From Bryobacterales bacterium (GTDB lineage Bacteria; Acidobacteriota; Terriglobia; Bryobacterales; UBA6623), in the NCBI GenBank assembly GCA_026713545.1, contig JAPOOG010000109.1, positions 1-64,000 on the forward strand: 64,000 bases of DNA. Direction: 5' to 3'. The notes beneath the pieces are model-generated. The model did no database searches, was not told where the DNA came from, and saw only the letters and a program-made list of their open reading frames with translations. The position numbers were made by a program, and so were the translations under genes. Position 1 is the stretch's first letter; the number at the start of each line of letters is the position of its first letter. Shown one piece after another: positions 1 through 64,000 of this stretch.

Positions 1-330
1 CCCGGCATTTCCCGGCAAAAAAATGTTGCCCCGAGCCAATGTCAGCTCACCGTCCGCTGCTCTCGGTGGGCCTCACGACAAGCGCCGTTCGCCGCAGATC
101 CCGTCGCCCTCCGGGCTCGTTCCGCTGCCGCGATTCCCACATTCCCACAGCCACGACGACGACGATTCTCTCTTGACGTACAAGGGGACATTTCTATTGG
201 GCGTTGACACACTGTTGCCGTCCGATTGCACGAACAGGCGTGTTGCGGTATGCTGAGCGGCAGTAGACCTCGTTCCGGGGTCTTCTTTCCCCTCCACTCT
301 CTTCCGTGCGGTTCCGGCGGATCTTCGTCC

Positions 331-1578
<1,248 letters not shown>

Positions 1579-1612
1579 CAGCCCGCAGTGAAAGTACCGC
1601 GGGAGGCGTGGG
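1579..1612 (+). repeat. Probable family-2 end fragment abutting rho stop codon
   Basis: CAGCCCGCAGTGAAAGTACCGCGGGAGGCG compared with CAGCCCGTGGTAAAAGTTACGCGGGCGGGG at 41642. Confidence 0.55.
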
Positions 1613-1914
1613 GGTCTTTTGAGGCCCTCGACGCAAGAACGCAGCGCATTGTTCTTCAACCGCCAAGAACCCCTTCGTCCCCAGGAAGAATAACGCTGCC
1701 TGCGTGACTTGCGCCACGGGCTTGCTGACTTCTAAAGAACGAAGTCGGAAACACCGACGCTTCAGTTCTCCGGCAGGTAAGTGACCAGATCCCTTTGGGC
1801 GTCTTCCGGCCATCCGGAAGCTGCCGCGCCAAGACCACCGGGAGTTCTCATCCGAGGATGGACTGCTGGCTCTCCACTTGTCAGGATGCCCGGCTTCTGT
1901 AATCTTGGTTACAC

Positions 1915-2289
1915 ATGAAAGTACTGGAATGGACGCTCCGCATCGCTCTCTTCGGAGAGTTTCTCGGTCATGGCATCTTCGCTTATCGGGCCGTTCCCCA
2001 TTTTCAGGAGCTCATGGCCGGATCGCTCGGGGTCTCGACCGAGGCAGCGGCAAATATTCTCCCGATCATCGGCATCATCGACTTCGGGATTGCAATCCTG
2101 GCGCTTGTCTATCCGATGCGAGTGGTGCTGATCTATGCAACGCTCTGGGGATTGCTCACCGGCCTGTCACGGCCAATCTCGGGCAAGGAGATCTGGGACT
2201 TCGTCGAGCGCTGGCCGAATTGGGGTGTCCCCCTTGGGCTGTTGCTGGTGCGTGGCTGGCCGAAGCAAGTCCGCGATTGGTTTCGTTAG
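1915..2289 (+). CDS. Small multi-pass membrane protein of unknown function
   Basis: 124 aa, about four hydrophobic segments, no recognised catalytic motif. Confidence 0.65.
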   Translation: MKVLEWTLRIALFGEFLGHGIFAYRAVPHFQELMAGSLGVSTEAAANILPIIGIIDFGIAILALVYPMRVVLIYATLWGLLTGLSRPISGKEIWDFVERWPNWGVPLGLLLVRGWPKQVRDWFR

Positions 2290-2314
2290 AAACGTGGTTC
2301 CGCAGGTCGCCTGT

Positions 2315-2403
2315 CTGACCTGAAACATCCTGTTTATCAAGCCGGGTTGACGCCCATCCGGATGTTTCCTGTTTGAATGATCCGCCCACGAGCGGAGGAA
2401 AAA
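2315..2403 (+). repeat. Hairpin module upstream of family-1 element (copy 1)
   Basis: CTGACCTGAAACATCC...GGATGTTTCCTGTTTGAATGATCCGCCCACGAGCGGAGGAAAAA; same arrangement at 10952-11041. GAAACATCC/GGATGTTTC form a stem. Confidence 0.8.
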
Positions 2404-2459
2404 CTAGCCTGCATGTCTCACCACGTGGCGAGGCGAAGTGCGTGAGAGGGCCGTCAGGA
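2404..2459 (+). repeat. Family-1 palindromic element, left-end fragment
   Basis: CTAG-CCTGCATGTCTCACCACGTGGCGAGGCGAAGTGCGTGAGAGGGCCGTCAGGA; matches copies near 3455, 11046 and 12657. Confidence 0.85.
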
Positions 2460-3353
2460 AGAGAAGTGGTAGATCCCTGCCGCCGTCTTGCCGAGAATCC
2501 ACTTCTTATCCTCGGAAGTGAAGAAGGGAATGATGTCTTTCATGACCGGCAGCTCGTAGAAATTGGCGTAGAGCATCCGCTGCGGTCCGAAGCGGTCGTA
2601 GACCCTCCGCAGGTACGGCCACATGTCGCGGTAGGGGATCTCCTCTTTCGAAGGATTGTGCAGCGACGTCCGGATGTAGACGTTCGGGAACTTCTCGAGG
2701 TCGAGAATCTGGTCGATGCCTTCTTCGTCCGGCCGCGTGATGTCGATCATGGCGAAGTGGTCAATGACGATTTTGACGCCGCGGAAGCGCTCGGCCATGT
2801 CCGCAACTTGCGAAATCTGATGAGGGGCCAGGAAGATATTGAACATAGCGCCGAGTTCCTCGGCTTTCTTCCATAGCGGATAAACCGCCGGATCGTTCAT
2901 CCAGACAACGTCCCGGTCGTAGATCGGACTGAGCCGGAGCCCGGAAAAGCCCTGCTCCTTGACGAGGTGTTCGAGCCTTGCGGGGTTCTCGGGATCGCCG
3001 GGGGAGTGCAGGCGGTAGCCGACAAGCAGGCCGATCGCGGCGAATCGGTCAGGGTGCTGTTTGAGCATGTATGCCGGGTAGGAATTGTCCGTCCCGTAGT
3101 AGCACACGTGACTGATGACGACCTTGTCGATGTTGTAGAGCTGCATTTGGGAGAGGATGTGCTCCATCGAATACTCACGGTCGGGCCGACTGTTCGGGCA
3201 GTTCGAGAGCCTCGAGTTGATCGGAAAGCGCTCGTCATGCAGAACCCAGGCGTGCTCGGCTGCGTTGATGATCGGGTCGGCCTCTGTGGAAGCGGCGTCT
3301 GAAGCCGCGAGTGCTCCGGCTGTGCTGAGTGCAAGGTATTCACGACGGGTCAT
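2454..3353 (-). CDS. Amidohydrolase-2 family (TIM-barrel metal-dependent hydrolase), with export-type N-terminus
   Basis: MTRREYLALSTAGALAASDA N-terminus, then GFSGLRLSPIYD, VIDHFAMID, GPQRMLYANFYELP. C-terminal stop (TCA 2454-2456) lies within a family-1 repeat fragment. Confidence 0.8.
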   Translation of the reverse strand: MTRREYLALSTAGALAASDAASTEADPIINAAEHAWVLHDERFPINSRLSNCPNSRPDREYSMEHILSQMQLYNIDKVVISHVCYYGTDNSYPAYMLKQHPDRFAAIGLLVGYRLHSPGDPENPARLEHLVKEQGFSGLRLSPIYDRDVVWMNDPAVYPLWKKAEELGAMFNIFLAPHQISQVADMAERFRGVKIVIDHFAMIDITRPDEEGIDQILDLEKFPNVYIRTSLHNPSKEEIPYRDMWPYLRRVYDRFGPQRMLYANFYELPVMKDIIPFFTSEDKKWILGKTAAGIYHFSS

Positions 3354-3454
3354 GGCAGGGTCTCACGTACGAGTCTAGGCGCTCACAGGTCCCCAAGGCT
3401 ACTACGAACCCGAACCGACGGCACTGCCGAAGAGAATATCCACAGCTTTTCTAA

Positions 3455-3615
3455 CCTGCATGTCTCACCACGCGGCGAGGCGAAGTGCGTGAGAGGGTCG
3501 TCAGAGATTTCTTCTTGGAGCGAACCAGGCCCCCGTCAATGGTTTTCACGAATCACGAGACACGAATCACGGCTTTTTTCGCATGCTTCGGCCGTCGGGT
3601 GGTGAGAAATGCAGG
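3455..3615 (+). repeat. Family-1 element, both ends present, short interior with CACGAATCACGA tandem motif
   Basis: CTAA-CCTGCATGTCTCACC ... GGTGAGAAATGCAGG-TTAG inverted ends. Confidence 0.88.
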
Positions 3616-3619
3616 TTAG

Positions 3620-4319
3620 CATCTCTTCAGCATATTGGGCTCCGGCGGGAGTGTCCTCATGCTTGTAGAAAAGGAACACATCTTTGCCGTCGTCCTTTAT
3701 TTCTTCGACTTTGGCGACGATTTTCCGTCGGTCTTCCTGGGTATAGCCGGTAGCCGGTTTTTCGAAGGCGGAAATACACGAAGTCAGCGGTAATGACTTC
3801 GGGAGTCTCGAGTTTGTCGGATTCGGCGAGGCAGACGGTAACGTTGTGCTTTTGCAAGAGGTCGTACACGGCGGCGTCGAACCAGGATTCGTGACGAAAC
3901 TCCATCGCGTAGCGCATGTCACCGGGAAGGTCGCCCAGGAACGTTTCCAGGCGCTTGGTATCACACTTCAAGTTGGGCGGGAGTTGGAAGAGGACGACTC
4001 CGAGACGCCCGGTTTCGTGGAGCGCGTCAATCGAGCGCAGGAACAACTTGGTCGGCTCCTTGACGTCCTTGAGGCGCTTGAAGTGCGTGATGCGCTGGTG
4101 GGCCTTGATGCAGAAGCGGAAGTTTTCGCTCGTGCTGTAGATCCAGTTCGCCAAGGTGCTCTCGGCCGGGGTGCGGTGGAAGGTATAGTTGATTTCAACG
4201 GCGTTGAGGCGGCTGGCGTAGTGCTGCAAAAACTTCCTGGCAGCGAGTTTTTGAGGGTAGAATTCGGGCTTCCAGTTCGGGTAGGAGTACCCGGAAGTAC
4301 CGGCGAAGAGTTCGGCCAT
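3620..4319 (-). pseudogene. DUF72 (YecE-like) family protein disrupted by a frameshift (7-bp tandem duplication)
   Basis: MAELFAGTSGYSYPNWKPEFYPQKL...LNAVEINYTFHRTPAESTLANW is typical of DUF72. The frame breaks at TAGCCGGTAGCCGG (3744-3757) and homologous sequence resumes in another frame (KTGYTQEDRRKIVAKVEEIKDDGKDVFLFYKHEDTPAGAQYAEEM). Confidence 0.8.
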
Positions 4320-4401
4320 CGTGCATCGAGCCGGACTTGCCAACGAGTATACCCGCTGGCCGAGCTCTGACCAGGATGCCGGGAATTCGGAGGAGCGAAC
4401 C

Positions 4402-5076
4402 ATGACGGAAGTTGGTGTCGAGGCCTTCGACCGTGACTACCCGGAAGGGCCGGCGGTGCGTGGGTTTCTCCATGCAGCGGATGGCGACTCGGCCCTCGTT
4501 CTGACTCACGGCGCGGGCGGCAACGCGGATTCCCGCCTGCTTGTTGCCTTGGCGGCGGCTTTCTCCAAGAGCGGTGTGTCCGTTTTGCGAAGCAATATGC
4601 CGTTCCGTCAGAAACGGCTGAAAGGGCCTCCGAATCCCGGAGCAACAGCCCAGGACCGTGAGGGACTGCGTCGGGCGGTCGAATGCATGCGTGAACGCGC
4701 GGCGCAGGTGTATCTCGGAGGACAGTCGTACGGAGGCCGACAAGCAACCATGTTGGCATCCGAAGATGAGAGCGTAGCGGACGCTCTGTTGCTGATCTCC
4801 TATCCGCTGCATCCACCGGGCAGGCCGGAAAGGTCAAGGACAGATCATTTCGACGAGCTGCGAACCCCGTCGCTCTTCGTCCACGGCTCGAAGGACCCGT
4901 TTGGGACGCTGGAGGAAATGCGAGTGGCGCTGAAGCGTGTCTCAGGCCGCAACCGGCTCCTTGAAATCGAGAACGGAAGCCATGGCCTGGTCCGAGGCAA
5001 GACAGAGGTGCTTTATCAGGAAGTAGCCGCTCGAATCGTCACCGTGTTCAGCGAATTGATTCAGTTCGCAACATGA
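4402..5076 (+). CDS. Alpha/beta hydrolase (KANL3/Tex30-like, dienelactone hydrolase superfamily)
   Basis: LVLTHGAGGNADSRLL, VYLGGQSYGGRQATMLA (GxSxGG nucleophile elbow), TPSLFVHGSKDPFGT, ENGSHGL. ATG 4402. Confidence 0.85.
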   Translation: MTEVGVEAFDRDYPEGPAVRGFLHAADGDSALVLTHGAGGNADSRLLVALAAAFSKSGVSVLRSNMPFRQKRLKGPPNPGATAQDREGLRRAVECMRERAAQVYLGGQSYGGRQATMLASEDESVADALLLISYPLHPPGRPERSRTDHFDELRTPSLFVHGSKDPFGTLEEMRVALKRVSGRNRLLEIENGSHGLVRGKTEVLYQEVAARIVTVFSELIQFAT

Positions 5077-5276
5077 TTCTCTCGGGGTTTCCTGTCTTCC
5101 TGGAGTGGACGTGGCGAGGACTTCGGGTATCTTGTTTTCCGTGCTTGTCCGATGCCGTTGACGCAACGCTTGCTGAGCATGTCTCGGTCAATCGGCAGGT
5201 AGCATCGGTTCGTTGTGCTGGCTTCCACGCTCCTGAGCGTACGCCATGAGCACTATCTCCGCTAGAATGCTTTGCC

Positions 5277-7442
5277 ATGAAGAAATGGATCTTGTGCTTC
5301 GCCGTGCTCGCGACAACGCCTGTTGCGGCGCAAACCGCTAGCGGAGCCATCCGCGGTTTCACATCCGACAGCGCCAAGGCACAGCGTGAGCTGGAAGCGA
5401 AGATGGCCTCCATCCCTCGGGCGGCCAACGTGCGTGAGTACATCCGAGTGATGTCGGAGGAGCCGCACCACACCGGCAGCAAGGCGGGCATGGAAGTGGC
5501 GCAGTATGTCCTCGACAAGTTCAAGACATGGGGTCTGGACGCGGAGTTCCACAAGTTTGAAGGACTGATGCCGACGCCTCGTGAACGGCATCTCGAGTTG
5601 CTCGCTCCGGAAAGCTACGTCGCCAAACTCAAGGAACCGGCGCTTCCCGAAGACAAGGATTCCTCCGATGAAGGCCAACTGCCTTCCTACAACGCCTACT
5701 CGCCCGACGGCGACGTCACCGCACAAATTGTTTACGTCAACTACGGAATGCCAGCCGACTACGAAGTGCTTGACGAATTGGGCATCGACGTCAAGGGCAA
5801 GATCGTGCTGGCTCGATACCTCGGAGGCTGGCGCGGCATCAAGCCGAAGGTGGCCGCCCAACACGGTGCGATTGGCTGCATCATCTATTCCGATCCGCGT
5901 GACGACGGTTATTTTCACGGCGACGCCTATCCCGAAGGAGCATATCGCTCGAAATGGAGCGTCCAGCGAGGCAGTACGATGGACATGCCGATCCATCCCG
6001 GTGATCCCCTCACGCCCGGCTGGGGCGCCGAGCCCGGCGGTAAGCGGCTCGGGATTTCCGAGTCGAAGACGTTGCCGAAGATCCCTGTGCTGCCGATTTC
6101 CTACGGCGACGCCCTCCCGATTCTGCGCAACTTGGGCGGTCCCGTAGCTCCGGAGAACTGGCGTGGGGCATTGCCTCTGACCTACCACCTCGGGCCGGGA
6201 CCGGCGAAGGTACGCCTCAAGGTAAGCTTCAATTGGACCATCCCCACCGGCTACAACGTGATCGCCAGGATTCCCGGCAGCAACGATCCGGATGAATGGA
6301 TCATCTACGGTAACCATCACGACGGATGGGTCAACGGCGCCATGGATCCCATCAGTGGAAACGCGGCGCTGATGGAAACCGCGCGAACACTCGCTGAGAT
6401 GGTGAAGCAGGGCTGGCAGCCGAAGCGAACGATCGTCTTTGCCAGTTGGGACGCCGAGGAGTGGGGTCTGATCGGTTCAACCGAGTGGGGCGAGAAGTAC
6501 AGGGATGAAATCCGCGGGAAGACCGTCGCCTACTTCAACACGGACAGCAATCGCGCCGGCGTTCTGAGCTTCGCTGGATCACACACGCTAGAGCGATTCC
6601 TCAACGAAGTCGCGCACTCGATCACCGACCCGAACTCGGGCCAAAGCCTTTGGACTGTGATGAAGGAGAAAGCCGTCAATCAGGCGGGCGATGACGATGC
6701 TAAGAAAAAAGAACTGGACTCGCGCCGCGATTTGCGCATCGGAGCGCTGGGCTCCGGCTCAGACTACACTGTTTTTCTCGATCACCTGACCGTCGCGTCG
6801 GTGAACACGGCATTCCGTGTACCGGTTTTCGGCGTTTACCACTCCATCTATGACTCGTTCGACTGGTACCGGCGCTTCGGCGACCCGCAATTCGCCTACG
6901 GGCGCGCCCTCGCGCTGGTGCATGCCGTGGCCTTGTCGCGTATGGCTAACGCCGAAGTGCTGCCCTTCGAGTTCACCAATCTCACGGACACCATCGGTGT
7001 GTACCTCGATGAATTGGATCAGCTATTGACCAACAAGCGCAAGAAGGACGCCTCGATTGCTCTCGACCTCAAGCCTCTGCGAGGCGGCCTCGACGTCCTC
7101 GGCAAGGCCGCCCAGGCCTACGAGAAAACCTTCGCGCAGGCGCTCGGCGGGGCCGGCCCGACCGGCGATTTATCCAGAGCGAACGCCGCCCTCCGTCAGG
7201 TCGAACAGGCTATGCGCTTGGAGGACGGCCTTCCCGGACAGCGCGAATGGTTCAAGCACGCCCTCTACGCGCCGGGCTTCTACACCGGATACGGCGTAAA
7301 GACAATTCCCGGCGTGCGCGAGGCGATCGAGCAAGACGACTGGACGACGGCAAAGAAGCAGGTCGGTGTCGTACGCGGCGTCTTCGACAGGGTGGCGGCC
7401 CGAGTACGTGAAGCCGAGGCCGCCCTGCGCCAAGCCAGATAG
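5277..7442 (+). CDS. M28 family peptidase (glutamate carboxypeptidase II/NAALADase-like), secreted
   Basis: Signal peptide MKKWILCFAVLATTPVAAQ; GNHHDGWVNGAMDPISGNAALMETAR, FASWDAEEWGLIGSTEWGE, GSGSDYTVFLDH, PVFGVYHSIYDSFDW. Confidence 0.93.
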   Translation: MKKWILCFAVLATTPVAAQTASGAIRGFTSDSAKAQRELEAKMASIPRAANVREYIRVMSEEPHHTGSKAGMEVAQYVLDKFKTWGLDAEFHKFEGLMPTPRERHLELLAPESYVAKLKEPALPEDKDSSDEGQLPSYNAYSPDGDVTAQIVYVNYGMPADYEVLDELGIDVKGKIVLARYLGGWRGIKPKVAAQHGAIGCIIYSDPRDDGYFHGDAYPEGAYRSKWSVQRGSTMDMPIHPGDPLTPGWGAEPGGKRLGISESKTLPKIPVLPISYGDALPILRNLGGPVAPENWRGALPLTYHLGPGPAKVRLKVSFNWTIPTGYNVIARIPGSNDPDEWIIYGNHHDGWVNGAMDPISGNAALMETARTLAEMVKQGWQPKRTIVFASWDAEEWGLIGSTEWGEKYRDEIRGKTVAYFNTDSNRAGVLSFAGSHTLERFLNEVAHSITDPNSGQSLWTVMKEKAVNQAGDDDAKKKELDSRRDLRIGALGSGSDYTVFLDHLTVASVNTAFRVPVFGVYHSIYDSFDWYRRFGDPQFAYGRALALVHAVALSRMANAEVLPFEFTNLTDTIGVYLDELDQLLTNKRKKDASIALDLKPLRGGLDVLGKAAQAYEKTFAQALGGAGPTGDLSRANAALRQVEQAMRLEDGLPGQREWFKHALYAPGFYTGYGVKTIPGVREAIEQDDWTTAKKQVGVVRGVFDRVAARVREAEAALRQAR

Positions 7443-7525
7443 CTCGCCGATAGTGACCGCCAAGTACTGCGACCGCCATGTGCAACGCCCGATTAGCATA
7501 GTCGAACGCTTATCACAGGCTCTAG

Positions 7526-7723
7526 CCGGCATGTCTCACCACGCGGCGAGGTGCAGTGCGTGAGAGGGTCGTCAGGACGAGGCGCGAGACGGGCGGAGGA
7601 AAAAGGCGCGCGCAGGCGTACTTGACCGTACGTCGAGCACGGCAAGCAAGCGTTGCGAAAGAAAAGCGAAGTCATGGCTGTCGTATTGCGTGTTTCGGCC
7701 GTCGGATTGGTGAGAAATGCCGT
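7526..7723 (+). repeat. Family-1 element, full length (198 bp), flanked by CTAG on both sides
   Basis: CTAG (7522-7525) CCGGCATGTCTCACC ... GGTGAGAAATGCCGT CTAG (7724-7727). Confidence 0.88.
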
Positions 7724-7748
7724 CTAGCCTCGGTCAGAGACACATCGC

Positions 7749-9272
7749 ATGAAGTACTGGCTCGGACTGGACGTCGGCACCGGAGGATCTCGCGCCCTCC
7801 TCGTCGACGAGAACGGCCGTGTCGCGGGCGGTGTCACCGCGCCTCACGATGAGATGCAGATGCCCAAGCCCCTCTGGGCCGAACAGCGCCCCGAGGACTG
7901 GTGGCAGGCCTCGCAGCAGGCGATCCGGGGCGTGTTGCGAGAAACCGGCGTCGCCGCTGACGATGTCGAGGCCATCGGCCTGTCCGGCCAAATGCACGGG
8001 CTCATCCTGCTGGACGAAAACCACGACGTTCTGCGCCCGGCGATCATCTGGTGCGATCAGCGCTGCCAGGATCAAGTCGACTGGATCAACTCAACCGCAG
8101 GGACAGACATGGTCCTCGATCAAACGGCCAACCCCGTTCTGACCGGGTTTACGGCGCCCAAGCTCATCTGGGTCCGTGACCACGATCCGTCGAGCTACGA
8201 GCGAGTCAGGCACGTCCTACTCCCGAAGGACTACATACGTTTCCGCCTTACGGGCGAATTCGCCGGCGATGTCTCCGATGCCTCCGGCACAGCTTTGTTC
8301 GATGTCGTACATCGGCGTTGGGCTGACCCGCTGATCGAGAAACTCGGGATCGACCGCTCCATTCTGCCCCGGGTTGTCGAGTCCCAGGAAGTAACAGGGA
8401 CCGTCAGTGAAATCGTATCGGAGCATACCGGCCTAAGTGCGGGGACGCCGGTTGTTGGTGGCGCTGGCGACCAGGCCGCGAGCGCCGTCGGCAACGGGAT
8501 TGTCGAGACCGGGCTCGTCTCGGCAACGATAGGCACTTCCGGCGTCATCTTCTCCCATCTCGATAAGGTCGCCTACGACCCTGCTGGAAGAGTTCACACG
8601 TTTTGCCATGCCGTGCCCGGGAAATGGCACGTTATGGGGGTGACGCAAGGAGCCGGTCTGAGCTTGCAATGGTTCCGGAATCAACTTGGCCGGGACGCGG
8701 TTGTCGAAGCGGAACGCCGCGATGTCGATCCGTACGAGATTCTGGCCGGGGAGGCCGCGCAAGCCCCGGCTGGTTCGGAGGGGTTGTATTGGCTTCCTTA
8801 TCTGATGGGCGAGCGCTCGCCACACCTCGATGCACATGCGCGCGGCGGTTGGATCGGCCTGACGGCCAGGCACACGCGCTCCCACTTGATTCGTTCCGTG
8901 ATCGAAGGTGTTTCCTACAGCTTGAATGACTGCCTTGACATCGTGGCGTCGCTCGGCGTAGGCGTGAAGATCGTGCGGGCTTCCGGAGGCGGAGCCCGCA
9001 GCGAATTGTGGCGGCGGATTCTCGCGTCCGTCTTCGGCGTACCCATCGCGACGATTGAAAGCCGGGAAGGGTCCGCCTACGGGGCTGCACTGCTGGGCAT
9101 GGTGGGGAGTGGACGGTTTGGGTCCGTCTCGGAAGCCTGCCGCACAGCTATCCAGGAATGTGAGCGCGTCGAACCGGACCCGGATTGGCGAAGCCGTTAC
9201 GACGCGGACTATCCCGTCTTCCAGCGACTCTACCCTGCTCTGAAGGATCGCTTCTCTGAAATGTCCCGCTGA
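7749..9272 (+). CDS. xylB: Xylulokinase (FGGY family carbohydrate kinase)
   Basis: MKYWLGLDVGTGGSRALLVDENG, AIGLSGQMHGLILLD, AIIWCDQRC, GAGDQAASAVGNGIV, RASGGGARSELWRRILASVFGVPI. Confidence 0.95.
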   Translation: MKYWLGLDVGTGGSRALLVDENGRVAGGVTAPHDEMQMPKPLWAEQRPEDWWQASQQAIRGVLRETGVAADDVEAIGLSGQMHGLILLDENHDVLRPAIIWCDQRCQDQVDWINSTAGTDMVLDQTANPVLTGFTAPKLIWVRDHDPSSYERVRHVLLPKDYIRFRLTGEFAGDVSDASGTALFDVVHRRWADPLIEKLGIDRSILPRVVESQEVTGTVSEIVSEHTGLSAGTPVVGGAGDQAASAVGNGIVETGLVSATIGTSGVIFSHLDKVAYDPAGRVHTFCHAVPGKWHVMGVTQGAGLSLQWFRNQLGRDAVVEAERRDVDPYEILAGEAAQAPAGSEGLYWLPYLMGERSPHLDAHARGGWIGLTARHTRSHLIRSVIEGVSYSLNDCLDIVASLGVGVKIVRASGGGARSELWRRILASVFGVPIATIESREGSAYGAALLGMVGSGRFGSVSEACRTAIQECERVEPDPDWRSRYDADYPVFQRLYPALKDRFSEMSR

Positions 9273-9307
9273 CATGCTTTCCCCCACACGGGGAGAAAAG
9301 CAGCCTA
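9269..9307. terminator. Short palindrome between convergent xylB and DUF507 genes; likely bidirectional terminator
   Basis: CTGACATGCTTTCCCCCACACGGGGAGAAAAGCAGCCTA; CCCC/GGGG stem with flanking T/A tracts. Outer edges carry TGA (xylB stop) and CTA (reverse TAG, DUF507 stop). Confidence 0.6.
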
Positions 9308-9910
9308 AACGGGTGCAGCCGAAGCCGGGGTCAAGTCGATCCCGTAGCGCTTCATTTCTTCTTCGTAGTAGCGCCGGAAGAGTACGATCCACTCCTCGCT
9401 GCCCTCGGGGATGTCACGCTTCTGGTTGCGGATCTTATCCTGCGCGATCTGATCAATGATCTCTTCCTTGGTGAGTATGTCCCTCATCTCACGCAGAATC
9501 TGCAAGCGGATTTCATTCCACGGCTTCTTGACCCGCACGCCGGAGACGCGCGGCAGCTTGGCTGCAAGCTTGTGCGATAGCTCGACGATCTTGTCGCGGG
9601 AGACCTTCATGCCATCTTTCTCGCCGCGCGGCTGGGCCGAAACTGCTTTGCGCTCCGCCAGGATATTCCGCTTCACTTTCCAAAACATCTCCTGGTAAGG
9701 AATGCGTTCTTGACGTATATAGTCGGTGTACTGGTTTAGCAGTTCCCTTGCTTCGGCGTTGATCTCGTCTTCGAGGCTAAGCTCATCGATGAGAACTTCC
9801 TCAAAAGCTTCTCGAACAGTGGACTCGTTGGAAGTCTGGATGGACCCCCGGGAGAGTCGACGGGCTACTTCCCGAGCCAAGTAAGCAATAAATGTGCGTG
9901 GCAGTAACAT
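9305..9910 (-). CDS. DUF507 family protein (two DUF507-like halves)
   Basis: MLLPRTFIAYLAREVARRL...EDEINAEARELLNQY and MKVSRDKIVELSHKLAAKL...EEIIDQIAQDKIRNQKRDIPEGSEEWIVLFRRYYEEEMKRYGI. Confidence 0.8.
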   Translation of the reverse strand: MLLPRTFIAYLAREVARRLSRGSIQTSNESTVREAFEEVLIDELSLEDEINAEARELLNQYTDYIRQERIPYQEMFWKVKRNILAERKAVSAQPRGEKDGMKVSRDKIVELSHKLAAKLPRVSGVRVKKPWNEIRLQILREMRDILTKEEIIDQIAQDKIRNQKRDIPEGSEEWIVLFRRYYEEEMKRYGIDLTPASAAPV

Positions 9911-9994
9911 CCTTCACGTGTGTCAGTTTATCGACGGAATCCACAAGATGTCAACGCAGTCGCCGTCATGGAGATGGGTTGGGTGTGACTGCGT

Positions 9995-10777
9995 TCAGCC
10001 GGGCGCCGTGCCGACGGAGAACTCCCATACGCGGAGATCGACTTCGCCGGGAGTGTATTCGATCACAGCGTACTCCCCGCTCGGTAAAGGCTCGACCGAC
10101 CACACTTTATAGACGTGAGGCGCAAGTTGTTGTCGAAAGATCTCGACGGTCTCGTGCGTCTCAATAACTTCCTTCGATTCAGGAATCCTCTGGATGACCT
10201 GCACTTCGCGGCGCTTGCTTTTTGCTTTGAGCCGCAGGATCTCAAGTCGGGAGATCTTCTCGAGCCGCACGTAGAACATCGGCCTGCTGTCCGTGGCCAC
10301 GAAAGACGAAGTCGGCCCTTCAACCTCAAGGGTCATTTTGTCGGCAGTCGGTAGTGGAGAGAGCACCCTCAACAGGATTGCTGTCTGGCTGTTGTTTTCG
10401 ATCAGTTCGGCCTGCTGGACCGGGACGATCTCGTTGCCTTTGAGGTAATAGACGCCGTCCTCCAACGGCACTCGATACAACTCGGTGCGCGCCTTGCGCT
10501 CGGCTGTACGCAATGCTTGCTCCTGTTTCCGGCGAACCTGGCGTACGGCTTCCTTGCGCTCTTGTTCCCGCTGTGTTCGCTCGAGATTCACGAGCTGAAG
10601 CGGTATTACCTCCCACGCGCTCCGTTCTACGCTGTAGTAACGGACACGGTCACCCTCGACCGCGTACTCGCTGACCAGAAGATCGCCGCCACCTTCCAGG
10701 TAGAGCTTGACCCGGGCGCCGGAAAGAGGCGCCAGCAACGCCAGAACAAGGATGAGAACCAGAATCCGTACAAGCAT
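9995..10777 (-). CDS. Secreted hypothetical protein
   Basis: Signal sequence MLVRILVLILVLALLAPLSGA followed by a charged, coiled-coil-like region. No recognised domain. Confidence 0.65.
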   Translation of the reverse strand: MLVRILVLILVLALLAPLSGARVKLYLEGGGDLLVSEYAVEGDRVRYYSVERSAWEVIPLQLVNLERTQREQERKEAVRQVRRKQEQALRTAERKARTELYRVPLEDGVYYLKGNEIVPVQQAELIENNSQTAILLRVLSPLPTADKMTLEVEGPTSSFVATDSRPMFYVRLEKISRLEILRLKAKSKRREVQVIQRIPESKEVIETHETVEIFRQQLAPHVYKVWSVEPLPSGEYAVIEYTPGEVDLRVWEFSVGTAPG

Positions 10778-10951
10778 CGATACGCAGCCGTCTGCGACCT
10801 TGCCCTTATGGTAACCGTGGAGCCGAATTGCCGTTGCGGCCTTGTTCTTGCGCCCCCTGGCGCAAGAAGGCATGCTTGCCAATTCATTCGACACGACACG
10901 TAGGCGCAACAAAATCATGGCGGCCTTATCGCGCCCTCCGGCTCGTCAGCT

Positions 10952-11041
10952 ACTGGCCTGAAACATCCCCCGGATCAAGCGGCCTTGACACCGGTCCGGA
11001 TGTTTCCCGCTTGTATGATCCGCGCACGGGTGGAGGAAAAA
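10952..11041 (+). repeat. Hairpin module upstream of family-1 element (copy 2)
   Basis: CTGGCCTGAAACATCC...GGATGTTTCCCGCTTGTATGATCCGCGCACGGGTGGAGGAAAAA matches 2315-2403 and again directly precedes a family-1 end. Confidence 0.8.
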
Positions 11042-11045
11042 CTGG

Positions 11046-11207
11046 CCTGCATGTCTCACCACGCGGCCAGGTGAAGTGCGTGAGAGGGCCGTCAGGACGA
11101 GGCGCGAGCCGCCCGCGCCAGCAACTCGGCATTTAAGATTTTTCACGAAACACGAATCACGGCCTTTTTATCGCGTGCCTCGGCCGTCGGGTGGTGAGAA
11201 ATGCAGG
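11046..11207 (+). repeat. Family-1 element (162 bp), short interior type
   Basis: CCTGCATGTCTCACCACGCGG ... GTCGGGTGGTGAGAAATGCAGG; interior TTTTTCACGAAACACGAATCACGG shared with 3455 and 22950 copies. Confidence 0.88.
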
Positions 11208-11525
11208 TCAGCTCCCAAGTTCTTCAAGCGCCGCTTCTAGCTCGCTACAGGCATGCAGGTCGCCCGAGCGCCTGGCCACCTCGATCCCCCTGCGGTAGGT
11301 CTCACCCGCCTGGGCCGAATGGCCCAGTCTTTCGAGCGCCTTGCCGGAGTGATAGTAGGCCGCCTGGTAGTCCGGGTTGATCGAAAGGATCTTGTTGAAC
11401 TCATCGACCGCCTTCTCGTGATCGCCCCGCTTCACGTACTCTTGCGCGATGCCGTACCGCGAAAAGCAGTCGTTGGGATTGCCTTCCACGAACTGTTTGA
11501 GGATTTCGATTCTGTTCGCAGCCAT
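11208..11525 (-). CDS. Small tetratricopeptide-repeat protein
   Basis: NDCFSRYGIAQEYVKRGDHEKAVDEFNKILSINPDYQAAYYHSGKALERLGHSAQAGETYRRGIEVA: consecutive TPR units. Confidence 0.85.
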   Translation of the reverse strand: MAANRIEILKQFVEGNPNDCFSRYGIAQEYVKRGDHEKAVDEFNKILSINPDYQAAYYHSGKALERLGHSAQAGETYRRGIEVARRSGDLHACSELEAALEELGS

Positions 11526-11586
11526 AAGGAATGAGACGATTTACGTTGTTGCAGGACGGGAAGATCACTACTATAACAGTCGTCCC

Positions 11587-11628
11587 CTGGTCTGTATTTC
11601 TCGCCGTGTGGTGAGGAATGCAGGCTGG
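11587..11628 (+). repeat. Minimal family-1-like palindrome (ends only, no interior)
   Basis: CTGGTCTGTATTTCTCGCCGTGTGGTGAGGAATGCAGGCTGG. Confidence 0.65.
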
Positions 11629-11650
11629 AGTTCGTCTCTTCGCAGCCAGC

Positions 11651-12097
11651 ATGGCTTGCCCCTACTTCTCTCCCTCCGAATCTATTGCCGGCAGGGTAGA
11701 GGACTGCCGTATCAGGCCGCCGTTGGGCGCGCTTTACCTAGGGCATTGCCTCGCCCGAGGTGTTCCGGAACACCCGCCGGATGCCAATACTCTCGAACGA
11801 GGCTGCAACTTCGGCTACGCCCGCTCCATTTGTGCAATCTTCCCGCAGCATGCCGAACCGGATGCGGTGCGTTTTTCAGTTGCCTGCGACGACGGTCGCC
11901 GCATAGACATTCTTTTTTCGATCGAGGGCTCCCATAGGCCGCTGCGTCATGGCCGGCTCGAATTCGACCGCGAACAGCAGTCCTGGAACGGCATTGCATC
12001 GGACACGATACTCTACGATCAGGCGAAAGCCTACCTGAAGAGTTATTTACGGTGGAAAAGCCGCAAAGAAGCGCTGGAAACTCCGCCGACAGCATGA
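11651..12097 (+). CDS. Conserved-looking hypothetical protein
   Basis: MACPYFSPSESIAGRVEDCRIRPPLGALYLGHCLARG... cysteine-rich N-terminus. Stop overlaps the next gene's ATG (ATGA, 12094-12097). Confidence 0.6.
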   Translation: MACPYFSPSESIAGRVEDCRIRPPLGALYLGHCLARGVPEHPPDANTLERGCNFGYARSICAIFPQHAEPDAVRFSVACDDGRRIDILFSIEGSHRPLRHGRLEFDREQQSWNGIASDTILYDQAKAYLKSYLRWKSRKEALETPPTA

Positions 12098-12627
12098 TCC
12101 ACAAAGCGAAACCCATGCAAGGCAAACCCATACGAGAATCTCACTCCGAACTCTCCGAACTCGCGTTGCCCAATGACGCAAACGGTCTGAACACACTGCT
12201 CGGTGGAAAGATCATGCGCTTGGTCGATATCGCGGGAGCACTGTCCGCAGTTCGGCATTGCCGTTGCTTTTGTGTTACCGCTTCCTTCGACCAAATGGAC
12301 TTTCTCGAACCGGTCCACATCGGCAATCTGGTCGCACTGCGGGCATCGGTGAATCGAGCCTTCCGAACATCGATGGAGGTCGGCGTGAAGGTGTTTGCCG
12401 AGGACTTGCGTGCGGCCAGGAAGCGCCATGTGGCATCGGCCTACCTGACTTTCGTCGCCGTCGATGCGAACCATGAAACGGTTCCCGTGCCCCCCGCCAT
12501 CCCCGAGACGGAGGAAGAAAAGAGGCGCTACGAAGAGGCCGGCGAGCGCCGCGCCCAGCGGCTTGCGAGGCGCCGGCGTTCTGGCCGGACGGGGCCGGAT
12601 TCCCCGCCCGCCAACAAGCAACGTTAG
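12094..12627 (+). CDS. Acyl-CoA thioesterase, hotdog fold (YciA/BACH-like)
   Basis: NDANGLNTLLGGKIMRLVDIAGALSAVRHC...VTASFDQMDFLEPVHIGNLVALRASVNRAFRTSMEVGVKVFAED. Confidence 0.88.
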   Translation: MIHKAKPMQGKPIRESHSELSELALPNDANGLNTLLGGKIMRLVDIAGALSAVRHCRCFCVTASFDQMDFLEPVHIGNLVALRASVNRAFRTSMEVGVKVFAEDLRAARKRHVASAYLTFVAVDANHETVPVPPAIPETEEEKRRYEEAGERRAQRLARRRRSGRTGPDSPPANKQR

Positions 12628-12656
12628 ACCGAAGAATCGAGCTAGGCGCGGCTTGG

Positions 12657-12842
12657 CCTGCATGTCTCACCACGTTGCGAGGCGAAGTGCGTGAGAGGGC
12701 CGTCAGGACGAGGCGCGAGCCGGGCGGAGGAAAAAGGCGCGCGCAGGCGTACTTGACAGTACGTCGAGCACGGCAAGCAAGCGCAACGAAGTCCTGGCGG
12801 TCGTATCGCGTGCTTCGACCGTCGAGTGGTGAGAAATGCAGG
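12657..12842 (+). repeat. Family-1 element, full length (186 bp)
   Basis: CCTGCATGTCTCACCACG ... GTGGTGAGAAATGCAGG; interior GCGTACTTGACAGTACGTCGAGCACGGCAAGCAAGCG shared with 7526 and 54108 copies. Confidence 0.9.
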
Positions 12843-12852
12843 TTAGTGCAAA

Positions 12853-14940
12853 TTACTGTCCTGCTTTCAGCTCTTCGACCACCCGCGACGCGCGGTAGAC
12901 CTTATCGATAGCTTCCATGATGCCTCGTGAGTCGACGCTCACAGCACGCGCCTGCGTCTCCGAATAGAGAAAGCTGTTCGACAACGACTGTATGTTGCCG
13001 TCGAAGATAATGCCCACGACTTCAGCCCTCTGGTTCACCAGGGGACTGCCGGAGTTGCCCCCCGTAATGTCGTTCGTCGAGACGAGGTTGTAAGGGGTCT
13101 TCGCGTCGATCTTGCCCCTTCGCGAAAGATAGCTCTGCGGCAGGATGTACGGATCTTCGCCCGTAGCCTTTTCGTACAGACCACCGAACTCCGTAAACGG
13201 AGCGATGGCCTTGCCGTTCTCCTCATACGGCTTGACAGCGCCGACTGCCAGCCGCAGCGTGAAGGTCGCGTCCGGGTAGGCGTCAGTGCCCAGCACCGCG
13301 AACCTCGCCTGCGAGATTCGAGAACCGTGGGCGTTCTCGATCGCTTGCACTTCATCCTCGTAGCGCTTGCGCAAGCGGCGTGCGTCTTCGTCGATACTCC
13401 GGACGAGAGCGATCATTGGATCATGCGACTTGCCCGCCTTCTTCGCCTGGTCGGCGCCCAGCTCTTTTCGGAACCCGGCATCTTTGAGCTTCGTGCCCTT
13501 GATGAGCCGTCGAGCGACTTCACCCGGAGAGCTGTCTCCGAGCACTTTCTTCACCATGGGATTCTCGTTGCCAAGCCGTTCGCGAAGCTCGGTGAGTGAC
13601 CGCGTCAGCTTCACAATCTCGACGTCGTCGTAGATCGGTGCGGGCGAATAGATCTGTTGGTAGAGCGACTCGAGGCCGGCTTCCTGGTATTCCGGGAGTC
13701 GTTCCGTATTCGGCTTGGGCAGTTCTTGAGAAAGCCGAAACAGGTGGCGGGCGATCGAAAAATACTTCGAAAAAAAGCCCAGCGTGCCCGAAAGCCGGTA
13801 ATCCTCATAAATCTCGCGCTTGATCTGTTGAGCCGTCGCGATCACATCCCAGGCGTCCCCGAACTGCTTTTGTTTCTCGGGGTCTCTCGCGATCGACTCG
13901 CGAAGCTTCTTTTCAGCCTTCGCTTTCGCCGCCATCAACCCGGCGGAATTCAGACCGCCTTGCATGCCGGTGTAGGCCTTGATGCTGTTGTCGAACCGGA
14001 ACAGCTCATCGCGGGCAAGGCGTGCCGATTCGTCGTCCTTTTCGCCAAAGGAACGGAGGTCCCTGGCCATGCCGTGAAGCCAATCAAGCATCAGCGGGAT
14101 CCGAACATCGCCTTCAAAGCGAAGCTGCGCCTCGGTCATCAGCCGGTTCGTTCTCCCGGGATGCCCGGAAACGAAAACGACTTCATCGGCCGCTGCTCCC
14201 TTCTTGCTCCACCTCAGGTAGGCCGGAGACTTGATCGGCCTTTCGTCCTCGTAAACACGCAGAAACGCAACATCCATGCAATAACGCGGATAGGTGAAAT
14301 TATCGGGATCGCCGCCAAAGAATGCGGCGTAGAATTCCGGTGCGAAAACGAGACGCACGTCGGTATGGCGTTGGTAGCGATAGAGATCGAAGATGCCGCC
14401 CGCATACAGCTTGACGACATCGCAGCGCAGCCCCGTCTCATCCTTGCAGGCCTTTTCGACTTCCGCCGTCGCGGCGCGGTGAGCTTCGAAGCGCTCTTTC
14501 TCCGTCATCTCCGGAGTAACCTTCGCGTTGATGCGATCGGTAACGGTCTCGATGCTCATCAGCACGTTGACCTCGAGGTCTGGGCACTTCATCTCGGCCG
14601 AAGCCGTCTCGGCATGGAATCCGTCCTGGACGTAGTCCTTCTCCTTCGAGCTGAGCTTCTTGATGCAATCCGACGCCACGTGATGGTTGGTCATCACCAG
14701 GCCGTTCGCGGAGACGAAGGACGCGGACCCGCCGTTGTTGAAGCGCACCGAGGCCTGCCGTAAGCGCTCGATGAACTCTGAGTCGATCGTTACACCATGA
14801 ACTTTCTGGATTTGTTCCAAGGGCAGACGATTGAACGGCCACATCCCTTCGTCGGCCGCGGCCGGCAGGCCGGCAAGACCAAGGGCGATCAAGACGCTCG
14901 GCAAGATTCTTGGCGCGTGTAACAGATGAGTCATCGTCAA
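12853..14940 (-). CDS. S46 family peptidase (dipeptidyl-peptidase 7/11-like), secreted
   Basis: Signal peptide; EGMWPFNRLPLEQIQ, GLVMTNHHVASDCI (catalytic His), STNDITGGNSGSPLVNQRAEVVGIIFDGN (catalytic Ser). Confidence 0.95.
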   Translation of the reverse strand: MTMTHLLHAPRILPSVLIALGLAGLPAAADEGMWPFNRLPLEQIQKVHGVTIDSEFIERLRQASVRFNNGGSASFVSANGLVMTNHHVASDCIKKLSSKEKDYVQDGFHAETASAEMKCPDLEVNVLMSIETVTDRINAKVTPEMTEKERFEAHRAATAEVEKACKDETGLRCDVVKLYAGGIFDLYRYQRHTDVRLVFAPEFYAAFFGGDPDNFTYPRYCMDVAFLRVYEDERPIKSPAYLRWSKKGAAADEVVFVSGHPGRTNRLMTEAQLRFEGDVRIPLMLDWLHGMARDLRSFGEKDDESARLARDELFRFDNSIKAYTGMQGGLNSAGLMAAKAKAEKKLRESIARDPEKQKQFGDAWDVIATAQQIKREIYEDYRLSGTLGFFSKYFSIARHLFRLSQELPKPNTERLPEYQEAGLESLYQQIYSPAPIYDDVEIVKLTRSLTELRERLGNENPMVKKVLGDSSPGEVARRLIKGTKLKDAGFRKELGADQAKKAGKSHDPMIALVRSIDEDARRLRKRYEDEVQAIENAHGSRISQARFAVLGTDAYPDATFTLRLAVGAVKPYEENGKAIAPFTEFGGLYEKATGEDPYILPQSYLSRRGKIDAKTPYNLVSTNDITGGNSGSPLVNQRAEVVGIIFDGNIQSLSNSFLYSETQARAVSVDSRGIMEAIDKVYRASRVVEELKAGQ

Positions 14941-14964
14941 TACTCCCGTGATTCTAGGTAACGG

Positions 14965-15750
14965 TCAGCGGCTGATTCCTCGCTTCGAGCTTCGCACAAA
15001 CTCGATCAAATGCTCCGTGTGTTCGTTGAGCAAGTCTTTCCGGATGCGTTCCAAAGCGTCATCGAGAGGTAACGACGACCTGTAGAGAATCCGAAACGCG
15101 CGTTTGAGAAGCCGAATCTGTTCCGCATCAAGGCCGGCGCGGCGCAGCCCGACAACGTTGACGCCCTTTGGCTCGACACGGAAACCGGCGTAGAGAAAAT
15201 ACGGCGGTACATCCACGTTAACGCCCGAGTTGCCGGCAATCATCACCATGCTTCCGATGCGCGAATACTGCTGGACACCGACTCCTCCCGAAATAAACGC
15301 CCAATCCTCGATCTCGACGTAGCCCGCGATCAGTGTGCAACTGCAGATCACGTTATTTGAACCCACCTTGCAGTTATGCGCAATGTGCCCGGAGGTCATG
15401 ATGTAGTTGCCGTCGCCGATCTCGGTGACGGATTCAGCCTCCGTGCCGCGGCTGATCGTGTAATGCTCTCGGATCGTGTTGCCGTTCCCGATGTGCAAGT
15501 AGCTGCGCTTGCCCGTGAACGATTTGTCGAGAGGGGCGGTGCCCAATATCGTGCCCGCGGAAATCTTGTTGTCAGAGCCCAGGGTGGTCCAGCGTTTGAC
15601 CACCACGTGCGGCTCGATCCGGGTGTTGGGGCCGATCACGACTCCATCTTCAATGATCGCGAAATCGCCGATTTCGACGCCTGGACCAATCTCGGCTCCG
15701 GGATCGACTTTCGCCGTCGAAGCGACACGCGCCGAGGGGTGGATGGCCAT
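14965..15750 (-). CDS. lpxA: Acyl-ACP--UDP-N-acetylglucosamine O-acyltransferase
   Basis: Left-handed beta-helix hexapeptides; MAIHPSARVASTAKVDPGAEIGPGVEIGDFAII, YTISRGTEAESVTEIGDGNYIMTSGHIAHNCKVGSN. Confidence 0.96.
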   Translation of the reverse strand: MAIHPSARVASTAKVDPGAEIGPGVEIGDFAIIEDGVVIGPNTRIEPHVVVKRWTTLGSDNKISAGTILGTAPLDKSFTGKRSYLHIGNGNTIREHYTISRGTEAESVTEIGDGNYIMTSGHIAHNCKVGSNNVICSCTLIAGYVEIEDWAFISGGVGVQQYSRIGSMVMIAGNSGVNVDVPPYFLYAGFRVEPKGVNVVGLRRAGLDAEQIRLLKRAFRILYRSSLPLDDALERIRKDLLNEHTEHLIEFVRSSKRGISR

Positions 15751-15787
15751 GAATTCGTATGATAGACCGATTCTGGACGTGCGGCTG

Positions 15788-16600
15788 TCAGTGGCCCCAG
15801 ATCTCGTTCATAACGACCGCCAGCCGAATCCCGCCCTTGGCAAGTTGTTCCTTCGCGACTTTCCACGCCCTCTGGCGATAAGCATCATCGATGTTCTTGG
15901 GTTCCTCGCCGGCCAGTCCGTCGTAAGCCGCTTCCAATGCCAACTGCCGTGACTCCCAGGTCCATTCTCTGAGATGTCCCTTGCTCCATTGCTTCTCGTC
16001 TTGCGGACGAATCTCAGACAGCAACTGGGCGGCGAATAGATCTTCGTCGCTGATGTGCTTGCCGAGCAGATCGGAATCCCAGAGCTTGTGCAGATTCGAT
16101 TCTTCGCCGTGAAATACGATCGGGATGTCGTTGCCCCCTCGGTCATGGGCAAAACCTGCATGCAGGGGCTGGTGCAGATCACCCATCAAATGAATCAGGA
16201 ACCGCAAGGCATCGAGCCGTTCTTCTTGCGCCTTGAGGCCTAGCCGAACGATGCCCAGAAACTCTCGAGCTTTCACCGTGATGCAGTCGGCACTGGGACA
16301 GTCTCTATCCAGATCCAGTTCGGTGGCGTCGGGAGGGATATTGATGTAATGCCACCGGGCGGTTTCCGGGCGCTCTTCCCGAATGTCATCGGCCCAGTTC
16401 GCCAACGAAGCCAAAGTGCTTCCTTTGCCGGCAAGCAGCTCGATCCGTCTTCGCGTTTGCGAATTCAGTCGCTTCTCCGCGATCTGCGCGGTAATTCGGT
16501 GCCCCACCGGACCCCAGGACCAAGCCGGTGCGACGCCGGCCAGGAGAAGAATTGCCAGAAACGCGCATGCATGCCCGCGCGCCGTCAGTCGAATCAACAT
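15788..16600 (-). CDS. S1/P1 nuclease, secreted
   Basis: WSWGPVGHRITAQIAEKRL, SLANWADDIREERPETARWHYINIP, FLIHLMGDLHQPLHAGFAHDRGGNDIPI, NLHKLWDSDLL. Confidence 0.95.
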   Translation of the reverse strand: MLIRLTARGHACAFLAILLLAGVAPAWSWGPVGHRITAQIAEKRLNSQTRRRIELLAGKGSTLASLANWADDIREERPETARWHYINIPPDATELDLDRDCPSADCITVKAREFLGIVRLGLKAQEERLDALRFLIHLMGDLHQPLHAGFAHDRGGNDIPIVFHGEESNLHKLWDSDLLGKHISDEDLFAAQLLSEIRPQDEKQWSKGHLREWTWESRQLALEAAYDGLAGEEPKNIDDAYRQRAWKVAKEQLAKGGIRLAVVMNEIWGH

Positions 16601-16662
16601 ACTTGTACGATACTAAGGAAGCCGCCGCCTCGGAAAGCACGCGCGCCACGCGCAACCACGGG

Positions 16663-17688
16663 ATGACCGCGAACGATATCGCGAAACAACTCGACGGCCG
16701 CGTTCAGGGCGACCCGGACCGGCTCATTACCGGTGCGAACGATCTCCACGCCGCCCGGCCCGACCAGATCGCGTTCGTAGCCGGCGAACAAGCTCTCTCT
16801 CTCTCCGTAAACTCTCAGGCCGGTTGCCTCCTGGTCGCAGAGGACAGCCCCCCGCTCGACGGGCGCACCCTGATCCGTGTCCCCAAACCGCGCAAGGCAT
16901 TTGCGCGCGTCCTGCAAATCCTCCATCCGCCAGCACGGCCGGTCCCCGGCATTCATCCAACCGCCGTCATTGCTTCCTCGGCCATGCTGGGCGAAAGTGT
17001 TTCCATCGGCGCTCATGTGAGCATCGCAGACGAAGTGCGGGTCGGTGACAACACTGTCGTCGAAGCAGGCGTCTCGATCGGAAGCCGTTCTGTCATCGGC
17101 GCCGCTTGCCGGATCTATCCACGCGTCATCATCTACCACGAAGTCACCATCGGCAACCGCGTGATCCTCCACGCCGGTTGCGTGCTCGGCGCCGACGGCT
17201 TCGGCTTCGAACTTGACGACGAAGGCCATGAGAAGTTTCCGCAGTTGGGTACGGTCCGCATCGGCAGCGACGTCGAGATCGGCGCAAATAGCTGTGTCGA
17301 CCGCGCCGCCCTGGCCGCGACCGAAATCGGCGACGGCTCGAAAATCGACAACATGGTTCACATCGGCCACAATTGTACGATTGGCAAGTACGTCGTGATC
17401 GCTGCGCAAACAGGGCTGTCCGGAGGAGTCGTCGTCGGTGACCATGCCCTTCTCGGCGGTCAAATCGGCATCGGTGACAAAGCGCGCATCGAACCGCGCG
17501 CCGTGCTCGGCTCGGGATGCGGCGTGCTTCCCCACAAGATCGTCCCGGCCGGCGAGCCGTACTGGGGCACTCCGGCTCGACCGCTTCGTGAATATCTCAA
17601 GGGCCTCGCTCATCTGAGCCGGCTCCCGAAGATCATGCGCGAGCTGCGCGAGTTCCGCGCACAGGCAGCGGAGCGTGAACCCGAATGA
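16663..17688 (+). CDS. lpxD: UDP-3-O-(3-hydroxyacyl)glucosamine N-acyltransferase
   Basis: HPTAVIASSAMLGESVSIGAHVSIAD..., GADGFGFELDDEGHEKFPQLGTVRIGSDVEIGANSCVDRAALAATEIGDGSKIDNMVHIGHNC. Confidence 0.96.
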   Translation: MTANDIAKQLDGRVQGDPDRLITGANDLHAARPDQIAFVAGEQALSLSVNSQAGCLLVAEDSPPLDGRTLIRVPKPRKAFARVLQILHPPARPVPGIHPTAVIASSAMLGESVSIGAHVSIADEVRVGDNTVVEAGVSIGSRSVIGAACRIYPRVIIYHEVTIGNRVILHAGCVLGADGFGFELDDEGHEKFPQLGTVRIGSDVEIGANSCVDRAALAATEIGDGSKIDNMVHIGHNCTIGKYVVIAAQTGLSGGVVVGDHALLGGQIGIGDKARIEPRAVLGSGCGVLPHKIVPAGEPYWGTPARPLREYLKGLAHLSRLPKIMRELREFRAQAAEREPE

Positions 17689-18290
17689 AGCTCGTCGTCA
17701 TCGGAGGACACAGCCGCAACATCGGAAAGACCTCGCTCGCGGCGCGCTTGATCTCGGAACTCCATGATCGCAACTGGACCGCGCTCAAGATCACGCAGTT
17801 CGGGCACGGTGTGTGCTCCACCGATGGCGATCCCTGCGACTGTCAACCTGCCAACCTCGACCACCCCTACGCCATCACGCGGGAAGACAATGCCTGCGGT
17901 GAAACCGATACCGCACGCCTCCTGCGAGCGGGCGCGCGCAACGTCTATTGGGTGCGGACCCGCATCGGTGAGCTCTCGGCCGTAATCCCCGCGGTACGCA
18001 AGCTGCTCGCAGGCCGGTCGCACGTTCTGATGGAATCCAACAGCATCCTCGATCACCTCAGACCGGACCTCTACCTGCCCGTCTTCGACTTCGCGGTCCC
18101 GGACTTCAAGTCCAGCTCGCGCTGCTTCCTCAACCGGGCAGACGCGCTCATCATTCGCGACCGGGCTGACTCGGCGCCGTCGTGGGGCGGCGTAGACCCC
18201 TTCCCGCCGGCGGACCGCCCGATATTCCTCGTCCGCCCGCCGGACTATTGCTCCCCGCCACTCGTCCAATTCGTTGCCCAGCGAGTCTGA
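17685..18290 (+). CDS. MobB-like P-loop NTPase of unknown function
   Basis: MKLVVIGGHSRNIGKTSLAARLISEL (Walker A-like), C-x6-C-x-C cluster (VCSTDGDPCDC), HVLMESNSIL. ATGA overlap with lpxD stop. Confidence 0.7.
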   Translation: MKLVVIGGHSRNIGKTSLAARLISELHDRNWTALKITQFGHGVCSTDGDPCDCQPANLDHPYAITREDNACGETDTARLLRAGARNVYWVRTRIGELSAVIPAVRKLLAGRSHVLMESNSILDHLRPDLYLPVFDFAVPDFKSSSRCFLNRADALIIRDRADSAPSWGGVDPFPPADRPIFLVRPPDYCSPPLVQFVAQRV

Positions 18291-18384
18291 ATGCCCGCAG
18301 CTTTCTCTCGCGTGGGGCAATCCGCCCCCCCATCCGTCTCCCCCAATCCGCCCCCGGGAAAGCGCCCAGGAACTCGCCGCTACA

Positions 18385-19275
18385 ATGACCTCAATGGACG
18401 GAGTCATCATCCTCGACAAGCCCGTCGGCATCTCCTCGCATGACGCCGTCCAGAAGCTGCGCAAGATCACCGGCGTCAAGCGCATTGGTCATCTCGGCAC
18501 CCTCGATCCCCTTGGCGCCGGCGTACTGCCCATGGTGCTCGGACGAGCGACCCGCCTAGCGCGCTTCTTCCTGAACCACGATCGCGTTTACGAAGCAACG
18601 CTGCGATTCGGCTTCGCCACCGACACCTACGACCGCGAGGGTAAAGCGACTACCGAACCCATTGAAGTCGGCCTTGAACCCGATGTCCTCGAACCGCTTC
18701 TCAACGAGTTCCGAGGCAAGTTCGAGCAGGCGCCCCCTCCTGTTTCGGCGAAGAAGGTCGACGGCGTCCCCGCCTACAAGCTCGCCCGCAGGAACAAGCC
18801 CGTCGAACTCGATCCCGTCGAGGTCGAAGTCTACGAGCTCGCGTTGTTCAGCCTCGACGGACCGCGGGCGCGGATTCGCGTGTGCTGCTCGGCGGGAACC
18901 TACATGCGCTCCCTGGCCCATGATCTCGGCATCCGCCTCGGCCCTGGAGCCCACGTCGAAAGCCTCCGGCGGACCGCCATGGGCGAATTCACCATCGACC
19001 GGTCCCATACCCTCGACGACCTTGCCGTTCTTCGGTCTGAAGATCGTCTCGAAGAAGCGCTGACGACCCCCGACCAGCTTCTCCCCGAAATGCCGATCGA
19101 ACGGGTCGACGAGGTCACCGCCGCTCACATCGCCCACGGACGCGACTTCCGCGTCTCCGCCTTCGGCAACGGCAAAGGCTCCAAGCGCATCAAGGCCGTC
19201 AACCGTGACGGCAGGCTTGTCGCCATCGCCGAAGCCAAGATGCCGCTCCTCTACCACCCCATCATCGTTTTCTGA
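18385..19275 (+). CDS. truB: tRNA pseudouridine(55) synthase
   Basis: MDGVIILDKPVGISSHDAVQKLRKITGVKRIGHLGTLDPLGAGVLPMVLGRATRLARF; CSAGTYMRSLAHDLG. Confidence 0.97.
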   Translation: MTSMDGVIILDKPVGISSHDAVQKLRKITGVKRIGHLGTLDPLGAGVLPMVLGRATRLARFFLNHDRVYEATLRFGFATDTYDREGKATTEPIEVGLEPDVLEPLLNEFRGKFEQAPPPVSAKKVDGVPAYKLARRNKPVELDPVEVEVYELALFSLDGPRARIRVCCSAGTYMRSLAHDLGIRLGPGAHVESLRRTAMGEFTIDRSHTLDDLAVLRSEDRLEEALTTPDQLLPEMPIERVDEVTAAHIAHGRDFRVSAFGNGKGSKRIKAVNRDGRLVAIAEAKMPLLYHPIIVF

Positions 19276-19424
19276 CTCCGGCTTCCCGATGATGATCTTG
19301 TCGGCGTAGCGTTCCCGAACCCGGGTCTTGATCCATTCGGCTGCTTCGAGCCCGGCTCGTCCGGGTCAGGGAGTTGTCGGACTGGCGAGGATGTGGCTGG
19401 GGAGTTTCCGAAGGTCAACTTGTT

Positions 19425-20150
19425 TCAGGGAATTATCGGTCCAGAATTGCCTAGACCGGCGCGGCGGCGGTCGGGGAGTGACTGGAGGATCTGGCTGTCG
19501 TCCTGAACCTGCCGCTTGTCGTTCTTCCCAATTGTCTGGGCGATGACGCTTGCCCGTTTCGCGTGCCAGGCGGTGAGTTCATCCTCCTGCCAGTGCTTGA
19601 ATCTGCTTTCGAAAACGGTTCCATCCAGGTTCCCGAAACGAATCGCCCGTTTCTTCTTGACCTCGGACTCGGCAGCGCCCGAGACCAGCAGCGCGTTGCC
19701 CTGCGCGACCGTGAGTGACGAGCCCTCCACTTCAGCCGCATCGAGTCGATACAAGCCTTTCTTGAGAAGATGGACCTTCGCCTCGCCGGCCAATAATGTC
19801 AGCGACTCTTCGTCGTAGACGATGTGGGCATCGACGATCATCGATCCCCGATGCAGTCTTACGCTCGCCGAGGTGAGCCCGGCGGACACCATTTCGACCT
19901 CCGAGTGCGGACCAAGACGCAGGTAGGAGCCCACCGCGAAGAGCACCTCGGCCCGTCCGTCTTCGGTTCGGAGTCGTTGCCCCTCCTCTAGGTGCAGCAA
20001 ACTAGGCCGGACCTCGATCAGACGCTCGTCCTGCAGCAAGACTCTGCCTTCGATGTGGTTGATCATCCCGGCCTTGGCGGAGATCACGTCCTGAGAAAAT
20101 GCCGCCACGGGCAGAAACAATGCGGCGGTGGCTTGTAGCAACGTTTTCAC
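19425..20150 (-). CDS. FecR-domain-like secreted protein
   Basis: Signal peptide, then AKAGMINHIEGRVLLQD...LEEGQRLRTEDGRAEVLFAVGSYLRLGPHSEVEM, resembling the FecR beta-domain. Confidence 0.7.
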   Translation of the reverse strand: MKTLLQATAALFLPVAAFSQDVISAKAGMINHIEGRVLLQDERLIEVRPSLLHLEEGQRLRTEDGRAEVLFAVGSYLRLGPHSEVEMVSAGLTSASVRLHRGSMIVDAHIVYDEESLTLLAGEAKVHLLKKGLYRLDAAEVEGSSLTVAQGNALLVSGAAESEVKKKRAIRFGNLDGTVFESRFKHWQEDELTAWHAKRASVIAQTIGKNDKRQVQDDSQILQSLPDRRRAGLGNSGPIIP

Positions 20151-20321
20151 AAGGCCCCGGAGGTTTGTGAGTGCAGTCTGTTGGATGTCTCTAGAAGCCT
20201 AACACACGCAGCGTAACCGCTCTGCATAAATCGATCGTGCGGTCACTACCCTTGAATCCTCACCACGAGGGGGACGCGGCCGTCAATGAATCCCGGCGCA
20301 TCCGGATCCGGTTCCGCGCGG

Positions 20322-20921
20322 TCAGTCACGCTTGGCCGCATACAACCCGCGGCTGCGGATGAACTCGCGGACGTTTGCGGGAAGCCAGTCCGAGACTCTC
20401 TCATCTGCTCTGAGCTTTCTCCGCAACTCGGTCGACGAAACCGGAAGCGCGACGCTCCGCAGCCAGTGAACCCGCGCGCCCTTGGGAACCCTCTCCTCGT
20501 CACATTCCGAGCCCGGACGGCTCACCACGATCCACTCCGTCCCGCGAACGACTTCTTCCCAACGATGCCAGGTCCGAATGTCGGCGAAGGCATCGCACCC
20601 GATCACGAAGAACAAACGGTCTCCGGCCGCCAAGTCCGGCTTGACACGCTGAATGGTGTCGATCGAGTAGTTCGGACGGCCGTCTTTCCGCTCCGCCTCC
20701 AGGTCCGACACCTCCAGGCACGCGTCCGCCTCGCAGGCAAGCTCGACCATGCGGTAGCGGTCAAGGTAGGGCGCCTCGGGCCGGCCCCCGCGGTGCGGCG
20801 GCGCCCCCACCGGGATCAGGAGCACCCGCTCGAGATCGAACGTATCCGCAGCCGCGCGCGCCACCTCCAGATGCCCCTGGTGAATGGGGTCGAACGTGCC
20901 GCCGTAGAGAGCGATGTTCAC
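20322..20921 (-). CDS. nadD: Nicotinate-nucleotide adenylyltransferase
   Basis: [74 protein letters not shown]-like [10 protein letters not shown]. Confidence 0.95.
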
Positions 20922-21940
20922 TGGGTTGTCAGCGCCGCCTCGCGCACCGCGCGGACCTGCATCCCGAGGTAGCGCTTGAGCTCGTCAATCCCCTCGCCCA
21001 TCACCGAGGAGATGACGAAGAAAGGCATCTTGGCATCTTTGCAGAACCGCCGCAAGGCGTCGACCCGGCCGGTTTCTTGCACGGCGTCCGCCTTGGTGGC
21101 CACCACCACCATCGGTTCTTGGGCCAGCTTCGCCGAGAAGCTGGCCAACTCCTTGACGACGACTTGGTAGTCGGCGATCGGGTCGCGCTCACTGAAGTCG
21201 CTGACATCGATCAGATGTGCGAGGATGCGCGTCCGCTCGATATGCCGCAGGAACTGCAGCCCAAGCCCCAGCCCTTCGTGGGCGCCTGCGATAATCCCCG
21301 GAATGTCGGCCACGACGAAGCTGTCGAACTCATCGATCGAGACGACGCCGAGGTGCGGCTCCAGCGTCGTGAACGGATAGTCGGCGACTTTCGGATGCGC
21401 CGCCGAGATTCGTGCGATGAAGGTGGACTTGCCTGCGTTGGGGAAACCGACCAGCCCGACGTCGGCCAGCAGCTTCAGTTCGAAGCGCAGATCGAGATGT
21501 TCACCCGGTTCGCCCCGATCGGCTCGCCGCGGAGCCTGGTTCGTCGACGTTGCGAAGCGCGCATTCCCGCGACCTCCGCGGCCTCCTTTGGCCACGGCAA
21601 CCTCCTGTCCGTATTCGACCATGTCGGCCAGCTTCGCGCCGCTGGCCTCGTCGATGACTTCAGTCCCCACCGGGACTTCCAGGACGAGGTCTTGTCCGTT
21701 CCGGCCCGTGCGGTTGCTGCCCTCGCCGTGCCGGCCGCGTTCGGCCTTCTGTTCGGGCCTGTGCCTGAAATGTAGCAGTGTATTGTGTTGCCGGGCCGCC
21801 CTGATGACAACGTGCCCGCCGCGTCCGCCGTCGCCGCCGCTTGGACCTCCGTGGGGCGCGAACTTCTCCCGGCGGAACGCCATGCAGCCGTCGCCGCCGT
21901 CGCCGGCCTTGACCCTGACCCTGGCTTCGTCGACAAACAT
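20918..21940 (-). CDS. obgE: GTPase Obg
   Basis: [90 protein letters not shown]. Confidence 0.98.
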
Positions 21941-22130
21941 CAGCCGCTTCGTTGACGCTGGCTTCTCTTCTCGCGACGCTGATTTTCAGGCCTCGACACC
22001 GTGTTCAAGCTCGCTCAAGGCATTCGATACAGGCCTGACTCTCATCAGCGCGCGCAATGAAAACGGCGCGGAAGCTCCGCCTGCGCACGGCTTTGATGTC
22101 GTCCGGACGGCTGCCCCGCCGCTGGAAAGG

Positions 22131-22394
22131 CTAGGCGGTTTCAGTGGGCCGAACGTGGATCAGCCGCCCGCGGCGTCCGCGGTCAGCGAACTCGACCACG
22201 CCCGTGACCTTCGCGAACAACGTATCGTCCTTGCCGCGGCCCACGTTGTCGCCGGCTCGAAAGCGCGTGCCGCGTTGACGAACCAGGATCGATCCTCCGC
22301 TCACGAACTGGCCCGCGAAGCGTTTGACGCCCAGCCGTTGGGCGTTCGAGTCTCGGCCGTTTCGTGAACTTCCTAATCCCTTTTTGTGCGCCAT
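22131..22394 (-). CDS. rpmA: 50S ribosomal protein L27
   Basis: [61 protein letters not shown]. Confidence 0.98.
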
Positions 22395-22408
22395 GACTTC
22401 TCCCGCGG

Positions 22409-22717
22409 CTAGATCGAGATCTCGTCGATCCTCACTTGGGTGTATTCCTGCCGGTGGCCGTTCTTGCGCCGGTACATCTTGCGGCGCTTGAACTTGTACA
22501 CAATGATCTTCTTGCCGCGGCCGTGCGCCTTGATCGTACCCGTTACCTTCGCGGAACTGGCCGGCGCGCCCGCAACAAGGTCCCCATCGTCGGGTGAGAC
22601 CGCAAGCGCCTTGAACTCGACGATCGAGCCCACGTCGCCCGCCAGCTTCTCGATCTTCACTTCTTCTCCGGGCGAGACAGTGCACTGTTTCCCGCCCGTC
22701 TCGATGATGGCGTACAT
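22409..22717 (-). CDS. rplU: 50S ribosomal protein L21
   Basis: [30 protein letters not shown]...[31 protein letters not shown]. Confidence 0.98.
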
Positions 22718-22949
22718 GACCGCGGCCTGTGTGTGTTCCGAGGGAGCCCGCCGGAAGGCGGATGCTTCGACCTGAGTTCCTCCGATTATACAACATCGCC
22801 GGCGCTTGGTTCTCTGCGTCGGGTGCGTTTGTATCCCGGTGTCACCAACAACTTGGGAAATCCGCTCTGCGCTCGCCTGCATCCCCGAACTCTTCAAGAA
22901 CTACGTGCTCTGATGCAGTTTTGATGCGCTTGCGAAGCGGTTTCTCTAC

Positions 22950-23030
22950 CCTGCGTTTCTCACTACGAGGCGAGCTGAACTGCGTGAGAGGCCGTCAGGA
23001 CAAGGCGCGAGCCGCTGGGCGTGAGCAACT
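22950..23030 (+). repeat. Family-1 element, left part
   Basis: CCTGCGTTTCTCACTACGAGGCGAGCTGAACTGCGTGAGAGGCCGTCAGGACAAGGCGCGAGCCGC. Confidence 0.75.
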
Positions 23031-23304
23031 CAGCCCTTAAGATTTTTCACGAATCACGGCTTTTGTGTTTTTCACGAAACACGAGTCACGGCTTTTTAAT
23101 ACCTATTGGTACTGAAGCCCTTCAGTCTTTTTTTTTCGCACCGGCCGGCATAGCATGAGGAAGCGAGGCTAAAGATCGACTTGCCGGCGCCGCGCCGCCC
23201 GCTATAGAGGCTGCCCCCACGACGGCAACACGACCTTATGCTTTTTACGAAACACGGCTTTTGCGGTTCAACGGCTGTCAGACATTTCTTCTGGAGCGAA
23301 CGAG

Positions 23305-23365
23305 GCCTCGGCCAACGGTTTTCACGAAACACGAATCACGAGACACGAAACACGGCTTTTTTTCG
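23305..23365 (+). repeat. CACGAAACACGAATCACGAGACACGAAACACGG tandem array
   Basis: Read directly; related arrays at 3546-3580, 11140-11165 and 23046-23095. Confidence 0.8.
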
Positions 23366-23432
23366 CCGTGGGTGCGCGACGGGTGGCGCCACCAGAAACC
23401 GCCGTCCGGACCATTGCGCCCGCCGACAAGTC

Positions 23433-23478
23433 ACTGTTTTCCAGTTCACCATTGTTCACTATTGTTCGCCATTGTTCA
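23433..23478 (+). repeat. Short tandem array, about 10-bp unit CRCYATTGTT
   Basis: TTCACCATTGTTCACTATTGTTCGCCATTGTTCAGC. Confidence 0.7.
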
Positions 23479-23580
23479 GCAAAAAATATTGTCCTGCGCC
23501 AGTGTCCTCGCGCCGCCCGCCGGGCTGCTCCCGCTGCCGCGAACACCAATCGAAACCATGCTGAGAACGGGGAACGTTCC

Positions 23581-23655
23581 AGCATGCATTTCTCACCACG
23601 CGGCGAGGTCAAGCGCGTGAGAGGGCCGTCAGGAGGAGGCGCGAGCCGCTGGTGG
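23581..23655 (+). repeat. Family-1 element, left part
   Basis: AGCATGCATTTCTCACCACGCGGCGAGGTCAAGCGCGTGAGAGGGCCGTCAGGAGGAGGCGCGAGCCGC. Confidence 0.8.
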
Positions 23656-23913
23656 CGCGGTGTCGTTGGCGGGTCGGATATCAAACCTCAACGCTGTTTT
23701 GAATAGTGTGCCGGGCGTGATCCGGACATCCCGCCGTGGCAGGGGAAACCAGTCGCAGCATGTGCCTGGGCTTTGCGGGATGTTGGCGCGCGTGCCGCAG
23801 AGCTTGCTTCCCTTCCCCGGGACCGGGGGCGGCTGACGAGGAAGGCCGTCAAACGCTACGATGGAGAACTTTGTCGGGATATTTCCTGAATGGCTTGAGA
23901 AAGGTGTGTGCGG

Positions 23914-24762
23914 ATGAAACTGGTTACATTCACCCACGGCGGGAGCACGCGGGCGGGACTCGATGTCGGCGGCGGAGTGGCGGACCTGGGACCGGGCGGT
24001 TATCCGGATGTGCTCTCGTTCTTGAGGGCTGGTGATGCCGCGGCCCGCTATGCAAGGGAAGTGCTGGCAAGCCCAGGGGATGTCCTGCCGCACTCGGAGG
24101 TCAAGATCGAAGCGCCCATCCCCGACCCGCCGAAGTTCATTTGCATCGGGTTGAACTACCTGGACCATGCCAGGGAATCGGGCATGGAGGTTCCGACGAC
24201 GCCGACGGTCTTCACCAAGTATTCGAACGCCGTGATCGGACCCGGTGACGCGATCGAAATCCCGTCGGTGTCCAACGAGGTCGACTACGAGGCGGAGTTC
24301 GCCTTTGTCATCGGCAAAGAGGGACGGAACATCCCGCGGGACAAATGGGAGGAGTACGTGTTCGGCTATACCATCGTCCATGATGTGAGCGCGCGGGACT
24401 ATCAGCTCGCCACTTCCCAGTGGACGATCGGCAAGACGTTCGACACCTTCGGCCCGATGGGCCCGTCAATCGTCAGCAAAGACGAAATCGGAGATCCTCA
24501 CGATCTGCGAATCAGCCTGGATCTGAACGGACGGACGCTCCAGGACTCGAGCACGAAGCAGTTGATCTTCCGGATCCCGGAGCTGGTCGAGTATCTGTCG
24601 ACGGTGATGACCCTGCTGCCGGGAGACATCGTATCGACGGGAACGCCCCCCGGAGTCGGCTTCGCCCGGAAGCCCCCGATCTTCATGAAGCCCGGAGACG
24701 AAGTGGAGATCAAGGTGGAGGGCCTGGGGAAGCTGAGGAACCCGTGCGTAGCGGGGGCGTAG
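23914..24762 (+). CDS. Fumarylacetoacetate hydrolase family protein (cytoplasmic)
   Basis: KFICIGLNYLDHARESGMEVPTTPTVFTKYSNAVIGPGDAIEIP...VDYEAEFAFVIGK...GYTIVHDVSARDYQ...DIVSTGTPPGVGFARKPPIFMKPGDEVEI. Confidence 0.94.
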   Translation: MKLVTFTHGGSTRAGLDVGGGVADLGPGGYPDVLSFLRAGDAAARYAREVLASPGDVLPHSEVKIEAPIPDPPKFICIGLNYLDHARESGMEVPTTPTVFTKYSNAVIGPGDAIEIPSVSNEVDYEAEFAFVIGKEGRNIPRDKWEEYVFGYTIVHDVSARDYQLATSQWTIGKTFDTFGPMGPSIVSKDEIGDPHDLRISLDLNGRTLQDSSTKQLIFRIPELVEYLSTVMTLLPGDIVSTGTPPGVGFARKPPIFMKPGDEVEIKVEGLGKLRNPCVAGA

Positions 24763-24771
24763 CGAAGCGGT

Positions 24772-24882
24772 TGTTGCGAAGCCGCCAAGCACGGTGCAAG
24801 GCGTATCGCCGACGGCCTTCGACTTCCTCCTCGGATTTGTTGGCGGGCTATGCGGCTCTTGGCGGCTTTGCCAGGAACGTAC
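24772..24882. repeat. Family-3-like inverted-repeat element between FAH gene and aminotransferase
   Basis: GTTGTTGCGAAGCCGCCAAG and CTTGGCGGCTTTGCCAGGAACG as inverted ends. Confidence 0.55.
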
Positions 24883-26070
24883 TCAGTCCTTGAACAACTT
24901 CTTGATCCCTCTTGTCGCTTGCCTGGTCCTGTGCTCGTTTTCCACGAGCGCAAAACGGACGTGCCCCTCGCCCTCCGGCCCGAAGCCAATGCCGGGAGAA
25001 ACCGCGACGAGGGCTCTCTCCAGCACGAGCTTGGAGAATTCTAGCGAACCGGCCCACTCGTAGCGTTCCGGGATCTTCGCCCACAGGAACATGGTCGCCG
25101 GGGGGGGCTCGACCATCCAACCGGCGCGATGGAGGCCGGCGGCCAACACGTCCCGCCGCCTCTGATAGGAATCGCAGATTTTTTTTGTTTCCTCTTCGCA
25201 CTCTCGGAGCGCGATGATCGAAGCGATCTGGATGGGCTGAAAGACACCGTAGTCGAGGTAGCTTTTGATGCGCCCCAAAGCGGCGATCATCTTCGGGTTG
25301 CCCAGGCAGAAACCGACACGCCAACCGGCCATGTTGTAGCTTTTTGACATCGAGAAGATTTCGACGCCGACTTCCTTTGCCCCCGGCGCCTGCAACAGGC
25401 TCGGCGCCTTGTATCCGTCGAAGCAGAGGTCCGCATAAGCGAAATCGTGGACGATCATCGTGCCGTGTTTGTGGGCCATCTCGACCAGCCGTTCAAAAAA
25501 CGGCAGATCGACGCACGTCGTAGTGGGATTGTGCGGGAACGACAACAGGATCATCTTGGGCGGGCGAATCGATTTCTTGTAGAAGTCCTCGATGCGGTTC
25601 AAGAAGTCGTCCGGCGAACGGAGAGGCAGATTGCAGGCCTGGCCCTCGGCCATGACGATGCCCCACTGATGAATCGGATAGGAGGGGTCCGGCGCGACGA
25701 CGGGGTCGCCGGGACCGATGACGGCAAAGAGTAAATGAGCCAGGGCATCCTTGGCGCCCATGGTGACGATGGCCTCTTTTTCGGGGTCCAGCTCGACGTC
25801 GTAATTCGCCCGATATCGCTTGCAGATCTCATCGCGAAGGCGCGGTATGCCCCGTGACATCGAGTAGCGATGATTGGTCTTTTTGCGGGACGCTTCGGAT
25901 AGTTTCGACACGATGGTCCGAGGAGTGGCGCCATCGGGATTACCCATTCCGAGGTCGATGACATCAAACTGCGCCGCCCGCGCCTTGGCGCGCATCTCGT
26001 TGATGACGGCGAACACGTATGGAGGAAGTTTGCCGATGCGGTAGAACTCTTCGTCTTTGAAAATGCCCAT
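24883..26070 (-). CDS. PLP-dependent aminotransferase, AlaC/LL-diaminopimelate aminotransferase-like
   Basis: LPPYVFAVINEMRAKARAAQFDVIDLGMGNPDGATP..., ILLSFPHNPTTTCVDLPFFE, VHDFAYADLCFDG, SMSKSYNMAGWRVGFCLGN. Confidence 0.92.
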   Translation of the reverse strand: MGIFKDEEFYRIGKLPPYVFAVINEMRAKARAAQFDVIDLGMGNPDGATPRTIVSKLSEASRKKTNHRYSMSRGIPRLRDEICKRYRANYDVELDPEKEAIVTMGAKDALAHLLFAVIGPGDPVVAPDPSYPIHQWGIVMAEGQACNLPLRSPDDFLNRIEDFYKKSIRPPKMILLSFPHNPTTTCVDLPFFERLVEMAHKHGTMIVHDFAYADLCFDGYKAPSLLQAPGAKEVGVEIFSMSKSYNMAGWRVGFCLGNPKMIAALGRIKSYLDYGVFQPIQIASIIALRECEEETKKICDSYQRRRDVLAAGLHRAGWMVEPPPATMFLWAKIPERYEWAGSLEFSKLVLERALVAVSPGIGFGPEGEGHVRFALVENEHRTRQATRGIKKLFKD

Positions 26071-26093
26071 GCTGGTTTCCAGTGTAGAGAAAC

Positions 26094-27203
26094 CTAATGT
26101 ACCGGGAGAGGTTGCCATGGGCGGCCCTGTGACTGGGCGACGGCTTGACTGGTCAAGGAGCCCCGATAAGTGCTCACCGCGGCTTGGAGGGAGGCGTCGC
26201 GGCGTACGGCCTCTTCAACTCCGTGGTCTGCGAGCAGAAGGAGATAGGGAAGCGTAGCGTTCGTCAGAGCGTATGTGGAGGTGTTGGGAACCAGCGCCGG
26301 GATGTTCGGAACACAGTAGTGTTGGACTCCTGCCGCCTCATAGACAGGCTCGCTATGCGTCGTTGGCCGCGACGTCTCGGCGCAACCGCCCTGATCGATG
26401 GCTACGTCGACAAACACCGACCCCTTCTTCATGCCCTGAATCATGGCGCGGGTAATGACTTTCGGCGCGGATGCTCCCGGCGCCAAGACGGCGCCGATCA
26501 GCAGATCAGCCCGCAAGAGCGATTCGGCAAGACTTGTGGAATTCGAAGTCAACGTCGTGACACGCCCTTGGAACCGATCGTCGAGCTCGCGAAGACGGCG
26601 CAGGTTCTTGTCGATGACGGTGACTCTCGCGCCGGTGCTCAGCGCGACCCGGGCCGCGTTGGACCCGACGATACCGCCGCCGACGACAACCACCTCGGCG
26701 GGCGGAACACCGGGAACGCCTCCGAGCAATATGCCGCGGCCGTGATAGATCCGTTCCAGATATTGCGAGCCGACCTGCGGCGCCAGCCGGCCTGCGACTT
26801 CACTCATGGGTTCGAGCAGCGGGAGCCGGCCATCAGGCTCCGCGACAGCCTCGTAAGCAATGGCCGTGAGGCCGCTGTCAAGCATTTGCTGGGTCAGTTG
26901 CTCCAACGGCGCCAGATGGAGGTAGGTAAACAGCGTGAGACTCGGCCGAAAATATCGAACCTCGCTTGGTTGTGGTTCTTTCACCTTGACGACGATGTCG
27001 GTCTGGCCCCAGACGTCGGAGGCCGCCTCGACGAGAATAGCCCCGGCACGGCCGTATTCGTCGTCGGTGATCGAGCTGCCTTCACCCGCCCCGGCCTGCA
27101 CCAGAACCTCGTGGCCGGACTCACGCAGGGTCCTCACACCGCCGGGCACGAGTGCGGCGCGGGTCTCCCCGTTCTTGATTTCCGCCGGTACGCCGATGAC
27201 CAT
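26094..27203 (-). CDS. ald: Alanine dehydrogenase
   Basis: MVIGVPAEIKNGETRAALVPGGVRTLRESGHEVLVQAGAGEGSSITDDEY; VVVVGGGIVGSNAARVALSTGARVTVIDKN; VDVAIDQGGCAETSRPTTHSEPVY. Confidence 0.96.
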   Translation of the reverse strand: MVIGVPAEIKNGETRAALVPGGVRTLRESGHEVLVQAGAGEGSSITDDEYGRAGAILVEAASDVWGQTDIVVKVKEPQPSEVRYFRPSLTLFTYLHLAPLEQLTQQMLDSGLTAIAYEAVAEPDGRLPLLEPMSEVAGRLAPQVGSQYLERIYHGRGILLGGVPGVPPAEVVVVGGGIVGSNAARVALSTGARVTVIDKNLRRLRELDDRFQGRVTTLTSNSTSLAESLLRADLLIGAVLAPGASAPKVITRAMIQGMKKGSVFVDVAIDQGGCAETSRPTTHSEPVYEAAGVQHYCVPNIPALVPNTSTYALTNATLPYLLLLADHGVEEAVRRDASLQAAVSTYRGSLTSQAVAQSQGRPWQPLPVH

Positions 27204-27244
27204 GGGAACACCTCCCACTTGTTGGATTCAGACGGCAGCGAAAG

Positions 27245-27402
27245 GGTTTCTTGCAAAGGCGTCAAGCGCCCTGAACTTGAAAAAAAACCTGGATGGCGTC
27301 AGGCTCATGCCTGCTCCGGAGCAGACCGATAACAAAGAGAAGCATCCCATTATTTTTCAGTGAGCTTTGCAGCCCCCGGCGCCTTTGCGAGAAACGCCTA
27401 AT
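27245..27402. repeat. Family-3 inverted-repeat element upstream of ald, downstream of CehA-like gene
   Basis: GGGTTTCTTGCAAAGGCGTC ... GGCGCCTTTGCGAGAAACGCC inverted ends. Confidence 0.6.
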
Positions 27403-29908
27403 CGGCCCTGGGCGCGGTCATGAGGGGATACCCCAGGGTGTCGCCGTTGGCTTGGAAACCGTTGTGGTCGACATCCACGTAGATCGGGTTGGTGTAGGCG
27501 ACCGGGTGCATCTGGCCGTAGGGGTTGAGACCCCAGCCCTTTTCAAGGTTCGAGTTCTCACCCGTCGCCACCACGATCAGATGCTCGTCCCGCTGGAGCA
27601 TGACACGGATGATCTCATCGAACTTCACCGTTCCGTCACTGAACATACCGGGGTTCACGTCTTTGCGAAAGTTGTACTGCTCGGGCTGGCGACCGCTGAC
27701 GAGGACTTGCACGCGGTCGATTTCCAACCAATTGGGCGTCTGGACCTGGATGTTAAGGTCGATGAAGCCGGCGCTCACGACAGTAGAACCGATGGGCAGC
27801 CCTTCGGCAGTGGTCACTTTGAGGAAGGGGCCGTTGGTAATCATCATGCGGCCTGCCTTGGAATTGCGAATAATCTCGGCGTGGTCGATGTCACCGGGCT
27901 GATCCGTTGAGCTGGGCACATACGTCCGCCAGCCCCCCACACCATTGCCGAATACACGATGGGCATCGCTAACCGCCACGCACCAGACGTGCCGTCCCTG
28001 GTTGAGCATTTGAAGCCACCCGAAAGTGCGGTTGGCGCCTCGACGGCCCGCGTAGCTGGGGCTGAGATTCAGAATCTCATCGCTCCAAACTTCGGCGCCG
28101 TCAATCAGTTCCTCAAAACCGACGAAGCCGCCGTCGCGGTCCCCGTCCTGGTCGCGGTCGAAGAATACATTGCCGACATTGGGGTGGTTGGCCTGCACCC
28201 AGCGGTCCGGACCGCCGCCGAAAGGCTCCACTCTGTTCCTGGCGTTCGCGAGGGCATCGATTCGGGAGCCGGCGGCGAGAGACGGCGTGCCCCAGTTGCG
28301 AAGCACGATGGCGTTGATGCGTGGGTCGTAGGTCCACAGCGGCGCCCCACCGTTCTGTGAGAGCGGGTCTGGGACAAACGGGAAGGCGTTGAAGTGTTGT
28401 CCGCTGCCGGTCAGCTCGATGCCGGGGACCGTCTTGATGCGGCTGCTCAAGCCCAAGCGGTCGATGTACGGCTCCCAGTCGTACAGGCGTTGATGTTCGG
28501 TGGTGGGGGCGAACTCGATGTGCTCGGCGGCCAAGTTGATGACGCGGTCGTAGGTGTTGCAGTAGTTGTCTCCGCTGGGCGTCGAGTGTGCGTGATAGTC
28601 GGTGCTGATCCATCCCTTGGTGTCGACGCTGCGCTGGAGGGTGGCTTCGACCGCGAGAGTCTGCTCCCTGGCGACTTCGATCCGCTTTTCGACGATGTCG
28701 TGCTCGGGACCGAGTGTAACGCGAAGGAGGTACTTGCCTGGAGGGACTTGTTGTGTGACTCGGCCGTCGTGTGTCTGGTATTGATGGTTGCCGCCGTGAG
28801 CGCGGTAGTCGGTCCCGAAATTGGGGGTCGTGGTGCCGTCGATGCCTATGAACTGGACTTTGCCCGGCGACGGGCGGCCGCCGGCGTCCTTGATCGCGAC
28901 CTTCACTGTGGAAGCCTTCGAGACAGCGAAGTCCAATTGAGCGGCGCTGTTTCGTTTTACTGAAACCTGTTTCTCAAGCGGGTCGCGGCCGATGTCCTCG
29001 AACTTGACCTTGTGATCGCCGGTGGGAAGCCGGAATGAGAAGCGGCCCTCCGCGTCCGGATAGTGAGGGATTCGCGTGCCGTCGATGTCGACCAGCAGCG
29101 ACGCGTGGACCGCCGGTTGACCGGCCGAGTCTTTTGCGATTCCTGATACTTCACCTGTCGGGCCTTCGGCGGCGGCGAGGACTCCGTACGCGGCAAGGGG
29201 TGAATCCGCCACGGCGATGCGGACCTGGAACGTCTTTTCTTCACCCGGCTCAAGCGCCATCTCGTCGATGAGCGTTGTACCTTTGACGGGGCCGCTGGCG
29301 TATCCCCGTTTGTCAAACGGGTCAATACTGTCGCCCACCCGAATGTTGCCGACGGTCTGTTCGCCGTCGAGCCCCTTCCAGACAGGCGAGGGCGTGATGG
29401 TCTTCACTTCCTGCGACTCGTTGCGATACGTCGAGGAGACCAGCAGATACTGCCAATCCTGTTCCAGTCGATACTCGTGCCGGGTGTAGAGACCATCGCC
29501 TTTTGCGGCGGTACGGACGGCTTCGATGACAGCCGTTCCGCTGCCGGACCCGTCATCGGCGATCTTGACGAACGACATATAACCGCCTTCTCCGCCGGGA
29601 CGGAAAGCGGTGAGCTGGTCGTTGTCCTCGCCGCGCAAGTCGAGGTCGAAGAGGCACCCCTGAAGGACGAAGGCGTATTCGGTGGTCATGTTGGCGCGAC
29701 GGAAGGGCTGCGCGCCGGAGACGAGTGCATGGATCTTGTTGTTGCGAAGGATGAAGTCGTTCGGGAGGCCGTCGGCTTCCTTGCCCTTGGGCATCTGCTC
29801 GCTGTTGTGGAGGCCGATTTCGAGGGCTTCGACACGGTCGCGCTCGGCGGTGAGTCCCCAGACGAAGAGGATGCAGAAGAAAAGAATGATAACGGGTCGG
29901 ATTTTCAT
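27398..29908 (-). CDS. CehA/McbA family metallohydrolase (PHP-type domain), secreted
   Basis: Signal peptide; KGWISTDYHAHSTPSGDNYCNTYDRVINLAAEHIEFAPTTEHQRLYDW; WCVAVSDAHRVFGNGVGGWRTYVPSS; beta-sandwich N-terminal region. Confidence 0.85.
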   Translation of the reverse strand: MKIRPVIILFFCILFVWGLTAERDRVEALEIGLHNSEQMPKGKEADGLPNDFILRNNKIHALVSGAQPFRRANMTTEYAFVLQGCLFDLDLRGEDNDQLTAFRPGGEGGYMSFVKIADDGSGSGTAVIEAVRTAAKGDGLYTRHEYRLEQDWQYLLVSSTYRNESQEVKTITPSPVWKGLDGEQTVGNIRVGDSIDPFDKRGYASGPVKGTTLIDEMALEPGEEKTFQVRIAVADSPLAAYGVLAAAEGPTGEVSGIAKDSAGQPAVHASLLVDIDGTRIPHYPDAEGRFSFRLPTGDHKVKFEDIGRDPLEKQVSVKRNSAAQLDFAVSKASTVKVAIKDAGGRPSPGKVQFIGIDGTTTPNFGTDYRAHGGNHQYQTHDGRVTQQVPPGKYLLRVTLGPEHDIVEKRIEVAREQTLAVEATLQRSVDTKGWISTDYHAHSTPSGDNYCNTYDRVINLAAEHIEFAPTTEHQRLYDWEPYIDRLGLSSRIKTVPGIELTGSGQHFNAFPFVPDPLSQNGGAPLWTYDPRINAIVLRNWGTPSLAAGSRIDALANARNRVEPFGGGPDRWVQANHPNVGNVFFDRDQDGDRDGGFVGFEELIDGAEVWSDEILNLSPSYAGRRGANRTFGWLQMLNQGRHVWCVAVSDAHRVFGNGVGGWRTYVPSSTDQPGDIDHAEIIRNSKAGRMMITNGPFLKVTTAEGLPIGSTVVSAGFIDLNIQVQTPNWLEIDRVQVLVSGRQPEQYNFRKDVNPGMFSDGTVKFDEIIRVMLQRDEHLIVVATGENSNLEKGWGLNPYGQMHPVAYTNPIYVDVDHNGFQANGDTLGYPLMTAPRAD

Positions 29909-29965
29909 GAGTGGCCTCGGGAAGAGATGTACTCCTACAGTCTAATGAGAGTTCATTGCATTTGT

Positions 29966-30113
29966 TTAACAGGTCGTTGCAAAGGCGTAAATCACAGCAA
30001 AACCGCCCCCGAATCCAAGATCGAGTGAGACTCCATCCCTCTCCCAATGGACGGATGCGCAGCGGAATGCGCCCGATTTCTGTTTTTCCCGGTGAGCCTT
30101 GCGGCGCCCGCCA
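29966..30113. repeat. Family-3 related copy
   Basis: GTTGCAAAGGCGTAAATC and TTTTTCCCGGTGAGCCTTGCGGCGCCCGCC resemble the 27245 copy (TTTTTCAGTGAGCTTTGCAGCCCCCGGCGCC). Confidence 0.45.
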
Positions 30114-30154
30114 TCGATCTATAATGGTGCGTTTGTGGTCGTTGAGGTGATTCC

Positions 30155-30925
30155 TTGTCAGAAGCTCTTTTTGATCTCACAGGCAAGATCGCGGTTGTCG
30201 TAGGCGGCACGACAGGTATCGGACAAGCAGTCGCGCTCGGTCTCGCTCGGTCGGGGGCGACGGTCGTCGCGAGCAGCCGGCGTGAAGACATGGTCCATTC
30301 CGTCGCAGAGGAACTGCAAGCACTGGGATCAAGAACACTGGCGATCACGTCAGACGTTCAAAACCGGGCCTCGCTTCAAAACCTGCGCGACCGCGTGGTC
30401 GCCCAGTTTGGCCGAGTGGATGTGGCCTTGGTCACGGCGGGAGTGCTCAAGAAAGAGCCGTCCGTTGAGGTGCCGGAAGAAGAATGGACCCGCATCATCG
30501 ACATCAACCTCAACGGGAGCTTCCGCGCCAACCAGATTTTCGGACGACAGATGATCAAGCAGGGCTCGGGGGTCATCATCAATACGGCCTCGATGACCAG
30601 CTTCGTGAGTTTCGCTCAGGTTTGCGCCTATAACTGCAGCAAGGCAGGTGTCAAGATGCTCACCGAGACGCTTGCCACGGAGTGGGCACCTCACGGCGTG
30701 CGTGTGAACGCGGTCGCTCCCGGCGTATTCCGAACGCCGATGAATACCAAGGTGCTCGATATTCCGGAGCGCATGGAAGCGATCATACGCCGTACGCCCA
30801 TGGGTCGGATCGGAACCCTCGATGAGATGGTCGGCACCGTGGTATTCCTGGCATCGGACGCAGCGAAATTCGTCACGGGTGTAACAATCCCCGTAGACGG
30901 GGGTTTTCTGGCGAAAGGAATCTGA
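30155..30925 (+). CDS. SDR family oxidoreductase
   Basis: GKIAVVVGGTTGIGQAVALGLA (TGxxxGxG-like), Y-x3-K (YNCSK), PVDGGFLAKGI end. TTG start. Confidence 0.93.
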   Translation: MSEALFDLTGKIAVVVGGTTGIGQAVALGLARSGATVVASSRREDMVHSVAEELQALGSRTLAITSDVQNRASLQNLRDRVVAQFGRVDVALVTAGVLKKEPSVEVPEEEWTRIIDINLNGSFRANQIFGRQMIKQGSGVIINTASMTSFVSFAQVCAYNCSKAGVKMLTETLATEWAPHGVRVNAVAPGVFRTPMNTKVLDIPERMEAIIRRTPMGRIGTLDEMVGTVVFLASDAAKFVTGVTIPVDGGFLAKGI

Positions 30926-31259
30926 CCTAGTCGTTGTTTGCCCCGGCCGGCAGGGCCGTAGGTAGGAGCAGATGCCCAGCCGTCGAGGCAATGTCGAACC
31001 CCTTATCCAGATCCAGCATGCTCGTGGCCCCAGTTTCCCTGTGGGCATGTTCGCAGGACGAACAGGCGCGATATGAACGGGGGCGTCCATCGCAAAAAGC
31101 GGTGCCGCGTGCGGCTCTCAGAGCAAGAGGGCATCCCATCTCCAGGCTGGTACATGGTAGGATTGTACTGGTAAGTGTGGGGAGTCCTGACCGTCCCAAG
31201 TCAGCCGTTTCCGTAACGGTTCCCTCCTCTAGTCGCCACAAGCCCCAGTCGAGGAAATA

Positions 31260-32021
31260 ATGATGCTATCGATCGCACTATGGTGCATCTTTGCGGCTTT
31301 CGTCATCGCACAGATCTCCAGCTTTTGCACAACGATCTACCTCCATCGAACGGTAACCCATGAAGGACTCAAGCTCCATCCGTTCGTTGCTTTTCTGATG
31401 CATCTGGAACTGGCGCTGGCGACCGGGATCAAGCCACGCGAGTGGGCCGCGGTGCATCGCAAACACCATCGTTTTTCCGACCAGGAAGGTGACCCGCACA
31501 GTCCCTACATCGAGGGGTTGTGGAAAGTGCTTTTTCTCAATGTCGTGATGTACAAACGAGAAATCAAGAACCAGGAAACGATCGAGACCTTCACACCCCA
31601 TTGGAAACAAGATCTGATCGACCGGATTCCCCTCATCGGCGACTTGGGGCCGGCGATCGGGATGATGGTTCTGGCCCTCTCATTCCCCTATTTCTTCAGT
31701 CTGAGTTGGTGGGCCGGCGGGTTGCTCGGAATTGCGACTTGGTTTCTCAACGCGGGCATATATATCTTCCTGAACGCCATGATCAACAGCGTTTGCCACA
31801 AGGTCGGCTACCGGAACTTCAAGCATCAAAAGGCGACGAACCTGCAATGGGTAGCGCTGCTCACAGCGGGCGAAGGCCTGCACAACAATCACCATGAGTT
31901 CCCGCGCTCGGCGACCATGAAGGCGACCCGGCGCGAGATCGATCCGGCTTGGCCGGTAATCCGGTTGCTGGAGAAGCTCGGACTTGCCGAGTACTCCCAG
32001 AAGACCTTGGCCCACTTGTAA
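31260..32021 (+). CDS. Acyl-CoA/fatty acid desaturase
   Basis: Three histidine boxes: HRTVTH, HRKHH, HNNHH; multi-pass membrane protein. Confidence 0.93.
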   Translation: MMLSIALWCIFAAFVIAQISSFCTTIYLHRTVTHEGLKLHPFVAFLMHLELALATGIKPREWAAVHRKHHRFSDQEGDPHSPYIEGLWKVLFLNVVMYKREIKNQETIETFTPHWKQDLIDRIPLIGDLGPAIGMMVLALSFPYFFSLSWWAGGLLGIATWFLNAGIYIFLNAMINSVCHKVGYRNFKHQKATNLQWVALLTAGEGLHNNHHEFPRSATMKATRREIDPAWPVIRLLEKLGLAEYSQKTLAHL

Positions 32022-32123
32022 GCCCTGCCGCTCCCAGCCGCTCGATAAGGCATCTTCAGAGCCGGTTGCAAGGGATAGGTTGCGATTCGGCGCCCCGAAG
32101 CTGACCGCTACAATCAACGCTCT

Positions 32124-34457
32124 ATGGCCAAGCGCCGGGGAAAAAGCGCCCGTCCGGAGCCGCCCCCGATATCGCCTCGCAAGAAATATCTCTTTACCGC
32201 TGTCGCGGTGGTCGGGTTCTTCGCTCTCCTGGAGTTGGGATTGGCGCTCGGCGGCGTGGAACCGCTGGCTGAGCAGAGCGACCCCTATGTGGGCTTCGCA
32301 TCAAGCATCCCTCTGTTCGTTGAGAACGAATCGGGCCGCAGTGGAGAGCTCGTAACTGCTCCGAACAAGGTGCGCTGGTTCAATCGCCAGCGTTTCATGA
32401 AAAGAAAGCCCACAAACACATACCGCATCTTCACGCTGGGCGGTTCGACTACATACGGCCGCCCTTACAACGATGAGGTTTCATTCAGCGGTTGGCTGCG
32501 CGAGATGCTCTTGGTGGCGGACATCTCGCGACATTGGGAAGTGATCAACGCCGGTGGGATCAGCTACGCCAGCTACCGTGCCGCGGTGGTCATGGAGGAG
32601 TTGATCGACTATGATCCGGATCTGTTCATCATCTACATGGGGCATAACGAATTTCTGGAACGGCGAACGTATCCGGAGAGGATCGAGACGCCTCGGGCAC
32701 TGACAGAGGCGGCGGGCTTGCTGAGCAAGACACGGATCTTCGCTGCTGGGCATCAACTGATACAGCGCATCCAAGGCAAACCAGCAGTTGTCGAGGACAA
32801 GCGGGGAGTTCTGGAATCGGAAGTGGATACCATCCTGGCAAGCAGCATCGGTCCCGGCGCGTATCGGCGAGACGACGAAGGCCGTCGCCAAACACTTGCG
32901 CATTTCCGATTCACTCTGCAGCGGATGATCGATCTCGCTCGTGTGGACGGCGCTGATGTTCTGCTGGTGACGCCTGCTTCGAATCTGAAAGACAGTCCTC
33001 CGTTCAAGAGCGAGCCACGGCCCGGGCTCTCCTTGGAAGAGCAGCGCCGCGCCCCTGGAATTTTCGAAAAAGCTCTGCAGGCGGCAGCCAGCAATCGCTG
33101 GGAGGATGCTGTAGATGCCTTCGATCAGGTAATCGCCGTCGACGACCGCTATGCCGGAGTCCATTTTCACCGTGGACGGGCGCTTTACGCATTGGAACGG
33201 TACTCCGAGGCCAAGCATGCATTCAAGAGGGCCCTGGAAGAAGACGTTTGCCCGCTGCGGGCGCTTCCGGAGATACGGAGGATCATCACAGACGCCGCGG
33301 CGGAAAACGACGTGCGAGTTGTCGACTACCAGGAGTTGACCGAACAGCAAGCAGAGCACGGCATCCCTGGTTCGGAGGAATTCCTTGACCACGTGCACCC
33401 GACGATCAGCGGTCATCGTCTGCTCGCAGTCGAGTTGCTCAAGGCGCTCGACGAGATGGGCATCGCTTCGCTCGCCGCAACCTGGAACGATCAGGCGCTG
33501 GAGCGGATTACCAAGCAGGTGGAAGGCCGTCTGGATGAGAAGGCTCACGGAGCCGCTTTACGAAATCTCGCTCGACTCTCTTCATGGCTGGGGCGGCTGG
33601 ACGAAGCGTCCCGAACACTTGCCAAGGCGGTGGAGTTGCTGGGCAATGACGTCGAAACAATGGATCTGATGGGCCAGAACGCCGCCGCGCGCAACGACCC
33701 CGAACAGGCAATCCGTCTGTATCGACGTGCTCTGGAGATCAACCCCGATTACCCGGATTCACGGCTGCATCTGGGCACGGAGCTTCTGAACCAAGGCGAT
33801 CCGGAGGAAGCTCTGGCGCACCTGCGGCGCGCTCTCGAGCTGGAGCCGAGCTCCGCCGAGGCCCACACGCAACTCGGAATCGCATTGGCGGCGACCGGGC
33901 ATCGAGACGAGGCAGTCAGCCATTATCGCCGTGCTCTCAAGCTGCGGCCGCGTTACGCCGTCGCGCATAACAACCTGGGGGCTGAACTGGGAGCTCGCAA
34001 CGACATCGATCTGGCCATCCGCCATCTCGAGGAAGCGATCGAGATCAGTCCCGACTACGTGGATGCGCGGGTGAATCTGGGATACATGCATTCCGCACAA
34101 GGAGACTATCGTGATGCGGTGAACCAATACACACGAGCGCTCGACCTCAAACCCGATTCGTTCGAAGCGCACTTCAATCTCGGCAACGCGCTCCACCGGA
34201 TGGGCGACACCAGTCGGGCCGTCGATTCGTTCCTACAAGCCTTGCGGATCGACCCCCTCTCCGCGCAGGGCCACTTCAACCTCGGTGTTGCGTTGATTGC
34301 TTCGAACCGCGGAAGAGAAGGCATGGAGCATATCCGAGAAGCCGCCCGTCTGGATTCCCGCCACCTGCAGCCACACGCGCAGTTCGAAAAAACGATCGAA
34401 GAAGCGGGAGCGGCCGCTGCAGAGAACTCCATGGAGGTCGAGGTCGGCGGCCCCTGA
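32124..34457 (+). CDS. SGNH/GDSL-like hydrolase with C-terminal tetratricopeptide repeats
   Basis: N-terminal TM; RIFTLGGSTTYGRPYND, FIIYMGHNEFLE, DHVHPTISGHRLLA; then about eight TPRs. Confidence 0.85.
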   Translation: MAKRRGKSARPEPPPISPRKKYLFTAVAVVGFFALLELGLALGGVEPLAEQSDPYVGFASSIPLFVENESGRSGELVTAPNKVRWFNRQRFMKRKPTNTYRIFTLGGSTTYGRPYNDEVSFSGWLREMLLVADISRHWEVINAGGISYASYRAAVVMEELIDYDPDLFIIYMGHNEFLERRTYPERIETPRALTEAAGLLSKTRIFAAGHQLIQRIQGKPAVVEDKRGVLESEVDTILASSIGPGAYRRDDEGRRQTLAHFRFTLQRMIDLARVDGADVLLVTPASNLKDSPPFKSEPRPGLSLEEQRRAPGIFEKALQAAASNRWEDAVDAFDQVIAVDDRYAGVHFHRGRALYALERYSEAKHAFKRALEEDVCPLRALPEIRRIITDAAAENDVRVVDYQELTEQQAEHGIPGSEEFLDHVHPTISGHRLLAVELLKALDEMGIASLAATWNDQALERITKQVEGRLDEKAHGAALRNLARLSSWLGRLDEASRTLAKAVELLGNDVETMDLMGQNAAARNDPEQAIRLYRRALEINPDYPDSRLHLGTELLNQGDPEEALAHLRRALELEPSSAEAHTQLGIALAATGHRDEAVSHYRRALKLRPRYAVAHNNLGAELGARNDIDLAIRHLEEAIEISPDYVDARVNLGYMHSAQGDYRDAVNQYTRALDLKPDSFEAHFNLGNALHRMGDTSRAVDSFLQALRIDPLSAQGHFNLGVALIASNRGREGMEHIREAARLDSRHLQPHAQFEKTIEEAGAAAAENSMEVEVGGP

Positions 34458-34602
34458 TCAGTCTGCGATCTGTTTCCCACAAAGAGCCCTTTTCAGCCAG
34501 CCCGTCACGGCTCATTCCAGGGCCTTCGCATTACAGGCTCCCAATCCGCGCCCAAATCACACGGGACGGTGATGAGCAAAACAAAAGTGTATTTCTCCTT
34601 TT

Positions 34603-34974
34603 TCAACTGCCGCTGTGCGTCCTAGCTGGCTTCGGGAGCGTTTCTGTAGGCGGCTCGGGCTGAACCTCTTGTTCAAGCCACTCCAGATAATTCTGTGAGC
34701 CACCGATAATGGGCAGCACGATCATCTCCGGCAGGTCATAGCTATGGAGCGTCTCGAGTGCATTGCGCACTTCGTCTATCAGATTGCCGGCAGTCTTGAT
34801 CATCAGAAGCAACTCGGCGTCGTTTTCGACCTTACCTTGCCAGCGGTAGTAGGAGAGCAGACCGGGAACCACATTCACACAGGCGGCCAGGCGGTTGTCG
34901 ATGAGGTTGCGTGCGATCGATTCGGCTTCAGTGATATTTCCGCAAGTGGTGTAGACGATGACTTTGTCGGTCAT
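34603..34974 (-). CDS. cutA: Divalent-cation tolerance protein CutA
   Basis: VIVYTTCGNITEAESIARNLIDNRLAACVNVVPGLLSYYRWQGKVENDAELLLMIKT...LHSYDLPEMIVLPI. Confidence 0.96.
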   Translation of the reverse strand: MTDKVIVYTTCGNITEAESIARNLIDNRLAACVNVVPGLLSYYRWQGKVENDAELLLMIKTAGNLIDEVRNALETLHSYDLPEMIVLPIIGGSQNYLEWLEQEVQPEPPTETLPKPARTHSGS

Positions 34975-35073
34975 GGATCGACTCCTTCAGAACAGAACGT
35001 AGACTCCGATCTTACTGAAACAGAGCAGCTTCGCGTGCTATCTTGGCTATAGTTCAGAGAGGTGTAGGAGAAG

Positions 35074-35364
35074 TTGCAACCAGGAAGAATACTCCGCTGG
35101 ATGTTCTGTGGCCTGCTGCTGCTGGGGGCCACAGGATTCTTTTGGCTGACCGGCCATGACGCGTTGGGCGAGTTGACCGACTCGTGGGAGAAAGAAAAAC
35201 AGATGGAGCAGGCGATCCGACGGCTCGAACTGGAGAACCAACAGCTCGAAGCAACCATCAAGGAGTTGGCGCCCGACGGCCAAGCTGTCGAGAGGATCGC
35301 TCGCGAGGATCTGGGCTGGGCCAAGCCCGGCGAGATCGTCGTCAAGATTCCCGAAAAAGAGTGA
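35074..35364 (+). CDS. FtsB/DivIC-like septum formation initiator protein
   Basis: One TM helix then a coiled coil (EKEKQMEQAIRRLELENQQLEATIKEL), and VERIAREDLGWAKPGEIVVKI. Confidence 0.85.
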   Translation: MQPGRILRWMFCGLLLLGATGFFWLTGHDALGELTDSWEKEKQMEQAIRRLELENQQLEATIKELAPDGQAVERIAREDLGWAKPGEIVVKIPEKE

Positions 35365-36135
35365 TTATCTGACCATGCCCCGAAGCGGGCTACTGGCCGA
35401 GGCGTAGGAGCGCATCGGCATGCGTCCGGCCTCGTAGGCGAGACGGCCAGCGTCAACGGCGAATTTCATCGCCAAGGCCATCTTTTCCGGCTCTTCGGCT
35501 TCTGCGATCGCGGTGTTCATGAGGACGCCGTCGGCGCCCAACTCCATCGCAACCGCGGCGTCGGAGGCGGTGCCCACCCCGGCATCGACGATAAGCGGGA
35601 CGCCGGTGATCATCTCGCGCAGGATGTGCAGGTTGTTGTGGTTCTGCACACCTAGTCCGGAACCGATGGGCGCAGCCAAGGGCATGATAGCGGCCGCTCC
35701 CACATCGATCAGTTTGCGCGCGTAGATCAGGTCGTCATTGGTGTACGGCAAGACGACAAACCCTTCTTTGACAAGAACCTCCGTAGCTTCGAGCAACCCT
35801 TGGTTATCGGGGAAAAGCGTCTTCTGGTCACCGATGACTTCAAGCTTGATCCAGTTGGAGAGACCGACCTCGCGTGCCAAGCGAGCCGTGCGTATCGCCT
35901 CGTCGGCGGTGTAGCAGCCGGCAGTGTTGGGAAGCAAGGAAATCCTGTCGCGGTCGATGTAGTCAAGCAAAGATTCTTTCGAGCGATCGGTCAGGTTGAC
36001 CCGTCGTACCGCTACGGTCACAAAATCGGTGCCGCTGAGCTCATGGCATCGAGCCATCTGCGCAAAGCTGCGATACTTCCCTGTCCCGACAATCAAACGA
36101 GACGAAAACTCTCTACCGGCGATCTTCAAGCCCAT
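35365..36135 (-). CDS. thiG: Thiazole synthase
   Basis: [92 protein letters not shown]. Confidence 0.97.
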
Positions 36136-36285
36136 GCCCCGATTGTAGGTGTTGGCAGGAAGGGGCCGCAATGAACTCCGCCAGGAAGCTCAGAGGATCG
36201 GTTCCAGTCCGTGCGACTGCGCGACAGCGCCTTGCCTGACTGCTCTCTCACGCCCTTCGCCTACCGCCGGGACGAGAAAGGCAGC

Positions 36286-36858
36286 CTAACGGGAAGCTGT
36301 TGAGCGGTGCGCCTTTATTTCATCGAAGAAGTCGTCGAGGCTGATGCCACCCACAGTCCCGGCGGACTTGGCGGAACGGAGAAGTTGTTTCTGCCTGACA
36401 CCGACCACAGGGTGACGAAGGTGGTCGACGACCGTGGCGTTTTCGCTATTGTCGACGAAGAAAACCCCTTGCCAGAGGCCGATGGTGGGGCCGAAAACGG
36501 TGGATGTCTTGTCATTGAGAAAAAGCACGACACGGTCGTTCAACTGCAATTGCGGGAAGTCAACGATCGAGAGCCGCTTGCCGTCCATCTCGCCACCGAT
36601 CATGCGGAAGGTGTAGCGATGCCCGGCGAGGGAGTCGGGGCTGGAATGAGAAACGAGTATGGCGACATCGGAGTAGATGTGCCCCGTCTGCTTGTCGCGG
36701 AGAGGGCTGATCTCGACGATCCGGCCGGCGACCACGTGATGCGCCGTTTGGCAAAGCCGGGCAAAATCGACCGGCAGGACGGTAGAGGCCGCCAGCGGAG
36801 CGGCCGACGCAGCCACGAAAGCCAGGAAGGCGATGCCGCGAATGGAAATCGATGACAT
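36286..36858 (-). CDS. Secreted hypothetical protein
   Basis: Signal peptide MSSISIRGIAFLAFVAASAAPLAAS; adjacent to and possibly co-transcribed with the 36862-38610 protease-like gene. Confidence 0.65.
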   Translation of the reverse strand: MSSISIRGIAFLAFVAASAAPLAASTVLPVDFARLCQTAHHVVAGRIVEISPLRDKQTGHIYSDVAILVSHSSPDSLAGHRYTFRMIGGEMDGKRLSIVDFPQLQLNDRVVLFLNDKTSTVFGPTIGLWQGVFFVDNSENATVVDHLRHPVVGVRQKQLLRSAKSAGTVGGISLDDFFDEIKAHRSTASR

Positions 36859-36861
36859 GGC

Positions 36862-38610
36862 TCAGTTCACATAGATGAATCCGACATTGCTCCAAATCTC
36901 ACCGATACGAATTCGGATGCTCACGCGTCCGGAAACGCCTGCGGGGACTTCCACATTGCCCTGCGCCATCCCCAAGTAACCGGGGGCCGGCCCAAGGAAG
37001 TGTAGATTCGCCTCCTGCCCACCGATCTCGGCGGCGGAGATCGAAATGACCTGTGAGCGCGGTCTTAACGGTGCGGGCCGTCCTGCTGCCGGAGGTGTGG
37101 AAACGGTGCCCTGGCCCGTCAAGAAAACACTGACGATGCTACCGGACATCGCTGGATTCTCCGCCGAGTTGACGGTCGCATCCGGATTGAGGAGGAGCGC
37201 ATCATCATCGCCCACAAGAAACAGCTCTGGGGCAGCCGCGTCAATTCGTATGGAAACAGGCGCCGAATCACCAAACCCATTCCGCACCACAATGCCTCCC
37301 GGGCCGAGACTCGCACCCGGCGGAATCTGTCCGTTGATTTGTGTCGGTGAGGCGTAGAGAAGTGCTGCCGGCTCGTTATTCACGAGCACCCGGGCACCTC
37401 CCAGAGTGGTCGAAAGCGGCCAGGAAGCGGCCTGCTCGACCGATGTGGCCATGGAGCTGCCGAAGATGGTGAACAGCGAGCCGCCAGCCAGCCGGGACGA
37501 GCGCAAGTTCGCACTGTTGGTGATACCCGCTTCTGTCAGGAAGGGTAGATCCGTTCCCGGCGACTCCTGCGCAAGGACAACCAGTTGAATCGCAATGCTG
37601 ACGGGCTGCCCCTGATGGCCTTCTACGTTGACTCCCACCGTTGCCTGATACTCTCCCGGCGGCAGAGAGCTCGGATCGACGCTGATTTCCATCTCACCGT
37701 CGCCGGGGAAATCACCCTTTTCCGGAATGGCCCGGAGCCAATCGTCGGCATTGACGTCAGCCGGAGTCGTGATCGTCCGCTCCCATTTTGTTCCTCCCGG
37801 TCCGAAGATCGAAACCGTCTGCGGGAATGGGGGAAGGCCGCCTTGCTCCGCATCAAAACGCAGCGCGTGGTCCCGGTCGAAGATACGCGCGGCTGGAGCA
37901 TCGCCAGCGGGATACAGAAAGCGGACACCTTCACGCTCGGCGCGAAAGAGTTCTCTCTTGATCTCGCCGACATCGATGACGGCACCCATGACCGTCGGGC
38001 CGACGACGCAGTTGTCGTTGTGATCCAGCCCAAGCGCGTGTCCCAACTCGTGGACCAGCACCGTTTCAAAGTCGATCTGTTCGACTCGCGGATGGGGGCT
38101 GATCGGCAACGTCGGGTTGAAGAAAATATCTGCGTCCGCAATACCTCCGGCGGCAACGTCGTCGACAACCAACGTCACCGCAATGACGGCATTGTGCTCG
38201 GGCGTCTCGGAGAAAAAGGCAGGCACGGAAGATCCGGGTTGCTCGGGCAGCGGATCGGGACAAGCGAACAGTCCGCCGCACGATGCGATCGTGACTAGCC
38301 CGTCCTCGAAATCAGCAAATCTGGCGCTGAGCCCGTGATTTTCAAACGTCCAGTCCGCCCCACTGATCCCATTCCAACGCTCGATGCCGCTGTCGATCGA
38401 CGGAATCCAGACGTTCTCCGTCGTCAGGAATCGGCCATCGAATCGTTCATTGAAGTTGACGCCGAGCTTGCCTTCCGCCTTGGGGCCGATTTCGTTGGGT
38501 AAGCCGATAATCGAAAAGCCACCTGGTTTACAGGCCTCGACGGAAGATTGCGCCGACGATGCAGCAGCAATCAGAAGCAGGCCCAGACCGATAGCAGCGA
38601 TGCTTCGCAT
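36862..38610 (-). CDS. Secreted matrixin-like zinc metalloprotease fused to a Solibacter-type C-terminal domain (TIGR03437-like)
   Basis: HELGHALGLDHND (HExxHxxGxxH), then GGSLFTIFGSSMA...LGGARVLVNNEPAALLYASPTQINGQIP...PGYLGMAQGNVEVPAGVSG. Confidence 0.85.
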   Translation of the reverse strand: MRSIAAIGLGLLLIAAASSAQSSVEACKPGGFSIIGLPNEIGPKAEGKLGVNFNERFDGRFLTTENVWIPSIDSGIERWNGISGADWTFENHGLSARFADFEDGLVTIASCGGLFACPDPLPEQPGSSVPAFFSETPEHNAVIAVTLVVDDVAAGGIADADIFFNPTLPISPHPRVEQIDFETVLVHELGHALGLDHNDNCVVGPTVMGAVIDVGEIKRELFRAEREGVRFLYPAGDAPAARIFDRDHALRFDAEQGGLPPFPQTVSIFGPGGTKWERTITTPADVNADDWLRAIPEKGDFPGDGEMEISVDPSSLPPGEYQATVGVNVEGHQGQPVSIAIQLVVLAQESPGTDLPFLTEAGITNSANLRSSRLAGGSLFTIFGSSMATSVEQAASWPLSTTLGGARVLVNNEPAALLYASPTQINGQIPPGASLGPGGIVVRNGFGDSAPVSIRIDAAAPELFLVGDDDALLLNPDATVNSAENPAMSGSIVSVFLTGQGTVSTPPAAGRPAPLRPRSQVISISAAEIGGQEANLHFLGPAPGYLGMAQGNVEVPAGVSGRVSIRIRIGEIWSNVGFIYVN

Positions 38611-38860
38611 GATAAGGGGCGCTTTCAGGTCGGGCGGCCGCCGCAAGGGGCCTGATCCCACCCAATGTGATCATACCCGGAACCATATGCGCGAGACTCT
38701 CGGGTTTCACTTCAGAAAACGCCCGAATTACGCCCTGCTGAGAGTCCGGCCTTGTTCCCCCTTTATTATTCCATGGGAACTTTCCCCCCGGGAGAGCGTG
38801 TTCCGGAGCACACATTGCCGGCTGCTGACAGCCGTCTGGCAAACCTTGACCTGGCTTTGG

Positions 38861-39718
38861 TCAACCCGAGGAGACTGTATTCTTGAGGATGCCGATCCCG
38901 TCGATCTCTACTTCCACCACATCACCAGCCTTCATGGGACTCGTGCTACCCGGTGTGCCGGTGTAGATTACGTCCCCGGGCGACAGAGTGACGAAGTGGC
39001 TGACATGGCTGACGATCTGAGCCGGTCCGAAGAGCAGATCGCTGACCAACTGTGACTGCTTGACTTGGCCGTTGAGCCGGAGCTGAATGCGGGCCTTGTC
39101 GTAATCGAAGGCGGTCGCGATAGACGGCCCGAGCGGACCGAACGTATCAGCGCCCTTGGCTCGCCACCACTGCACATCCTTCTGGTCCCCTTTGGTGCCG
39201 TTCTGCCAGTTGCGGTCGGAGACATCGTTTCCGCAGGTGTAACCGAAGATGTGGTTTGCCGCGTTCTCGACCGAGACGGACTTCGCCTCTCTGCCGATCA
39301 CGATGACCAGCTCGGCTTCGTAATGAACGTCTTTGGCGCCGGCGGGGATGACGATTTCTCCCCCTGGGTCAAGCAGCGCTGAAGGAGGCTTGTAGAAAAT
39401 TTCCGGCGTCTCCGGCGGTATCCGTTCACCCAAGTGGCTCTTGTAGTTGAGCCCGACACACAAGACCTTCGGCGGATCACAGGGATAGAGAAGTTTCACG
39501 TCACCGAGGTCGACAGGGTCTCCGCTCGGCGCACGGTCCCCGAAGAGGTCGCCTCCAATCGGCTGAATGGAGTCGCCGTCGAGAATACCGTAGGAGGTCG
39601 CACCTCCTTGCTCGAAACGCACGTAATGGGTCGCTGAACCCGAACCCGAGCCTGACTGAGCCATTGCTGCACCTCCCGCTGCTAAAGCGGCAAAAAATGT
39701 TCTACGCGTTGTATGCAC
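38861..39718 (-). CDS. Fumarylacetoacetate hydrolase family protein with Tat-type signal
   Basis: MHTTRRTFFAALAAGGAAMA; KVLCVGLNYKSHLGERIPPETPEIFYKPPSALLDPGGEIVIP; GDVIYTGTPGSTSPMKAGDVVEVEIDGIGIL. Confidence 0.92.
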   Translation of the reverse strand: MHTTRRTFFAALAAGGAAMAQSGSGSGSATHYVRFEQGGATSYGILDGDSIQPIGGDLFGDRAPSGDPVDLGDVKLLYPCDPPKVLCVGLNYKSHLGERIPPETPEIFYKPPSALLDPGGEIVIPAGAKDVHYEAELVIVIGREAKSVSVENAANHIFGYTCGNDVSDRNWQNGTKGDQKDVQWWRAKGADTFGPLGPSIATAFDYDKARIQLRLNGQVKQSQLVSDLLFGPAQIVSHVSHFVTLSPGDVIYTGTPGSTSPMKAGDVVEVEIDGIGILKNTVSSG

Positions 39719-39773
39719 AGGAATCCATTGTCTAAAAAGTCGGCTGATACAGCAGAAGTTCCACAGCAGCCAT

Positions 39774-40634
39774 TCAACCCGCTATTTTGTTGCGAAGGAT
39801 GCCGATGCCGTCAACCTCCACTTCGACCACGTCGCCGGCCTTCATTGCACTCGTCGTGCCGGGCGTTCCGGTGAAGATCACATCACCGGGAAGGAGCGTC
39901 ACGAACTGGCTGATGAAGCTGACCGTCTGCACCGGGTTGTGGATCAGGTCACTGAGCATCTGTTCCTGCTTCACCTCACCGTTGAGGCGAAGCTGAATCT
40001 TCGACTTTTCATAATCGAGGCCGATCGCAATGGCCGGGCCCATGGGGCCGAACGTGTCGCTGCCCTTACCGCGCCACCATTGCATGTCTTTGTTTTCAGA
40101 ACCGTCGATCGAGCCGTTCTGCCAATTGCGCTCGCTCACATCGTTGCCGCAGGTGTAGCCGAGGATGTAGTCCGCAGCCTCGGCCTCAGAGACCTTGCTC
40201 GCCTCTTTGCCGATCACAATCACAAATTCGGCCTCATAGTGCACATCCTGCGCGCCTTTGGGGAACACAATGTCTTGTTCGGGGTGGGCCAGGCTCGTAA
40301 TCGGTTTATAGAACGGCTCCGGGTGTTCCGGCGGTTCGCGGCCCGGACCGAGGTGGCTCAAATAGTTCCCCGCCAGAGCGAACACCTTCGTCGGCTGGAT
40401 GGGGTAAAGCAGTTTCACCTCGCTGAGCGGAAGGCTTTCACCTGTCGGAGTGCGGCTTCCGAACAGATCGCCTTCGATCGGATACACCATTTCGCCGTCG
40501 AGGCCGCCAAAGGCGATCTCACCGCCGTGCTCGTAGCGAACGAAACGGCTGAACTCAGCCGGCATCGACGAGCCGCAGCTCCATACCGCCGCACCGGCCG
40601 TTACGGCCATGAATGTTCTTCGTGTGGTTTTCAT
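39774..40634 (-). CDS. Fumarylacetoacetate hydrolase family protein with Tat-type signal (tandem paralog)
   Basis: MKTTRRTFMAVTAGAAVWSCG; close match to the neighbouring ORF 38861-39718 (YEAEFVIVIGKEA, GYTCGNDVSERNWQNGS, GDVIFTGTPGTTSAMKAGDVVEVEVDGIGILRN). Confidence 0.92.
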   Translation of the reverse strand: MKTTRRTFMAVTAGAAVWSCGSSMPAEFSRFVRYEHGGEIAFGGLDGEMVYPIEGDLFGSRTPTGESLPLSEVKLLYPIQPTKVFALAGNYLSHLGPGREPPEHPEPFYKPITSLAHPEQDIVFPKGAQDVHYEAEFVIVIGKEASKVSEAEAADYILGYTCGNDVSERNWQNGSIDGSENKDMQWWRGKGSDTFGPMGPAIAIGLDYEKSKIQLRLNGEVKQEQMLSDLIHNPVQTVSFISQFVTLLPGDVIFTGTPGTTSAMKAGDVVEVEVDGIGILRNKIAG

Positions 40635-40854
40635 GCTTGCGTGATGCACCTCCGTCGCAGGTCGGCGCCAGTTTAGCAGATCAGATCGGGTTTAACAGCC
40701 CGTGTCAATAGCCCCGCTGCATTCAAGCGGCGATGCATCCCGGCTGAACTGCGTTGCTTCTCGGTCGAATATGTTCAATATGCTCCCTCGTCGCGCCTTG
40801 TCAGCCGGGCGCCTCGGCACTCTCGGTGCTACTCGGGGTTTCACCACGGACTGT

Positions 40855-41622
40855 TCAAGGCTCCAGGCGGTTCTCTGTGGATTCCGGGTATTCCACGCGG
40901 ACCAGACAGAGCCCTTTCGCCGGGGCCGTGGCGCCAGCCGCCGATCTTCGCTTATTGTCGAGAATAGCAGAGACATCGTCGGCTTTGAGCCGGCAGCGGC
41001 CTACGTCGAGCAGCGTGCCTACGATGTTCCGGACCATGTGATAAAGGAATCCATCCCCTCTGACATGATAGATCAGCCGTTCGCCGTCGCGGCTCAGCGC
41101 GGAAGAGAAGATCGTTCGGACAGGCGATGCAACTTCGTCGCCACCCGCCGCGGCGAGCGACCGGAAGTCGTGCCTCCCGACAAATCGCTCAGCGGCCTTG
41201 CACATCGCTGCCTCGTCAAGCGGGTAAGGATGATGGTAGACGTAGCGGGCAACGAAGGGCGGGCAGATAGCGTCCCGCCAGACCCGATACTCGTAGAATT
41301 TGCCGCTAGCCGAGTGGCGGGCGTGGAACTCCCGGGATGCCTGTTCGAGCGAGACAACCCGAACCGCTTCCGGGAGCAAGCGGTTCATTGCCCTGAGGAG
41401 ATTGTCGGTGGGAATGGGGTTGGCGAGTGCGAACGAAGCAACCTGGCCCAGCGCATGAACACCGGCGTCGGTTCGTCCGGCACCCTGCACATCGACAGGG
41501 ACACCTTCGATCTCGGCGAGTGCGTCCTTCAGGACGCCTTGAACGGTCGAGCGATTCGGCTGGATCTGCCAGCCGTGGAAGTCCGTGCCATCGTATGCGA
41601 GAGTCGCTTTGAAATGGCGCAT
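40855..41622 (-). CDS. truA: tRNA pseudouridine(38-40) synthase
   Basis: FKATLAYDGTDFHGWQIQPNRSTVQGVLKDAL; GAGRTDAGVHALGQVASF; DGFLYHMVRNIVGTLLDVG. Confidence 0.97.
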   Translation of the reverse strand: MRHFKATLAYDGTDFHGWQIQPNRSTVQGVLKDALAEIEGVPVDVQGAGRTDAGVHALGQVASFALANPIPTDNLLRAMNRLLPEAVRVVSLEQASREFHARHSASGKFYEYRVWRDAICPPFVARYVYHHPYPLDEAAMCKAAERFVGRHDFRSLAAAGGDEVASPVRTIFSSALSRDGERLIYHVRGDGFLYHMVRNIVGTLLDVGRCRLKADDVSAILDNKRRSAAGATAPAKGLCLVRVEYPESTENRLEP

Positions 41623-41638
41623 CCGAAATCAGAGGCCA

Positions 41639-41904
41639 TAGCAGCCCGTGGTAAAAGTTACGCGGGCGGGGTTACGCGCCCCGGGGCCGATGGCGCAACG
41701 TCTGGCCGCTCCAGTAGCGCGGAGCCGAGCTCTCCGCGCAGCTGAGCAGAAGTGGCGCGTAACCCTTCGAGCAACGGACGTTTGCGGCCGTCGGCTTTGT
41801 CGCTCGTCAGAGGAGATCACCCGGATCGCCATCTTCCTCACTCCGCGCCGAGGATGAGCAGGAGCCCGCCGCCTCTTCCACGGGACTTTTACCACGGGCT
41901 GCCA
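41639..41904 (+). repeat. Family-2 palindromic element (about 266 bp), intergenic
   Basis: TAGCAGCCCGTGGTAAAA ... TTTTACCACGGGCTGCCA perfect inner TIRs; interior alignable with 51612-51891. Confidence 0.88.
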
Positions 41905-42154
41905 GGGAGCGCCACGGGCAACCGCTAACCTTTCGGGCTCCGAAGGCGTCTCTAATAGGGTGGCCATTGTCAGCGAATCAGCGCAGTGTTAGGATAACAA
42001 AGAACTTCCGCCACCCATGCCTGCAAACCTTCTGCAGGGTTACCTCACCACAAGCTACAGCACCGACAGCGTACTCGCAGAACGGAGCCGGCCGAACCCA
42101 GTTTGATCGCATCCGCTCGGGTTGGAGTTCGCTCGCAGACTCGGAGAATCCGTG

Positions 42155-44125
42155 ATGAATCTGATACAGAGATCTCTTGTCTTCATTCTGACAACATGTC
42201 TTGCGCCGCCTACATGGGCGCAAGGGCCGACGCCGGGGCAACCCGTCGATTACAGCACGTTCGGCAACCGTTGGAGCCTCACGAACGTGTACAAGGTGCC
42301 CGAACCGGCTCCAGTGGATTTTGCGAATTCTCCGCGCCTCGACCAATTGATGCGGGGGGGAAAGATTTATCTTTCTCTAGCTGACGCGATTGCTCTTGCG
42401 GTCGAGAACAACCTGGATATCGTCTACGCGCGATACGAACCTCTCAAGGCGGATGCGGATGTGCTGCGAGCCCATTCGGGAGGACAACTACGTGGTGTTC
42501 AGACTCAGATCAGCACGCTGTCGACAGGCCAATCCGCCACAGGGGGCGCTGGCGGACGGGGAGGTGACGTCACGGGCATCGACGATCGGGCAGGGGGCGG
42601 CGGGCAAGCAGCGGCCGGCGTTGGGGACGCAAGCACGTTCTTCGGCACCGCGGTTCCGAACCTCGACCCGCGGATCACCGCCGGTATCGATTGGGGGCAT
42701 TTCAGTAATCCTCAGACCAGCGACTTCGTCACCGGCACGAACACGTTCATCAGGGAGACGAGCAACTCGAACATTACTTTGCGCAAGGGTTTTCTCAGCG
42801 GTGCTACGGCTTCCCTGGGATGGAACAATCGCCGCAGCATCACCAATAGCCGCCGAAGCAACTTCAATCCCAACCTCGCGAGCAATTTCAGTCTGAACGT
42901 GACGCAACCGCTGATTCAGGGCTTCGGCCGGAGCCTGAACTCACGAATCATTCGTGTCGCCAAGAACAACCAGGAGATATCGGACTTGGCCTTCAAGCAG
43001 CAGGTGATTGCAACGGTGGCCCAGGTACAAAACCTTTACTGGGATCTGGTCACGTTTATCGCGGACGTGCAAGGTCGGCAAGAGGACCTTCGGCGGGCGG
43101 AGAAACTCTATCAGGACAACAAGCGCCGGGTCGAGATCGGCACGTTGGCGCCAATCGAGATCGTTCGCGCCGAAGCCGAGGTGGCCACCGCCCAGCAGAA
43201 CCTGACGGCGGCCATCACCAATGTTCAGCAGCAGGAGAACGTGCTCAAGAACGCGATCAGCAAGAATGGCCTGCAAAGTCCTTCCGTCCTGGAAGCCGAG
43301 ATCGTTCCGACGGACCGTATCGAAGTACCCGCCACGGAAACCGTGCAGCCGATTCAGGATCTGATGAACCTTGCGCTGACGGCGCGGCCGGAAATCCTGC
43401 GCAGCCGAGTACAATTGACAAATCGCGACATCAACCTCAAGGGTGTGCGCAACTCGCTGAAACCCCAAGTGAACCTGGTCGGAGACCTCACCAACAACGG
43501 TCTCGCAGGTGAGGTGAACGAAATTTTCCTGCCGTTCCCCGGGCAGACGCTCGTCGCTCCCACCGAGTATTTTCTCGGTGGATTGGGCACAAGCCTGGGG
43601 CAGGTGTTCCGCAGGAACTTCCCCGATTATCAGATCGGCGTTCAACTGCGCATTCCCCTCAAGAACCGTCAAGCACAAGCGGATCTGGCCGCGTCTCTGC
43701 TCGAGAAGCGCCAAGCCGAGATTCGCCTGCGGCAGTCAGAGAACTCGATTCGCCGCGAAGTTCAGGACGCGGTGATCGGCGTGCGTCAAGCAAGGGCGCA
43801 GTACGAAGCGGCCCGGAAGTCCCGAGTCCTGCAAGAGAAGACCCTCGAAGCCGAGCAGAAGAAGTTCAATCTTGGAGCTTCAACGATTTTCGAGATCGTG
43901 CAGGTTCAGCGGGACTTGGCCTTCTCGCGAACGGACGAGATTCGGTCCCAGAACAACTACATCAAGGCCAAGATCAGCCTGGACCTATCTACCGGCCAGA
44001 CTCTGAAAAAGAGCAATATCTCAATCGATGAGGCTTACGAGGGAAGCGTATCGAAGAGTGCGGACCCGATTCCTCCGGATTCTCAGGCAGCGCTATTGGA
44101 CGTTCGCCGAACCATTGCCCGCTAA
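42155..44125 (+). CDS. TolC family outer-membrane efflux protein
   Basis: Signal peptide MNLIQRSLVFILTTCLAPPTWA; SLADAIALAVENNLDIVYARYEPLKADADV; two OEP repeats with long coiled coils. Confidence 0.92.
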   Translation: MNLIQRSLVFILTTCLAPPTWAQGPTPGQPVDYSTFGNRWSLTNVYKVPEPAPVDFANSPRLDQLMRGGKIYLSLADAIALAVENNLDIVYARYEPLKADADVLRAHSGGQLRGVQTQISTLSTGQSATGGAGGRGGDVTGIDDRAGGGGQAAAGVGDASTFFGTAVPNLDPRITAGIDWGHFSNPQTSDFVTGTNTFIRETSNSNITLRKGFLSGATASLGWNNRRSITNSRRSNFNPNLASNFSLNVTQPLIQGFGRSLNSRIIRVAKNNQEISDLAFKQQVIATVAQVQNLYWDLVTFIADVQGRQEDLRRAEKLYQDNKRRVEIGTLAPIEIVRAEAEVATAQQNLTAAITNVQQQENVLKNAISKNGLQSPSVLEAEIVPTDRIEVPATETVQPIQDLMNLALTARPEILRSRVQLTNRDINLKGVRNSLKPQVNLVGDLTNNGLAGEVNEIFLPFPGQTLVAPTEYFLGGLGTSLGQVFRRNFPDYQIGVQLRIPLKNRQAQADLAASLLEKRQAEIRLRQSENSIRREVQDAVIGVRQARAQYEAARKSRVLQEKTLEAEQKKFNLGASTIFEIVQVQRDLAFSRTDEIRSQNNYIKAKISLDLSTGQTLKKSNISIDEAYEGSVSKSADPIPPDSQAALLDVRRTIAR

Positions 44126-44143
44126 GAGGCAAGCAGCGGGCTA
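44117..44143. terminator. Hairpin between convergent tolC-like and DUF4340 genes, holding both stop codons
   Basis: GCCCGCT (44117-44123) and AGCGGGC (44135-44141) form a perfect 7-bp stem. TAA 44123-44125 and CTA 44141-44143 are the two stops. Confidence 0.5.
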
Positions 44144-45529
44144 GGATTCCGACTCTTCGCCCTCGCCAGCTTCCTCTTCTTCCTCGTCAGGCTTTGCGAG
44201 GTCGGAGATGCTGGTCCGCAGTTCCTCGATATCGCCCTTCTCGAGCTCATAGGTGCTTGCTTGGCCCGGGATCGCAGCGTAGACCTGATCGGAGGAGGGA
44301 TCACTGATCACGACCTGCTCCGTGCCGCCGCCGCTCGCCTGCACCACCTCAGTCTCGATCGTCGGGGCGTCAAGACCGAACTTCGCCTGGGCGGCCGACT
44401 CATCAGAAGTGAACTCCTTGACGGAAAGTCCCCGCAGGGCATCGAGCAGGGTCTGGACTTTCTCGGCGTTCAGCTCGCGATCCTCGTCGGAAGTGAGGAC
44501 CCACTTGTCCTCTTGTTTGGCAATCGTCAGATGCGTATCGCCGTCGCGCACCTGGACGGCTTCCGGATCCACGAAACCGAAGTCGAAGAGCTTCTTGTTG
44601 CGAAAGTCCTCCAGAGGTTTGTCGAGCGCCTCCGGGAGCGTTGAAGAGACTTCGTACACGCCGTCAAGGTCGCTGCTTCTGGCGTAGTACTTGTCATCAG
44701 CATCCTTCGCGATGGTCAAAGTATGCGCGCCCGCCTCGTCGACGACCACGACCGTGGCGAACGGCCGCCTGAATGAATACCTACCGGTAGGCTCGCCTTC
44801 CTCGAGGACTGAAACCATCTCGGCGTTGTAGGCCGAGCGAGCCAAATCGCCCACGCTGAAATTGTCGGCCCGGAGAGGCTTCGGTTTGAGGATCTGCCAG
44901 TCCGCGTCTCCGCTCTTGCCGAACTCGATCGACCTCGTGCCAACGTCGACGGTAACGCGAGAAATCTTATCCTGGTCGACCTCCAGCAGCTTCTTCTCTC
45001 TGAGGTCGAAGATTTCCTTCTCGAAGCCGCTCTTGATGTAGCTAAAAACCGTAAACAAGCGGGTGTCGCCGTCGAGCCGTGCAAAAACCCCCGATCCGGT
45101 CGGGGTCTCGTCGCCAAAAATCACCCGGTAGGTCTTTTCCTCTTCGTCCTCTTTCTTGGCCGTCACGTCGACTCTCAGCGACCAGTCATCGCCCTCGACG
45201 CCATAGGGACGCCAGTCAGTGACCTCCTCCTCGACAACGCGGTCGGAGTTCATCGGCGTGAGGTTATTCAGCAACAGGTTGATCGACGATTCGTTAGCGG
45301 GGATCGTAAGCGGCGGGGCAAACTTCCACTCGTCATTTTCACCTCGCACAACCATGATCGTGTCGTGCCCGGGACGCTCCACCGTGAGCGCCCGGATGTC
45401 GTCCGTCTCGAGATCGACGACGGGCGTCCTTTCGTCGTCGGTTACCGGAGGGTTTTCTTCACTCCAATAGACCAGCCCTCCAAGCACGGCAAGAATGCCG
45501 GCGGCGATCAGAAGCCTCATGGGTTTCAT
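44141..45529 (-). CDS. DUF4340 domain-containing protein
   Basis: MKPMRLLIAAGILAVLGGLVYWSEENP, repeated ITVERPG/VVRGENDEWKF-type modules, downstream of a GldG-like gene. Confidence 0.88.
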   Translation of the reverse strand: MKPMRLLIAAGILAVLGGLVYWSEENPPVTDDERTPVVDLETDDIRALTVERPGHDTIMVVRGENDEWKFAPPLTIPANESSINLLLNNLTPMNSDRVVEEEVTDWRPYGVEGDDWSLRVDVTAKKEDEEEKTYRVIFGDETPTGSGVFARLDGDTRLFTVFSYIKSGFEKEIFDLREKKLLEVDQDKISRVTVDVGTRSIEFGKSGDADWQILKPKPLRADNFSVGDLARSAYNAEMVSVLEEGEPTGRYSFRRPFATVVVVDEAGAHTLTIAKDADDKYYARSSDLDGVYEVSSTLPEALDKPLEDFRNKKLFDFGFVDPEAVQVRDGDTHLTIAKQEDKWVLTSDEDRELNAEKVQTLLDALRGLSVKEFTSDESAAQAKFGLDAPTIETEVVQASGGGTEQVVISDPSSDQVYAAIPGQASTYELEKGDIEELRTSISDLAKPDEEEEEAGEGEESES

Positions 45530-45587
45530 GGTCTTGCCTCCCTGCGCATCTTTGACGGGAAGAAGGTCGAGCCGGTGATCGCGCGGG

Positions 45588-47048
45588 TCAGCGGCGCATC
45601 CACCACATGCGGACGCCGAAGATCACGATCACCAGCGGCAGTCCGATGACATTGATCCAGAACAAGCGCGACACCTGCGCCTGCGAGAGGTCCAGCGGCG
45701 TATTCTCGGGGTCTTTGGGACGGATGGAAATCAAGTCTTCATCGGAACTCAGCCAGTTCATCATATTGAGAAACAGGTCGAGGTTCCCGCCGCGGCCCAA
45801 AGCGTAATTGCGGGCGAACCGGGAGGACCCGACGACCACAACTCTCGATTCTTTCTCATCTGTTTCGTCTGACGCGCTTTCACTGTCTTCCGCATCCGCC
45901 TCATTGTCACCGGAGGATTCTTCGGAGCCAGTCGTATCCGATGGCACATCATGAGTCGCCGCAACGGCAAGCGTAATGGGTCCTTCGCGTTCCGCAGCCG
46001 GGTTCCGGATCAACTCTCCGTCTTCCACCTTCAGCTCGGCCGTAGCGAAAGCCCCCGCCGTAGTGCTGAAGAGCTCCTCGACGTTCCAGCCGGATACGGC
46101 GTCGCCCGCGTCGACGCCGCGGGACATCGGGAAGAAGCTCGCCGTATTGCCCATGACGTCAGTAATCGGATGGTCCTCGTAGTCAGCAACCAGCGGGGAC
46201 AATGGCCCCATGCCGAAGAATTGGCCTACCGGCGAGAAATCGACCACGGTTTCGTCACGGACACGGATGCCCCAGCCGGCGATCATCCCGGTCAGCGCGG
46301 GGCTGTTGTCGGGATCGATCATGATGAGCGCGCGGCCACCGCCCTCGACGTAACGCTTGAGGGTTTCGACCGCGGGCGGCAGATAGCCCGCTTCGGGACC
46401 GGGAAGAATCACCAGAGTGCAATCGGAAGGAACTTCGACTTCCTGCTGCAACGACACCACCTGCGTTTCGTAGTTCGCGTCCTGTATCGCCTGCTGGACG
46501 CCCGAAAACCCGTCGCGATCGGTGTCATCCGTATCCGCCTCACCATGGCCCGTGAGAATGCAGGCGTTCTTGTCCTCGCCCTTGAGTACTCTGATGATGG
46601 CGTTCGTGACGTCCTCTTCCTCACTGGAAGAAGCTTCCTCGCGATTGCCTCCCACCTCGACGAACACCGTGCCGTAGGTACGGATGTTCATCAGTTGCGC
46701 CATTTCAGGTTTGCTATCAGGATCGATGTAGTCGACCGACACGCGGCTGGAAGCATTCGCGTACCGCACGAGCGACGAACGGGCCGCGCCGAAGTCCGTA
46801 CTGCGGTCGAAGTAGTAGATCGTGAGGTCGCGATCTAGGTTGTCCAGGATCTTCTCGGTCTGATCGGACAGGCTGTAGAGCTTGTTCCTGGTCGCGTCGA
46901 AGGTCTCGTTGTAGCGGTTCGCAAGATAGTTCGCCGCTACCAGAATCGCAATCGTGACGACAACATATACGGCCGAGTACGCCCCGTATTTCGTCTGTCT
47001 TGTCTTGACCCAATCCCAAGCCATCTCTCGGAAAACCTCCCACTTCAT
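45588..47048 (-). CDS. GldG-like ABC-type auxiliary protein
   Basis: NRYNETFDATRNKLYSLSDQTEKILDNLDRDLTIYYFDRS; GHGEADTDD; GGRALIMIDPD; C-terminal TM. ATG at 47048 overlaps the permease stop. Confidence 0.9.
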   Translation of the reverse strand: MKWEVFREMAWDWVKTRQTKYGAYSAVYVVVTIAILVAANYLANRYNETFDATRNKLYSLSDQTEKILDNLDRDLTIYYFDRSTDFGAARSSLVRYANASSRVSVDYIDPDSKPEMAQLMNIRTYGTVFVEVGGNREEASSSEEEDVTNAIIRVLKGEDKNACILTGHGEADTDDTDRDGFSGVQQAIQDANYETQVVSLQQEVEVPSDCTLVILPGPEAGYLPPAVETLKRYVEGGGRALIMIDPDNSPALTGMIAGWGIRVRDETVVDFSPVGQFFGMGPLSPLVADYEDHPITDVMGNTASFFPMSRGVDAGDAVSGWNVEELFSTTAGAFATAELKVEDGELIRNPAAEREGPITLAVAATHDVPSDTTGSEESSGDNEADAEDSESASDETDEKESRVVVVGSSRFARNYALGRGGNLDLFLNMMNWLSSDEDLISIRPKDPENTPLDLSQAQVSRLFWINVIGLPLVIVIFGVRMWWMRR

Positions 47049-47812
47049 GCGCGCCAGCGCAGTGATTCCAGCGAGCGCTTGCTCAGAAAGAGCCCAAGCC
47101 CAATGGCGCTCAAGTAGTAGACCGTATCCTTCAACTCGACCACGCCCTTCGAGAACTGCTCGAAGTGCGGCGCGATCGCGATGTATTGACACACCTTGCC
47201 GATCGTCGAGGTGCTATAGGCGTTGACCCAGTCCAGAACCCACAGCAGTAGGAACGCGCCGAAAGTCAAGGCGCCGGCGACGATCTGATTCTTCGTCAAG
47301 GTCGAGATGAAAGCACCGATCGCGAGGAACGTTCCACCCATCAGCAACAGGCCCAGGTAGCCGACGAGAAGAGCCCGCCAATCCGGCGTGCTGAGCAGGA
47401 AGATCACCGCCAGGTTCAGCATCGAAATCGCCAGCATGCAGGCGAACAATAGCACGGCGGCAAGCCACTTGCCGAAGATGATATCGAAGTCGCGTACCGG
47501 CGACGTGAGCAGCAGCTCGATCGTGCCGCTCCGCTTCTCTTCAGCGAACAGCCGCATCGTGATCATCGGCGAGAGGAAAAGCAGAATGATGCTGAAGTTG
47601 CCGAGCGTCGGCTGGATGATGAACTGGTCCACGTTCATCGGGGGCATCTGCATGCCCATCTGGCCGCGGCTCGAAAAGTCTACGAATATCGCGACCGCGC
47701 TGAAGAAGAAATAGCCGAAGATGATCGAAAACATCGCGAGAAGGATATAGGCGATCGGTGAAGCGAAGTAGCTCCTCAGTTCGCGGCTCGCGATCGTCCA
47801 AACGTTTCTCAT
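47045..47812 (-). CDS. ABC transporter permease (GldF/ABC-2 type)
   Basis: MRNVWTIASRELRSYFASPIAYILLAMFSIIFGYFFF; TMRLFAEEKRSGTIELLLTSPVRDFDIIFGKWLAA. Confidence 0.93.
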   Translation of the reverse strand: MRNVWTIASRELRSYFASPIAYILLAMFSIIFGYFFFSAVAIFVDFSSRGQMGMQMPPMNVDQFIIQPTLGNFSIILLFLSPMITMRLFAEEKRSGTIELLLTSPVRDFDIIFGKWLAAVLLFACMLAISMLNLAVIFLLSTPDWRALLVGYLGLLLMGGTFLAIGAFISTLTKNQIVAGALTFGAFLLLWVLDWVNAYSTSTIGKVCQYIAIAPHFEQFSKGVVELKDTVYYLSAIGLGLFLSKRSLESLRWRA

Positions 47813-48906
47813 GATGCGGCGGCTCCTTCCTGTTTCGAAGATTCTTCCTTCTCTTCGGGCGGCGCCTCTTCCGGCAAAGCCGCGGCTTCGGAAACGGTCG
47901 GCTCCACGGTTTCGTCCGGCGAATCGGCGCCGGCTTCAGCAGCCGGTTCATCCTGTACGGCAGCCTCGGCGGCGTCCTCCGAAGCCGTCAGCTTGAGGAA
48001 GATATCCTCGAGGCTCATTCCGATCGGGTGGATCTCATAGAGACCCCAGCCGGATTCCACCACCACCCGAGCGAGCTCACTTCGGATGACGGCGTCCTTG
48101 CTGGTCTCGACTGACCAACTCGTGCGGCCGCCATGTCCGTTCTTGCGGCTCACGCCGTTGACTCCTTCGACCGCCAACAGACGTTCCTCAACGTCCTCGG
48201 GCGGACCGTCGATCTCGATCAGCAAAGACTCATGACCCCGCATGCGCGCCATCAAGTTCTCCGGCGTGTCGCTGGCTTCAAGCTTGCCGTCATTGATGAT
48301 GATGATGCGGCTCGCGATGCTCTGCACTTCCGACAGGATGTGCGTGCTCAGGATGATCGTGTGCTCACCGCTGAGGTCGTGAATGAGCTGCCGGACTTCC
48401 GCGATCTGCTTGGGGTCCAGTCCGGCAGTGGGCTCGTCGAAGATCAGAACATCGGGGTCGTGAATCAGGGCCTGCGCCAAGCCGACTCGCTGGCGGTAGC
48501 CCTTGGACAACTGTCCGATCAGCTTTTTTCGAACGTCTCTCAACGCACACCCTTCGACGACGCCATCGAGGCGTTCATTCACCTCTCCGCTGGGAATGCC
48601 TTTAAGCCGGCCGACGAAATCGAGGTAGCCCTCGACTGACATTTCGGGATAGACGGGCGGAGCCTCGGGCAGGTAACCGATGTGCTTCTTCACCTCCAGG
48701 GGCTCCTCCAGTACGTCGTGGCCCGCCACGCTCGCAGTACCCGATGTGGGCGGCAAGAACCCGGTCAGGATGCGCATCGTGGTGGTCTTGCCGGCTCCGT
48801 TCGGTCCGAGGAAGCCGACAATTTCACCTTTTTCGACCTCAAAGGTGATGTCCTTGACGGCCAAAGTCGGACCGTACCGCTTAGTCAAACGCTCAACTTT
48901 GATCAT
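47809..48906 (-). CDS. ABC transporter ATP-binding protein (GldA-like)
   Basis: Walker A GPNGAGKTTTMRI, LSKGYRQRVGLAQALIHDPDVLIFDEPTAGLDPKQ; acidic Ala/Glu-rich C-terminal tail. Confidence 0.95.
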   Translation of the reverse strand: MIKVERLTKRYGPTLAVKDITFEVEKGEIVGFLGPNGAGKTTTMRILTGFLPPTSGTASVAGHDVLEEPLEVKKHIGYLPEAPPVYPEMSVEGYLDFVGRLKGIPSGEVNERLDGVVEGCALRDVRKKLIGQLSKGYRQRVGLAQALIHDPDVLIFDEPTAGLDPKQIAEVRQLIHDLSGEHTIILSTHILSEVQSIASRIIIINDGKLEASDTPENLMARMRGHESLLIEIDGPPEDVEERLLAVEGVNGVSRKNGHGGRTSWSVETSKDAVIRSELARVVVESGWGLYEIHPIGMSLEDIFLKLTASEDAAEAAVQDEPAAEAGADSPDETVEPTVSEAAALPEEAPPEEKEESSKQEGAAAS

Positions 48907-49068
48907 TGCTCAACAGGTGATCCGGCGAACGCCGATAAATGTAGGTTTACTTAGACAACGGTTGCTCAGAGAGACCTGAACAATATCAGTAAACTTTATT
49001 ATGCCGCAAACACCAGGCGGATTGTCAACGGATTGGCGCCTTACTCAGGACGCTGGCAGGAACGGGTT

Positions 49069-50874
49069 TCAGGCCTCCTCACCGACACTCAAAACGGCCA
49101 AGAACGCCTCCTGGGGAATATCCACTTTGCCCACCCGCTTCATGCGACGTTTGCCCTCTCGTTGTTTTTCAATGAGCTTGCGTTTCCGGGTAATGTCTCC
49201 CCCGTAGCACTTCGCCAGGACGTTCTTGCGCAGCGCAGCAATGTTATTCCGAGCAACGATCTTGTTGCCGATGGCCGCCTGCAGGGCGACCTCGAACATC
49301 TGACGGGGAATCAGCTTGTGCATCTTTTCGATCAGCGCCTTGCCGCGCTCGTGCGCCGCCTCTTTGTGCACGATGATCGAGAGGACATCCACCGGGTCGC
49401 CTGCGACAAGAACATCGAGCTTGACCATCGGCGACTCACGATAGGCCGCAAAATGATAGTCGACTGAGGCATAGCCCCGAGAGGCTGTCTTGAGCCGATC
49501 GTAGAAATCCAGCACGATCTCGCTCAGCGGAACTTCGTAGGTCAACACAACCCGATTGCTCGCAACGTACTCGAAACCCTTCTGGACACCGCGCTTGTCT
49601 TCGAGCAGTTTCAGTATGCCGCCCAGATAGTCATCCGGGGTGATGACCGTGACGGTGAACACAGGCTCCTCGACATGATCGATATCTGGGGTGTTCGGCC
49701 AACGGCTGGGGTTATCGACCTCAACGGTTTCGCCGTCGGTCTTGCGGATGCGATACCGGACCCCCGGGGCCGTTGTGATGAGATCGAGACCAAACTCCCG
49801 CTCCAGCCGTTCTTGCACGATTTCCAGATGCAGCAGTCCAAGAAAACCGGCCCGGAAGCCGAACCCGAGCGCAGCGGAGCTTTCCGGCTCGAACTGGAAC
49901 GAGCGATCGTTGAGCTGCAGCTTCAGCAGCGCTTCACGCAGAGCCGCGTGCGCATGGGATTCCACGGAATAGAGCCCGGCGAAGACCATCGGCCGAGACT
50001 CCTGAAAGCCCGGCAGCGGCTCGGACGGCGGGTTGGCGTCGTCGCAAATCGTGTCGCCGACCTTGGTCTCGATGACGTCCTTGATGTTCGCGACAACCCA
50101 ACCAGCCTCGCCACAACGCAGCAAAGGGCTCACCTGCGCCTTCGGTGTGCGAAAACCAACTTCCTCTACGGTGAAAGCCTGTCCGGTCGACCACATGCGA
50201 ATCGTCATGCCCTTGCGCAAGGAGCCGTCGACCATACGGACGAGCATGACGACTCCACGGTAGGTGTCATACCAGGAGTCGAACAGCAAAGCCCTGGCGG
50301 AACCGTCCGGGGCGCCTTGAGGCGGCGATATGCGACGGACGATGGCTTCGAGAATCTCGGGCACGCCTTGGCCCGACTTCGCACTGACGAGGAGCGCGTC
50401 GGAAGCGTCGAGCCCGATCGTCGATTCGATCTCCTCGCACACCCGCTCGGGTTCCGCCGAGGGCAGGTCAATCTTGTTGACCACCGGGATGATTTCGAGG
50501 CCGTGGTCGAGAGCCAGGTAAGTGTTCGCCAGTGTCTGGGCCTCCACCCCTTGAGCAGCATCGACGACGAGCAACGCTCCTTCGCACGACGCCAAGCTTC
50601 GTGAGACTTCGTAGGAGAAGTCAACATGACCGGGCGTGTCGATCAGATTCAGTTGATAGCGCTCGCCGTTTTCGGCCTCGTACTCAAGCCGGACGGCCTG
50701 CGCCTTGATCGTGATGCCGCGTTCCCGCTCCAGGTCCATGCTGTCGAGGACCTGCGCCTTCATTTCCCGGGCGGTCAAAGCGCCGGTCAACTCGAGCAGG
50801 CGGTCGGCCAGAGTCGACTTGCCATGATCGATATGCGCAATGATGCAGAAATTACGGATGTGGGAGGGGTCCAT
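49069..50874 (-). CDS. lepA: Elongation factor 4
   Basis: [54 protein letters not shown]-type motif; [15 protein letters not shown]; full-length LepA C-terminus. Confidence 0.98.
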
Positions 50875-50968
50875 CAGGAGGGCCGGCGGCAAGAAACCGC
50901 AGCCGCAGGTTTCAAGCTATCAGCGATCCTCAGGGGTGTCAATTTCGGGGCCGCGAGGCGGTGGATGG

Positions 50969-51463
50969 TCACACCGGCAAGGTCGCGGCCTTGACCTTCT
51001 CTGTCTGCGACTCGCGAAACCGGATCAGTTTCTCGCGCAGCTCGGGCCGCTTGCGCGCCAGGATGGCGACCGCCAGCAGAGCGGCGTTCTTCGCACCAGC
51101 CTTACCGATAGCGAGAGTTCCGACCGGGATTCCGCCGGGCATCTGAACCGTCGAAAGCAGCGAGTCCAGCCCGTTCAACACACTGGGCATCGGCACGCCG
51201 AGGACCGGCAGGATGGTGTGAGCCGCCACGACGCCGGCCAAGTGAGCCGCTCCACCTGCCGCCGCGATCATGACCTCGACACCGCGGTCCTCAGCCGACG
51301 AGACAAACTCCACCACCGCCTCCGGCGTGCGATGCGCCGACAGCGCCCTGCATTCATGGGGCACGCCGAAGTCCTTCAACACATCCGACGCGTTTTTCAT
51401 CGTCTCCCAATCGGACGTGCTACCCATGAGAATTCCAACGAAAGGTGTTTCCTGATCTGCCAT
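50969..51463 (-). CDS. purE: 5-(carboxyamino)imidazole ribonucleotide mutase
   Basis: VGILMGSTSDWETMKNASDVLKDFGVPHECRALSAHRTPEAVVEF; IAAAGGAAHLAGVVAAHTILPVLGVPM. Confidence 0.97.
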   Translation of the reverse strand: MADQETPFVGILMGSTSDWETMKNASDVLKDFGVPHECRALSAHRTPEAVVEFVSSAEDRGVEVMIAAAGGAAHLAGVVAAHTILPVLGVPMPSVLNGLDSLLSTVQMPGGIPVGTLAIGKAGAKNAALLAVAILARKRPELREKLIRFRESQTEKVKAATLPV

Positions 51464-51584
51464 GCCATTGACTCACTTAGGGAAATGGATGCGTCCGCCG
51501 CAGGGGGCTCAACAAGCTCGCCGCGCGCCAAACGCAGGGTATACTGTTACGGTTTCTCGACGCGAAAACCCTTCGGAGGACTTT

Positions 51585-52865
51585 GTGAACCGAGCAATTG
51601 GGCTCACCATTCTAGCAGCCCGTAGTAAAATTCACGCGGTCGGCGTTACGCATCTCCGGACCGATTGCGTAACGCCTAGCCGCTCCAGCAACACTGCGCC
51701 TCGCTCTCTCCGCGCAGCCGATCGGAAGTGGCGCGTAACCGTTCGGGCGACGGACGTTTGCGACCGTCGGCTTTTTCCTTCGCAAGGAGGAGTTCACCCG
51801 GATCACATCCCCCTCTCACCGCGCCGAGCGACCGCATCAGCCCGCCGCGCTTTTTCCTTCGCACCATTGGAGTTTTACCACGGGCTGCTAGCACTGGCCT
51901 TGGGTTGTGCATGGCTGACCGGTAGCGCTTGCGCGCCGGCTTCCGAGTCCGTGATGGAGAGTACCCCTGCGGACGGCATTCCCAAGGTCGAGGCCGCCGC
52001 GAGCATCGCCTTCACCGAGGGGCCGACGGTCTACAAAGACGACAGCATTTTCTTCACCGATACAAGGAGTCACCGCATCATGCGGGCGATGCCCGACGGC
52101 GAGCTCGTTGTCTTCAGGGAGAACAGCAATCGCGCCAACGGCCTCGTTTTCGACGACCAGTGGCGCCTCATCGCCTGCGAAGGCAGCAACGCCCAACTCG
52201 ACAACCCGAGGCTGACCCGAACCAACCTAGAGACCGGCGAGATCGAGGTCATCGCAGAATCCTTCGGGGACAAACGCCTCAGCCAGCCGAACGACGTCAC
52301 ATTCGACAGTCAGGGCCGCTTGTATTTCACAGACCGCCCCCGCAGGGATCCCGCGCCCGACCAGACGAACGTCGATGCCGTCTACCGCATCGACACCGAC
52401 GGTTCGATCCATCAGATCCTCAAAGCGCCCGACATCGACAAGCCGAACGGCCTTGTCATTTCCCCGGACGACAAGACGTTCTATTTGATCGAGGCGCATC
52501 CCGACGCCGACCGCGCCCGGATGATCCGAGCCTATGACCTGCAGCCTGACGGAACGGTCACGAACATGAGGGTCTTTCACGATTTCTATCCTGGCCGCAG
52601 CGGCGACGGAATGACCATCGACAGCGAAGGCAACCTCTACGTTGCCGCCGGCCTGCATCGTCTGCGCAAGACCAGCGAGACCCTCGACACGAAGTGCGGC
52701 GTCCACGTTTTCGCACCGGACGGCGAGCTGATTCAGTTCGTTCCGATCCCTGAGGACATCATTACGAACTGCGCCTTCGGAGGTCCCGACATGAAGGCCC
52801 TCTATGTCACAGCCGGGAAAACGCTGTTCAAGTTCAACACCGAGATCAAGGGCACCCGCCGATAG
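51585..52865 (+). CDS. SMP-30/gluconolactonase-like secreted protein, signal-peptide codons interrupted in frame by a 276-bp repeat element
   Basis: GGAGGA Shine-Dalgarno (51575-51580) before GTG 51585. MNRAIGLTIL | element | ALALGCAWLTGSACAPAS; then AASIAFTEGPTVYKDDSIFFTDT...NGLVISPDDKTFYLIEAHPDADRARMIRAYD. Confidence 0.85.
   Translation: MNRAIGLTILAARSKIHAVGVTHLRTDCVTPSRSSNTAPRSLRAADRKWRVTVRATDVCDRRLFPSQGGVHPDHIPLSPRRATASARRAFSFAPLEFYHGLLALALGCAWLTGSACAPASESVMESTPADGIPKVEAAASIAFTEGPTVYKDDSIFFTDTRSHRIMRAMPDGELVVFRENSNRANGLVFDDQWRLIACEGSNAQLDNPRLTRTNLETGEIEVIAESFGDKRLSQPNDVTFDSQGRLYFTDRPRRDPAPDQTNVDAVYRIDTDGSIHQILKAPDIDKPNGLVISPDDKTFYLIEAHPDADRARMIRAYDLQPDGTVTNMRVFHDFYPGRSGDGMTIDSEGNLYVAAGLHRLRKTSETLDTKCGVHVFAPDGELIQFVPIPEDIITNCAFGGPDMKALYVTAGKTLFKFNTEIKGTRR
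51612..51891 (+). repeat. Family-2 palindromic element inserted in the SMP-30-like gene, CTAG on both sides
   Basis: CTAGCAGCCCGTAGTAAAA ... TTTTACCACGGGCTGCTAG. 276 bp between the two CTAG starts. Confidence 0.9.
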
Positions 52866-52890
52866 CCTGCATGTCTCGCCACGCGGTGAT
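52866..52890 (+). repeat. Family-1 left-end fragment directly after the SMP-30-like stop codon
   Basis: TAG (stop) then CCTGCATGTCTCGCCACGCGGTGAT. Confidence 0.65.
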
Positions 52891-52937
52891 ATGAGCGGCA
52901 TCCAGCGGAACCATCTCGGCAGGAAACGTAAAAGACC

Positions 52938-54107
52938 ATGAGACTTTCGAGCCGTATGGAAGGCGTCCGCGGCGAGGGCGCATTTGATGTTCTGGTGAAA
53001 GCACGGGCTCTCGAAGCCAAGGGTCACTCCATCATCCACATGGAAATCGGCGAGCCCGACTTCCCGACGCCAGTGAATATTGTCGAGGCCGGACGGCAGG
53101 CGCTTGCCGGCGGCTGGACGAAATACGGTGCTACACAAGGCGATCCCGAGTTACGAGAGGTGATCGCAGAACGGGTTTCGAAAACCCGCGGCATTTCCGT
53201 CAGCGAGCAGAACGTCGTCGTAACGCCTGGCGGCAAGCCCATCCTTTTCTTCCCATTGCTGGCGTTACTCGAACCCGGTGACGAGGTACTCTATCCGAAC
53301 CCAAGCTTCCCCATCTACGAGTCCGTCATTCGTTACTGCGGAGCGGCACCCCTGCCGCTGCCACTGGTTGAAGAACGTGGGTTCTCGCTCGACCTCGACA
53401 TGCTGCGCGCGAAGCTGTCTACCCGCACCAAGGTTCTGATGATCAACTCGCCTCAGAACCCGACAGGCGGCGTCATCCCCGAAGAGGACATCCGAGCTAT
53501 CGCCGAATTGGTCCGCGACCGCGACCTCATGGTCCTCTCCGACGAGGTCTACAGCAACATCTACTTCAACCGCAAGCCATTCTCGATCGCGTCGCTACCG
53601 GGGATGGCCGAGAAGACGATCATCCTTGACGGCTTCTCCAAGACGTACTCCATGACCGGTTGGCGCATGGGTTATGGAGTCATGCCGAAATGGCTCGTGG
53701 ATGGGGTCTGCCTGATGATGGTCAACTGCGTATCACACACGGCCAGCTTTTCGCAGCGGGCAGGCATCGAAGCCCTCACGGGTCCACAAGAAGCCGTAGC
53801 CGAGATGGTTGCGGAATTCAAGCGACGGCGCGAGGTGATCGTCGAGGGCTTTAACCGCATCCCCGGCTTTTCGTGCACTATGCCCGGGGGGGCATTCTAC
53901 GCTTTCCCGAACGTCAAGAAGACGGGAATTCCTTCCGATGATCTGGCCGACCGCATCCTCAACGAGGCCGGAGTGGCATGCCTGACGGGGACGAGCTTCG
54001 GCTCGTTCGGCGAGGGCTACCTGCGCTTCAGCTACGCGACCGCGCTGGACCAGATCCACGAAGCTCTCGACCGCATCGACAGAATGATGCGCGGCATCTT
54101 GGGTTAA
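52938..54107 (+). CDS. Pyridoxal phosphate-dependent aminotransferase (class I/II)
   Basis: IIHMEIGEPDFPTPVNIVEAG, INSPQNPTGGVIPEEDI, LSDEVYSNIYF, DGFSKTYSMTGWRMGYGV. Confidence 0.95.
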   Translation: MRLSSRMEGVRGEGAFDVLVKARALEAKGHSIIHMEIGEPDFPTPVNIVEAGRQALAGGWTKYGATQGDPELREVIAERVSKTRGISVSEQNVVVTPGGKPILFFPLLALLEPGDEVLYPNPSFPIYESVIRYCGAAPLPLPLVEERGFSLDLDMLRAKLSTRTKVLMINSPQNPTGGVIPEEDIRAIAELVRDRDLMVLSDEVYSNIYFNRKPFSIASLPGMAEKTIILDGFSKTYSMTGWRMGYGVMPKWLVDGVCLMMVNCVSHTASFSQRAGIEALTGPQEAVAEMVAEFKRRREVIVEGFNRIPGFSCTMPGGAFYAFPNVKKTGIPSDDLADRILNEAGVACLTGTSFGSFGEGYLRFSYATALDQIHEALDRIDRMMRGILG

Positions 54108-54294
54108 CCTGCCTTTCTCACTACCCGACGGCCGAAGCACGCGATACGACCGCCATGACTTCGCTTTTCCTTCGCAACGCTTGCTTGCCGTGCTCGACGT
54201 ACTGTCGAGTACGCCTGCGCGCGCCAAGCGGCGCGCGCCTCGTCCTGACGGCCCTCTCGCGCACTTCTCCTCGCCACGTGGTGAGAAATGCAGG
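54108..54294 (-). repeat. Family-1 element, full length (187 bp), opposite orientation
   Basis: Reverse complement begins CCTGCATTTCTCACCACGTGGCGAGGAGAAGTGCGCGAGAGGGCCGTCAGGACGAGGCGCGCGCC; carries GGCGCGCGCC hairpin and GTACTCGACAGTAC. Confidence 0.9.
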
Positions 54295-54306
54295 TCAGGC
54301 CGCATT

Positions 54307-55221
54307 CTATCCCGCCTCGATGACGGCCTTACGTCCCGCGCGTGTCGCTACTGCGATGCCGCCGGTGACCGTCAGAGCGCCGATGATCAGCCTGACCGTG
54401 AGTGCTTCCTCGAAAAGCCAACCGCTCAACAATATGCCGAAGATCGGCACCGTGAACGAGAAGACGGACAACGACCCCGGACTATGCTTCTGCAGCAGTA
54501 CCGCCCAAGCCATAAAGGTCAGGCCGGAAACGACAGCCCCCTGGTAGATCGTGCCAGCGGCAGCCTGCCAGGTCACTGGCCCCCGAATGCCCTGACCCGC
54601 GATCCAAGCGGCCAAAGCGAAACCGGGCAGCGATAGAACCATTTGCCAGAAGACCAGTTTGGTGGGCTCGATTCTCTGTACTAGCCGTTGCGTATAGACA
54701 AGCCTCGCTGCGACCAGGATTCCAGAGACCAGAACAGCGAAGTTGCCCGCTAACGGGTTCCTCGCGAGAGCCGTGTCGGGGCGGCCTAACGAGACGACGA
54801 CGACACCGATGAAGGCGCCGGCAAGACCGAGCACCCGCGCTGGCGACAGCCGATCTTCAGGCACGACAAAGTGAGCGATGAGGTTCGCAAAGATCGGGTT
54901 CGAGTTGATGAGAATGACGGCATAGGCGGGGGATGTATAGTCGGCACCGATATGCAAGATGCCGATCTGCACGAGGAACAGGAGAGTGAGTTGCGCCAGG
55001 GGGCGGCGCTCATCCGTTCGGATTTTGAGATCCGCGCCGCGCACTGCCGCCCACAGACCCACGGCCAGCGCCCCGACTATCATGCGAAGAAAAGCGGTGG
55101 GGAAAGGGGGAAAGCCGGTGAGACCAAACTTGAGAGCAACCTGGTTTCCGCCCCGGAAGAAGCATACGCCCAAGGCAATCAGAGCGGTCGTCCAGCCGAT
55201 CGGCTGCAGTCGAGAAGCCAC
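54307..55221 (-). CDS. EamA/DMT family transporter (copy 1 of 3)
   Basis: About 10 TM segments in two EamA halves; PIFGILLSGWLFEEALTVRLIIGALTVTGGIAVAT. Confidence 0.9.
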   Translation of the reverse strand: MASRLQPIGWTTALIALGVCFFRGGNQVALKFGLTGFPPFPTAFLRMIVGALAVGLWAAVRGADLKIRTDERRPLAQLTLLFLVQIGILHIGADYTSPAYAVILINSNPIFANLIAHFVVPEDRLSPARVLGLAGAFIGVVVVSLGRPDTALARNPLAGNFAVLVSGILVAARLVYTQRLVQRIEPTKLVFWQMVLSLPGFALAAWIAGQGIRGPVTWQAAAGTIYQGAVVSGLTFMAWAVLLQKHSPGSLSVFSFTVPIFGILLSGWLFEEALTVRLIIGALTVTGGIAVATRAGRKAVIEAG

Positions 55222-55297
55222 AGGCAGCCCAGCTTAGCAGGATCCCTCCGCAGGCCGGAATCCGGTCGGCTTGGCCGCCGACAGAACGGAACCGATT

Positions 55298-56329
55298 CTA
55301 TGCGGCGCGTTTGACCGGTTCGGTCTGCTCGGTTCTGATCGGCTCGACTGTCTTGCGGGGTTGATGCCGGGCGACGATGATAATGCCCGTAACGACGCCG
55401 GCGGCGCCCACGATGAACGATGCCGGCAGACTCTCGGAAAAGATGAAAGTACTGAAAAGCACGCCGAACAAGGGTGCCGGGAAGGCGAAAACCGAAATCA
55501 CGCCCGGCGGATAGTCACGCAGGAGCCGCGTCCACATGATGAAACAGAAGCCCGCCACGATCACGCCCTGATAGATGATTGCGGCAACCGGCAACCACGT
55601 CAGCGGAGCAATCGTCACCGGCTCGAAGAGCAGCGCTGTTGTGAGAAAGAACGGCTCGGCGATGACCAACGTCCAAAATATGGCGCGGGTTGCGTCAACC
55701 CGCTGGACAACTCTCTTGGTTGCGACCGTGCGGGCCGCGACAAAGAATGCCGATACGGTGCAGATGATATTGCCCCAATAGGGATGCGGGGCCAAGTGGG
55801 CAGCAGGCTTGCCGAGAAAGATGCAACAGATGCCAGCGAACGCAACGGTCAAACCCACAACGCGCATCCTGGAAACATGATCGCCCGGCACGAAGTAGTG
55901 CGCCAGCAGATTGGTAAAGATGGGGTGCGCACTGATGAGCATCACGGCGTAAGCGGCCGAAGTCAGGTTCACGCCGTGGTTCAACAGCGAGATCTGGATA
56001 TAGCAGAACAGTCCGAGCGCCAGCAGCGGACCCCACTCTTCGCGATCGGGCCAAAGGCGGATTCTTTCGCCGCGCGCCCACAGACCGATGATGACCGCTC
56101 CAATGCCCATTCGCCAGCAGGCCCCCCAGAACGGTGCGAAGACTGACAGACCCACTTTCAGCGCTACGATGTTGGCGCCCCAGAAGAAAGAAATGCAGAG
56201 AGCCACCAGCGCGACCGCCACACCTACGGACTTGTTGCGGGGAGGAGCGCCGTCGCCCATTTCGAGCGGCGGCGACGGGGTGACCGCGGGGATAGCGCGC
56301 GCTTGCCATCCTTTGAGAAGGGCCCTCAT
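55298..56329 (-). CDS. EamA/DMT family transporter (copy 2 of 3)
   Basis: Two EamA halves; PLFGVLFSTFIFSESLPASFIVGAAGVVTGIIIVA. Confidence 0.9.
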   Translation of the reverse strand: MRALLKGWQARAIPAVTPSPPLEMGDGAPPRNKSVGVAVALVALCISFFWGANIVALKVGLSVFAPFWGACWRMGIGAVIIGLWARGERIRLWPDREEWGPLLALGLFCYIQISLLNHGVNLTSAAYAVMLISAHPIFTNLLAHYFVPGDHVSRMRVVGLTVAFAGICCIFLGKPAAHLAPHPYWGNIICTVSAFFVAARTVATKRVVQRVDATRAIFWTLVIAEPFFLTTALLFEPVTIAPLTWLPVAAIIYQGVIVAGFCFIMWTRLLRDYPPGVISVFAFPAPLFGVLFSTFIFSESLPASFIVGAAGVVTGIIIVARHQPRKTVEPIRTEQTEPVKRAA

Positions 56330-57264
56330 TGCACAGGCTCCTTGACGGAAACGGGCACCCGCTCTGCGGCTCGCTTGCCGGTGGCGATCAGGATGCCCGC
56401 CGTAACGGCAAAGACCCCGAAGATCAGCCTCGCGGTGATCGCCTCATCGTAGATCAGGCCGCTCAATAGGACACCGAAAATGGGCGTGCTGAATGCGAAC
56501 ATCGAGAGAGCGCCAGGACTGATGGTCTTCAGCAGCGTCGTCCAAACCATGAAGCAGAAACCCGCAATGACAACCCCTTGAAAGAGGATGGCCCAAATGG
56601 CTTCAGCACTGACTGGCAGCAGGAAGGGTTTCTCGAGGCTCAAAGCGGCGACGAGAAACACCGGAAGGGAAAAGATCATCATCCACAGGATGGGCCGAAC
56701 AGGATCAATCGTCTGAACCAGTCGCTGCGTGTAGACAGTGCGTGCGCCGAGCAGGAAGCCAGAGAAAGTGACCATCAAATTACCGAGGATGGGCCTCGCG
56801 CCCAGAGAGAAATCCGGCCTGCCCAGGAAAACGACGCAAATCCCGCCAAACGCCAGCGCGAGGCCGAGCACGCGACTCCACGACAAACGGTCCTCGGGCA
56901 CGAAGAAGTGCCCGACGAAGTTGGCAAAGACCGGGTGGGAGTTCAGCAACACCACGGCATAGGCCGGTGAGGTCCAATGCACGCCGAAGTTCAGCGCAGA
57001 AATCTGTACGATAAACAAGAATCCCAACCCAGCCAGCAGCCGCCGTTCGCCCCGAGTCGGTGCGAGCGGGATTCTTTGGCTCCAACCCCACAACGCGACC
57101 ACTACGATCCCCGCCAGCATCCGCCAAAAGGCGCTCCAGAAGGGCGCAAAGGTCTGCAAACCGATCTTCAGGGCAACCACATTGCCACCCCAAAGGATGC
57201 AGGTCGTCAGCGCCGCGAGAGCACCACCGAGAGTGAGGTGGTTGATTGTTTCCGTTCGTGACAT
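56326..57264 (-). CDS. EamA/DMT family transporter (copy 3 of 3)
   Basis: Two EamA halves; PIFGVLLSGLIYDEAITARLIFGVFAVTAGILIATG. Stop overlaps the start of copy 2. Confidence 0.9.
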   Translation of the reverse strand: MSRTETINHLTLGGALAALTTCILWGGNVVALKIGLQTFAPFWSAFWRMLAGIVVVALWGWSQRIPLAPTRGERRLLAGLGFLFIVQISALNFGVHWTSPAYAVVLLNSHPVFANFVGHFFVPEDRLSWSRVLGLALAFGGICVVFLGRPDFSLGARPILGNLMVTFSGFLLGARTVYTQRLVQTIDPVRPILWMMIFSLPVFLVAALSLEKPFLLPVSAEAIWAILFQGVVIAGFCFMVWTTLLKTISPGALSMFAFSTPIFGVLLSGLIYDEAITARLIFGVFAVTAGILIATGKRAAERVPVSVKEPVQ

Positions 57265-57314
57265 GCAATGGGAGCGGCCGGCCCAGCAGACCTCCGCCCA
57301 GGAGGCGACATCTG

Positions 57315-60233
57315 CTAATCCGCGACTGCTCTCCGTAGAATCTCGGCCACGTGGCGCGGCCGGCGCGTCGTGAAGTGACTGATCTGTTGGCGGCAGGAAA
57401 CACCGCTGACGGCGATCTCGGTGTCGAGAGACGCCGCCTCCACCGCGGGCAGCAACCTTTGGCGGCCGATGGTTTCAGAAATCTCGTAGTGCTCCTTCTC
57501 AAACCCAAAGGACCCGGCCATGCCGCAACAGCCGGAATTGACCTCTTTGACGTCCAGACCCGGCACGAGACGGAGCGCGTCCAGGCTGGAGGCGTTGCCG
57601 ATGTGAGCCTTCTGATGGCAATGGCCGTGAAAGAGAACCTGTCCGGAATCGTCTTTGAACCGAAGCATTAGTTGATTCGACCGATGCAAGCGAAGCAGGA
57701 ACTCGTCGAGCATCCAGGCGTTCTCGGCCACCTTCTCGACACGCTCGTCGGAAACCAAGTCGAAGTAGTCGTCTCTCAGCGTGAGCAGGCAGCTCGGTTC
57801 GCAGCCGACAACCGGGATATCCTGCTCGGCGTACGGCATCAATGTACGCACGTTGTGTCTGGCGGCATCGCGGGCGTCTTCGATAAATCCTTTGGAGATC
57901 ATGGGGCGGCCACAGCACTTCTTGTCCGCCAGGATGACTTCGTATCCGGCCTTCTCCAGCACTTCCGTTGCGGCGCGCCCGACTTGAGGGTAGTTGTAGT
58001 TCATGAAGCAGTCATGGAAGAGCACGATCTTCGGCCTACCCCTGGTGGACGTCCCGCCGCTGCGACGGCGGTGCCACTTCACGAAGGTCGGGGAAGCGAA
58101 CGGCGGCATCTTGCGCCGCCGGTCGATTCCGACGAACGCGTGAAGCATCCACTTCACCGGCGCGAGACCCATGGTGAAGTTCGCGAGCGACGGAAAGCGG
58201 CTGCCCCACTTGTTCAGCGTCTCGACACCGGCGAACATTCGAGCGCGCAGAGGCGTGCCGTTTTGGGCGTAATAGTGCGCCAGGAACTCATACTTGATCT
58301 TCGCCATGTCGACGTTCGTCGGACATTCGCGTTTACAGCCCTTGCACTCGAGACAAAGATCCAGCACATCGTACATACGCTTCGAGGTCAGCTCGGCAGC
58401 CGGCAGCCGCCCCGATAGCGCCGCACGAAGCGCGTTGGCACGACCGCGCGTCGAGTGCTCCTCGTCGAGCGTCGCATGATACGACGGACACATCGTTCCT
58501 ACGTCACGCTTGCGGCAGACACCCATGCCGTTGCAATTCTCGATCGCCCGCGCAAAGCCGCCCTCGCGTTCGAAGTTGAGCTTGGTGTCGATCTGAATCG
58601 CTTGGTAGTCCTCACCCCAGCGCAAGCTTTCGGTCGGCTCTGGCGCGTCGACGACTTTGCCGGGGTTCATGATGTTCTCCGGATCGAAGAGGGCCTTCAC
58701 CCTCTTGAAAGCGCCGTATATCTCGGTGCCAAAGAGGTGCTTGTTGTATTTTCCGCGCGCGATGCCGTCGCCGTGCTCGCCGCTCATCGAGCCACCGTAC
58801 TCGCCGACAAGGACCGACACCTCGTCGAGGATACTGCTCATCTTTTCAACTTCAGACGCTTTCTTGAGGTTGATCATGGGGCGCACGTGCAAGCAGCCCA
58901 CCGATGCATGTCCGTAATAGCCACCGTGGGCGTCGTGGGTCTCGAGGATCTCCTGGAAGCCTCGCAGGAACGCCGGCATCTTCGCGATCGGCACTGCGGG
59001 ATCTTCCACGAACGCGATCGGCTTCTTGTCACCCGACACGCTCATCAAAAGTCCCAAGGCCATCTTGCGCGTGTTCCAGATGTTGGCCTGCTGCACCGGA
59101 TCGGCAACCGGCAGGTAGCTGAAACCGATCCGCTTCTTTTCGAGGTGTACTTTGAGCCTGTCCAGCTTCGATGCAACTTCCGGCTCGGAGACGCCGTAGA
59201 ATTCGACGACCATCAGCGCGTTCGCCGCGCGGTCGACGTAGCCCATCTGCTCGGCAAATTCAGGCTTCGCGAAAGCCTGCTTGAGGTTGAAGTCGTCCAT
59301 CAGTTCAGCGGCGGCAGGTTCGAATTGCAGGATCTCCTCCACCGACTCCACTGCTTCGAGCAATGACCTGAAGTGCACGAGCAGAAGGGCCTTCCTCTTC
59401 GGCAAAGGAACGATACGGATCTTCGCCTCGCTGATGACCGCCAGCGTACCCTCGCTACCCACCAGCAGGCGAGCCAGGTTAAAAGGTCCGGGCAGGCTCG
59501 AGTAGCCCGCGCCGAAGTGGCCGTTGTTCTTGACCAGCTCGTCAAGGTTATAGCCGCTGACGCGCCGGATGAGCTTCGGGAACCGCGCCAAGATCTCGTC
59601 TCGGTAGATTTCGCCGATGCCGAGCGCCTCGCGGTAGAGACGGTTCTCCAGGCTTTCGCCACGTCGCAAGCTGTCAAGACAACCCTCGTTTACAGGCCCG
59701 AACACTGCTTCCGAACCGTCCGACAGCACAGTCTTCACTTCCATGACGTGGTCGATCATCTTGCCGTGGACAATCGAGTGCGATCCGGCGGAGTTGTTGC
59801 CCAGCATGCCGCCGAGAGTCGCCCGGCTGCTGCTGGAAGTATCCGGCCCCAGACCGAACCCGTGAGGCCGCAGGTAGTCGTTCAGATGGTCTTGTATGAC
59901 CCCCGGCTGAACACGCACCCACTGCTCTTCGGTGTTCAGCTCGATGACACTGTGCATGTACTTGGCGAAGTCGATGTGAACAGCGTTTCCGACGGTTTGG
60001 CCCGAAAGGCTTGTGGCTCCGCCGCGCGGCAGGATCGGGACCTTGTGGCGCGCGGCGACCCGGCCGATCGCTGCTACGTCTTGCTTATGCCTGGGGATCA
60101 CAACACCGATCGGCTCAATCTGCCAGACACTGGCATCGGTGCTGTAGAGGATCTTCGAGTACTTGTCGAAGCGGACCTCGCCCTCGATTTCCTTGCGGAA
60201 CTGGTCGGCGAGATCGGTGGGGTATTGCTTCAT
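57315..60233 (-). CDS. FAD-binding and (Fe-S)-binding oxidoreductase fusion (GlcD/GlpC-type; YdiJ-like)
   Basis: LPRGGATSLSGQTVG FAD-binding motif; CLECKGCKRECPTNVDMAKIKYEFLAHYY; HCHQKAHIG and CCGMAGSFG cysteine-rich motifs. Confidence 0.94.
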   Translation of the reverse strand: MKQYPTDLADQFRKEIEGEVRFDKYSKILYSTDASVWQIEPIGVVIPRHKQDVAAIGRVAARHKVPILPRGGATSLSGQTVGNAVHIDFAKYMHSVIELNTEEQWVRVQPGVIQDHLNDYLRPHGFGLGPDTSSSSRATLGGMLGNNSAGSHSIVHGKMIDHVMEVKTVLSDGSEAVFGPVNEGCLDSLRRGESLENRLYREALGIGEIYRDEILARFPKLIRRVSGYNLDELVKNNGHFGAGYSSLPGPFNLARLLVGSEGTLAVISEAKIRIVPLPKRKALLLVHFRSLLEAVESVEEILQFEPAAAELMDDFNLKQAFAKPEFAEQMGYVDRAANALMVVEFYGVSEPEVASKLDRLKVHLEKKRIGFSYLPVADPVQQANIWNTRKMALGLLMSVSGDKKPIAFVEDPAVPIAKMPAFLRGFQEILETHDAHGGYYGHASVGCLHVRPMINLKKASEVEKMSSILDEVSVLVGEYGGSMSGEHGDGIARGKYNKHLFGTEIYGAFKRVKALFDPENIMNPGKVVDAPEPTESLRWGEDYQAIQIDTKLNFEREGGFARAIENCNGMGVCRKRDVGTMCPSYHATLDEEHSTRGRANALRAALSGRLPAAELTSKRMYDVLDLCLECKGCKRECPTNVDMAKIKYEFLAHYYAQNGTPLRARMFAGVETLNKWGSRFPSLANFTMGLAPVKWMLHAFVGIDRRRKMPPFASPTFVKWHRRRSGGTSTRGRPKIVLFHDCFMNYNYPQVGRAATEVLEKAGYEVILADKKCCGRPMISKGFIEDARDAARHNVRTLMPYAEQDIPVVGCEPSCLLTLRDDYFDLVSDERVEKVAENAWMLDEFLLRLHRSNQLMLRFKDDSGQVLFHGHCHQKAHIGNASSLDALRLVPGLDVKEVNSGCCGMAGSFGFEKEHYEISETIGRQRLLPAVEAASLDTEIAVSGVSCRQQISHFTTRRPRHVAEILRRAVAD

Positions 60234-60348
60234 GACTGGCGGAACTTGCCGGCTCGGAAGCCGAAAAGAGAAACCGGCCTTCTCCGGAGCTCCAACCTGC
60301 TTGTAGACTCACGAGCCCCGGAATCACTGAACCGCTCCGCGGGTGGGG

Positions 60349-61566
60349 TTATCGAGCGGCCCGTGCCATCAGACGGCTGATCTTCTCAAGGCCCAACTCT
60401 ATATTGTCGTCGCTGACGTTCGAAAAAGAAAGACGCAGCGTATTCGCGCAGCTGCCGTCCACGAAAAAGGGCTGACCGGGAATGAACGCCACCTTCTCTT
60501 GCTCCACCGCCTGGCGCAGCAGGAGCAGCGTATCGATTTGCTCCAGCAACTCGACCCACAAAAAGAGGCCACCTTGCGGACGGTTCCACTTGGCGAGCCT
60601 GGACATGTGCCGTTCGAGCGCCTCCTGCATCAGGACGCACTTCATTTCGTAGAATGCGCGAACTCCAGCGAGATGGGCGTCGAGCCAGTCCCGCTTGAGA
60701 TATTCGAGAATCAGCTTCTGGCCCACAGTCGAAGTACAGAGATCACCTGTCTCCTTGGCAAGCTCGATGCGGCGGACAATCTCCTTGGGCCCGACGATCC
60801 AGGCGACCCGCAACCCCGGCGCAAGGACTTTGGAGAAGGTCGACATATACAGGGCGTTCTCCGCACCGTCATAGGACTTGATGGGTTTCAGGACATCGGG
60901 ATCATCACCCGAGAAGTAGACCTCGCCATAGGCGTTGTCTTCGAAGATGAGCAGGTTTTCTTCGCGAGCCACTTCGATCAGACCTTTGCGGGTCTGCACA
61001 TCCCAGGTGTGCCCCGAGGGGTTCTGAAAGTTCGGGATGACGTAGATGAGTTTCGGAGGCGAGCCTTCCAAGCGGACTTTGCGGATCTTCGTCCGGAGAT
61101 CGTCGAGGTCCATGCCAGCCGAGGTTTTTCGAATGCCCACCATGCGCGCCCGGAAGTTCTCGAATGATGCCGTCGCACCGATGTAATTGGGCAGTTCAAC
61201 GAAAACGGCGTCGCCGGGGTCGAGCAGAACGCGGGCTACAAAATCAAGTCCCTGCTGGGATCCGCTGACGAGAATGGTCTCCACGGTCGCGGCTTCGATG
61301 CCGTGTACACGGGCGTTGCGTTCGCGAACGGCCTCGATCAGCTCGGCGTTGCCGCGGGTAACGCTGTACTGAAAGAGTCTTCCCTTCTCTACAGCGATCA
61401 GATGGTTGAAGATCTCCGCCAGTTGCTCGTGCGGGAACATTTCCGCGTTGGGCGAACCTGTGGCGAAGGAGATGACGTCCGGCCGGTTCACCAAACCCGT
61501 CAACTGTCGGATGAGCGAAGACTTCATGACCTTGGCGTCTTCGGCAATCATCTCGTTGAACAGCAT
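60349..61566 (-). CDS. PLP-dependent aminotransferase (2-aminoadipate/LysN-like)
   Basis: LVNRPDVISFATGSPNAEMFP, VSGSQQGLDFVARVLLDPGD, YVIPNFQNPSGHTW, DNAYGEVYFSGDD, STFSKVLAPGLRVAWIVGP. Confidence 0.94.
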   Translation of the reverse strand: MLFNEMIAEDAKVMKSSLIRQLTGLVNRPDVISFATGSPNAEMFPHEQLAEIFNHLIAVEKGRLFQYSVTRGNAELIEAVRERNARVHGIEAATVETILVSGSQQGLDFVARVLLDPGDAVFVELPNYIGATASFENFRARMVGIRKTSAGMDLDDLRTKIRKVRLEGSPPKLIYVIPNFQNPSGHTWDVQTRKGLIEVAREENLLIFEDNAYGEVYFSGDDPDVLKPIKSYDGAENALYMSTFSKVLAPGLRVAWIVGPKEIVRRIELAKETGDLCTSTVGQKLILEYLKRDWLDAHLAGVRAFYEMKCVLMQEALERHMSRLAKWNRPQGGLFLWVELLEQIDTLLLLRQAVEQEKVAFIPGQPFFVDGSCANTLRLSFSNVSDDNIELGLEKISRLMARAAR

Positions 61567-61657
61567 GGTCCTTGGATTCTAGCGCAGGGATCCGAGGAAG
61601 CCGCATGTACACCGAAAGACGCCGGTTCATTCATGACTCCCTGATAAAATCGGCCTT

Positions 61658-62803
61658 ATGCTCAACCTCGACAATTGCCGCGAGAGGCAACAACGGTTGC
61701 TCATGGTGATGGAACAGGACTCCATCGACCTGGCGGTCATCACGAACCCGAAGACCGTCTACTACTTCTCTGGCGTTCTCGTAAATCCCACGTTGCCGCA
61801 TGCCTACCTGCTCGATGCGTCCGGCAAATCGGCATTGCTGACCGATGCTCCGGTACTCGATCCGGGAGAAAAGCCCAATGCGGCCGCCGACAAGGTGGAG
61901 ATGTACCGCTTCCACAGCATGGAGCGCGACAACACCGTGACGAACTGGTCACAAGATGTCGCGGTAATGCTGAAAGCGGCTGCGCAACAGTTCCTTCCCA
62001 CGGGCGGCACGCTGGGGCTCGAGTTCGACTCGGCGCTATACGCCGTGAGCGATGCGGCCCGCGAGGTGGCGTGCAGCGGCACAAAAAACCTGACCCCCGC
62101 CATCGATCAGATGCGCCGCCAGAAGGACCCGGACGAGATCCAGTGCATGCGCCGAGCGGTGACCCTCGTCGAAGCCGGATTAGCGGCCATCAAGGCCCGA
62201 CTCGAACCCGGCATGACCGAGTTTCGGGCCTATTCGATCTACTACGAAGCGATGGTGGCGAACGCCGGCACATCAGTCGAGCTAGCGGGCGACTTCGCGA
62301 CCGGGCTTCGAAACGTCAAGGGCGGCGGCCCGCCGACGCCCAGACGGGTGCAGCTCGGCGACCTCTACATCTTCGACACGTTCCCGATCTTTCAGGGCTA
62401 CATGTGCGATTTCACGCGTACCTTCGTCGTGGGCCGACCAACGCAAATCCAGCAGGACGCCTGGGGGCACGTCATGGAAGCGCACGAGATCGCGCGACGC
62501 AACATCGCGCCCGGCGTTCCCGCGAAGGAAGTGTACGAGACGATCAAGACGCATCTCGACAAATTCGAGCCGGCCCAAGGTTCTTTCTGGCATCATGCCG
62601 GCCACGGCGTGGGTCTCAATGGCTGGGAGTTGCCTTGGCTCACTCCGGGAAGCAAAGAAACGATCCTGGATCGCGAAGTACTCGCCTGCGAACCGGGGCT
62701 CTATGCGGATGCGATGCAAGGAGGCATCCGTCTAGAGCACGACTATCTCGTCACGCCCGAAGGCACAACCGCCCTTGACCGTTTCCCGATGGATTTGACG
62801 TAG
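61658..62803 (+). CDS. M24 family metallopeptidase (Xaa-Pro aminopeptidase/creatinase-like)
   Basis: IDQMRRQKDPDEIQCMRRAVTLVEAGLAAIK, LGDLYIFDTFPIFQGYMCDFTRTFVVG, HHAGHGVGLNGWELPWL, EPGLYADAMQGGIRLEHDYLVT. Confidence 0.93.
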   Translation: MLNLDNCRERQQRLLMVMEQDSIDLAVITNPKTVYYFSGVLVNPTLPHAYLLDASGKSALLTDAPVLDPGEKPNAAADKVEMYRFHSMERDNTVTNWSQDVAVMLKAAAQQFLPTGGTLGLEFDSALYAVSDAAREVACSGTKNLTPAIDQMRRQKDPDEIQCMRRAVTLVEAGLAAIKARLEPGMTEFRAYSIYYEAMVANAGTSVELAGDFATGLRNVKGGGPPTPRRVQLGDLYIFDTFPIFQGYMCDFTRTFVVGRPTQIQQDAWGHVMEAHEIARRNIAPGVPAKEVYETIKTHLDKFEPAQGSFWHHAGHGVGLNGWELPWLTPGSKETILDREVLACEPGLYADAMQGGIRLEHDYLVTPEGTTALDRFPMDLT

Positions 62804-63041
62804 CAAGCCCCCCCGCAAAGGGGGAAAATGCGCGCCGGCTCTTTCGCGGGCTCCCCGCAAAGGGAGCGTTGCCGTGTTCGGCAAAATCGCTCTTGACGGA
62901 CGCACTGGTGACGTCGTTCGGAGCCGGCGTCGGCCAAGGTGTTCCGACGCCTGGAATCCTACTTCCCTTTCTCCAGGAGGCGTGTGCATCCTGACCGTAG
63001 CGAGGACCAATCAATCAGAGTCTTTTCAGAGCGAGCCAGCG

Positions 63042-63722
63042 TTACGGATTCGTCAGATCCCGAACATAGATATCCCGGAAGCGCATCCGACCCTTGCCGC
63101 CGGAATGAAGCTGCAGAGCTATCAGGCCCTCTTCAGAGCCAGGGTTGGGATAGGTGAAGTCGAGGATCATTATGCCGTTCAGGTGGACGATATAGCGGTT
63201 GCCCTCGACCTGGATCAGCATGTCATTCCAATCGTACGGACGCATCACAGCGTTGTATTCCGGAGCGGGCCAGGCCACCCAGCCGCGACCGTCGCCATAG
63301 ATGCCACCTGTCGGTGAGCGGTTGCCGATCGTCGGGTCGATCTCGATTTGCCGTCCGGCAATGATCCTGGGCGTGTCACCCTCGAACTTCGTGTGGATGT
63401 AGACGCCGCTGTTCCCCTCAGCCTCGCACTTGAAGCGCAGTGACAGGTGGAAGTCCCGGTAGGATTTCTCCGTCGCGAGGTAGCCGTACTTGTCGGAGAT
63501 CCCCGCTCCGTAGATCGCACCGTTCTCATCGACCTCCCACTTCTCGGCGCCAACTTTTCGCCAACCCGTAAAGTCTTTGCCGTTGAAGAGCTGCACCCAA
63601 CCCGGCTTCAGCTTGCGAGGGCGAGGCCGATTCTGTTGGGTGAACGCGAGACCGGTAGTCAGAAGAGCCAAGGCAATGATCGCGGAGGCAAGTCGGAAAG
63701 AGATACCCAGTGAAGACTTCAT
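63042..63722 (-). CDS. DUF1080 (3-keto-disaccharide hydrolase-like) secreted protein
   Basis: GWVQLFNGKDFTGWRKVGAEKWEVDENGAIYG, YRDFHLSLRFKCEAEGNSGVYIHTKFEG, DWNDMLIQVEGNRYIVHLNG. Confidence 0.94.
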   Translation of the reverse strand: MKSSLGISFRLASAIIALALLTTGLAFTQQNRPRPRKLKPGWVQLFNGKDFTGWRKVGAEKWEVDENGAIYGAGISDKYGYLATEKSYRDFHLSLRFKCEAEGNSGVYIHTKFEGDTPRIIAGRQIEIDPTIGNRSPTGGIYGDGRGWVAWPAPEYNAVMRPYDWNDMLIQVEGNRYIVHLNGIMILDFTYPNPGSEEGLIALQLHSGGKGRMRFRDIYVRDLTNP

Positions 63723-63781
63723 GACGGTTCCAAGCTCCAGTATGTGATTCGAGGCGCGTAAAGCGGCTCGCGCTTCGCATC

Positions 63782-64000
63782 CTAGCGCCTACGCTGTTCT
63801 TCCAGCAAGCGATAGACTTCCCGCTTCGATAGCCCGCGTTCTTTCGCTACCTGTTTGACGGCGCCCATCCGCCCGGCGCCTTGACTCATGAATACGTCGA
63901 CGCGATCAGCGATCGTGCCCTCCCTGGTGCGGGGAGATTCACCGCGGCCAATCAGCAAAGTGATTTCCCCTCTCACCGCACCGCGTTGGTCAAGTGTGGC
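63782..64000 (-). CDS. rsmI: C-terminal part of 16S rRNA (cytidine(1402)-2'-O)-methyltransferase, running off the right edge
   Basis: RGEITLLIGRGE...MGAVKQVAKERGLSKREVYRLLEEQRRR is typical of the RsmI C-terminus. Frame is open to base 64000. Confidence 0.75.
   Translation of the reverse strand, partial: ATLDQRGAVRGEITLLIGRGESPRTREGTIADRVDVFMSQGAGRMGAVKQVAKERGLSKREVYRLLEEQRRR

Follow-up and report, generated by a model that had tools for sequence, protein, structure and literature searches.

Selfish repeats lying in frame in protein genes have been a speciality of Rickettsia. Tc1/mariner-IS630-type MITEs, such as Correia elements, have TA-centred targets, short inverted repeats and high copy numbers. 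The Rickettsia palindromic elements (RPE) are short palindromic repeats found in frame in unrelated protein genes, with a conserved peptide in one frame (PMC10969869; the original reports, by Ogata et al., are cited there). In-frame gene fusions are known for RPE, ERIC and RU elements (PMC10969869, PMC2759123), and in one RU-2 fusion the repeat supplies part of a predicted signal peptide (PMC2759123). A 4-bp YTAR target duplication, in turn, is the stated motif of IS5 (PMC10359306).

The window considered here (the whole stretch of DNA that was analysed, 64,000 nucleotides) belongs to a Bryobacterales genome of the Acidobacteriota (5.6 Mb in 170 contigs; G000), in which a palindromic mobile element had been predicted to lie in frame within the signal-peptide codons of an SMP-30 gene. 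The original prediction likened it to RPE in a different phylum, and in-frame insertion into protein genes was indeed observed, with copies in Bryobacterales. The GGAGGA, the GTG at 51585, the CTAGs at 51612-51615 and 51888-51891 and the open frame were all present in the sequence, and the inverted ends, the repeat copies and the open frame confirmed the insertion itself. In order, the occupied gene reads MNRAIGLTI, CTAG, a 272-bp repeat, a second CTAG, ALALGCAWLTGSACAPAS and then the propeller, and its frame stays open across the repeat into the SMP-30 domain; the 272-bp element plus one CTAG amounts to 276 bp, that is, 92 stop-free codons in phase 0. The features of the locus and of its relatives in the window are as follows.

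51575 to 51580, plus strand: GGAGGA, ribosome-binding site of the SMP-30 gene, read from the sequence and conserved in the sister genome G001
51585 to 51611, plus strand: GTG start and first nine signal-peptide codons (MNRAIGLTI); start conserved in G001 and in the congener G002
51612 to 51615, plus strand: left CTAG copy of the target duplication, matched by a single CTAG and a 4-bp flank overlap at the empty site
51616 to 51887, plus strand: MITE-like element, type A, 272 bp
51616 to 51633, plus strand: left terminal inverted repeat, CAGCCCGTAGTAAAATTC
51870 to 51887, minus strand: right terminal inverted repeat, CAGCCCGTGGTAAAACTC as read on that strand
51888 to 51891, plus strand: right CTAG copy of the target duplication, matched by the single CTAG at the G001 empty site
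51892 to 51944, plus strand: remaining signal peptide, with the hydrophobic core ALALGCAWL and the processing region SACAPA, intact
52011 to 52814, plus strand: SMP-30/gluconolactonase beta-propeller domain (PF08450, E 1.9e-47)
51585 to 52865, plus strand: entire occupied gene, 426 codons including the insert
41642 to 41901, plus strand: intergenic type A copy of 260 bp, the second in the window (placed at 41638-41905 by the end motif)
40696 to 40853, plus strand: type B relative, 158 bp, with the same ends

The inverted arms (51612-51633 and 51870-51891) are 22 nt long and 91% complementary, and the predicted transcript folds at -123 kcal/mol (z = -5.8 versus shuffles). With up to three mismatches, the 19-bp end motif occurs four times in the window versus 0.01 expected by chance, and two of these four occurrences belong to the second copy. 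A tRNA pseudouridine synthase gene (40858-41622, minus strand) sits between the type B and type A members with the same terminal sequence. In an AlphaFold2 model of the occupied protein, the propeller was confident and residues 1-130 had pLDDT <50, which is expected because this stretch occurs in only one or two sequences of the alignment.

The sister genome G001, 96% identical, was found to carry the exact empty site with one CTAG (...ATTGGGATCACCATTCTAGCACTGGCC...), reading ACCATTCTAGCACTGGCC at the insertion locus between flanks that are 96% identical and gap-free. This is the empty site that had been foreseen by collapsing the two CTAGs into one, and the SMP-30 ORF measures 467 aa in G000 versus 375 aa in G001, a difference of exactly 92 codons. 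Both G001 and G002 (VNQAVGLIILASTLCLAALGGSAC), a less closely related congener, have kept the GTG start and a signal peptide at this position, and the SMP-30 gene of G002 has no insert. Hence, neither of the two circumstances that had been named as speaking against an insertion, an equivalent sequence in all orthologs or a downstream start with the upstream GTG never translated in relatives, was encountered: G001 lacks the element, and relatives conserve the upstream GTG. The empty site in G001, together with the insert-free gene of G002, indicates that the insertion occurred on the G000 side.

The element is a non-autonomous MITE-like transposable element with a 4-bp YTAR-type target duplication: it has terminal inverted repeats and a target duplication relative to the empty site, and it is short and present in many copies. 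In fact, G000 gave 51 BLAST matches to the element and about 128 occurrences of the ends CAGYCCGTGNNAAAAGYC with two mismatches allowed, versus six for a reversed control pattern, while exact ends numbered 74 in G001, three in the nearly free G002 and a few in G006. The sizes bounded by family ends were ~260-272 bp for type A, ~340-353 bp for long type A and 158 or 179 bp for type B, besides shorter ones. The flanking 4-mers were often identical and YTAR-like (CTAG, TTAG, TTAA), CTAT and TATA occurring too, and an exact 4-bp overlap was seen at the clean empty sites of the SMP-30 copy (L001) and of a type B copy (L091). A 2-bp TA duplication of the IS630-like kind was rejected on account of copies flanked by TTAA/TTAA, CTAT/CTAT and TATA/TATA and of the 4-bp overlap at clean empty sites.

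Regarding the systems already described, the element differs from RPE in size (~260-272 bp versus ~150 bp) and in host (Acidobacteriota versus Rickettsia) and, going by the description of RPE, is set apart by its transposon-type ends, 4-bp duplication, empty site and concentration in signal peptides. The enterobacterial RU and ERIC elements resemble it as MITE-like repeats fused in frame with genes (PMC2759123), but they come from other taxa, have other sizes, count a single reported signal-peptide case versus six in one genome here, and lack a series of empty sites in a sister genome. IS5-type elements share the YTAR duplication (here CTAG, TTAG, TTAA and others, with TATA and CTAT occurring too), whereas our element has no internal transposase and its ends were absent among the transposases checked. 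The Tc1/mariner-IS630-type MITEs, in contrast, are set apart by the 4-bp duplication of the element and by the DDE_3 loci of G000, which lack its ends. What this case adds is the phylum, the gathering of copies in signal peptides within one genome, the census of phase and orientation, and the empty sites.

This census, which covered the copies with flanking sequence without prior selection and relied on crude gene and signal-peptide calls, yielded eight clear in-gene copies in G000, six of them in signal peptides and two in cytosolic genes (a slash marks the insertion point).

L001, SMP-30: MNRAIGLTIL / ALALGCAWLTGSAC, signal peptide
L009, VWA: MKT / L-ALTLLAASCPLFAPASSAQE, signal peptide
L018, sulfatase lipoprotein: MRF / SAASFSLFLLLSSCGG, signal peptide
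L020, methyltransferase lipoprotein: MHLATRHY / GLAITSIVLWAGCS, signal peptide
L023, FGE-sulfatase: MKARCLDAAG / LFAALAASWLCPAAAE, signal peptide, antisense insertion
L085, type B copy: MMTAS / RRLLAAVCLAPALLAAD, signal peptide
L007, thioredoxin-reductase-like, cytosolic: insertion after codon 2
L004, phosphoglucose isomerase, cytosolic: mid-gene insertion, in frame

All six signal-peptide insertions lie at or just ahead of the hydrophobic core. G001 was unoccupied at each of the eight sites, as established by DNA for L001, L020 and L085, by a gap-free protein match over the junction for L004, L018 and L023, and by ORF length for L007 (461 minus 88 = 373) and L009. For another three or so copies (L077, L021, L096) the picture is ambiguous, and they could lie out of phase. 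Several in-gene end pairs of G001 itself (up to four mismatches; for example, L220 and L264) were discarded as false pairs, having no duplication. Near 9930-10040 of a G001 contig (C19; locus L264), the ortholog of the L085 gene lacks the in-frame type B copy and has a type A end immediately before its ATG, an end that is missing from G000; this gene start has received independent insertions in the two genomes.

In one orientation, the type A consensus and most type B copies have one phase that adds a multiple of three and is free of stops, and in this readable phase the target codon is YTA (leucine), followed by A or G. The eight clear in-gene copies all have a phase and orientation that stay open. 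Among them, the type A copies are readable as placed in seven of seven cases, six in sense phase 0 and one, L023, in antisense; the latter is the only in-gene antisense copy and also the sole copy with an open antisense phase 0. Of the 35 type A copies outside genes, 15 can be read in sense phase 0, with an open frame whose length is a multiple of three, and none can be read in any of the other five combinations. The chance per copy is roughly 0.11 (15/35 times one quarter), giving a figure of the order of 1e-7 for seven of seven, which serves as a guide in view of the small number of cases and the crude gene calls. Moreover, YTAR in genes is limited to two phases because the third creates a stop codon, and this phase was found nowhere in 711 gene calls, while with the commonest end sequence phase 1 runs into a TAA within the inverted repeat. 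This distribution suggests that selection favours translation across the element and that frame-breaking copies are lost, and, as the latter are seemingly not retained, the frame through the element would be in use.

The peptide so encoded (LAARGKSHAGGVTRPG...PPRLPRDFYHGLL) gives no hint of an independent function, because codon positions evolve alike and synonymous changes are not in excess: among type A copies no third-position excess was detected and the synonymous fraction was as simulated. Given this absence of coding constraint, no function is claimed for the insert peptide. The number of stop-free copies agreed with descent from an open master copy (P 0.11-0.13), and the insert peptide matched no Pfam domain, transposases included.

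The concentration in signal peptides is in part a matter of target choice. A phase-0 YTAR consists of CTA or TTA, both leucine codons, and then a codon that begins with A or G, and its frequency per 1000 codons was 4.6 in signal-peptide codons 2-20, 2.0 in other N-termini and ~0.75 in gene bodies, which makes signal-peptide codons 6-7 times denser in targets than gene bodies. Genes with signal peptides represented 17.7% of the 711 crude calls, and signal peptides one third of the N-terminal targets. If tolerance at the N-terminus were the only factor, finding six of seven N-terminal insertions in signal peptides would have a P near 0.007; given all targets in genes, P is <1e-6, the gene-body total being an estimate. 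The remainder of the bias probably comes from tolerance, and the location of the insertions suggests that they are tolerated where the extra segment could be removed during export. In all six signal-peptide genes the most hydrophobic 10-residue window is retained after the insert, and in four of the six this window includes the element's final residues GLL, which extend the core.

On this basis, the pattern is probably explained by ribosomes reading across the element, which would lengthen the signal peptide at its N-terminus, with in-phase survivors gathering in signal peptides. The weak points of this reading are the small number of in-gene cases (n=8) with crude gene and signal-peptide calls, the ambiguous copies, and the absence of codon-level selection on the insert peptide. 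The ribosome would read through the element from the native start, yielding native codons 1-10, an insert of ~90 residues, basic and rich in Pro, Arg, Ser and Gly, with the hydrophobic core and the cleavage region following intact; the predicted product peptides include MNRAIGLTILAARSK... and those of the insert. Insertions in another phase or orientation would kill the gene and get lost, and the surviving in-gene copies would build up in signal peptides, YTAR being rare in gene bodies and denser there. The extended signal peptide is predicted to still work, with signal peptidase removing the insert and leaving the mature protein unchanged. The insert places ~90 residues with a net charge of +4 to +11 ahead of the signal-peptide core, and an insert of such charge and length could impair targeting.

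It had been proposed that the protein would be exported only if the element were removed, and would otherwise be made from an internal start. This dichotomy was not borne out: all eight copies are readable, which a restart would not require, and all six signal-peptide genes retain an undamaged hydrophobic core beyond the insert, so that excision, splicing or restart need not be invoked. The simplest reading is a signal peptide lengthened at its N-terminus, with export as a prediction. A bolder version is offered tentatively, namely that the family is kept as a translatable cassette, whose YTA-R target (read as Leu, then Ala, Gly, Val and the like) might steer in-phase insertion into leucine-rich cores, the segment being discarded by signal peptidase.

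Among the rival explanations, it is unlikely that the signal peptide is destroyed, with a shorter protein from an internal start staying in the cytoplasm, or that the gene is decaying. Candidate in-frame start codons do exist (TTG near 51867, TTG near 51901 and ATG 51954), but they lack a good ribosome-binding site, and a restart would be independent of phase, yet the eight in-gene copies are all readable. As for decay, G001 lacks the insertion, so decay might not yet show; nevertheless, the propeller is 98% identical to that of G001, with no stop or frameshift, and decay leaves the clustering in the signal peptides of several genes unexplained. Less probable still is a mainly regulatory insertion, acting as promoter, RNA hairpin or translation start, with the open frame incidental; the strong RNA structure (z = -5.8) and the many other copies just upstream of genes agree with it, but neither the readable phase nor the antisense-open exception (L023) would be expected, and L004, in the middle of the phosphoglucose isomerase gene, is in frame too. 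Removal of the element before the protein is made or used, by precise DNA excision, RNA splicing or protein splicing, is very improbable, for, despite the exact empty allele in G001, no Rfam family matched in the window, group I and II introns and IStrons included, neither the consensus insert peptide nor the insert part of the fusion matched Pfam, inteins included, the mismatched target duplications in six of the eight in-gene copies favour stably inherited insertions, and an open frame would be unnecessary for removal.

Should the inserts be translated and then shed along with the signal peptide, this would mark out a part of the proteome that takes large insertions at almost no cost. It would also constitute a route for mobile DNA into coding sequence and a natural test of the length of N-terminal extension that bacterial signal peptides tolerate. 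A family with ordinary transposon hallmarks and empty sites in a sister genome makes timing, phase and tolerance measurable.

An autonomous insertion sequence with the same ends was found neither in DDE_3, DDE_5 or DDE_Tnp_1 loci nor in 1.7 Mb of G001. The DDE_3/IS630-like loci of G000 lacked the element ends, no DDE_5/IS701 was found, the seven DDE_Tnp_1 loci of G000 and G001 had no paired ends, and ends paired 0.5-3.5 kb apart were just chance pairings of neighbouring MITEs. In viral contigs, the end motif gave one match, inside a phage gene, which was judged to be chance. In four other genomes (G217, G014, G017 and G254), identical CAGCCCGTGGTAAAAGTC ends lie ~80-190 bp from the first base of contigs; these contigs could have broken inside a longer, recently multiplied element, a possible autonomous partner in other genera of the order.

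The age of the type A insertions presents a paradox in G000 and G001: they are private, yet the copies are strongly divergent and the duplications mismatched. Type A copies lie 5-12% from the consensus with no close pairs, and the 4-bp duplications are mismatched in six of eight in-gene copies, whereas the eight sites are empty in G001, with flanks 94-96% identical where DNA was compared, and no clear orthologous occupied site was seen within the ~1.7 Mb of G001 compared. This divergence may have its origin in old polymorphism followed by loss in G001, in diverse sources, in the loss of identical copies during assembly or in error-prone copying.

A second, more abundant repeat family of ~190 bp (CTAGCCTGCATTTCTCACCAC...GTGGTGAGAAATGCAGGCTAG), flanked by CTAG/YTAR, was also observed, with 13 ends in the window versus 0.1 expected and 207 BLAST hits in 1.7 Mb of G001, many of them at contig ends. 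In the window its ends lie at 2407-2427, 3454-3616, 7525-7545, 11045-11208, 11605-11625, 12656-12843, 23582-23602, 52865-52885 and 54107-54295, and one of them is placed directly 3′ of the SMP-30 stop codon.
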